Source: Candidatus Falkowiibacteriota bacterium
GTDB taxonomy: Bacteria; Patescibacteriota; Patescibacteriia; Patescibacteriales; UBA12465
NCBI GenBank assembly: GCA_009995495.1
Contig: JAACPL010000011.1
Span: 1-35,357 of the forward strand
Reading direction: 5' to 3'
Length of the DNA stretch: 35,357 bases
Shown: positions 1 through 35,357 of the stretch, piece after piece
Layout of the letters: every line of letters begins with the position of its first letter
How positions within the stretch are numbered: position 1 is the first letter of the stretch
The notes under the pieces: generated by a model
What the model saw: only the letters and a program-made list of their open reading frames with translations
Databases searched by the model: none
Told to the model about the DNA's origin: nothing
Translations under genes and position numbers: made by a program

Positions 1-4
1 TGGT

Positions 5-70
5 CTGGACGAGTGAGCTTTTCGCATGCTGGCGAAAAGCGAGCGAGAGAGTCCCTCTCGCGGTACTTAA
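5..70 (+). repeat. Structured repeat element, copy A
   Basis: First of two copies of an RNA-like element; the other is at 219-284. Three parts are shared: a 12-base head (5-16), a loop containing TGCTGG, and a 30-base tail (41-70) identical in both copies. Between head and tail lies a 9-bp hairpin (17-25 with 32-40) whose stem sequence differs completely from the other copy but still pairs perfectly. The tail holds a second hairpin (43-49 with 55-61, loop AGTCC). A terminator-like hairpin follows directly. The window starts here, so more of the element may lie upstream. I do not recognise the family. Confidence 0.7.
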
Positions 71-73
71 AGG

Positions 74-110
74 AAAAAGGTAGGTCGAAAGACCTGCCTT
101 TTTTCTTTAT
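74..110 (+). terminator. Intrinsic terminator after repeat copy A
   Basis: The stem 78-86 pairs with 91-99 around a GAAA tetraloop (87-90), followed on the plus strand by a T-rich tract (99-109). The stem includes T81-G96, a G-U wobble in plus-strand RNA that becomes an A-C mismatch in minus-strand RNA. This favours plus-strand use. Confidence 0.65.
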
Positions 111-112
111 TT

Positions 113-284
113 GCGAGAGGGGCTTGAACTGGTTGGAAGCGAGACGCGAGAGAGGGCGGAAGCCCGAACGAGCGGACGAGCGTCGGACAAACTGCCGGGG
201 GCAGTTTGGACGCCAACCCTGGACGAGTGAAACCGCCGCACTGCTGGCGGCGGTGAGCGAGAGAGTCCCTCTCGCGGTACTTAA
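113..284 (+). ncRNA. Candidate structured RNA of unknown family
   Basis: A GC-rich island in an AT-rich genome, with nested pairing throughout. The outer helix is 113-121 with 267-275 (9 bp, perfect). Inside it are 131-136 with 213-218 (GGTTGG/CCAACC), 143-147 with 180-184, a GGGC/GCCC hairpin with a GGAA tetraloop (154-165), an 8-bp hairpin 189-196 with 200-207, and the repeat hairpin 232-239 with 247-254. The 3' strand of the outer helix can instead pair locally (257-263 with 269-275), so two exclusive folds are possible. Its 3' part is repeat copy B (219-284), and a long terminator hairpin follows. I see no plausible protein: the plus-strand ORF through here crosses both hairpins and the repeats. 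Whether it is a small RNA or a cis-regulatory element is open. Confidence 0.5.
219..284 (+). repeat. Structured repeat element, copy B
   Basis: Second copy of the element at 5-70. The head (219-230) and the 30-base tail (255-284) are identical to copy A. The variable hairpin is ACCGCCGC (232-239) with GCGGCGGT (247-254), against GCTTTTCGC/GCGAAAAGC in copy A. Pairing is kept while the sequence is replaced, as expected of a selected RNA structure. A terminator hairpin follows, as in copy A. Confidence 0.7.
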
Positions 285-324
285 TAAAATAGACTAGCAC
301 TTTTGTGCTGGTCTATTTTATTAA
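281..324 (+). terminator. Long terminator hairpin after repeat copy B
   Basis: A 20-bp stem (281-300 with 305-324) around a TTTT loop. The single non-Watson-Crick pair is T295-G310, a G-U wobble only in plus-strand RNA, at the sixth pair from the loop as in the copy A terminator. It probably ends plus-strand transcription of the structured RNA. It also sits 44 bp beyond the end of the minus-strand gene at 368-811 and could stop that operon from the other side. Confidence 0.65.
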
Positions 325-367
325 ATAATTGGCTAAAAACTAAAAATTAATTTAGCGCCAAAAAAAA

Positions 368-811
368 CTATTTATTTTTTTTAACTAAAGACTTAAAGCC
401 TTCTCCAATTCCTTCTTCTCCCTCAAATAAATTTAAGCTTTGTATTTCTTCTAAAGTAAACCATTTTATCTCCGAGTATTGTAATGAAAAATCAACTTTT
501 GATTCATCAAACTTAACCTCGTAGTAAATTGGAAAATTATAAAACCAGTCTAACCCTCGCTTATTATGAACAATATGTGGTAATGCTAAAATTGGCTTAT
601 CTGAAATGTATGATACTTCACATCCAGTTTCCTCCAAAATTTCTCTTTTTAAAGCATCCTGTAATTCTTCTCCAAAATCAAGACCACCGCCAAAAGTTTC
701 CCAGGTACTATCCTCACCATGGCGCCCTAATAAAAATTTATTCTCTTTTATCATTATTCCACGAACGCTAACTCTATAAAAAGCGTCAGGGAAATTTTTT
801 GATTCACTCAT
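368..811 (-). CDS. NUDIX hydrolase
   Basis: A 147-residue single-domain NUDIX protein that probably hydrolyses a nucleoside diphosphate linked to another group (nucleotide sugar, oxidised dNTP or similar); the substrate cannot be told from sequence. The NUDIX box spans about residues 42-64 and fits G-x5-E-x7-REUxEExGU, including the metal-binding run REILEETGC. Length is normal for a stand-alone NUDIX enzyme. It is the last gene of the long run that starts at 13660, 18 bases after rlmN. The ATG has no purine-rich ribosome site. The family is clear, the specific function unknown. Confidence 0.9.
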   Translation of the reverse strand: MSESKNFPDAFYRVSVRGIMIKENKFLLGRHGEDSTWETFGGGLDFGEELQDALKREILEETGCEVSYISDKPILALPHIVHNKRGLDWFYNFPIYYEVKFDESKVDFSLQYSEIKWFTLEEIQSLNLFEGEEGIGEGFKSLVKKNK

Positions 812-829
812 ATATTATTAGTTAAAATC

Positions 830-1840
830 TTACTTCCTCCCCCGCAACTGCCCACAAGCAGCCGACAATTCAGCGCCGACACTATGACGAAGAGTGACTG
901 GAACCTGATTTTCTTCTAAGATTTTTTTAAACTTTTCCATCCGCTCGGGACTAGAAGCTTGAAAGCGACCGGTTGGATTATAAGGAATTAAATTAACCAT
1001 ATATAATGGCTTTCTCATAATCTTCGCTAGAGCCAAGGCGTCCTTATCACTATCGTTAATATTTTTAAGCATTAAATACTCAAACATAACCCGTCTGCCA
1101 CTTTTTAAAATATAGTTATCTACCGCTTTTAGAATTTCCCTAATAGAATATTTTTTAGCAATCGGCATCAAATCCTTTCGCAAATTTTCATCAGCCGTAT
1201 GCAAAGAAATTGCTAAATTGATTTGTAATTTTTCACCAGAGATTTTTTTAATTCCCTCAACGATGCCGGAAGTTGAAACCGATAAGCGACGAGCAGCAAA
1301 ATTAAAGGTCTCCTCATTATTTAAAAACTTAGCTGCTTTAATAAATTCATCATAATTTAAAAAGGGCTCACCCATGCCCATAAAAACGATGTTATCAATT
1401 TTTTCTTCTCTGCCTTCATCCTTCAAAAACCTCGCCCAAAACAAAACTTGCTCAACAATTTCTAAATAATCTAAATTGCGACGAAAACCAAAATCACCAG
1501 TAGCGCAAAAAGCACAAGCTAGAGCACAACCAACTTGCGAAGAAAGACAAACCGTATTTCTAGTTCCCTCTTTTGTTTTTTGGCGAATTAAAACCGTTTC
1601 AATTTTCTCACCATCAATTAACTCAATTAAAGCCTTTAAACTTTTAGCGTTTTTCGCCCCGATTAATTCCGCTTTAATTTCTATCGGACAATTAAGGTTT
1701 AATCTTTCCCTTAAATTTTTAGAAAAATTTGAAACCTCATCCCAAGAAGAAATAAAATCTTGAAACAAAGCCTTGTTCGCTTGAACAAAACGAAACTTCG
1801 GCTCCTCATTTAATATTTCTGATAATTTAGATAAATTCAT
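830..1840 (-). CDS. rlmN: 23S rRNA/tRNA adenine-C2 methyltransferase RlmN
   Basis: Radical-SAM enzyme that methylates C2 of A2503 in 23S rRNA and of A37 in some tRNAs. The CxxxCxxC cluster motif is C105, C109 and C112 (context GCALACAFCATG). The conserved VCLSSQ segment just before it and the C-terminal methyl-carrying cysteine near residue 329 (ACGQL) are both present. At 336 residues it is slightly shorter than the E. coli enzyme but carries all key residues. It lies 10 bases after the metallophosphoesterase gene, so the two are probably co-transcribed. RlmN is preferred over the resistance paralogue Cfr because of this housekeeping context. Confidence 0.93.
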   Translation of the reverse strand: MNLSKLSEILNEEPKFRFVQANKALFQDFISSWDEVSNFSKNLRERLNLNCPIEIKAELIGAKNAKSLKALIELIDGEKIETVLIRQKTKEGTRNTVCLSSQVGCALACAFCATGDFGFRRNLDYLEIVEQVLFWARFLKDEGREEKIDNIVFMGMGEPFLNYDEFIKAAKFLNNEETFNFAARRLSVSTSGIVEGIKKISGEKLQINLAISLHTADENLRKDLMPIAKKYSIREILKAVDNYILKSGRRVMFEYLMLKNINDSDKDALALAKIMRKPLYMVNLIPYNPTGRFQASSPERMEKFKKILEENQVPVTLRHSVGAELSAACGQLRGRK

Positions 1841-1850
1841 TTTTTTAAAA

Positions 1851-2960
1851 TTATTTTCTCCTTAAAACTATTTTCACAATCTCACTTCTAGCGGTTGTTC
1901 TCATCGGTGGCCCCCAAGTACCAATCCCAGAACTAACAACTAAATTAAAACCATTTTCTTTAAATAGACCATAACCATAGCCCTTATGCATCCATCTAGC
2001 AGGAAAATTCAAAGGAAAAAGTTGACCGTCATGGGTATGTCCAGATAGCTGCAAATCTATACCAGCGTTTTTGGCTAATTCAATATTTTTCGGTGTATGA
2101 AAAATTAAAATACTGGGCTTAGCTTTATCATAACCTGATTGTTCAAGAATTTCTTGTTCCAAATTAAAATTATTACTAAAAGAATAATTAATACCAATTA
2201 ACTGCAAGCCCTCAACTTCAACTAATTTATTATCCAAAACTGTTAAATTTTTATCAGCCATTAATTTAACCACATAATCAAAGCCTAAGTAAAGGTCATG
2301 ATTACCAAAGCCATAATAAATTCCCTTTTCCGTCTTAAGATCACTTAAGGGCTTGTGCAGCCAGGAAAAATCTGATTCCATCCCGTCAAAAAAATCACCG
2401 CTAATAAAAACTGCTTCCGGTTCTAAAAAATTAATTTTCTTAACTAAGCGACCTAAAAATTTATCTCGATAAACTGGGCCAATGTGAATATCGGAAATAT
2501 GAACAACCGTTTTCCCCTCCCAATAAGCTGGCAAATCTTGAATTTTAACTTCATATTCTTTAACTACTGGCACTAAGGCGCGATAAAAACCAACTAAAGA
2601 AATAACCACTGTACCAACAATGAATATTAATTTCAAATAAAAAATTGGCAAACTTAAATTAAAAACTGATAAAGTATTTTTTAATAGAAAAATAGCAACT
2701 ATCATTAAACCAATATTTGTTAGTACCCCTAGCCAAGAAACAAAAAAAACATAAGTCGAGCGAGCAAAAACATTATCCCAGACATGAATAAAATAAGAAG
2801 CTGCTATAACACCAACGAAAAGACTACTAATAATAATGGCTGTAATTAACTTGCCTGAAAAAAAAGAAATACTAAAAAATCTAAGCAAAAATGAATAAGC
2901 TATAAAATGGCCAATAAATAAAAAGATAGCTGAAAAAGAAAAAAATAATAATTGCATCAT
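1851..2960 (-). CDS. Membrane metallophosphoesterase (YkuE/YaeI-like)
   Basis: A 369-residue protein with about four predicted membrane helices in residues 1-130, followed by a calcineurin-like phosphoesterase domain. The metal-binding motifs appear in order: SDIHIG (near 156), SGDFFDG (near 187), GNHD (near 218) and GHTHDGQ (near 306). Stand-alone relatives (YaeI, YkuE) act on lipid-linked or cell-surface phosphoesters; that substrate class is an inference. The domain probably faces one side of the membrane near the last helix. Two adjacent ATG codons could start it. It sits 8 bases downstream of eno. Confidence 0.85.
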   Translation of the reverse strand: MMQLLFFSFSAIFLFIGHFIAYSFLLRFFSISFFSGKLITAIIISSLFVGVIAASYFIHVWDNVFARSTYVFFVSWLGVLTNIGLMIVAIFLLKNTLSVFNLSLPIFYLKLIFIVGTVVISLVGFYRALVPVVKEYEVKIQDLPAYWEGKTVVHISDIHIGPVYRDKFLGRLVKKINFLEPEAVFISGDFFDGMESDFSWLHKPLSDLKTEKGIYYGFGNHDLYLGFDYVVKLMADKNLTVLDNKLVEVEGLQLIGINYSFSNNFNLEQEILEQSGYDKAKPSILIFHTPKNIELAKNAGIDLQLSGHTHDGQLFPLNFPARWMHKGYGYGLFKENGFNLVVSSGIGTWGPPMRTTARSEIVKIVLRRK

Positions 2961-2968
2961 ATGTTTTT

Positions 2969-4249
2969 TTAAAAAGGAAAGTTCGCTAAGACCGCTTCTT
3001 TTCCTAACTCTGCTTCAATCTCCATTAAGCGATTATACTTAGCGGTTCTTTCACTTCTAGCCGGCGCCCCAGTTTTAATTTGACCCGTCCCCATAGCAAC
3101 TACAAAATCAGCAATAAAAGCATCCTCAGTTTCACCACTACGATGAGAAATAATTGAACTCAGGCCATTTTTACGAGCCAGTAAAATTGCTTCTATTGTT
3201 TCCGAGAGTGTGCCAATTTGATTTAATTTAATTAAAATTGAATTAGCCGATTTTTCCGCAATTCCTCTTTCTAAACGGTGGACATTGGTAACAAATAAAT
3301 CATCCCCAACAATTTGAAATTTATCACCAGTTTTAGCGCTAAAGGCTTGAAAATTTTCCCAATCATCTTCGCCGAAAATATCTTCAAAAGATTTAATTGG
3401 ATATTTTTCCGCCAAAGCCAAATAAAAATCACTTAACTCAGTGCCACTTAAAATTTTCCCTTCTTTCTGTAAATTATATTTCCCCTCTTGATGAAATTCG
3501 CTAGCCGCCGCATCAATACAATAAATAAAATCTTCAGCAACTTTATAACCAGCTTTTTCTACTGCTTCTGATAATAAAGTAAACGGTTCTTCATTACTTT
3601 TTACCACTGGAGCAAAACCGCCCTCATCGCCAACGGAAACGCTATAATTTTTAGCATGTAAAACTTTTTTCAAAACCCGATAAACCTCAGCACTCATTCT
3701 AATCGCCTCGGCCACAGTCTTAGTGGAAATCGGCATAATCATATATTCCTGGATATCAGTTGCCCAATTAGCATGCTTACCACCATTTAAAACATTTAAC
3801 ATCGGTAAAGGCATAATAAATTTACCATCAAAGTCAGGATTAAATTTACTTAAATAGCGATAAAGAGGAATATTTAAATTAAGAGCGGCCGCTCGAGCTA
3901 AAGCTAGAGAAACTCCTAAAATTGCATTAGCGCCAAGCTTTTCCTTATTTTCTGTTCCGTCAAGAACTATCATTTTTTTATCAAGCTCAACTTGATTTTC
4001 AACCTCCTCGCCAATTAAAGCTGGGGCAATAATAGTTTTAATATTTTCTTTGGCCTTTAAAACACCTTGACCACCATAACGACTAGAATCACCATCTCTT
4101 AATTCACAAGCCTCATAAGCTCCAGTAGAGGCGCCACTAGGCACCATGGCCGAGCCAACAATATTATTGTCTAAAATAACTTTAACGGCTAAACTTGGGT
4201 TGCCGCGTGAATCAAGAATTTCAAAAGCTTGAATGTTTTTTATTTTCAT
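2969..4249 (-). CDS. eno: Enolase
   Basis: Converts 2-phosphoglycerate to phosphoenolpyruvate in glycolysis. At 426 residues it is full length for a bacterial enolase. Visible signatures are SGASTGAYEA near the N terminus (mobile catalytic loop), DEGG in the middle, and the C-terminal SHRSGETED loop with the usual catalytic and Mg2+-binding surroundings. It follows pyk by 9 bases, so the last two glycolytic steps are encoded together. The start has only an AT-rich leader and no Shine-Dalgarno. Confidence 0.97.
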   Translation of the reverse strand: MKIKNIQAFEILDSRGNPSLAVKVILDNNIVGSAMVPSGASTGAYEACELRDGDSSRYGGQGVLKAKENIKTIIAPALIGEEVENQVELDKKMIVLDGTENKEKLGANAILGVSLALARAAALNLNIPLYRYLSKFNPDFDGKFIMPLPMLNVLNGGKHANWATDIQEYMIMPISTKTVAEAIRMSAEVYRVLKKVLHAKNYSVSVGDEGGFAPVVKSNEEPFTLLSEAVEKAGYKVAEDFIYCIDAAASEFHQEGKYNLQKEGKILSGTELSDFYLALAEKYPIKSFEDIFGEDDWENFQAFSAKTGDKFQIVGDDLFVTNVHRLERGIAEKSANSILIKLNQIGTLSETIEAILLARKNGLSSIISHRSGETEDAFIADFVVAMGTGQIKTGAPARSERTAKYNRLMEIEAELGKEAVLANFPF

Positions 4250-4258
4250 ATATATTAT

Positions 4259-5287
4259 TTAAATTTTTAAATTTTCTTTATCTAAATATCTTTCGGTCCT
4301 ATTTACCACTTTTTTCAAAGTTCTAACAGCAATAAAAGGATGATCGCCAATCGTTGTTTCATCAGAAAGCATAACCATGTCACCACCATCTAAAACAGCA
4401 TTAGCGATATCACTAATTTCAGCCCGGGTTGGATGAGAATTTTTTATCATCGAAGTCATAATTTGAGTTGCAATAATTGCTGGCTTATCATGCCAATGAG
4501 CAAATTTAACTAAATACTTTTGTACAATCGGCAATTCCTCAATCGGAATTTCAATTCCTAAATCACCACGAGCAATCATAATAGCATCAGAGGCTTGAAT
4601 TATTTGGTCAATATTTCTTAAAGCAATCGCTCGTTCAATTTTAGAAATTAATTGCACTCCTTTTTTCTTAGAAATAAGCTTTCTTAATTTCTCCACATCA
4701 TCCCTTGTTTGAACAAAAGATAAAGCAACATAATCAACACCAGTTTTTAAACCAAATTTTACATCACGTATATCCTTTGGCATTAAACCACCTCGCTTCA
4801 TATTAGTATAAGGGACGTTAATACCCTTATGAGAAGTAAGAAGGCCACCGCGAACAACAGTTCCTTTAATAAAGCCTTTTTTAATTTCATTAACGATTAA
4901 TTCAATTTCACCATTAGCTAAATAGAGCGGTTCACCTTTTTTAATATCAAGATGGAGCTCAGAGTTATCAATAGGAATTATGCCTTTTTGATAAGTTCCG
5001 CCTTTTTTAAAAATAAAAGAATAACGCTCACCCTCTTCTAAGTTAATCCCCCCATCTGGCATATTGCCAACTCTAATTCTCGGCCCTTGAAGATCAAGCA
5101 TAATTTTTACTTGCTTCTTATTTTTTTTATTATAAAAATCAAGTATCTTTTTTACTCTAACATATTGTTCATAACTAGCGTGAGAAAAATTAATTCTTAT
5201 CATCTCAACCCCCTCATCTAAAAGGCGTTTTAAATCTTCTGGAGATTCAGTCTTGGGGCCAATAGTCGCAATAATCTTAGTGTTCAT
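4259..5287 (-). CDS. pyk: Pyruvate kinase, short form lacking the C-terminal domain
   Basis: Transfers phosphate from phosphoenolpyruvate to ADP. The N terminus (TKIIATIGPKTES), RINFSH, the central B domain and the Mg2+/PEP site ARGDLG are present. The protein stops at 342 residues, after the last part of the barrel (A) domain. Typical bacterial enzymes have about 470 residues, with a C domain that carries allosteric sites and tetramer contacts. The catalytic core therefore seems complete while classical allosteric control is probably absent. It lies between tgt (5 bases) and eno (9 bases). Confidence 0.93.
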   Translation of the reverse strand: MNTKIIATIGPKTESPEDLKRLLDEGVEMIRINFSHASYEQYVRVKKILDFYNKKNKKQVKIMLDLQGPRIRVGNMPDGGINLEEGERYSFIFKKGGTYQKGIIPIDNSELHLDIKKGEPLYLANGEIELIVNEIKKGFIKGTVVRGGLLTSHKGINVPYTNMKRGGLMPKDIRDVKFGLKTGVDYVALSFVQTRDDVEKLRKLISKKKGVQLISKIERAIALRNIDQIIQASDAIMIARGDLGIEIPIEELPIVQKYLVKFAHWHDKPAIIATQIMTSMIKNSHPTRAEISDIANAVLDGGDMVMLSDETTIGDHPFIAVRTLKKVVNRTERYLDKENLKI

Positions 5288-5292
5288 AGTTA

Positions 5293-6423
5293 TTATCTTA
5301 ATTTATTATTTTTCTTTTCTGCTCTTAACTCAGTCATCAATTTCTGATAAAACTCTAAGTTATTAAGAGCGGCTAATTTCTGTCCTAAAGGTTCTTTAAG
5401 TTGAAAAAGATGTTTCAAATAAGATCGTGAATGTGTTTTCAACGCCTTAATATTACTCCTCTTATTGATAGCTGTAAAATCTTGATTAAAAATTGCATTA
5501 CTAATATTAATAGAGCGCGTTTTAACTTTGATTAAAGATTGAGCCCCATCTAAAAAAAGTTTTCCATGACGACCTTCTCTGGTTGGAATAACACAATCAA
5601 ACATATCCCAACCGAGCTCGGCACAAATTTTTATATCCTCAGGACTACCAACGCCAAGCGCAAAACGAAGCGAGTTTTCTGGAATAAAACTGGCTGTTTT
5701 CTTTAAAATTTCTTTTAAAAATTTACCATTTTTATCAACATGTCTAGCGCCAAAACCGTAACCATCAAAACCGATTTTAACTAATTCTTTAGTACATTTT
5801 TCTCGTAAATCAAGTTCGGCTCCACCCTGTATTACCCCAAAAATTAATGGTTTTTTTAAGCCAACTAATTTTCTTTTTTTAATCTGATGTTCATATTCAA
5901 GCTTGCATCTTTTTGCCCAATTAATAGTTCTCTCAACCGCCTTTTCTAAGTCATGACGAGAAAATTCGTTTGGTGGACAATCATCAAGACAAACCATCAT
6001 ATCAACCCCTAAATCAAACTGAATTTGAATTGCTTTTTCTGGACTAAATTCATGACGCGAACCATTAAGCGGTGATTTAAAAACAACTTTATCATCATCA
6101 ATCTTGCCCATGGCTGAATTTTTATGGATTAAAGAAAAAACTTGAAAGCCGCCGGAATCAGATAATAAAGGACCATCCCAAGCCATAAATTTATGAACAC
6201 CACCAGCTTTTTTAATTGTTTCTAGTCCTGGCTGAAGATAAAGATGAAAAGTATTAACAACCATCGCTTTAGTTTTTGTCTCTAAAACTTCATCAGCCGA
6301 GCTTAATTTAATAAAAGCTCTGGTTGCATCAGGCATAAAAAATGGTGTCTTTAAAAGACCATGCCTTGTTTTTAAAAGCCCCAAACGACGCCCGTCTTTT
6401 TTTCTTGTAATTAATTTAAACAT
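5293..6423 (-). CDS. tgt: tRNA-guanine transglycosylase, zinc ligands missing
   Basis: Exchanges guanine 34 of GUN-anticodon tRNAs for preQ1 or queuine. The substrate-binding SDSGGFQVFSL segment and the nucleophile region FDCVIPTREGRHG are intact. In the C-terminal part, aligned by eye to E. coli Tgt through SRxYLxHL, the zinc ligands C302, C304, C307 and H333 become Ser, Ile, Leu and Asn (codons within 5362-5457). I chose the ATG at 6423 (MFKLITRKK); the frame stays open to a TTG at 6456, which would add 11 residues not typical of the family. It lies between a surface-protein gene and pyk in the same run. Confidence 0.9.
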   Translation of the reverse strand: MFKLITRKKDGRRLGLLKTRHGLLKTPFFMPDATRAFIKLSSADEVLETKTKAMVVNTFHLYLQPGLETIKKAGGVHKFMAWDGPLLSDSGGFQVFSLIHKNSAMGKIDDDKVVFKSPLNGSRHEFSPEKAIQIQFDLGVDMMVCLDDCPPNEFSRHDLEKAVERTINWAKRCKLEYEHQIKKRKLVGLKKPLIFGVIQGGAELDLREKCTKELVKIGFDGYGFGARHVDKNGKFLKEILKKTASFIPENSLRFALGVGSPEDIKICAELGWDMFDCVIPTREGRHGKLFLDGAQSLIKVKTRSINISNAIFNQDFTAINKRSNIKALKTHSRSYLKHLFQLKEPLGQKLAALNNLEFYQKLMTELRAEKKNNKLR

Positions 6424-6465
6424 TTTTATAATCAACTTTATTGAATTAAATTTCAACCATCATCC

Positions 6466-8487
6466 CTATTTTACCCGCCCGGAATTATTCATTTGGGCAA
6501 TATCATCATCTTCAAGACGACTAGTTTTCGGTTCAGTTTTACTTAGAATCACTCCCCCTGTTTCTGTATCAATAGCACTAACGATTGAGCCAGGTGATAA
6601 AACTAAAATCTTGTCTCTATCATTATCAGTTGGAGTAACGCTTAAATAAAAAGAACCCTGAAGTAAATATTTAGAAGTTGGTAATAATCCAATTTCCCAA
6701 ACTACTTGCCTTAAATCATCATCATAATAAAGACTACCGACCTCAAGCTCTTGACGCCCAGTAAAATTGACATAGGCCGGGAGATTAAAAGTTGCCTTCA
6801 ACTCTCTTAATTCGTGCAAATTATTTTCTATCGTCCAATAAACTCTAAATTCAGTTTTTTGATTAACTTCCGGAGGTAAAGGACCGGAGCCAACCGGATA
6901 ATTATCATCATTAAAATATCTTAATTCTTCTTTAAGATTAAGGTCACTATTTATTTTATTAATAATTTTATTACTAATATTCTCAGCTCCACTTATTTCT
7001 TTGCCACCAACACTATATTGAGCGTGAGCAGAAAGTTCTAAATTTTTTCCTAAAAAATTAGAATTAAAATCTTTAACTTTAATATTAAAATTAATTTCAC
7101 CTTCGGTTCCCGCTTTAATTTCTCTTAAAGCAGGTAACTCATTTTTTGACCAAACTATTGAATTAGCACTTCTTTCACCATTTTGACCAATAACTAAAGA
7201 GTCAAAATCCAAAACTTCACCCTCTAAAATTGCCATAATAACAACATCTTGATAAGCTTTAGTGCCTTTATTTGAATAATGTAGAGAATAATTTAAATCT
7301 GAACCAAAATTTAAAGCTTGGTCATTACTAGAATCATTTAAAATTAAATTCAAACTCAAATCACTAGAAACTAATTCTGGTTTTAAAGTTTTTTGCCAAA
7401 AAACATATTCCTTATCACTTAAACGATGGCGCAAGCTAATGTTAACTTGGAAAGCATCAACCTTATTCTTAACCCGATATTTGAAAGTTGTTTCTTGACG
7501 ATTCATGAGTGAGCTTAAGTTGGCGATATGCCAAGAGAAAGCACTTAATTTTTCTAAAGATAATTTTTCTTCAGACAATTCTTCATTTGAAGCTAAAGAT
7601 AAAGAAGATGTTGCTCCTAATATCTCTCCGCCACTACCATCACTAAAATCAAAAAAGATATCAAATTCACTAAGTTTTTCTGTCAACAAGCCATCATCAA
7701 AGCCTGAAAAAAATATTTTTATTTCATTTTCCTGATTAATAAAGATAGCATTAGAGCTTTCAGTGTCAACTAAAAATCCTAAACCACGAATAATCGTTGA
7801 ACTTGAATCCTCCTTCTTAAAATGACTAGAAAAAGTTCCTGGTAAATAAGTTAAACGGGCAACTGCCAAATTAACAGATTCTGGTAAATTTAAAATGTAT
7901 CCTTTAATCTTCAAACTTGCTCTTTCCCCTGAATCAAGTGTCTCTAATTTAAAAGCATAGTTTCCGTTTTCAGGTAAAACGGGGATAGAATTAAGAGTAG
8001 CAGAATCAAAAATAAAATTATCCGGATATTGCATCTCTAAATAAATTTCCGAAAAAACAAATTTACTTGGATTAAAATATTCAACTTCATAATAAAATTC
8101 TTCTCCAGCCACAACTCTTTCCGGCGCAATTAACTCTAGTTTTAAAGAGCTAATATCATTATCATTACGGAAATATTGATTATAAACAAAATTAACAAGT
8201 GCCACTAGTAGTGCGACAAAAATAATATTTTTCAAAAGTGATAGAAAAAATTTCGGTTTCTTTTTAATATTCATGTGGCTGACATCTACCCTTCCACCTT
8301 TCTTGTCACTATAAACATCAATTAGATGAGAATCAATTTCTTGATCGCGGAGTTCACGATTAACTGCTTTTTCAAAATCAATTATTTCGCCCTCTTCTGG
8401 GATTGGTCGTGCAACAAAGGAGGCTAAACCAGATTCTTTTTGATTTTTAAGGCTAAAGTCTTTTCCTTGTTTTTTCTTCGCTATCAT
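6466..8487 (-). CDS. Single-pass surface protein of unknown function
   Basis: A 673-residue protein I do not recognise as a named family. It has a charged cytoplasmic N terminus of about 78 residues, one membrane helix near 79-102, then a long extracytoplasmic part rich in beta-type sequence. That part seems to hold several immunoglobulin/DUF11-like modules (for example VVAGEEFYYEVEYFNPS and DLNYSLHYSNKGTKAYQD). There is no signal-peptidase site, so it is probably a type II anchored protein. It lies 10 bases after the DUF4012 gene, suggesting a joint role at the cell surface. A shadow ORF on the opposite strand (7505-7735) is not a gene. Confidence 0.75.
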   Translation of the reverse strand: MIAKKKQGKDFSLKNQKESGLASFVARPIPEEGEIIDFEKAVNRELRDQEIDSHLIDVYSDKKGGRVDVSHMNIKKKPKFFLSLLKNIIFVALLVALVNFVYNQYFRNDNDISSLKLELIAPERVVAGEEFYYEVEYFNPSKFVFSEIYLEMQYPDNFIFDSATLNSIPVLPENGNYAFKLETLDSGERASLKIKGYILNLPESVNLAVARLTYLPGTFSSHFKKEDSSSTIIRGLGFLVDTESSNAIFINQENEIKIFFSGFDDGLLTEKLSEFDIFFDFSDGSGGEILGATSSLSLASNEELSEEKLSLEKLSAFSWHIANLSSLMNRQETTFKYRVKNKVDAFQVNISLRHRLSDKEYVFWQKTLKPELVSSDLSLNLILNDSSNDQALNFGSDLNYSLHYSNKGTKAYQDVVIMAILEGEVLDFDSLVIGQNGERSANSIVWSKNELPALREIKAGTEGEINFNIKVKDFNSNFLGKNLELSAHAQYSVGGKEISGAENISNKIINKINSDLNLKEELRYFNDDNYPVGSGPLPPEVNQKTEFRVYWTIENNLHELRELKATFNLPAYVNFTGRQELEVGSLYYDDDLRQVVWEIGLLPTSKYLLQGSFYLSVTPTDNDRDKILVLSPGSIVSAIDTETGGVILSKTEPKTSRLEDDDIAQMNNSGRVK

Positions 8488-8497
8488 ATATTTATTA

Positions 8498-10984
8498 TTA
8501 TTTGATTTTTTTGATTAAAGATCCGTAAAAACGATCTTGATTTAAACTATCCTTAATTTCAATTTCTCTTAAGTTATAATCTTCCTCTGCTCGCCAAAAA
8601 ACTTCATGTTCTTCTGGTAGTTTAATATTTAACTCAAAATCAAAAGCTTTAGCCCCTGGTTGTTTTTGCCAAAGAAAGGAATAAGGAAAAACTAAGTCTT
8701 CATCAGGATTTAAAATTTGATAGAATTTTTCTAACCAAGAGACATCATCTTTTTGAGAAATATCATTAAAATTATAAGGCAAACTATAGCTAATAACTAT
8801 TTCTGAACTTTGACCAGGGTCGGTCATTGTCCAATTAGCAAAAACCGTTTTCTCATCTTCGTCGTAAATTAAAGTTCCACTAGGCTCATCAACTAGCGCT
8901 CGGTATTCGTTTTCAAGTTCCGGCAAAATTAAAGCATCGGGATCAACTTCATCAAAATATTCAGCATCAGGCGAGTTAAAACCACGAGCCTCTAAAAGAT
9001 TCGCTCCTTTTGGTACATAAATTCTAAGCCAATTAACATTACGAACCCCAACCAAGACTTCATTCTTTCGACCAAGATGTTCGCGCTTAATAGTTAAAGT
9101 ATTAATTATTTGACCATTATTAGCTATCTTTGATTCCAAGGAAGCGTTTTTAGAAATTACTCTGTCCGTTTTCTGTCCAGCAATATTAGTATCAACTATC
9201 ATCAAATAATCGGTTTCTACATTTTTCATTTCTCCTGATAAGCGATAGCGACTAGCTTCTTTTTGTAAGTTCTCATCTTTAAAATAAAACATCACTTGTT
9301 TTTCTAAAACACTTTCTTCAAGAATAGAAATGACTAATGGTAAATTTTCACGACTTAGCTTACTTGGTAAAACCTCTAAAATCTTAGCCATTAAGTCACC
9401 AATTATTTTCTTTGGTTTATTATTACTACTGTTTTCTAAATCTTGAAATAAAGGCAGGCTAACATTAATTGGTGAGGAACTGGCTGGCAAGCCAATTAAA
9501 TCATCGGGATGAGTAGGCATTAAATTTTTATATTCAACGACTCTTTGTACCGTTTCCCAAAAATTTTCAGAATCAATTATTAAGCCATATTCTTCAGTCA
9601 TGTCTATCGGTCCACTAACTTTAAGCATTCTTTCAACTACTGTTGGTGTTAAAGAGATTACGCCATCAACACTCGGTCCGCTGCTTTGCTCATAAAACCA
9701 CATTAAATGCCTAGCGGTTTTAGGCCAATCAGGCCACCAATTAGCGTCCCAAAAATTCCATAAAGGATTAACTAAATGAAGTGCATAAGGAGAGGCAAAT
9801 TTTTTACCCTTAAGACCAGCCTCTAAATCATAAGAACCTCCGGCCGGAACTTCAAGATTTCTAATCTTACCGTCACGTACATCAACCAAAGCATAACTAC
9901 CAAGAAAACCACCACTCGCTCTTAGTTCAGAATTATTCTGAAAAACTAATAAATATCGTTTATCCATACTTAAGCCAAGAACATCTTTTAAGCTATCACT
10001 AAGTTTAAGAAATTCATCAAGATTATTAGCCAAAATAGAACTTTGATTTTTTAATTGAGTAAATTTTAAGTAATATTCTTCAGGTAAATCTTTATCATCA
10101 ATTTGAGCAATAATTTTTTCAAGTTCCTTAGCGTCTTTAACTGCTAAAAAACCATAATCAATAAAATCTTCTAATGACTTCTCAAAATCATCATTACCAC
10201 TAAAAAGACTATTAGTTGCTGCTAATAAATTTTTACCCAAAGAGGAGGCAACAAAACCAGCAGCTAAAAATTTTCTACTTTGTGAGGCTAGTTTAATTTT
10301 TGAGTCAGAAGATAAAGATGCTAGAGCAAAAATTGCATCATTTATTTTACCTAAATCATCATCAGCCGCTAAAAAATTTAAGCCAGCGGCTGTTAAATTG
10401 GCGTCCGCATCTTTTAAATCAAAACGAGAAATTGAATCAGCTGCGGCTAATAAATTATTAACACCTTGATAAGAATTATTAAAAATACGAGCTTCAAAAT
10501 TTTCAAAATCAAGAATACCAAACAAAGAAAAAGCTTTTAAAGGAATTACTAAAAAAACAAGAGCGATTGCAAATGTTGGTAGTCGTTTCAGAAATATTAC
10601 TTTTTTTGTTTTAGGTTTTTTCTTAAATGAAATCGATATCTCTGGTAAAATAAAGAAATCTTTAACCTTATTATTCAAAACCTTTTTTTTGTTTTTTAAA
10701 ATTTTAAAAAATATCTTTCTCTCCTGTTTTCTAGTTTTATAATTTTTAAACAAGGAAGAAAATTTTTTATAAAAAGGCTCATCTTCTTTCTGAATAAAAC
10801 TTTGATGAAAATTCTTTTTCTTAAAAAACTTAAAACTTTCTTTTAGCTGATTTGTTTTTTTAATTGAGACTTTCGCAACATCCTTTAAAATTTCTTTTTC
10901 CTTAACTAAAGGACGCAAATCAACGACCAAACTGGAATTTTGATATTTTTGTAGTATTTCTTGTTTTAAATCTTTTTTGTTCAT
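8498..10984 (-). CDS. DUF4012 domain membrane protein
   Basis: An 828-residue protein with a basic, lysine-rich cytoplasmic N terminus (about 1-130), one membrane helix near 134-156, and a large outer part. The DUF4012 signature is clear from about residue 340: RYLLVFQNNSELRASGGFLG followed by a tryptophan-rich NPLWNFWDANWWPDWP stretch. DUF4012 proteins occur in Gram-positive and CPR polysaccharide loci; their biochemical role is not established, though a part in attaching or displaying surface glycan is often suspected. It lies 3 bases after a GT4 gene and 10 before a second surface protein, which fits that idea. Confidence 0.85.
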   Translation of the reverse strand: MNKKDLKQEILQKYQNSSLVVDLRPLVKEKEILKDVAKVSIKKTNQLKESFKFFKKKNFHQSFIQKEDEPFYKKFSSLFKNYKTRKQERKIFFKILKNKKKVLNNKVKDFFILPEISISFKKKPKTKKVIFLKRLPTFAIALVFLVIPLKAFSLFGILDFENFEARIFNNSYQGVNNLLAAADSISRFDLKDADANLTAAGLNFLAADDDLGKINDAIFALASLSSDSKIKLASQSRKFLAAGFVASSLGKNLLAATNSLFSGNDDFEKSLEDFIDYGFLAVKDAKELEKIIAQIDDKDLPEEYYLKFTQLKNQSSILANNLDEFLKLSDSLKDVLGLSMDKRYLLVFQNNSELRASGGFLGSYALVDVRDGKIRNLEVPAGGSYDLEAGLKGKKFASPYALHLVNPLWNFWDANWWPDWPKTARHLMWFYEQSSGPSVDGVISLTPTVVERMLKVSGPIDMTEEYGLIIDSENFWETVQRVVEYKNLMPTHPDDLIGLPASSSPINVSLPLFQDLENSSNNKPKKIIGDLMAKILEVLPSKLSRENLPLVISILEESVLEKQVMFYFKDENLQKEASRYRLSGEMKNVETDYLMIVDTNIAGQKTDRVISKNASLESKIANNGQIINTLTIKREHLGRKNEVLVGVRNVNWLRIYVPKGANLLEARGFNSPDAEYFDEVDPDALILPELENEYRALVDEPSGTLIYDEDEKTVFANWTMTDPGQSSEIVISYSLPYNFNDISQKDDVSWLEKFYQILNPDEDLVFPYSFLWQKQPGAKAFDFELNIKLPEEHEVFWRAEEDYNLREIEIKDSLNQDRFYGSLIKKIK

Positions 10985-10987
10985 GTC

Positions 10988-12160
10988 TCAAATATTATTT
11001 AAACCCAAAGCATCCAAATAAACTTTTAAAGTTTTCTCAGCACAAGTATCCCATGAATATTTTTTAACTTGCAATAGTCCTTTTCGCACTAAATCAGTCC
11101 GCAAAGACTCATCTTGATTTATAATTTTTATTTTATTAACTATATCGTTTAAATCTTGTGGATTAAAATATAAAGCGCTATCTTCTAAAATTTCTGGTAA
11201 ACAAGAATGGTCAGAAGACAAAACTGGACAAGACTTTGACATCGCCTCTAAAGGTGGTAAACCAAAGCCTTCATAAAGCGAGGGAAAAATAAAAGCTAAA
11301 GCTTTAGAATATAAAGAAGAAAGCTCAACGTCAGAAACATAACCAGGGAAAAAAATACGTCGAGCCTTAATTAATTCTAAAGCAGGCTCATCTTTTTTTA
11401 AACGTTCATAAAAAAAGTCACTCTTTCCAACTAAAACCAAATAAATATCCGAGCCTTCTTTTTCTAATACATTAAAAACTTTTAATAACCTTTCTAAATT
11501 TTTATGAGGATAGGCGCTACCAACATAAAGTAAAAACTTAGATGGATAATTTTGAATCTTTTCCTCTACTTGCTTTTCTACAAATCTACTATCTTTTGCT
11601 AGCTCTAAATTAGCTGCCCCCTCATAAATTAAAACTATTTTATCAGACGCAACTTTAAATAATGATATAATATCTTTCTTAGTGAACTCAGAAATAGTAA
11701 TTATCTTCAGCGAATTATTAATAGCCCGACGTAAAACTAAACGATAAGCTAAGTTCTTTAAAATATAAATAAATTTATTTCTAGTCGTTGCTTTAATAGC
11801 TGGAAAACGAGTAAGAATTAAATCATGAATTGTGACTATAAATTTAGTTGGACAAAAAATTGGTATATTAAAATGAAGAAAATGAATCAAGTCGAGGTTA
11901 TATTTCTTAATATAAAATGGAAATAGTAATTGCTCTTTCACTGAATACCAGCGAAATGGTAATTTAACTTTAGAAACTCTTTCATTTTTTAACTGAAATT
12001 CATCAAAATTTTCTGGACTTAAAAAAATAACAAAAGACAAATTAAGTTCTGAACTTGATTTACTTTTTTCTATTACTCTATCCACAACTTCTTGAGTATA
12101 GCGCCCCAAACCTTTGCCTAGGGGGCCATAGAAGCGTGCGTCTATGCCAACAATTCTCAT
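10988..12160 (-). CDS. GT4 family glycosyltransferase
   Basis: A 390-residue GT-B fold glycosyltransferase of family 4. The N-terminal domain starts IVGIDARFYGPLGKGLGRYT, typical of mannosyltransferase-like members. The C-terminal nucleotide-sugar domain carries YVGSAYPHKN and the E-x7-E motif in SLYEGFGLPPLEAM. It probably adds a hexose to a lipid-linked or surface glycan from the cytoplasmic side; donor and acceptor are unknown. It is packed 6 bases after the 497-residue membrane protein gene and 3 bases before the DUF4012 gene. Confidence 0.9.
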   Translation of the reverse strand: MRIVGIDARFYGPLGKGLGRYTQEVVDRVIEKSKSSSELNLSFVIFLSPENFDEFQLKNERVSKVKLPFRWYSVKEQLLFPFYIKKYNLDLIHFLHFNIPIFCPTKFIVTIHDLILTRFPAIKATTRNKFIYILKNLAYRLVLRRAINNSLKIITISEFTKKDIISLFKVASDKIVLIYEGAANLELAKDSRFVEKQVEEKIQNYPSKFLLYVGSAYPHKNLERLLKVFNVLEKEGSDIYLVLVGKSDFFYERLKKDEPALELIKARRIFFPGYVSDVELSSLYSKALAFIFPSLYEGFGLPPLEAMSKSCPVLSSDHSCLPEILEDSALYFNPQDLNDIVNKIKIINQDESLRTDLVRKGLLQVKKYSWDTCAEKTLKVYLDALGLNNI

Positions 12161-12166
12161 ATTGTT

Positions 12167-13660
12167 TTAAGCTATTGGTAAATTTGGCGGCAAATCAGCT
12201 TTATTGTCATCATCTTCAGTGATACCAAAAAAATTATTAATTTCATCATCTTTTCCCAAATTATCATTTAATGAAGAATCATCTTCGTTAATAGAATTAG
12301 TCTCAGCTTCATCAGAAATAAAATTTAAAAATTGCCCCGAAGCGCCCGGCAAATCATCATCAAGAGGTAATGTGGGTGGGGCATCCGCTTTCCTGCCCGG
12401 AGCTTTTTGTAACATAGAAAATTTAGCCATAAATTCAACGGGAAAATGCCATAAAGTTGCAAGTTCTTCAATATTAAATATACCCACATCAGAACCAATT
12501 GAACTAGAGCGATTAATATAAGCGGCAAGCAAAGTTCTTTTCAATCTATTCAAGCGACTGGCTTTATTAAAATACGCTACTCTCGTCGCAATTCGACTTA
12601 ATTCCGGTTTTAGATTATTTAAGTTCAAAGACATGAATTGTTTAATATAACCAACAAAACCAGAAACAACTTTAGCTCTATTCATCACCTCTTTACGTGA
12701 CATGTAGATAACTCGAATCTTAGCCTCAAAACCTAATTTTGCTGCTTTAGTTTGAATGGCTTCAATCCTTACCTTTTCTTTTGGCGAAAGATCCATCATT
12801 GTTTTAGCTCTTTCCTCTTTCTTTTTAGGGGCCTCAACCTCGCCCCAAATTGGATAAATCGCTTCACTTATTTCGCCTAAAACACCTAACCCCCTAGTAA
12901 ATAAGTCGTCCTTAACTTTAGGTTTACGGTCTAAAAGTTTATCCATTTCTTTTTCGGCTCTTTTAACCCAATCAAAACCCGTTGGAATAACAATCATCTG
13001 AAACCAAAATTGCTCCCCTGGTCGCAAAGAACCACAGAGATCCATTAAGCTCGCCATTGGGTCCTTAAATTGAAGCTCACTTGGCCCCATTTGATGTTCA
13101 AATTCTTGATAACATTTAATTGGATAAACATCAGGTGATCCCTGAACAAATTCTGTTCCCCAAAAATCATACTCCTCATCAGGAACTTTATGGGGAACAT
13201 TATTAACGTAATCTTCAACTTCAGAAATTTCCGCATCCGGATATTGAGAATAAACGGCTGATTCAATTAAATTACGAAATTCAAGTGGAGTTCTAATAAT
13301 AAATTGGGTGTAGCCGTCAATGCTCACAATTTCAAAACTAAAAGATTTTTGATACATGCCCTCAAACCACTTTTCAAAAAAACTTTGACTTCCATGGGCG
13401 CCACCAAGATAAGTAAACATATTTTCAACCGCCTTAGGCGATTGCTCATTACCCCGGGGAATATCAATAGCTAATAAAATATATTTATGATTTTCTGACC
13501 ATTTTCCTCTAATCCAATACAAATATAACTCCCTAACTCCAATGACAAAAATTAAACCCAAAAAAGGCCAAGCAAAATTAGCAAAAAAACGCCAAAGCAT
13601 CTCTTCAGCCTCAAGATTAAAAAATCTCTGAAAGGGGCTAATATCTAAGAATATTTCCAT
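12167..13660 (-). CDS. Conserved membrane-anchored protein of unknown function
   Basis: A 497-residue protein with one strong membrane helix near residues 25-48, then a cytoplasmic mixed alpha/beta region and an acidic, asparagine-rich tail. Segments such as FIIRTPLEFRNLIESAVYSQYPDAEI and SLRPGEQFWFQMIVIP resemble, from memory only, a large Patescibacteria family often found beside HerA/VirB4-like ATPases; no such ATPase is present here. It heads the run down to 368. The opposite-strand ORF at 12204-12521 and two other-frame ORFs are shadows. I cannot name a function. Confidence 0.7.
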   Translation of the reverse strand: MEIFLDISPFQRFFNLEAEEMLWRFFANFAWPFLGLIFVIGVRELYLYWIRGKWSENHKYILLAIDIPRGNEQSPKAVENMFTYLGGAHGSQSFFEKWFEGMYQKSFSFEIVSIDGYTQFIIRTPLEFRNLIESAVYSQYPDAEISEVEDYVNNVPHKVPDEEYDFWGTEFVQGSPDVYPIKCYQEFEHQMGPSELQFKDPMASLMDLCGSLRPGEQFWFQMIVIPTGFDWVKRAEKEMDKLLDRKPKVKDDLFTRGLGVLGEISEAIYPIWGEVEAPKKKEERAKTMMDLSPKEKVRIEAIQTKAAKLGFEAKIRVIYMSRKEVMNRAKVVSGFVGYIKQFMSLNLNNLKPELSRIATRVAYFNKASRLNRLKRTLLAAYINRSSSIGSDVGIFNIEELATLWHFPVEFMAKFSMLQKAPGRKADAPPTLPLDDDLPGASGQFLNFISDEAETNSINEDDSSLNDNLGKDDEINNFFGITEDDDNKADLPPNLPIA

Positions 13661-13697
13661 AGAAAAATAGGTGGTCCTAAAAATAAACCTGCATTAA

Positions 13698-13726
13698 CTT
13701 ATGCCTATATTTTAACATATTTTCAA
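13698..13726 (-). promoter_or_regulatory. Candidate promoter for the 13660-368 run
   Basis: On the minus strand, TTGAAA (13721-13726) is followed after 17 bases by CATAAG (13698-13703), which would give a leader of about 30 bases. The -35 is good but the -10 is poor, and the area is AT-rich with alternative -10-like words (TAAAAT, TATAGG). Weak call. Confidence 0.3.
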
Positions 13727-13781
13727 AAAAAGATAAAACCTTTTTTAAAGCTTTTTTTAGAGTTAAATTAGCTTAATAAAA

Positions 13782-13809
13782 AAACAAGTCCAAAAAATTG
13801 AACTTGTTT
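13782..13809 (-). terminator. Intrinsic terminator of the sigma4-HARE gene
   Basis: A 12-bp stem (13782-13793 with 13798-13809) around a 4-base loop, followed on the minus strand by a run of seven T. The one irregular pair is C-A on the plus strand but G-U in minus-strand RNA, so the helix is complete only when read with the gene at 13838-14896. Confidence 0.75.
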
Positions 13810-13837
13810 AAATTTGAATAAAATTAGGCTTTTTTCG

Positions 13838-14896
13838 TTATTTTTGCCACTCCTTAAGACCATAGGTTCCGCGACTAGTTAGGCAATATCTATCATCAAG
13901 AATTAATTCGTTATGAACGGTGGCAGCATTTGCTTTTTTCTTATCAAAAGCAACTTCATTTATCTTATCAGCTATTTCTATGAAGTGAAGTGGCTTTCCA
14001 TTATGTTTTAAAATTAGATAGATTTTATCATTAACGGTTTTTGGTTTAATTTCACCAGAATTAGCAAGTCCCCATTCACCAAATTTGTTTTGCTCAAGAT
14101 TTTTAACTGCTTGAATTAAAGAATAAAGCATTTTATTGCTATTCATAATTTCAGCTTTATCAGGAAAAATTTTACTTTTAAAAATTCTAGTAATATCAGC
14201 TCCAGTGTCTTTAACTTTACTTAACACTTCTTGATACTTAGCATAAGCATCTAGTTCTTTAACAGTTTCAATCAGTTCATCGGTTTTCAGAGTCTTTTTC
14301 ATCGACTCAACTTTCTTCATTAAATCTTTAGCTATTTCTTCGAAAAAATTAAGTTCTCTTTCTTTAATTTTAATTGAAGGGTTGAATCCAGTAATAATAT
14401 TACCCTGATCCAAATCATCGGACATGAGCTTAGTAATTAAAAAATTGAAATTATTTTTGTAAGAAGCTCTAACATCTTCATAATCCTTTGTTCCTGGTTC
14501 AAGCTTGTTATTAATCTCTAAAGCAATAACAGTTAAAATATCTAAGAGAAAATCTTTTCTTAATAAGCCACCGTGTTCTTCTAATAAATTATTAATAGTT
14601 TCTTTTAATAAAGCAATGTATTTTTCCAAATCATCAAGTTTTTTAATTTTCTTGATGCTAGCAGATTCAATTTGACGAACTCTTTCTCTTGTTAGATTAT
14701 GAAGATTACCAATTTTTTCCAAGGTTTCAGATTTTCCACCTTTTAAACCAAAACGACGAGATAAAATATCTCTTTCTCGCTCAAGGAGTTCGGAAAATAA
14801 AGAATTAACGATACTAACGGCATCAAGTCGAGCCATCTCTTCATTACGCTCTTCTTTAATAATTTTTTCTAACAAAACTTCAGATAATTTTTCCAT
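13838..14896 (-). CDS. Sigma-70 region 4 / HARE-HTH fusion regulator
   Basis: A 352-residue protein. Residues about 30-90 match sigma-70 region 4 (ERERDILSRRFGLKGG, then the helix-turn-helix NLTRERVRQIESASIKKIKKL), which in sigma factors binds the -35 element. Residues about 280-350 look like a HARE-HTH domain (LKHNGKPLHFIEIADKINE ... RGTYGLKEW), as in the RNA polymerase delta subunit. The middle is helical, with a possible extra winged helix near EEHGGLLRKDFLL. There is no region 2, so it cannot be a complete sigma factor; an RNA-polymerase-associated or DNA-binding regulator is likely. It is transcribed alone, with its own promoter(s) and terminator. Confidence 0.85.
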   Translation of the reverse strand: MEKLSEVLLEKIIKEERNEEMARLDAVSIVNSLFSELLERERDILSRRFGLKGGKSETLEKIGNLHNLTRERVRQIESASIKKIKKLDDLEKYIALLKETINNLLEEHGGLLRKDFLLDILTVIALEINNKLEPGTKDYEDVRASYKNNFNFLITKLMSDDLDQGNIITGFNPSIKIKERELNFFEEIAKDLMKKVESMKKTLKTDELIETVKELDAYAKYQEVLSKVKDTGADITRIFKSKIFPDKAEIMNSNKMLYSLIQAVKNLEQNKFGEWGLANSGEIKPKTVNDKIYLILKHNGKPLHFIEIADKINEVAFDKKKANAATVHNELILDDRYCLTSRGTYGLKEWQK

Positions 14897-14915
14897 ACTA
14901 TTTTAATATTGCTAA

Positions 14916-14960
14916 ATTATAATTTGCTACTAATCTATCACAATATTTTATATTAGTCAA
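14916..14960 (-). promoter_or_regulatory. Two overlapping promoters for the sigma4-HARE gene
   Basis: Minus strand. The first candidate is TTGACT (14955-14960), 17 bases, TAGATT (14932-14937). The second is TTGTGA (14938-14943), 16 bases, TATAAT (14916-14921). Both point to the ATG at 14896; the second has the better -10. They lie immediately after the stop of the upstream GT2 gene, before which I see no clear terminator. Confidence 0.55.
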
Positions 14961-14967
14961 TAAAGAA

Positions 14968-15960
14968 CTAATTTTTCCAAAATAAATAGATTTTTTTATA
15001 CTCTTTAAGTAAAAATTGCTCAAATATAAGCGAAAAAACAAACATTGTCAGAATTTTGACAAAAATTACTATTTTTGACAAGAAATCTTGACTTAAAAAG
15101 TGTTTAATAAAAATGAAATGCTGATTTCTAAAAGACCAGGATCTTGCTAAACGACTTTTTTTAGTTCTTGTTTTAAAAAAATTAAGCGGACTAGAGCTAA
15201 GTGACTTCGTTGTCCTGTCATGATAAATAACAGCATTAAAAACTAGTAGTGTTTTGAGGTCTAAAAAGTGCAAACGATAAGCTAAGTCACAGTCCTCTTT
15301 ATACATAAAAAATCGCTCATCGAAGTATTCTTTCTTAGCCGCCCTTATTTCTACAACTTTTTCCAAAGCTTTGAGCCGATAAAGACCGGCTGCTCCACTT
15401 GGCGCTAACACATTTTTTCCTTGAAATAAATATTGTTCCCTTTTTTCTTCCAGATATTTTTCACCTTGACAAATATCAAAGAATTTTAAACCTCGTTTTA
15501 AGCCAATACCGAAAGAATCTATTAAATTATGTAATTCTGATTTTTCAGAATTAAAAGACATAATTCTTGGCGCCGTGGCCGATAAATTATTATCATGTAG
15601 TAATGGCTCAATTAGGAGCTTGATTGACTCTCGAGAAAAAATGACATCAGGATTAATCACTAAAAAATACTCAGCCCCGGATGATAAAGCTTTTTCAATC
15701 ATCAAATTATAAGGCTTAGCGAAACCTAAATTTTTACCATTACTACTTAATTGCTGATAATGGAAATCGGGATTAAGAGCTAAAAAATCTTTAATGAAAT
15801 TATCATTATCCCTAAAATTTAAATCACTATTTTCAAAACCATAAATGATATAATCACTAAGACCTGAAAAATCAAGGGCTTCTTTTAAACTTTTTAAAAA
15901 ATCAGACAAATAAGAACTTGAGCTCTCATTATAAGTTATAAAACCAATAGCTAGCTTCAT
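14968..15960 (-). CDS. GT2 family glycosyltransferase (rhamnosyltransferase-like)
   Basis: A 330-residue GT-A fold enzyme. It starts MKLAIGFITYNES, has the donor-site NPDV acidic motif (FLVINPDVIF) and the conserved GAAGLYR and FMYKEDCDLAYRL segments of the Rhs/WbbL-like GT2 group. The C terminus has a hydrophobic stretch (KILTMFVFSLIFEQFLL) that may anchor it to the membrane. It is the last gene of the mraZ run, directly after rmlA and rmlD, so a deoxysugar such as rhamnose is a plausible donor; that is inference from context. Confidence 0.88.
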   Translation of the reverse strand: MKLAIGFITYNESSSSYLSDFLKSLKEALDFSGLSDYIIYGFENSDLNFRDNDNFIKDFLALNPDFHYQQLSSNGKNLGFAKPYNLMIEKALSSGAEYFLVINPDVIFSRESIKLLIEPLLHDNNLSATAPRIMSFNSEKSELHNLIDSFGIGLKRGLKFFDICQGEKYLEEKREQYLFQGKNVLAPSGAAGLYRLKALEKVVEIRAAKKEYFDERFFMYKEDCDLAYRLHFLDLKTLLVFNAVIYHDRTTKSLSSSPLNFFKTRTKKSRLARSWSFRNQHFIFIKHFLSQDFLSKIVIFVKILTMFVFSLIFEQFLLKEYKKIYLFWKN

Positions 15961-15964
15961 AAAA

Positions 15965-16690
15965 CTAAATTATCATCTTTCCGACCAACTTTTCTTTAGC
16001 AATATTTTGTGCTTTCAATAAACTTTCAAAAGTCCCAGCATCTAACCACTCACCATTAACCATTGCTACCTCGAGCTCTCCTTTTTGTAAATACCAATTA
16101 TTAACATCGGTAATTTCTAATTCACCACGATCACTAGGTTTAATATTTTTGGCGATTTCAACCACTCGATTATCAAAAACGTAAAGACCAGTAACAGCTA
16201 AATCCGAAATTTTATCTTTTGGTTTTTCTATTATGAATTTTGGTTTTAAATTTTCATCTAATTTAATAACCCCAAATCTTTCTGGATCTGAAACTTTTTT
16301 AGCAAAGATTTTCGCGCCACTTTTAAAACTTTTAATTTCCTCAGAAAAATCATCTTCAAAAATATTATCACCCAAAATCATAGCGACGCTCTCTTGGCCA
16401 ATAAAATTTTCAGCAATAATAAAGGCCTGAGCTAAACCCTCCGGTTTATCTTGAATTTCATAAGTAAATTTAACACCAAATTCTTTACCACCACCTAAAA
16501 GATTTAAGTAATCACCCGCCCTTTCTGGAGCAATAATAATCAAAATTTCCTTAATCCCCGCTTTAATTAAAGTATTTAGCGGATAATAAATCATCGGCCT
16601 GTCATAAATCGGTAATAATTGTTTACTGGTTATCTTGGTTAATGGTTTTAAACGACTACCTGAACCACCAGATAAAATAATACCTCTCAT
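15965..16690 (-). CDS. rmlA: Glucose-1-phosphate thymidylyltransferase
   Basis: Makes dTDP-glucose from glucose-1-phosphate and dTTP, the first step to dTDP-rhamnose. The nucleotide-binding signature GGSGSRLKPLT is at the N terminus, followed by KQLLPIYDRPMIYYPL and LGDNIFED, all diagnostic of RmlA. At 241 residues it is shorter than the E. coli enzyme (about 290), ending where the C-terminal helices of the long form would begin; short forms are known. rmlB and rmlC are not in this window. It lies 10 bases after rmlD and 4 before the GT2 gene. Confidence 0.9.
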   Translation of the reverse strand: MRGIILSGGSGSRLKPLTKITSKQLLPIYDRPMIYYPLNTLIKAGIKEILIIIAPERAGDYLNLLGGGKEFGVKFTYEIQDKPEGLAQAFIIAENFIGQESVAMILGDNIFEDDFSEEIKSFKSGAKIFAKKVSDPERFGVIKLDENLKPKFIIEKPKDKISDLAVTGLYVFDNRVVEIAKNIKPSDRGELEITDVNNWYLQKGELEVAMVNGEWLDAGTFESLLKAQNIAKEKLVGKMII

Positions 16691-16700
16691 ATAATTATTT

Positions 16701-17570
16701 TTATTTTAAATTTAATAAATTAACATATTCTGCTAAAGCTTGATTTAAACCTCTTAATTTTTTCACTTTAGTATTTTTTAAAACTGAAAACTTCGGTCGC
16801 CTAGCTGCTCGTAAAAGATCTTCACTTCTAATAGCTCTAATTTTCACTTCTAACTTTTGCAAAGCAAAAAATTCCGTAACTGCTTCATACCAAGTGCAGG
16901 GACCTTCGTTTACTAAATGAAATTCTCCAAAAGGAACTTTAAGTTCCCAAAGTCTTTTGGTTGCTTGAGCTAAATCTGGGGTATAAGTAAAGCAACTTAA
17001 TTCTTCCTTAACTACCGTTAATTCCCCACCCTTGTAGGCGAGGCCAAGCATCACCTCAAAAAAACTAGGTTTAGAAGTCTCACTACTGCCGGCTGGGCCA
17101 AAAAGCTTTGAGGTTCTAATTAAATAATAATTTAAACCTCTTGCAGCTCGTTTTTTTAATTCAAGTTCGCCAGCAAATTTACTCTCACCGTATTTATTAA
17201 TAGGGTTTGGCGTTTCATGTTCTAAAAAAAATTGCTTATTATCGGTTCCGTTAAAAACATAGTCACTTGAATAATGAATTAAAACAGCAGAAATTGTTAG
17301 GGCAATATCAGCTAAGACTGCTGGTAATTCAGCATTTAATTTTAAGGCTTTAGTAAAACCATCTTTATTTTCGCAAGAATCAACGGCATTAAAAGCAACG
17401 GCATTAATGATTAAAAGTGGTTTTAATGCTAAAATTTTCTCTCGCAAAAGATCAAAATCAAGCACATCAACATCATCCCTATCCCAAGCGACAGTCTTAT
17501 AATCATTAGAAAAGAATTTCTTAAGTTGGCTGCCGAGATTACCTCGACCCCCTAAAATTAAAATAGGCAT
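16701..17570 (-). CDS. rmlD: dTDP-4-dehydrorhamnose reductase
   Basis: Reduces dTDP-4-dehydrorhamnose to dTDP-rhamnose. A 289-residue short-chain dehydrogenase-type protein with an N-terminal dinucleotide fold (ILGGRGNLGSQLKKF), the AVDSCE segment, HYSSDYVFNG, and the catalytic Tyr/Lys pair in KYGESKFAGE. Together these are typical of RmlD. It starts a sub-cluster (rmlD-rmlA-GT2) at the end of the division/wall run, 78 bases after murF, the widest gap in that run. A promoter may lie in the gap, with its -10 only 8 bases from this ATG, so the transcript could be leaderless. Confidence 0.9.
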   Translation of the reverse strand: MPILILGGRGNLGSQLKKFFSNDYKTVAWDRDDVDVLDFDLLREKILALKPLLIINAVAFNAVDSCENKDGFTKALKLNAELPAVLADIALTISAVLIHYSSDYVFNGTDNKQFFLEHETPNPINKYGESKFAGELELKKRAARGLNYYLIRTSKLFGPAGSSETSKPSFFEVMLGLAYKGGELTVVKEELSCFTYTPDLAQATKRLWELKVPFGEFHLVNEGPCTWYEAVTEFFALQKLEVKIRAIRSEDLLRAARRPKFSVLKNTKVKKLRGLNQALAEYVNLLNLK

Positions 17571-17578
17571 ATAAATAC

Positions 17579-17607
17579 AGTATAGTATATTTATTATGCC
17601 TTAGCAA
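17579..17607 (-). promoter_or_regulatory. Candidate promoter for leaderless rmlD mRNA
   Basis: On the minus strand TTGCTA (17602-17607), 17 bases, then TATACT (17579-17584). The rmlD ATG begins at 17570, 8 bases after the -10, so the predicted start site falls on or next to the start codon. There is no ribosome site between them. Confidence 0.4.
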
Positions 17608-17648
17608 ACGAAAATTATTTAATTATCCTTAAATTAAAGCTTTAAATT

Positions 17649-18932
17649 CTATTTCCAACCGCCCCCTTGACGAACTAAAAGTTCAGACGCCCGATCTTTT
17701 TCCGCCATAATCTCCTTAACAACTTTTTCAAGGCGCATTCCTTGTGAGCCTTTAACTAAAACTATATCACCTGAATTAATACGACTAATTAAAAATTCTC
17801 CAATCTCATCGGTACTATTAAAATGAAATGATTTATCATTATCTAAACCATTTTTAAGAGCCGATTCAGCTATCATTAAAGATTTATCGCCGATAGTAAT
17901 TAAAAAGTCCGCCTTTATTTTAGCGATTTTTTCACCAACTAAACGATGTCCTTCATTAGTATAGGAACCAATTTCTAACATATCCCCTAAAACAACATAT
18001 TTCTTAGATTCGGATTCAATTTTAATACTACCTAAAACATCAAGCGCTGCTAAACAAGCTTCTGGTGATGAATTATAACTATCATCAATAATAAAAGAAT
18101 TATTAATTCCCGGCAAAACATTCATCCTTCCTCTTGGCAAAGAAAAGTCCTTTAAAGAATTAGCAATATTAACTAAATTAAACCCCAATTCTAAAGCACA
18201 AGCACTAGCTGCTAAGGCTGCATAAACTGCTCCTGGAGATAAGGCGTTTTTCATTAAAACTGGAACAATTGAGCCACGAAAATTTAATTTAAAATTTATT
18301 CCACTTAGCTCATAATCACCTTTGTCAAAATTATATCTTACATCCTGAGCAAGTAAATCAACTCCTTCTTTAAAACCATAGCTTATAACTTTAACCCGAC
18401 TAGCTTCTGCCATTTCCTTACAAAAATCATTATCAAAATTTAAAATAGCGGCGCCCTGACCCTGTAACGATGTTACTAAAACCTCTTTTTCTTTTTTAAT
18501 TTCTAAAAGTGAGCCAAAATATTCAATATGAGCATAACTAATAGAGCTAACAATTCCTATTTTTGGTTTAGCTAACGAACATAAATATTTTAAGTCTCCC
18601 GGCCTATCAATACCCATTTCTAAAATTAATATTTCCGGATAATTTTTATCACCAAAAATAATTATTTTAAAAGCTAGAAAAAAAACACTAAACCAAGAAA
18701 GAATGTTTTTGCCAGGAGATTTTGCGCCAATAATAGTTAAGGGTAGACCAATCTCATTATTATAATTTTTATAAGTTGCTCTAACTTTAAATTTACTACC
18801 TAAAACTAGGGCTAGAGCTTCTTTAGTACTACTTTTTCCAATTGAACCAGTTATACCAATAACTAAAGGCTTCTGTCTTAATAGAATTAATTTAGCAAAA
18901 ATCTTTAATTTGAACATTAAAATCTTTTTCAT
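17649..18932 (-). CDS. murF: MurF-type Mur ligase lacking the N-terminal domain
   Basis: Adds D-Ala-D-Ala to UDP-MurNAc-tripeptide in peptidoglycan synthesis. The ATP loop GITGSIGKSSTKEAL lies near residue 26, followed by ILEMGIDRPGDL, SYAHIEYFG (carbamylated-Lys/metal area) and DDSYNSSPEA, all typical of MurF. The protein has 427 residues; normal MurF has about 80-100 residues before the ATP loop that form the UDP-binding domain, and these are missing. Here a hydrophobic stretch (FKLKIFAKLILL) takes their place. It begins 1 base after ftsI ends. Another Mur-ligase-like role is possible, but position and motifs favour MurF. Confidence 0.85.
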   Translation of the reverse strand: MKKILMFKLKIFAKLILLRQKPLVIGITGSIGKSSTKEALALVLGSKFKVRATYKNYNNEIGLPLTIIGAKSPGKNILSWFSVFFLAFKIIIFGDKNYPEILILEMGIDRPGDLKYLCSLAKPKIGIVSSISYAHIEYFGSLLEIKKEKEVLVTSLQGQGAAILNFDNDFCKEMAEASRVKVISYGFKEGVDLLAQDVRYNFDKGDYELSGINFKLNFRGSIVPVLMKNALSPGAVYAALAASACALELGFNLVNIANSLKDFSLPRGRMNVLPGINNSFIIDDSYNSSPEACLAALDVLGSIKIESESKKYVVLGDMLEIGSYTNEGHRLVGEKIAKIKADFLITIGDKSLMIAESALKNGLDNDKSFHFNSTDEIGEFLISRINSGDIVLVKGSQGMRLEKVVKEIMAEKDRASELLVRQGGGWK

Positions 18933-18933
18933 C

Positions 18934-20952
18934 TTATTTTCTTGTTTTTGGTATTTGATAATAACGAAGAATAAATTCGGCTATATCACGCCAGAGCGGA
19001 ACGGTTGAACCCTCAGCATACTGGACTCCTTTTGGGCTGTCAATTTTTACCAGCATCACAAAGGCAGGGTCATCAATTGGAGCGACGCCAATAAAAGTAT
19101 GAAGCCATTCATCTTTTTTATAACCACCAACTGTAGCAATTTGAGCCGTTCCTGTCTTGCCCCCTAAATAATAACCTTCAATCTTCGCTCTTTTAGAATG
19201 TCCTTTTTCTACAATATTAACTAACATTGCCGAAACTGTTGCCGCTGTTTCCGGGCTAATAACCTCCCTTACTTTCTTCGGATTTATTATTTCTTCAACT
19301 CCATTATTAATTATTTTTTTAACAACATAGGGCTTCATTAAAACTCCTTTATTAGCAATAGCCTGATAAGACATCACCATTTGTAAGGGTGTCACCGCTA
19401 TTCCCTGTCCAAAAGAAGCAGTCGCCGCATCAATTTCTTTAATTCTATTTTTTAATAAATTATTAATATTACCAGGGCTCTCGGCGCCAAGCTCAAGTCC
19501 ACTTCTTTCCCCAAAACCAAAATCTTGAACATATTTAGCAAAAACATCATCCCCAGTTTGTCGCATCGCAAAAATAGCTCCAGTATTTAAAGAATTATCT
19601 AAGACATAATTCATATCGACTAAACCATGTGCCCCCTTAGTACTAAAATCAGAATTTCTAATCGGCTTATTCCAACCACTAATCATTATTTCACCTTTAT
19701 CTTCATATAGCGTTGCCGGATTTACCTTACCCTCATTAATAGCCGCCGCCATCGTAATAACTTTAAAAACAGAGCCTGGTTCATATTGATATAAAATGGT
19801 CGGATTATTAAAATAACTTAAATCTTTAACATTTTGATAATCATTAGGATTAAAATTTGGTTCTGAACACATAGCTAAGATTGCCCCTGTTTTTGGTTCA
19901 ACCACAATGACTGAGCCTCCAGTCGCTTCAAATCTAGCCACCGTTTCTTTAAGTTTTTCACAAGCAAAAAATTCTATATTTCTATCGATAGTTAAAACTA
20001 GATCCGAACCTCCCTGAGGAGCAGTATACTCTCTATCATTTACAATAATTAAATTAGCTGAAGCCCCTTTTTCTGATTTCAGATTTCCGTACTGACCAAA
20101 TAACTCTTTATCAAAAAATTCTTCCAAGCCATAATGACCATTACTCTCACCATTAGAATAACCAACATAGCCAAGAATTTGTGAGGCAACCTCATTCTCA
20201 GGATAATAACGATATTTTGAAAAAGTAAATCCAAGCCCAGGTATATCTAAAGATTTTTTTATTTCTTTTTCCTCGCCACTTGATTCGTCCAATTCTTTAA
20301 TGGTTAAATAAATTTTCTCATTTCTAAATTCAAGATCTTCTTTACTAATATCTTTTGACACCAAGTCACGCAAAGAACCACGCCTAATTTCACCATTTTC
20401 AAAATAGTCAGAGTTCACTAAATAAACATAAAGATCAAGTAAACGATTAATTTCAAAAGTTTTGTTTAAAGGTTCATAAGGATCTCCAGGCTTATCAAAA
20501 CGAAGTAAATAGTTATTAATTATTACCTCTTTCGTTGAGGTAGCAACAATTAAATCACTTAAATTTTTATTTTTTAATTCTTGTTCTAAAATTTCTCTAT
20601 CAAAAAATTCATAAAATTTTTCTGCCATTTCTAAAGGATTAGTAATGTCCTTAGGAACTGAATAAATTGTCGCTAAGTCACGAACGGAAGCGGCCGCATA
20701 AAGTTTCTCCCCTTCGGTGGACCTTTCGGTAAAATATATTTTTCCTCTTTCTGGTATCAATTTTAATGAAACTTCATGTTGATCAGCGGCTCTGGCTTTA
20801 TAAATTTCAGATTCAGAAATTTGAATCGCGTACAATTTATAAACTAAAGAAAATGATAATAAAAAAACGACCGCAACGACTAGGCGCCAGCGACCAAGCC
20901 CAATTTTTGATTTTTCCGAGCCTTTTCTATTCCCTATCTTAATCGGCCTCAT
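18934..20952 (-). CDS. ftsI: Division transpeptidase FtsI / class B penicillin-binding protein
   Basis: Cross-links septal peptidoglycan. It has one N-terminal membrane helix (about residues 24-44), a PBP dimer domain, and a C-terminal transpeptidase domain with SVFK (SxxK, near 395), SLN (SxN, near 450) and KTGTAQ (KTG, near 597). At 672 residues it is somewhat longer than E. coli FtsI, with an extended dimer domain. No PASTA repeats are seen. The gene order rsmH-ftsL-ftsI-murF identifies it as FtsI rather than an elongation PBP2. It lies 6 bases after ftsL. Confidence 0.93.
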   Translation of the reverse strand: MRPIKIGNRKGSEKSKIGLGRWRLVVAVVFLLSFSLVYKLYAIQISESEIYKARAADQHEVSLKLIPERGKIYFTERSTEGEKLYAAASVRDLATIYSVPKDITNPLEMAEKFYEFFDREILEQELKNKNLSDLIVATSTKEVIINNYLLRFDKPGDPYEPLNKTFEINRLLDLYVYLVNSDYFENGEIRRGSLRDLVSKDISKEDLEFRNEKIYLTIKELDESSGEEKEIKKSLDIPGLGFTFSKYRYYPENEVASQILGYVGYSNGESNGHYGLEEFFDKELFGQYGNLKSEKGASANLIIVNDREYTAPQGGSDLVLTIDRNIEFFACEKLKETVARFEATGGSVIVVEPKTGAILAMCSEPNFNPNDYQNVKDLSYFNNPTILYQYEPGSVFKVITMAAAINEGKVNPATLYEDKGEIMISGWNKPIRNSDFSTKGAHGLVDMNYVLDNSLNTGAIFAMRQTGDDVFAKYVQDFGFGERSGLELGAESPGNINNLLKNRIKEIDAATASFGQGIAVTPLQMVMSYQAIANKGVLMKPYVVKKIINNGVEEIINPKKVREVISPETAATVSAMLVNIVEKGHSKRAKIEGYYLGGKTGTAQIATVGGYKKDEWLHTFIGVAPIDDPAFVMLVKIDSPKGVQYAEGSTVPLWRDIAEFILRYYQIPKTRK

Positions 20953-20958
20953 ATTAAA

Positions 20959-21291
20959 TTATTTTTTTGCCACGGAAGCTATTGGTTTTAGATATTCAAA
21001 TTCAGCTACTTCAACCATATTTAATTGTACTACTCTTGAATTAACAGAATAATATGATTGAGTAAAACTTATTTTCTCTTCTAATTCCGACTTCTCAACT
21101 TTTAAAATATCGGTCTTAAAAGTTAATTCTTTTAGAATAAAGCCTTGAGTCGCTAAGTGACTAATATTAAATAAATAAAAACCAATACCAATAAAGATAA
21201 AAGAAAAAATCGAAAAATTAAAATAGCGCCAAGCGGAGCTGGTTTTTTTTCCTTGATTTTTGTCTCTTAGACGAGAATTATTGTTTGCCAT
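20959..21291 (-). CDS. ftsL: FtsL-like cell-division protein
   Basis: A 110-residue single-pass protein with a basic N terminus, a membrane helix near residues 25-45 and a short outer coiled coil (KTDILKVEKSELEEKISFTQ). Sequence alone is weak because FtsL diverges fast. Size, topology and position between rsmH and ftsI are those of FtsL, which joins FtsB/DivIC and the FtsW-FtsI complex. It lies 29 bases after rsmH. Confidence 0.8.
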   Translation of the reverse strand: MANNNSRLRDKNQGKKTSSAWRYFNFSIFSFIFIGIGFYLFNISHLATQGFILKELTFKTDILKVEKSELEEKISFTQSYYSVNSRVVQLNMVEVAEFEYLKPIASVAKK

Positions 21292-21320
21292 AGTTTTTAT
21301 ATTTTTAACTTGAAAATTAT

Positions 21321-22211
21321 CTAAATTTTTTGAGCAGCGCGTAATTTTGCACTTCTCGCCCTTTTATTACAACTTGCCTCAAAAGAACCTGGAATAAGTG
21401 GTTTTTTGGTTAAAATGTTAAAGTCTTTTCCCTTTCTATCTCTTAAAAAATTCTTAACAATTCTATCTTCACCACTATGGAAGGAAACAACCACTAATCT
21501 ACCGCCAATTTTCAATCTCTTTTCGGCCTGTTCTAGAGCTTCAGCTAGAACTTCCAATTCCTTATTAGTCTCCATTCTTAAAGCTTGAAACACTTTTGTA
21601 GCCGGGTGAATTTTTGACCAAGCACGAATGGGGATGATTTCTTCTATTAGAGTGCATAGGTCGGAGGTAGTTTTAATCTTTTTCTTTTTTCTAGTTTCAA
21701 CAATTTTCTTAGCAATGCGATAAGCTTGCTTTTCTTCGCCATATTCTCGAAATATTTTCGTTAATTCAAGTAAAGAATAAAAGTTAACTATTTTCTCTGT
21801 TGAAAGCTCGTTATCAGGGCCAAAGGACATATCAAGAGCCCTTTCACCTTTAAACGAGAACCCTCTCGCCTCATCGTCAAGCTGAGCCGAAGAAAGACCG
21901 AGATCAAAGACAATACCATCAACTAATTCTCCCGGAAAAACTGATTCCGCTACCTCATTTAAATTTTTAAAATTACTTCTTACTAATTCAACATTATTTA
22001 ACTTCTTTTCTTTTAATAATCTTTTAGCATTTTCTAAGGCGAGTTCATCCAAATCAATTCCCAGTACTTTTCCTTTTTCACCAACTAATTCAGCAATTGC
22101 CCTTGTGTAACCAGCGCCACCTAGAGTACAGTCAATAAATTTTCCTCCTATTTTCGGATCAAGAAAGGAAATTATTTCCTTCAACATTACTGGCACATGA
22201 CTATAGATCAT
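21321..22211 (-). CDS. rsmH: 16S rRNA m4C1402 methyltransferase RsmH
   Basis: S-adenosylmethionine-dependent N4-methylation of C1402 in 16S rRNA. A 296-residue protein with YSHVPVMLKEI at the N terminus, the SAM-binding motif DCTLGGAGYT, FDLGLSSAQLDDEARGFSF and a C-terminal VVSFHSGEDRIVKNF, all RsmH hallmarks. It begins 1 base after mraZ ends and is part of the classical mraZ-rsmH-ftsL-ftsI order. A weak TAGGAA ribosome site may lie 7 bases before the ATG, inside the end of mraZ. Confidence 0.96.
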   Translation of the reverse strand: MIYSHVPVMLKEIISFLDPKIGGKFIDCTLGGAGYTRAIAELVGEKGKVLGIDLDELALENAKRLLKEKKLNNVELVRSNFKNLNEVAESVFPGELVDGIVFDLGLSSAQLDDEARGFSFKGERALDMSFGPDNELSTEKIVNFYSLLELTKIFREYGEEKQAYRIAKKIVETRKKKKIKTTSDLCTLIEEIIPIRAWSKIHPATKVFQALRMETNKELEVLAEALEQAEKRLKIGGRLVVVSFHSGEDRIVKNFLRDRKGKDFNILTKKPLIPGSFEASCNKRARSAKLRAAQKI

Positions 22212-22212
22212 A

Positions 22213-22644
22213 TTAAATTCCTAAATTTCCCAATTCCTCGGCAATTGTATTAGTATTTTTTTCCGATTCAGTTTTATATTTTTTCCAAGCACCTTCATCC
22301 CAAATTTCTAAATGATCATATAACCCGGCAACAATTACTTTTTTCTTTAAAAAAGAAAATTCTCTTAAATACTCCGGTAAAGTAATTCTTCCCTGGTTAT
22401 CAAATTCCAAATCCATGGCTCCAGCTAACATGTGACGACTAAAAGCACGGGCCTTTGATTGACTAATTGGTAGAGCGGCGAGACTAATAGCAATCTTAGT
22501 AAATTGTTCCTTGCCATATAAAAATAAACAGCCGTCCAAACCTTTGGTAACGACTGCACCTTTTTTTAAGACAGCTCGAAATTTAGCCGGTATTGCTAGA
22601 CGACCTTTATCATCGAGATTGTGATTGTATTCTCCAATTAACAT
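22213..22644 (-). CDS. mraZ: Transcriptional regulator MraZ
   Basis: First gene of the division/wall run. At 143 residues it has the normal length and two SpoVT/AbrB-type half-barrels, each with the family motif: DDKGRLAIPAKFR near the N terminus and DNQGRITLPEYLREF in the middle. MraZ forms a ring that binds repeated boxes upstream of its own gene and regulates the cluster. Three such boxes with 10-bp spacing lie between the promoter and this ATG. It has the clearest ribosome site in the window, AAGGTGA 4 bases before the ATG, which coincides with the last box. Confidence 0.96.
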   Translation of the reverse strand: MLIGEYNHNLDDKGRLAIPAKFRAVLKKGAVVTKGLDGCLFLYGKEQFTKIAISLAALPISQSKARAFSRHMLAGAMDLEFDNQGRITLPEYLREFSFLKKKVIVAGLYDHLEIWDEGAWKKYKTESEKNTNTIAEELGNLGI

Positions 22645-22648
22645 ATAT

Positions 22649-22673
22649 TCACCTTAGTTCCCCACAAATCACC
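22649..22673 (-). promoter_or_regulatory. MraZ operator boxes
   Basis: On the minus strand three 5-base boxes GGTGA (22669-22673), GGGGA (22659-22663) and GGTGA (22649-22653) follow each other with exactly 5 bases between them. Known MraZ sites are 5-base G-rich boxes repeated every 10 bp upstream of mraZ. The boxes lie after the predicted transcription start, so bound MraZ would act as a roadblock or cover the ribosome site. Confidence 0.65.
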
Positions 22674-22684
22674 TTACAGATTTA

Positions 22685-22713
22685 ATTATACACCACTTAT
22701 ACTCTCTGGTCAA
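22685..22713 (-). promoter_or_regulatory. Promoter of the mraZ division/wall operon
   Basis: Minus strand TTGACC (22708-22713), 17 bases, TATAAT (22685-22690): a near-perfect sigma-70 promoter. Transcription should start near 22678, giving a leader of about 35 bases that contains the MraZ boxes. Confidence 0.85.
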
Positions 22714-22754
22714 CACTTAATATATTGCTTAAATAAGCTAAAATAATAATAAAA

Positions 22755-22778
22755 AAGATACTTATCAACAAGTATCTT
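22755..22778 (-). terminator. Terminator after the dus gene
   Basis: A perfect 9-bp stem (22755-22763 with 22770-22778) with a 6-base loop, followed on the minus strand by a T-rich stretch. It lies about 77 bases after the dihydrouridine synthase stop and just upstream of the mraZ promoter, separating the two units. Confidence 0.7.
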
Positions 22779-22854
22779 AAAAAAATCGTTAAAAAATTTT
22801 TTTTTCATCAAAAGTTATCAACAGGCCATTTTCTGAAGGGCGCTTAACTTGAAC

Positions 22855-23883
22855 TTATAATTTTGTTTTAAAAACTTTTTTAATTTCATTCAAACTCTCC
22901 GCTTTAACTAAAGCTTCTCTTAGTTTTGCCGCCCCCTTAACCCCTCTTAAGTACCAACAAAGATTTTTTCTTAATTCATAAGTCGCTCGCTTCCCTTTTA
23001 ATTTATGCCCCAACTCAGCGTGTTCAAGTAATAATTTAAAAACCCCAGCCTTGCTTTTATTAATAATTTTATTGTTTTTGATTTCCTTAAAAAGCCAAGG
23101 GCGACCCAAAATTCCACGACCAAGACCTAAGCCATCAGCTTCACTCTCCTTAAGAGCTTTGTGGGCCTCCTCTAAATCATAAATTCCACCATTTGCAAGA
23201 ATTATTCCTTTAAAATATTTTCTCGCTTCTTTAATTGCTTTAAAATCAGCGGCGCCTACAAAACCTTGTTTTAAAGTTCGACCATGTATCATTAAAGCAG
23301 CGATTGGAAAATCAGAAATATTTTGTAAAAAATTTTTAAAATCTATTGAGCCACTTGCAAGTCTTATTTTAATAGAAACGGGCAAGTTTGTATTATCTAA
23401 AACGGCTTTAATAACTGCTTTAGAACGCTCTAAGTCTTTCATCAGACTGGCGCCAGCCCCTTGTTTAATTATTTTTGGTACTGGGCAACCAAAATTAATG
23501 TCAATCCCGTCAGGCTTAATTTTTTCAGTTATTATTTTTGTAGCAACGGCAAAATGCTCAGGGTTTGAGCCAAATATTTGAGCAACAAAATATTTTTCTT
23601 TTTTTCTATCAAAACGTAAAATATCTAAAGTTTTTTCACTTTCTAATCTGTCTCCTTTAGTTAATAATTTTCTGAGCGGATTTTTTTCTAAATAATAAAG
23701 AGCTGCGGTTGAAGCCATCTCGCTATATAAAACGTCAGCTCCGTTCTTCTTACAAATTTGACGAAAAGCAGCGTCAGAAAAACCGGCCATTGGCGCTAAG
23801 GCTAAAATTGGCCGGTCATGATTTTTTAACTTTTGCCAAAAATTATTTTTATTTTCTGTAAATTTTAAATTCATATTTTTCAT
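22855..23883 (-). CDS. dus: tRNA-dihydrouridine synthase
   Basis: Flavin enzyme that reduces uridines in tRNA D-loops. Hallmarks are LALAPMAGFSDAAFR near the N terminus, INFGCPVPKIIKQGAGASLM with the catalytic Cys, IHGRTLKQGF (FMN/RNA contact) and ILANGGIYDLEEA plus GLGLGRGILGRPWLF. It is DusB-like in general pattern. The frame is open to a TTG at 23910; I prefer the ATG at 23883 (an ATG at 23874 is also possible), giving about 342 residues. The start overlaps the end of cysS by 35 bases, so translation is probably coupled. Confidence 0.92.
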   Translation of the reverse strand: MKNMNLKFTENKNNFWQKLKNHDRPILALAPMAGFSDAAFRQICKKNGADVLYSEMASTAALYYLEKNPLRKLLTKGDRLESEKTLDILRFDRKKEKYFVAQIFGSNPEHFAVATKIITEKIKPDGIDINFGCPVPKIIKQGAGASLMKDLERSKAVIKAVLDNTNLPVSIKIRLASGSIDFKNFLQNISDFPIAALMIHGRTLKQGFVGAADFKAIKEARKYFKGIILANGGIYDLEEAHKALKESEADGLGLGRGILGRPWLFKEIKNNKIINKSKAGVFKLLLEHAELGHKLKGKRATYELRKNLCWYLRGVKGAAKLREALVKAESLNEIKKVFKTKL

Positions 23884-25264
23884 CTTTAACCATAAAGCCA
23901 GCCGCCTCAATTTCTAATCGTAAAGCATCGGCTTGAGCAAAATCTTTATTCTCGCGAGCAATTATTCTTAGCCTAACCTTTTCTTTTATTTCTTCAGTTA
24001 AATCGAACGAAGAAACTTCTTTTGCTTCATCATCAATTATAATATCCTCCAACTTTAAGCCCAAAACCTTATCAAAATCAACTAAGGTTTCATATTTTTC
24101 TGCTTCAATTATTTTAGCTTTAAAAACTGAATTAACAACTGCTAAAGCTTTTGGCATATTCAAATCGTCATTAAGCGCTTCTAAAAATTTATTTTTTAAG
24201 TCTTCATTAACTTTAGCCTCACCCTTAGTTTTATCAAGTTTAACAAATTGGCGTCTTAAACTATTTAAGCCCTCTTGAGCTTGCTTTAAAATTTCCTCGG
24301 AATATTCCATCGGCTTGCGATAATGGACTTGAAGAGCAGTGAAACGATAAGCCAACGGATCTAGGTTTTTATCAATTAAAGCCTTTTTGAGAGTCAAAAA
24401 ATTATCATCACTTTTTGCCATCTTTTTCCCGCCTGGAATATTTAAAAAAGCACCGTGAAGCCAATAATTAAAAAATTTATTACCGGTCGCTGCCTCACTC
24501 TGAGCAATTTCATTAGTATGATGAATATTAATATGGTCAGCGCCGCCACAATGAATATCTAAATTATTAGTTAGATGTTTTAAGCTAATAGCCGAGCATT
24601 CTATATGCCAACCAGGAAAACCTAGACCCCAAGGAGACTCCCATTCCATCTGCCTCTTTTTATCATGGCTCGAAAATTTCCAAAGAGCAAAATCTGTTGG
24701 GTTTTTTTTCTCATTATTCTTCTCTACCCGAGCTCCCTCTTTTAAATCTTCAAGCGGAAGATGGCTTAACTTATTATAATTAGGGAATTTAGAAGTATCA
24801 AAATAAAGACCATCGCTAGTCTGATAAACAAAACTTTTCTCTTCTAGAGTTTTAATTAAATTAATTTGTTCGGGAATATTATCGCTGACTTTTTCCCAAA
24901 CATCTGGCCTTAAAATATTTAATTTTTCTAAGTCAGCCTTGAAAGCGTCACTGTATTTTTTGGCAATTTCCCAAGCACTTTTTCCCTCTCTTTTTACTCC
25001 CGCCTCCATCTTATCCTCACCCATATCCATATCACCAATTAAATGACCAACATCAGTAATATTTTCTACATGAAAAACTTTATAATCATTATAAATCAAA
25101 ATACGTTTTAAAAAATCTTCAAACAAATAAGTTCTAAGATTACCAAGATGAGCAAAATTATAAACAGTTGGGCCGCAAGTATAGAGACCAACTTTCGGAG
25201 CAGAAATTGCTTGAAATTCTTCCTTCTTTTTACTTAAAGAATTATATAAATATAACTTACTCAT
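23849..25264 (-). CDS. cysS: Cysteinyl-tRNA synthetase
   Basis: Charges tRNA-Cys with cysteine. A 471-residue class I synthetase of normal length. The zinc site begins with the Cys in YTCGPTVYNF and continues in WHIECSAIS and GGADHINIHHTNE. The HIGH-type motif is AHLGNL and the KMSKS motif reads KMAKS (near residue 282). It lies 26 bases after a small membrane-protein gene, and its 3' end overlaps the dus start. Confidence 0.96.
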   Translation of the reverse strand: MSKLYLYNSLSKKKEEFQAISAPKVGLYTCGPTVYNFAHLGNLRTYLFEDFLKRILIYNDYKVFHVENITDVGHLIGDMDMGEDKMEAGVKREGKSAWEIAKKYSDAFKADLEKLNILRPDVWEKVSDNIPEQINLIKTLEEKSFVYQTSDGLYFDTSKFPNYNKLSHLPLEDLKEGARVEKNNEKKNPTDFALWKFSSHDKKRQMEWESPWGLGFPGWHIECSAISLKHLTNNLDIHCGGADHINIHHTNEIAQSEAATGNKFFNYWLHGAFLNIPGGKKMAKSDDNFLTLKKALIDKNLDPLAYRFTALQVHYRKPMEYSEEILKQAQEGLNSLRRQFVKLDKTKGEAKVNEDLKNKFLEALNDDLNMPKALAVVNSVFKAKIIEAEKYETLVDFDKVLGLKLEDIIIDDEAKEVSSFDLTEEIKEKVRLRIIARENKDFAQADALRLEIEAAGFMVKDEKYEFKIYRK

Positions 25265-25289
25265 AAATTCAAGTCAAGAATAACTCTTT

Positions 25290-25727
25290 TTAATTTTCTT
25301 TTGTAATAACAAAATTACTTGGAGCAACATCATCCTCAAAGGAAACCTCGGCCTCAAGAGCGATGTGTCCATCTTCATACTTAATCTGAGCTAAATCCTC
25401 GCTAGACCAGTTAAATTCTGTGATGTAAAAAGTCCCGCCTAAAACTTCTTTAATAGGAGAAAGTTCACTAATATTTTCCACTAAATAGTTTTGACGAGAA
25501 ACTAATTTACTAACAGGTTCTAATAAAACCTCTTCAGCAGGAACCTCTTCTTCTATTAAAACGTCTCCGTTTTGATTCTGCTCGTTGCTTAGTCTTGTCT
25601 CATCATTAATTAAATTTCTTTCTAATTTAAGAAAAACCACCAAAAAGAATAACAAAGCAATAACAAAAAGGAAGATAAAAACCACCAAAATTTTGTTATT
25701 TTTTTTTGTGTTGTTTGAAGTTTCCAT
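25290..25727 (-). CDS. Small membrane-anchored protein, unknown function
   Basis: A 145-residue protein with a polar lysine/asparagine N terminus of about 13 residues, one strong membrane helix (VVFIFLFVIALLFFLVVFL), an acidic linker, then a compact outer domain of about 70 residues (YLVENISELSPIKEVLGG ... AEVSFEDDVAPSNFVITKEN). I recognise no family. It is the first gene before cysS and dus, behind a clear -10. The opposite-strand ORF at 25585-25770 is a shadow. Confidence 0.65.
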   Translation of the reverse strand: METSNNTKKNNKILVVFIFLFVIALLFFLVVFLKLERNLINDETRLSNEQNQNGDVLIEEEVPAEEVLLEPVSKLVSRQNYLVENISELSPIKEVLGGTFYITEFNWSSEDLAQIKYEDGHIALEAEVSFEDDVAPSNFVITKEN

Positions 25728-25780
25728 AATTTTAAAATTAATTATTTTTATTTTTTCAAGTATATCTTAATCTGTAATAT

Positions 25781-25809
25781 ATTATAGCAATAAAAGCCAA
25801 AAAAGCCAA
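25781..25809 (-). promoter_or_regulatory. Promoter of the small-membrane-protein/cysS/dus operon
   Basis: Minus strand TTGGCT (25804-25809), 17 bases, TATAAT (25781-25786). The -10 is perfect and the -35 fair. It lies just after the terminator at 25833-25858 and about 55 bases before the ATG at 25727. Confidence 0.6.
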
Positions 25810-25832
25810 AAAAAATAAAAAAAGTTAAAAAG

Positions 25833-25858
25833 AAAAGCCCGTTTTTCAACGAGCTCTT
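25833..25858 (-). terminator. Terminator after the 26507-25878 unit
   Basis: An 11-bp stem (25848-25858 with 25833-25843) closed by a GAAA loop and followed on the minus strand by a T-rich tract. Its two irregular pairs are G-U only in minus-strand RNA. It lies 20 bases beyond the stop of the 39-codon extension (25878), not directly behind the annotated stop at 25998. Confidence 0.75.
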
Positions 25859-25877
25859 AATTTTTTTATGTTAAGTT

Positions 25878-25997
25878 TTAAAACAATCTTATTTGTTCAG
25901 CGTCGCTTATTCTACCGGAAAAATAGCGACGACGAAAAGGAATTTCTTCCTTTAAGTCAGGTTTTTCTTCCTGAGCTTGGTTGACTAAAACTTTCGA
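25878..25997 (-). other. 39-codon in-frame extension after a TAG stop, no start codon
   Basis: Directly after the TAG of the 25998-26507 gene, the same frame stays open for 39 codons to a TAA. The sequence looks protein-like, with EEKPDLKEEIPFRRRYF and SGRISDAEQIRLF at the end. It has no ATG, GTG or TTG in frame. It could be a C-terminal part reached by stop readthrough, a recently cut-off gene end, a small gene with an unusual start such as ATT, or chance. The terminator sits behind this extension. Confidence 0.4.
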
Positions 25998-26507
25998 CTA
26001 AAGACTCTTTAAATAAGCTTTATTAAACTCATAAAAGATGTCAAAAGGAGAAGCTCTTTTTTTAATTTTAAAAGCTTGGCGAAAAACTAGTTCCGCCCTT
26101 CTTCTTATAGTCGCGCCCCTAAATTGTCTTAAACCATCTAAATTTAGAGGGATTAAGCGACTTTCGGGTCGACTAGACTTTAAAGCCTCTTTACATTCAG
26201 CACTATCACAGCAACTCAACTTTAAATCAAGAATTGAGTAGTTAAGAAAAAGTAAAAATTTAATTTTACTTTTCTTACAGAATTGACAAATTTTCTCTGA
26301 CTCCATCTTTTTACTAGCTAAAACCAGAAATTTAATTTGCCGCGAGAGAGCATCGCCTTCTTTACGAACTGGGCGTAATTCAAGTTCGTAGAAAACTTCA
26401 GAATCATTAAAAATAAATGATTCTAAAAACATTCCTTGAAACCGAGTGGAGTTTTTAAAAAAATAGGGCTCGCTAGGAGTTTCCCAAATTTCATTTTTAT
26501 TTAGCAT
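25998..26507 (-). CDS. Hypothetical protein with a likely zinc finger
   Basis: A 169-residue protein without a membrane helix. Residues around 94-135 hold a C-x2-C pair (CQFC) and a second cluster CCDSAEC, spaced like a treble-clef zinc finger. This resembles the C-terminal domain of FusB/FBP-type proteins (CxxC ... ICxDSxxC), but that match is from memory and weak. The C terminus is basic and arginine-rich (GATIRRRAELVFRQAFKIKKR), fitting RNA or ribosome binding. It has a near-consensus promoter and an 86-base leader. The frame continues past its TAG for 39 codons. Confidence 0.6.
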   Translation of the reverse strand: MLNKNEIWETPSEPYFFKNSTRFQGMFLESFIFNDSEVFYELELRPVRKEGDALSRQIKFLVLASKKMESEKICQFCKKSKIKFLLFLNYSILDLKLSCCDSAECKEALKSSRPESRLIPLNLDGLRQFRGATIRRRAELVFRQAFKIKKRASPFDIFYEFNKAYLKSL

Positions 26508-26599
26508 TTTATCTGTTTTTTTTGTTTTTGATTGTGAATGAACTTTAAAGATTAAAAATAGCCAAATTTATTGAAAATAGCTTTAAACTACTCTGCCCT

Positions 26600-26628
26600 A
26601 TTATATCACAATTTTTACAAAAAGTCAA
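26600..26628 (-). promoter_or_regulatory. Promoter of the zinc-finger-like gene
   Basis: Minus strand TTGACT (26623-26628), 17 bases, TATAAT (26600-26605). Eleven of twelve consensus bases match. Start is expected near 26593, giving a leader of about 86 bases before the ATG at 26507. Confidence 0.8.
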
Positions 26629-26644
26629 TATTTTTAAGAAATTT

Positions 26645-27001
26645 TTAAGAAATTTTCTTAAATCTTACAGAAAAAACAGGCTCATACTCAACCTTGTTTT
26701 CATCAACTAATTTGATTAACTCCCCTTCTGAAAGTTTTTTAACTGCTAAATCACTAATTAATTGATTATCACCAGCAATATGTAATTTTAAACCTTCAAG
26801 CTTATCAAACTCCTCTTTAAAAGAATCCTTAATCGAAATTTCTACCTTTTTTTTCTTCAATTTTAAAGCTTCAAGCTCTTCTACTAAGTCCTGATATTCA
26901 CCATTAACGGATAAGGCGTCGCGATAAGCTTTTTTAAGTTCACGACTTTCTTTTTTATTTTCTTGGACACGTTTAAAAATGTCTGGAATTTCTTGAGCCA
27001 T
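26645..27001 (-). CDS. Small coiled-coil protein, unknown function
   Basis: A 118-residue soluble protein. The first 75 residues are highly charged and helical (ENKKESRELKKAYRDAL, then ELEALKLKKKKVEIS), suggesting a coiled coil. The C-terminal 45 residues seem to form a small folded end (LAVKKLSEGELIKLVDENK ... EPVFSVRFKKIS). I recognise no family. It lies behind the terminator of the glycan/mnmA operon, so it probably has its own promoter, which I could not place. A weak AT-only inverted repeat spans its stop codon (26645-26661). Confidence 0.6.
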   Translation of the reverse strand: MAQEIPDIFKRVQENKKESRELKKAYRDALSVNGEYQDLVEELEALKLKKKKVEISIKDSFKEEFDKLEGLKLHIAGDNQLISDLAVKKLSEGELIKLVDENKVEYEPVFSVRFKKIS

Positions 27002-27042
27002 ATTATTTATTTAAATTAAATTAAATTATTTTACAAAAATTA

Positions 27043-27063
27043 AAATTGCCACTCAGGCAATTT
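27043..27063 (-). terminator. Terminator after mnmA
   Basis: A perfect 8-bp stem AAATTGCC/GGCAATTT (27043-27050 with 27056-27063) with a 5-base loop, T-rich afterwards on the minus strand. It lies 48 bases after the mnmA stop. Confidence 0.65.
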
Positions 27064-27110
27064 AAAATTTTAAAACCATCTTTAAAGATAAAGCTCCTTA
27101 ACAAAATTTA

Positions 27111-28223
27111 TTATAACATAATTATCCCGCCACCCAAAACTTTTTGACCATCATAAAAAACCGCACTTTGACCAGGAGTAATAGCTCTTTGGGGGCGACT
27201 AAAAATAACTTTATAAGTATTGTTATTTTTAGTTAGTAGAACTTCACAATTAACTGCTTTATGCCCATATCTAATAATAACCTGGGCTTTAAAATTTTTC
27301 TTTGGCACCTTAGAACTCAACCAATTAACATCCTTAACTATAAATTCTCGCCCATAAAGAATTTTATCATTCCATTCTTTAACAACATACAAAATATTAT
27401 TCTTATAATCAAAGTCAGCGACATAAAATGGGCCGATGCCACCGACTAAACCACGTCTTTGTCCAATAGTATAAAGTGGAAGTCCGAGATGTTCACCAAT
27501 TTTTTCATCAGTCCCTAAAATTTTAATGTCACCCTTGTTTAATTTTAAATATTTTTTTAAAAAAATATTATGATCACCAGACAAAAAACAAATATCCTGA
27601 CTTTCTGCCTTAGCAGCAATTTTCAGGCCATATTTTTGGGCTAATTTTCTTACTTGTGGTTTTTTATAATTACCAAGAGGAAAAAGTAAGTGTTTTAATT
27701 CTTTTTGAGAAAGAGTGTAAAGAAAATATGTTTGATCTTTATTTTTATCCTTAGCTCTTAACAAAACCTGCTCCTTGCCTTGTTTTTCAATTTTTAAATA
27801 ATGTCCAGTTGCTAAATAATCAAAACCAAGAGCACGAGCTTGTTTTAATAAACGAGCAGTTTTAATTTGTTTATTACAAGTAACACAAGGATTTGGTGTT
27901 CTGCCAGCCTGGTATTCATTTAAAAAAGTATCAACAACTTTTTCCTTAAACTCAGTAGAGTAATCAAAAGTAAATAAAGGAATACCGATTTTCGCCGTCA
28001 CCGCTTTAGCGTCAAGTAATGATTCCAAAGAGCAACAACGATTTTCAACTCTTGAACCAAGACCGGGTGACTCATCTTTCCAAAAATGTAAAAAAACTCC
28101 AGCAACTTCATATCCCTGATCTTTTAATAAACAGGCGGCAACACTTGAATCAACCCCGCCAGACATCGCTACTAAAACTTTTTTTGATGTAGGTTTTTTA
28201 ATTTGACTATTTAAATTTTTCAT
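27111..28223 (-). CDS. mnmA: tRNA-specific 2-thiouridylase MnmA
   Basis: Thiolates U34 of tRNA-Lys, -Glu and -Gln using ATP and a sulfur relay. A 370-residue protein with the PP-loop VAMSGGVDSSVAACLL near residue 20, the catalytic Cys in NPCVTCN (near 111), the second catalytic Cys in SQDICFL (near 211), and the TIGQRRGL segment. Length is standard. It is the last gene of the glycan operon, 30 bases after a GT4 gene, with no functional link to that pathway that I can see. The plus-strand ORF at 27261-27449 is a shadow. Confidence 0.96.
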   Translation of the reverse strand: MKNLNSQIKKPTSKKVLVAMSGGVDSSVAACLLKDQGYEVAGVFLHFWKDESPGLGSRVENRCCSLESLLDAKAVTAKIGIPLFTFDYSTEFKEKVVDTFLNEYQAGRTPNPCVTCNKQIKTARLLKQARALGFDYLATGHYLKIEKQGKEQVLLRAKDKNKDQTYFLYTLSQKELKHLLFPLGNYKKPQVRKLAQKYGLKIAAKAESQDICFLSGDHNIFLKKYLKLNKGDIKILGTDEKIGEHLGLPLYTIGQRRGLVGGIGPFYVADFDYKNNILYVVKEWNDKILYGREFIVKDVNWLSSKVPKKNFKAQVIIRYGHKAVNCEVLLTKNNNTYKVIFSRPQRAITPGQSAVFYDGQKVLGGGIIML

Positions 28224-28253
28224 AAATTTAATTATTATATCGGCTAATATCAG

Positions 28254-29441
28254 CTATTTTTCTAAACCAACTAAATCTTCAAAGTAAGCTAAATATTTTT
28301 TTGCGGTTTTATCCCAAGAAAAAAGCTCAGCTCTTTTTAAGCCTTTAGTAATTAAGTTGTAACGATAATCCTCATCTTTTAAAACAAGTTCAATCGCTTT
28401 CGCAATTTCTAAAGGTTTATTTGGATCAATTATTAAAGCAGCATCAGCAACAATTTCTGGCAAACTTGAAACATTAGAAGTTATAACCGGCAAACCCTTA
28501 GCCATCGCCTCAAGTGGTGGAAAACCAAAACCTTCATAAAAAGAAGGATAGATAAAAAGTTTAGCGTTTTGATATAAAGCTTCTTGAATTTCGTCATTTA
28601 CATAACCAAGGAAATAAATGTCATTCTTAAATTTTGACTGACGCCAAGTGGAAAAAATCTCCTTAATTTTCCAGCCCTTAGCTCCAGCTAAAACTAAAGG
28701 CAAAGCATTATCTCCTCTAGACAATTTTAAACGCCAAAATTCATAAGCCTTAATTAAATTAATCAAGTTTTTTCTTGGCTCAATATTACCTAAATATAAA
28801 AGATAACCTGACTCTAAATTTAATTTAGGAAAAAAATTATTAATTGGCATTATTGTCTCGCTTGAGATCTTCTGATTTAAGCCAGAATAAATTACTCTAA
28901 TTTTTTTTTCATTAATACCTAAAAGTTCAACTAAATCGCTTTTTGTATTCTCAGAAACGGCAATAATACCGTCAGCCTGATTTAATATTTTTTTAATTCC
29001 TAAAGCTGAGTGCCAAAATCTTTTACGCCAAGAAAAAAATTCGGGATAACGAATAAAAGACAAATCGTGAACGGTAATTACTATTTTAGTTTTTGAATTT
29101 TTAGAAAAGCTTGAAAAATTAAAATGAGGTGACCAAAAAATATCTGGACTCTCTAATAATAAGTCGAGTTTAGGCCAAGACAAAGTTTTTTGTAAAAAAT
29201 AATTAAAAATTTTATTAGACCAAGACAAGAATTTAATTTGAGAAAAATCATTCTCCCAAATACTAAGACGGTCTTTTATATTTTTCGAAGAATTATAAAA
29301 TAAATTATATGTATTATTTAATCCAGACTCAAAAGATTTTTGTTCTTGTTTAAATAAAGCTAATAATAAATTAGCGCCATACTTAGAAACGCCGCTATAA
29401 TTTTTATCCATTAAAACTCTAATATCAATCCCTATTTTCAT
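28254..29441 (-). CDS. GT4 family glycosyltransferase
   Basis: A 395-residue GT-B enzyme. The start KIGIDIRVLMDKNYSGVSKY is typical of mannosyltransferase-like GT4 proteins. VTVHDLSFIRYPEFFS and AVSENTKSDLVEL lie in the N-terminal half; YLGNIEPRKNLINLIKAYE and the E-x7-E motif in FYEGFGFPPLEAM lie in the donor domain. It is similar in design to the GT4 at 10988-12160. It follows the other GT4 of this operon by 18 bases, so both probably extend the same lipid-linked glycan. Donor sugar unknown. Confidence 0.9.
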   Translation of the reverse strand: MKIGIDIRVLMDKNYSGVSKYGANLLLALFKQEQKSFESGLNNTYNLFYNSSKNIKDRLSIWENDFSQIKFLSWSNKIFNYFLQKTLSWPKLDLLLESPDIFWSPHFNFSSFSKNSKTKIVITVHDLSFIRYPEFFSWRKRFWHSALGIKKILNQADGIIAVSENTKSDLVELLGINEKKIRVIYSGLNQKISSETIMPINNFFPKLNLESGYLLYLGNIEPRKNLINLIKAYEFWRLKLSRGDNALPLVLAGAKGWKIKEIFSTWRQSKFKNDIYFLGYVNDEIQEALYQNAKLFIYPSFYEGFGFPPLEAMAKGLPVITSNVSSLPEIVADAALIIDPNKPLEIAKAIELVLKDEDYRYNLITKGLKRAELFSWDKTAKKYLAYFEDLVGLEK

Positions 29442-29459
29442 TGAATAATTTATTTAAAT

Positions 29460-30599
29460 TTAATCTTTAAGGAAAAAGTCACCCCGTCCTCCAGCCTGAG
29501 CCCAAGAAATATAAGCTTCAATTTTTTTTCTAAAATTTGAAACGGAAAATTTTTCAGCATAACTTTTAATTTCTTCCGGCCTGAAGCTCATAGCTTGAAA
29601 CTTTTTAATTGCTTCACAGATAGCATCGCTTGTTTGTTCTTTAAAAAAGGTTCCACTAAAGCCTTCAATCACGGTCTCCGTTGCTCCGCCTTTTTGATAA
29701 GCAATTACTGGACGACCAGCAGCCATTGACTCAACTACGGTAATGCCAAAATCTTCTTCTTGAGGATTAATAAAGGCTTCGGCTCCAGAATAAAGTTCAG
29801 CTTTATAACTATCACTTACCAGTCCTAAAAATTCAATATTACTAGCATCGCCTGTTATTTTTTTCAAGCGCTTCAAATCAACGCCATCACCAAATATTTT
29901 TAATTTATAATCAGTCCCTAAGCGCTTAAAAGCATCAATTACAATATCAACTCTTTTATAAGGTGCCAAGCGACAACCAACTAAAAAATATTTCTCTTTT
30001 TTTATTTGACTCTCTTGATAAATACTAAATTTTTGAGTTTCAACGGGCGGATAAATAACAATTGAATCGCGACGATAATATTTTTTTATTCTTTTCTGGA
30101 CAGTTTTAGAATTAGCAATAAAAAAATCTACTCGCGCCGCAGCCGCATAATCCCAAATTCTAATTCGGCTTAAAACCAAAGAAATTATTTTCTTAAACAA
30201 CCTATTATATTTAAGCTCATTAATATACTGATGGGTGTCACTCCAAAGATAGCGGGTCGGAGTATGACAGTAACAAATGTGCAAAGAATCAGGTGAGGTA
30301 ATAACCCCCTTAGCAAAGGAGCTGGTATCAGAAATTATTAAATCATAAGCTCTTAAATCAAAAAATTCAATTGCTAAAGGCATAAAACTTAAATACCATT
30401 GATAATGTTTAACACCACCAGGAAGTTTTTGAATAATAGAGGTTTCAATTTTTTTATCAGAAAAATATTTATTAATCTGTTCTTTTTCAAACAACAAGGT
30501 ATAAATAGGCGCCTCTTGAAACATCTCGGAAAAAACTTTCAAAACTTTTTCCGCTCCACCGTCTTGAGCCAAATGATCATGTATTAAAGCTATTTTCAT
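29460..30599 (-). CDS. GT4 family glycosyltransferase (WbaZ/mannosyltransferase type)
   Basis: A 379-residue GT-B enzyme. Recognisable segments are IALIHDHLAQDGGAEKVL at the N terminus, CYCHTPTRYLW and FFIANSKTVQKRI in the middle, and the donor-site motif FGITVVESMAAGRPVIAY near the C terminus. This pattern is common in GT4 enzymes adding mannose or a similar hexose early in O-antigen-like chains. It lies 4 bases after the initiating sugar transferase, a position that fits second-sugar addition; this is inference. Confidence 0.9.
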   Translation of the reverse strand: MKIALIHDHLAQDGGAEKVLKVFSEMFQEAPIYTLLFEKEQINKYFSDKKIETSIIQKLPGGVKHYQWYLSFMPLAIEFFDLRAYDLIISDTSSFAKGVITSPDSLHICYCHTPTRYLWSDTHQYINELKYNRLFKKIISLVLSRIRIWDYAAAARVDFFIANSKTVQKRIKKYYRRDSIVIYPPVETQKFSIYQESQIKKEKYFLVGCRLAPYKRVDIVIDAFKRLGTDYKLKIFGDGVDLKRLKKITGDASNIEFLGLVSDSYKAELYSGAEAFINPQEEDFGITVVESMAAGRPVIAYQKGGATETVIEGFSGTFFKEQTSDAICEAIKKFQAMSFRPEEIKSYAEKFSVSNFRKKIEAYISWAQAGGRGDFFLKD

Positions 30600-30603
30600 A
30601 TTT

Positions 30604-32019
30604 TTATTCTACTTCGCGATGTTTAAAAACTGCTAAAGGAGTCCTAAATAAAATTGAGATATCAAGCATTAAAGACCAATTTTCAATATAATAAACGTCT
30701 AACTTAACCTCTTCTTCAAAAGCCAAATCACTTCGTCCAGAAACTTGAGCTAGACCGGTAATTCCTGGCTTAACTGATAAAGTTTTACGATGGTAATTTT
30801 CATATTTAGCAACTTCTTCTGGTAAATGAGGTCTTGGGCCAACCAAACTCATTCGTCCACTAAAAACTAAAAATAATTCCGGTAATTCATCAATTGACCA
30901 GCGGCGAATAAACTTTCCAACTCGAGTAACTCGAGGGTCATCTTTTATTTTTACCATTGGTCCGTCAGAGCGAAGATTACGATCAGCTAGTTCTTTATAA
31001 CGCATGCTATCAGTGTTAGGGACCATTGATCTAAATTTAAAATAACGAAAAGGTTTTCCTCCTTCACCAATTCTTGTCACAGGGCTACCATTGTCGCGCC
31101 GAGAAAAGAAAATCGGTCCCTTAGAATCAAGCCAAATAGCTAAAATAGTTAAGATAATAATTGGTGAGAAAATTATAATCATCAAGGATGAAACAACTAT
31201 ATCAAAAATTCGCTTCCAAATTTTACCCCAGCCTTCTAAAGTTGTTCTTTTAACCTCAACGATTGGTACACCCATTACCTCAGCCACTTCAGAACGTAAA
31301 ACTTTTACTTCTAATAAATCGGCGACATATTTATAAATAATATGATTGTCAGTTGCAAAATCATAAAGACGAAGCGTTTCCGCTTTACTTAAGTTCGGAT
31401 CAGCTTGAATTATTTCATCAACTTTATTCTCGGCAATAAATTCAAATAGTTCTTTTGAGCTCTCTAAAGAAAAGTCGCGCAATCTTTTGGCAACCTGAAA
31501 ACCAAATTTTTTATTAGCCGAAAATTCAGATAAAAAATATTCCGTTGTTTTTGAATTACCAACCAAAACAACGTAGTGGACACCAATACCATATTTTAAT
31601 AAATATCTTTGTAATCGGCGTACTAATATTCTAGCCAAACCAACATAAACAAAAGTTAAAACATAAGCAACTAAAACAATGAAACGAGAATCAAACAAGT
31701 CGCGTTGAAAAAAAATGATAATAGCAATTAAAGCTAAGCCAGTAGAACTGGCAAAAAATATTTTTTGTAATTCTTGCGTTATTTGTTTAGTGCTTTTAAC
31801 TTGATAAAGACCTGCTAAAATAAAAATCAATAAACACAAAATAGCGACATAAAAAGAAGATCTTAAATATTCATCAAAAGGTAAATTAAAAATAACTGGT
31901 CTGATATCAAGCCATGAATTAGAAAATCTAATTTTATAAGACGAAATGGCTGCTAAAATAATTAGAAAAAAATCTAAGGGAACGAGTAGAACTGAAAAAA
32001 AAGATTCACTTCTTTTCAT
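30604..32019 (-). CDS. Polyprenyl-phosphate sugar-1-phosphate transferase
   Basis: Starts glycan chains by moving a sugar-1-phosphate from a nucleotide sugar to a lipid carrier. A 471-residue protein with about four N-terminal membrane helices (to about residue 130), a nucleotide-binding-like central domain (YVVLVGNSKTTEYFL), another membrane segment (IVVSSLMIIIFSPIIIL) and the C-terminal bacterial sugar transferase domain. The latter shows RYFKFRSM, SIDELPELF and MSLVGPRPHLPEEV with the catalytic Asp-Glu pair. Architecture is that of WbaP-type enzymes. It is first in the glycan operon and followed by two GT4 genes. Which sugar it uses cannot be read from sequence. Confidence 0.93.
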   Translation of the reverse strand: MKRSESFFSVLLVPLDFFLIILAAISSYKIRFSNSWLDIRPVIFNLPFDEYLRSSFYVAILCLLIFILAGLYQVKSTKQITQELQKIFFASSTGLALIAIIIFFQRDLFDSRFIVLVAYVLTFVYVGLARILVRRLQRYLLKYGIGVHYVVLVGNSKTTEYFLSEFSANKKFGFQVAKRLRDFSLESSKELFEFIAENKVDEIIQADPNLSKAETLRLYDFATDNHIIYKYVADLLEVKVLRSEVAEVMGVPIVEVKRTTLEGWGKIWKRIFDIVVSSLMIIIFSPIIILTILAIWLDSKGPIFFSRRDNGSPVTRIGEGGKPFRYFKFRSMVPNTDSMRYKELADRNLRSDGPMVKIKDDPRVTRVGKFIRRWSIDELPELFLVFSGRMSLVGPRPHLPEEVAKYENYHRKTLSVKPGITGLAQVSGRSDLAFEEEVKLDVYYIENWSLMLDISILFRTPLAVFKHREVE

Positions 32020-32034
32020 AAAAATGTGTTTTAA

Positions 32035-32040
32035 ATTATA
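32035..32040 (-). promoter_or_regulatory. Candidate -10 element for the glycan operon
   Basis: TATAAT on the minus strand, 15 bases before the ATG at 32019, in the short gap after rnpB. No convincing -35 lies at 16-18 bases. Without this promoter the operon would depend on readthrough from rnpB. Confidence 0.35.
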
Positions 32041-32064
32041 ATAAAGTTAATTTGTATTTTGCTA

Positions 32065-32432
32065 TTTCGGGGCAGCTATAAGCCGGATTCTGTTTTAGCG
32101 ATCATTTATCTAAGACTAGTTGTTACCAACTAGTTCAAGCGAGCTACTTTTTCTTATCTTAAAAAGATAAGTTTGCTCTTGCTTCAGATAGGGTTTACCA
32201 CGACTCTCCGTCACCGGAGGCCGAAAAAAGTAGCTTAAGAGTTGCCCCTTAAACACCTAATTTCTTTTCACCTTTCATTTATCAAAAGATAAACTAGTAT
32301 TGTCTCTGTGGCACTTTCCCTAATCCGCCGGAACGGATTGGTGGGCATTACCCACTATCTTTTCACGAAGTCCGGACTTTCCTCTCCTTTCAATTTAAAT
32401 CAAAAGGAGCGATCGCCCGCTCACCCCTAACA
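32065..32432 (-). ncRNA. rnpB: RNase P RNA, bacterial type A, reduced P15 region
   Basis: Catalytic RNA that trims the 5' leader from tRNA precursors. The 5' conserved segment GAGGAAAGTCCGGACTTC (about 32368-32385) and the 3' segment ACAGAATCCGGCTTAT (about 32079-32094) form the P4 core. GGGGTGAGC (32419-32427) pairs with the 3' end GCTGCCCC to make P1. Ends are estimated from P1. The P15-P17 region, where E. coli has a loop with GGU that binds the tRNA CCA end, is here only a simple hairpin (32153-32160 with 32164-32171) with a UUU loop, so the GGU is absent. Confidence 0.93.
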
Positions 32433-32440
32433 GCTCTTTT

Positions 32441-32469
32441 ATAATACTAATAAAAATGAAAAAAATCAA
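32441..32469 (-). promoter_or_regulatory. rnpB promoter
   Basis: Minus strand TTGATT (32464-32469), 17 bases, TATTAT (32441-32446). Expected start near 32434, a few bases before P1. The -35 lies inside the T-rich tail of the terminator of the upstream gene. Confidence 0.65.
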
Positions 32470-32472
32470 GAA

Positions 32473-32516
32473 AAAACCGCTTAAAGCTACTATTTCAAAA
32501 AGCTCTAAACGGTTTT
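32473..32516 (-). terminator. Terminator of the lamin-tail surface protein gene
   Basis: A 16-bp stem (32501-32516 with 32473-32488) with a 12-base loop, T-rich afterwards on the minus strand. The two irregular pairs are G-U in minus-strand RNA only, matching the direction of the gene at 32558. Confidence 0.8.
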
Positions 32517-32557
32517 CTTTATATTATATTAGCTAAAATATAACTAACATCTTCATA

Positions 32558-35357
32558 CTAAGGCTCTATATTTGGTCTTGTCTCTTGATAAATGTCGTAA
32601 ATTTCTGAGTCTTTTAACACCCCCTTAAAAATCATTAAATCATCAATCGCAGAAGCCTGTGAATCGGATGATATTTTCAAAGTATCTATTAACTCAGTCC
32701 CAAGTTGAAACGGAATTTGCTCTTTAGTTAAACGATTCTCAGCATCCACAAATAGTTTTAACTTATACTGAGAAGAGTCATAGACTAAGGCCAGATGATG
32801 CCAAGAACCATCATTAGGTATAAGAGATGTAATTCCTTGAGCTAAAATAGCTTCCCCCCCATTAAAAATATAACTTTGTCGATTATAATCAAGTGTTAAA
32901 CCAAACTTCCCCACCACATTCTCTTGTGAATCATTTTCCAATAAAGATAAGCGCACTCGCCCTTCGTCTGGGTGCGAAGCATTACGCCACCAAAAAGCTA
33001 AGGACAAATCTTGACAGGCTAAAGGATGTGAAAAATCAACTGAAATCGGAGCATAATTATTAACAAGAGCAGCATAATTATTAGGGGCACGGCTAGTCCA
33101 AGATTCCTGATCAATATATAATAGTTCAGCGCCAATCTTATCATGAGCAAGATTTTCATTATATTCATTAAATTCCCAATGATGTAAAAGTTCAGCCTCT
33201 GGCGGAATTTTAAGTAGTGAGCGTGGACCCAGAGCTAAATCGCGAAATAAGATTTCTGCAATTTCTTCCTGAGATAAAGCTCGGTCCCAAATCGCTATTT
33301 CATCAAACGACATTGACCCTATCCCACCAGACAAAGCAAAATAATTCATCTCGGGGAGATTAGCTAAAAAATTACGACGTAGTATTTCTTGACCATTAGA
33401 ATAAAGAGCCCAATAATTTTCTGGGCGATTAACAACTAAAGTAAAGTAATTCCAGCTATCACCAAAATCAGTATTAGTATAAATATTTGCACCATCAATT
33501 ACGCCACCAATATTAACTAAACCAGGCTCCACAGAAACTGAAAAAGAATTTCCATAGAGATTAGTTAAAGAAAGATCAATTCTCGGCCAGTGATAGTCAT
33601 TATGATGATAAAAACCAATACTAAAAGTATCCATATCAAGACCCTTAACTAAGTCCCCAGAAAAATTTCCGGGATGATATCCAAATTTCCTCCCACAAGC
33701 CCATTTACCAACAATTACTTGGCCCGCAAAATCAGCATAACAATCGTCAAAGTGCCAAAGATATTTAAGCCCTTCCGAACTTTGTGTTTCCCAAAAATCC
33801 TCAGGATTATTTCCCGACTCTTCATCAATATAAAAATAATCATAAGTCAAAGAAAAATCTAAAGAATTATTATTAGTTGTTTGAGTTCTTTCCAAAAAAT
33901 AACGATCAGGAATTGTTTGAGCGTGACTATCGCCTAAATAATAAAGAGCATTAAGGCCATAACCGACTAAATCTACTATATCCTCATCGTCACCGGAACT
34001 TATTGGCCCTCTTCCTAAGAAAATTGAATAATCAGACCCGGATAAATTAAATTCAATTCTAGTGGCAATCGCATCAGCTATTTCTAAAAGTCTATTAGAA
34101 GCTCCTTCTCTAACAATTAAATAAGTTGAACTAGCTTCAAGTATTGTTCCTCTTTGATAATGACCATCAAGCGGGTCGCCAATTCTCATCATAATCGCGG
34201 GATCGGAAGCGGTTTTAGTTTTTTCTAAACGAAAATTATAAGAGGCTAAATCTATATCATAATTACTATAATTAACTAACTCAATATAATCATCATTAGC
34301 AAAAACACCAATTTTTTGAATCATGACTGATTTTAAAGCTAAGGCAAATTCATCGTCTTCATTACTTTCAGGCATTAACTCATCCTCGGGTAAAGGGGGC
34401 ACTTCATCATCAGGTAAAGGGGGCACTTCATCATCAGGTAAAGGGGGCACTTCATCATCAGGTAAAGGGGGCACTTCATCATCAGGAGGCGGAACATCAT
34501 CAGCCGGTGGCGGAGGATTGTTTGGAGGTGGAGGATTGTTTGGTGACGGTGGAGTCGTAGAATTTTCATTATTATTTTCCGCCTGCCAAGCACTGATAGC
34601 CGCTGGATCCGATGAAAGTAATAAATTATAATCAAGACTATTATTATTTTTGTAAGCAAAGCGATTAAGAAAATGGTAATCTTCAATTTTAGATGCTGGG
34701 GCTGAACCTAAATAATATATCGCATCTGAACCAAAACCAACAACATCAACTATATCCTCATCTTCATAGGAACTTATAGCTCCTACACCAAGATAAACTG
34801 TTTGGTTTAAACCAGTCAAATTAAAATCAGTCCGCGTCGCAATTGCATCCGCCCGACTTAAATAATAATTAGTAGCAGAATTTCTAACAATTAAATAGTA
34901 ACCTTTAGCAGGAATGGTTGTGTCTCCAGGATAAGAGCCATCAGCCTCGTTACCAATCCTCATCATAATTCCCGGATCAATAGCGGTTTTAGCTTTTTCT
35001 AAACGATAATTTGCGGCTAAAAGATCAATGGCAAAATTATTAGGGTTATAAAGTTCAATAAAATCATTATCACCCGTTGTATAAATTTTACTAATTTTTA
35101 ATGTTTCCGCCGCAACCTCATTTTTCATAACATTTAAATTAGTAACTTCTTCAACTCCATGTTGAGGGTGCGTTGAGCTTTGATTTATTGTATTTGAAGC
35201 TTTAATTGAAGAGCTTGATGTTTGAGGTAAAGAGCTTGATGTTTGAGGTAAAGAGCTTGATGTTTGAGGTGAAGAGCTTGATGTTTGAGGTAAAGAGCTT
35301 GATGTTTGAGGTGCTACTGTTATCAAAGAATTCAAACTAGCTTTAACTTTTTCTAAA
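32558..35357 (-). CDS. Lamin-tail/LamG surface protein, 5' end outside window
   Basis: At least 932 residues; the frame is open to the window edge (residues ahead of the TTG at 35335 read LEKVKAS), so the true start lies outside. Order from the N-terminal side: a Ser/Pro/Gln linker with five 7-residue PQTSSSL-type repeats (35211-35312); lamin-tail domain 1 (about 34600-35110); a proline/aspartate linker with four DDEVPPLP units (34389-34484); lamin-tail domain 2 (about 33840-34330); then two LamG/concanavalin-A-like domains (about 33230-33770 and 32560-33210). The lamin-tail domains are near duplicates (RLEKAKTAIDPGIMMRIG and RLEKTKTASDPAIMMRIG). Probably an extracellular adhesion or glycan-binding protein; signal and anchor are not visible here. 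Confidence 0.85.
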   Translation of the reverse strand, partial: LEKVKASLNSLITVAPQTSSSLPQTSSSSPQTSSSLPQTSSSLPQTSSSSIKASNTINQSSTHPQHGVEEVTNLNVMKNEVAAETLKISKIYTTGDNDFIELYNPNNFAIDLLAANYRLEKAKTAIDPGIMMRIGNEADGSYPGDTTIPAKGYYLIVRNSATNYYLSRADAIATRTDFNLTGLNQTVYLGVGAISSYEDEDIVDVVGFGSDAIYYLGSAPASKIEDYHFLNRFAYKNNNSLDYNLLLSSDPAAISAWQAENNNENSTTPPSPNNPPPPNNPPPPADDVPPPDDEVPPLPDDEVPPLPDDEVPPLPDDEVPPLPEDELMPESNEDDEFALALKSVMIQKIGVFANDDYIELVNYSNYDIDLASYNFRLEKTKTASDPAIMMRIGDPLDGHYQRGTILEASSTYLIVREGASNRLLEIADAIATRIEFNLSGSDYSIFLGRGPISSGDDEDIVDLVGYGLNALYYLGDSHAQTIPDRYFLERTQTTNNNSLDFSLTYDYFYIDEESGNNPEDFWETQSSEGLKYLWHFDDCYADFAGQVIVGKWACGRKFGYHPGNFSGDLVKGLDMDTFSIGFYHHNDYHWPRIDLSLTNLYGNSFSVSVEPGLVNIGGVIDGANIYTNTDFGDSWNYFTLVVNRPENYWALYSNGQEILRRNFLANLPEMNYFALSGGIGSMSFDEIAIWDRALSQEEIAEILFRDLALGPRSLLKIPPEAELLHHWEFNEYNENLAHDKIGAELLYIDQESWTSRAPNNYAALVNNYAPISVDFSHPLACQDLSLAFWWRNASHPDEGRVRLSLLENDSQENVVGKFGLTLDYNRQSYIFNGGEAILAQGITSLIPNDGSWHHLALVYDSSQYKLKLFVDAENRLTKEQIPFQLGTELIDTLKISSDSQASAIDDLMIFKGVLKDSEIYDIYQETRPNIEP
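34389..34484. repeat. Four tandem 24-bp repeats in the surface protein gene
   Basis: Four consecutive 24-base units (34389-34412, 34413-34436, 34437-34460, 34461-34484), identical or nearly so at the DNA level, each coding DDEVPPLP on the minus strand. The flanks continue as related proline-rich sequence. DNA-level identity points to recent slippage or recombination. There are no spacers, so this is not CRISPR. Confidence 0.9.
35211..35312. repeat. Tandem 21-bp repeats in the surface protein gene
   Basis: Four full 21-base units beginning at 35211, 35232, 35253 and 35274, plus a partial unit at 35295-35312, coding a Ser-rich PQTSSSL-type linker on the minus strand. Units differ at only one or two bases (LPQT and SPQT variants). 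Likely a flexible stalk that can change length. Confidence 0.85.

Follow-up and report, generated by a model that had tools for sequence, protein, structure and literature searches.

The bacterial tRNA-guanine transglycosylase (Tgt) homologue encoded in the window, as we call the whole stretch of 35,357 nucleotides analysed here, carries none of the four ligands of the Tgt zinc site, and we consider it quite probable that it is a functional Tgt whose C-terminal subdomain folds without zinc, the metal clamp having given way to side-chain packing. The gene (tgt) occupies an open frame on the minus strand (5293..6456) that encodes a 387-residue protein, with the ATG of codon 12 (6423), at which homologues begin, as the likely start. 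The match to bacterial Tgt spans the whole length: the protein scores 345.8 bits against the bacterial-Tgt equivalog model TIGR00430 (cut-off 306.75), matches PF01702 with an E-value of 8e-104 and is the single TGT-family copy in the genome. The catalytic motifs SDSGGFQ (6142..6162, minus strand), with the catalytic Asp corresponding to E. coli D89, and FDCVIPTR (5578..5601, minus strand), with the nucleophile Asp corresponding to D264, are intact, as the sequence-only reading had stated; D143 and Q187 (E. coli numbering) are likewise present, and all four residues are invariant in the four groups counted. Compared with the Tgts of Z. mobilis and E. coli, the window's protein is alike in its full-length (β/α)8 fold, these catalytic residues and a TIGR00430 score above the cut-off, but differs in the absence of zinc ligands, in a base-pocket loop reading GARHVDK in place of GGLAVGE and in an insert of about ten residues ahead of the former zinc loop. 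It is best described as a bacterial Tgt variant that has the sequence, fold and catalytic features of the family without its zinc ligands or the classical motif of the pocket.

TGTs are described as having two structural hallmarks, one of which is a zinc-binding domain with three Cys and one His (PMC6165067). In the window's Tgt, the counterparts of E. coli C302, C304, C307 and H333 are Ser334, Ile336, Leu339 and Asn365. The former zinc subdomain lies on the minus strand at 5362..5457, coordinates that run exactly from the Ser codon at the C302 position (5455-5457) through the Ile (5449-5451) and Leu (5440-5442) codons to the Asn codon at the H333 position (5362-5364). The region aligns without gaps to Z. 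mobilis TGT using phmmer, and aligning it to about 220 relatives with MAFFT placed the ligand columns identically. Residue numbering follows the E. coli Tgt sequence; the Z. mobilis alignment independently agrees with it. The last Cys of the protein is at codon 288 (FDC288VIPTR) and the C-terminal subdomain contains no substitute Cys, therefore no alternative Cys3-His set exists, a shifted alignment cannot restore the site, and we rejected nearby alternative ligands. A frameshift or assembly error was likewise rejected, the frame being open throughout and the same residues occurring in relatives from independent genomes. The earlier claim that all four ligands are gone is thus borne out to the exact residue, and neither of the two things that had been named as able to overturn it, a corrected alignment or a frameshift, was found, given the ungapped alignment, the open frame and the TIGR00430 score.

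We searched genomes with PF01702 at three levels, the window's order, class and phylum, and in one species-wide scan, which returned almost only Patescibacteria, and extracted about 250 Tgt proteins; these samples were partly picked by score, and the counts that follow are not frequencies for the phylum. Among the sampled Tgts of the window's order, replacement by Ser, an aliphatic residue, Leu and Asn is nearly universal, with one exception that retains CCCH (L021). In 64 zinc-less relatives that are at most 80% identical, Ser stands for C302 in all 64, Leu for C307 in 63 and Asn for H333 in 61, which excludes chance replacement. In the window's class, the full ligand set is missing in about half of the Tgt proteins read. 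Other lineages show differing losses (TQLN, N-LN, GGLV, ATLA, TGLH, FSHH and NCSH), and still others occur elsewhere in the phylum (ICSH, VHSH, L-GN, SSSQ, SILQ and LSSQ); the Cys loop is deleted in the L255 and L244 Tgts, and the site is nearly emptied in L242. The check that had been proposed, an alignment across Patescibacteria looking for consistent absence in a clade, accordingly gave a positive answer, and judged from these sequences the loss is real: it spans a clade, recurs, and removes a hallmark metal site from an enzyme that is conserved in other respects. A literature search, with most subscription journals outside its coverage, returned no report of a zinc-less Tgt. Annotation rules that assume a Tgt zinc site fail in Patescibacteria, and recurrent natural loss within one phylum offers a ready series, from substitution to loop deletion, for probing the role of the metal in fold, tRNA binding and dimerisation. 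Two further observations concern tgt elsewhere: a record labelled Planctomycetota (L046) carries a Falkowbacteria-type zinc-less Tgt, probably from a mislabelled or contaminated bin, and in another genome (L152; G057:C18:45567-46287) an additional tgt copy, degraded into fragments and interrupted by stops, lies near an intact tgt.

In known TGTs, zinc ties the three-Cys loop to the His-bearing helix, and mutating the zinc ligands of the E. coli enzyme damages it; compensation must therefore exist in zinc-less Tgts. We propose that ordinary packing would replace the zinc tie, with the space filled by aliphatic side chains where C304 and C307 would stand and Ser (C302 position) and Asn (H333 position) probably forming a polar contact, and that catalysis, the exchange at G34 via the D264 covalent intermediate, would be unchanged. 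Most simply, the recurrent and varied losses would mean that the clamp became dispensable once the loop packed by side chains, through contacts that are themselves putative. This account starts from direct observations, namely ligand absence, conservation, repeated state change, purifying selection and a fold predicted with confidence. From these we infer that the window's Tgt is active, binds no metal and makes such packing contacts, with the proviso that missing ligands prove neither Tgt activity nor the absence of metal bound elsewhere.

An AlphaFold2 model of the window's Tgt (70 sequences in the alignment) reached a pLDDT of 94.5 and a pTM of 0.92, with block means of 91-98 across the ex-zinc segment, although a family fold can score such high confidence regardless of metal. 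The model superposes on Z. mobilis TGT (1q2r and 1ozm) with a Z-score of 48 and an rmsd of 1.6-1.7 Å over 350-351 residues, and it is predicted to contain the (β/α)8 barrel and the TGT C-terminal subdomain. Pairwise dN/dS among zinc-less Tgts ranged from 0.03 to 0.25 for pairs of relatives with unsaturated dS, the window's own sequence being too diverged for this comparison. Together, the conserved replacement, purifying selection and the confident TGT-fold model support the earlier suggestion of a fold that would be stable without zinc. We give hardly any credence to the idea that the protein is a decaying, non-catalytic relic or an accessory tRNA-binding subunit: downstream queuosine genes are apparently lost in the window's genome and in two others (G084 and G085), which would suit it, but the catalytic residues are intact, relatives are under strong purifying selection, and the single TGT-family copy has no QTRT1/QTRT2-like partner in the window's genome. 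A changed dimer interface had also been suggested. The Z. mobilis TGT homodimer has an aromatic hot spot formed by F92, W326, Y330 and H333 (PMC5395182); three of these four residues are common to the window's Tgt, the counterparts of F92, Y330 and H333 being identical and only W326 being replaced, by His, so that the sequence gives no indication of such a change.

Low zinc had been offered as a possible driver of the loss. In the same genome, RpoC keeps its zinc cysteines (CAC...CDKC, pattern CxC...CxxC), as does RecR (CQDC...CRIC, pattern CxxC...CxxC), and CysRS, encoded by cysS at 23849..25264 on the minus strand, contains YTCGPT, HIECSA and HHTNE, the motifs of its retained catalytic zinc ligands, and served as a within-genome control for zinc supply. 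Because these three proteins keep their ligands, a zinc-free or zinc-poor cell seems unlikely, and adaptation to low zinc finds no support. Organism-level zinc sparing under scarcity would be in keeping with repeated loss of the Tgt site within a single phylum whose members have small genomes and are presumed to depend on hosts, but with the ligands kept in all three other zinc proteins compared, we regard it as very unlikely. We favour the view that loss of the metal would be a recurrent, tolerated simplification in Patescibacteria and not a response to a zinc-free cell.

Overlooked by the sequence-only reading, the base pocket is altered as well: the loop at 5731..5757 (minus strand) reads GFGARHVDK for E. 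coli AVGGLAVGE, such that GGLAVGE (E. coli 213-219) corresponds to GARHVDK. In Z. mobilis numbering, G230, L231, A232, G234 and E235 are changed and V233 is kept; the switch peptide of Z. mobilis TGT, Leu231-Ala232, falls within this stretch. The window's clade shares the loop GAR[PH][VI]D, without conservation of the switch residue Glu235, and 63 of 63 non-redundant Tgts of this GAR type have Leu at the position of Z. mobilis M260 (E. coli M244). Z. mobilis TGT accommodates either preQ1 or guanine through a switch built from a loop peptide bond and Glu235 (PMC3660597), and the window's Tgt lacks this preQ1 pocket loop, GGLAVGE with its Glu235 switch. Queuine-inserting TGTs typically carry GG[LS][AS]G at the pocket (PMC11570991); this Chlamydia-type motif is absent too, the window having GARHV with the equivalent of the queuine-blocking Val233 kept. 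Further pocket variants (GGWP, GGSF and GGES) occur in several other Patescibacteria Tgts.

Zinc loss together with a change of substrate, with the protein remodelled as a whole for a base other than preQ1 such as queuine or a differently substituted 7-deazaguanine, would account for the new loop, the lost Glu235 and the M260 replacement. The two changes are separable, since either can be present alone: GGLSVGE is combined with S-x-L-N in 22 non-redundant proteins of the order, and 21 proteins, mostly from Moranbacteria, combine a GAR pocket with intact CCCH. For queuine in particular, the typical GG[LS][AS]G stands against the Val233 kept here. We therefore judge a joint change unlikely, and the earlier suggestion of a changed substrate may draw some plausibility from the altered pocket, but the pocket change is separable from zinc loss. 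Two groups frame the comparison with the zinc-independent Tgt that we prefer. The zinc-containing GAR Tgts (mostly Moranbacteria; among them L060, L064 and L071) have the same pocket type and the closest core outside the zinc-less group, but retain CCCH and carry Pro or Val at pocket Cys145 (Z. mobilis C158), a Cys kept in the window. The zinc-less GGL Tgts of the same order (L002-L026) show the same S-x-L-x-x-L...N replacement, but have the classical GGLSVGE pocket and a catalytic core from another branch.

On a tree of 133 Tgt proteins built with the zinc columns excluded, zinc state requires at least 15 changes by parsimony, of which at least 9 are forced by well-supported branches; shuffled labels gave 38 changes, compared with the 15 observed. 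Since CCCH is common to E. coli and the solved TGTs and the zinc-less forms differ from one another, the natural reading of these sequences is repeated loss of the site in Patescibacteria, the direction not being proven by change counts. In an early tree, the Moranbacteria Tgts with zinc ligands had branched from within the zinc-less GAR group, which suggested zinc regain; a constrained tree was 29 log units better, and regain is therefore not needed.

The zinc-less GAR Tgts of the window's type share their catalytic core with the zinc-containing, mostly Moranbacteria, GAR Tgts, and the S-x-L-x-x-L...N that they have in common with the zinc-less GGL group may have arisen by convergence or be left over from an exchange of the C-terminal part. 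It is possible, though we hold this only tentatively, that the window's type arose by recombination of a GAR core from a zinc-containing lineage with the order's resident zinc-free C-terminal subdomain and not by losing zinc independently a second time. A clade made up of zinc-less GAR and zinc-less GGL Tgts is rejected when the N-terminal part is analysed (AU p 0.0002, and 1.8e-10 in a second run), and the C-terminal part favours that clade by 13 log units. On the other hand, the C-terminal part is short, at 85 columns, and fails to reject an all-GAR tree (AU p 0.22; this value and 1.8e-10 come from a run with 5000 resamples only), which leaves convergence equally open. Recombination would concern origin only and is compatible with a functional Tgt folding without zinc.

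Of the order's 111 genomes, 94 have a QueA match, and the gene is kept by most of those in the window's genus and family that share its pocket. QueA acts on preQ1-tRNA, and its retention by most relatives with a GAR pocket argues for preQ1 as the base and against a change of substrate; most of these relatives look like preQ1 salvagers with QueA, as far as gene content indicates. The window's genome (94.9% complete) has no match to QueA or QueH, nor do G084 and G085; QueF is absent from 39 of 39 genomes of the family and QueG from 16 of 16 of the genus, and YhhQ, found in 9 of the 39 family genomes, has no match in the window's genome, which looks Tgt-only as to the queuosine genes searched. 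The missing QueA, QueH, QueF, QueG and YhhQ matches speak for another substrate, and one could imagine that, in host-dependent bacteria stripped of their other queuosine genes, a zinc-independent Tgt with a remodelled pocket places some base different from preQ1 into tRNA, a scenario we think improbable. A tie between pocket change and QueA loss was rejected, as G084, G085 and G079, which lack QueA and QueH, keep the ordinary GARP[VI]D of QueA-containing relatives. With this pocket variant and most queuosine genes apparently absent from the window's genome, the identity of the base at position 34 in these bacteria becomes a testable question.

The Tgt-only salvagers Chlamydia, Bartonella and Pelagibacter have been discussed together with the QPTR/YhhQ transporter (PMC11570991). 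The window's genome appears to resemble them in having tgt without QueA, QueG and QueH, but YhhQ was not found here and the pocket motif is neither GG[LS][AS]G nor GGLAVG. Our search of the same literature for papers on queuosine in Patescibacteria found none, the one match joining queuosine and the candidate phyla radiation being concerned with DPANN archaea. QueC was set aside, as matches in the genus were mostly weak and that of the window lies inside an MnmA-like gene (27111-28223). No preQ1 riboswitch was detected in the window at gathering score; the only RNA match was an RNase P class A RNA gene (RF00010, 199 bits) at 32064-32428 on the minus strand. Adjoining tgt is a pyruvate-kinase-like gene (4259-5287) that is short (342 aa), its usual C-terminal region seemingly missing. 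At L226:436-2028, QueH, a member of the epoxyqueuosine reductase family, appears to be fused at the C-terminal end of a protein of about 530 residues, the N-terminal portion of which resembles a WecA/MraY-type membrane glycosyl-phosphotransferase; judged by frame length (516-549 residues in family genomes, with L226 as the one read), this fusion seems to recur across genera.
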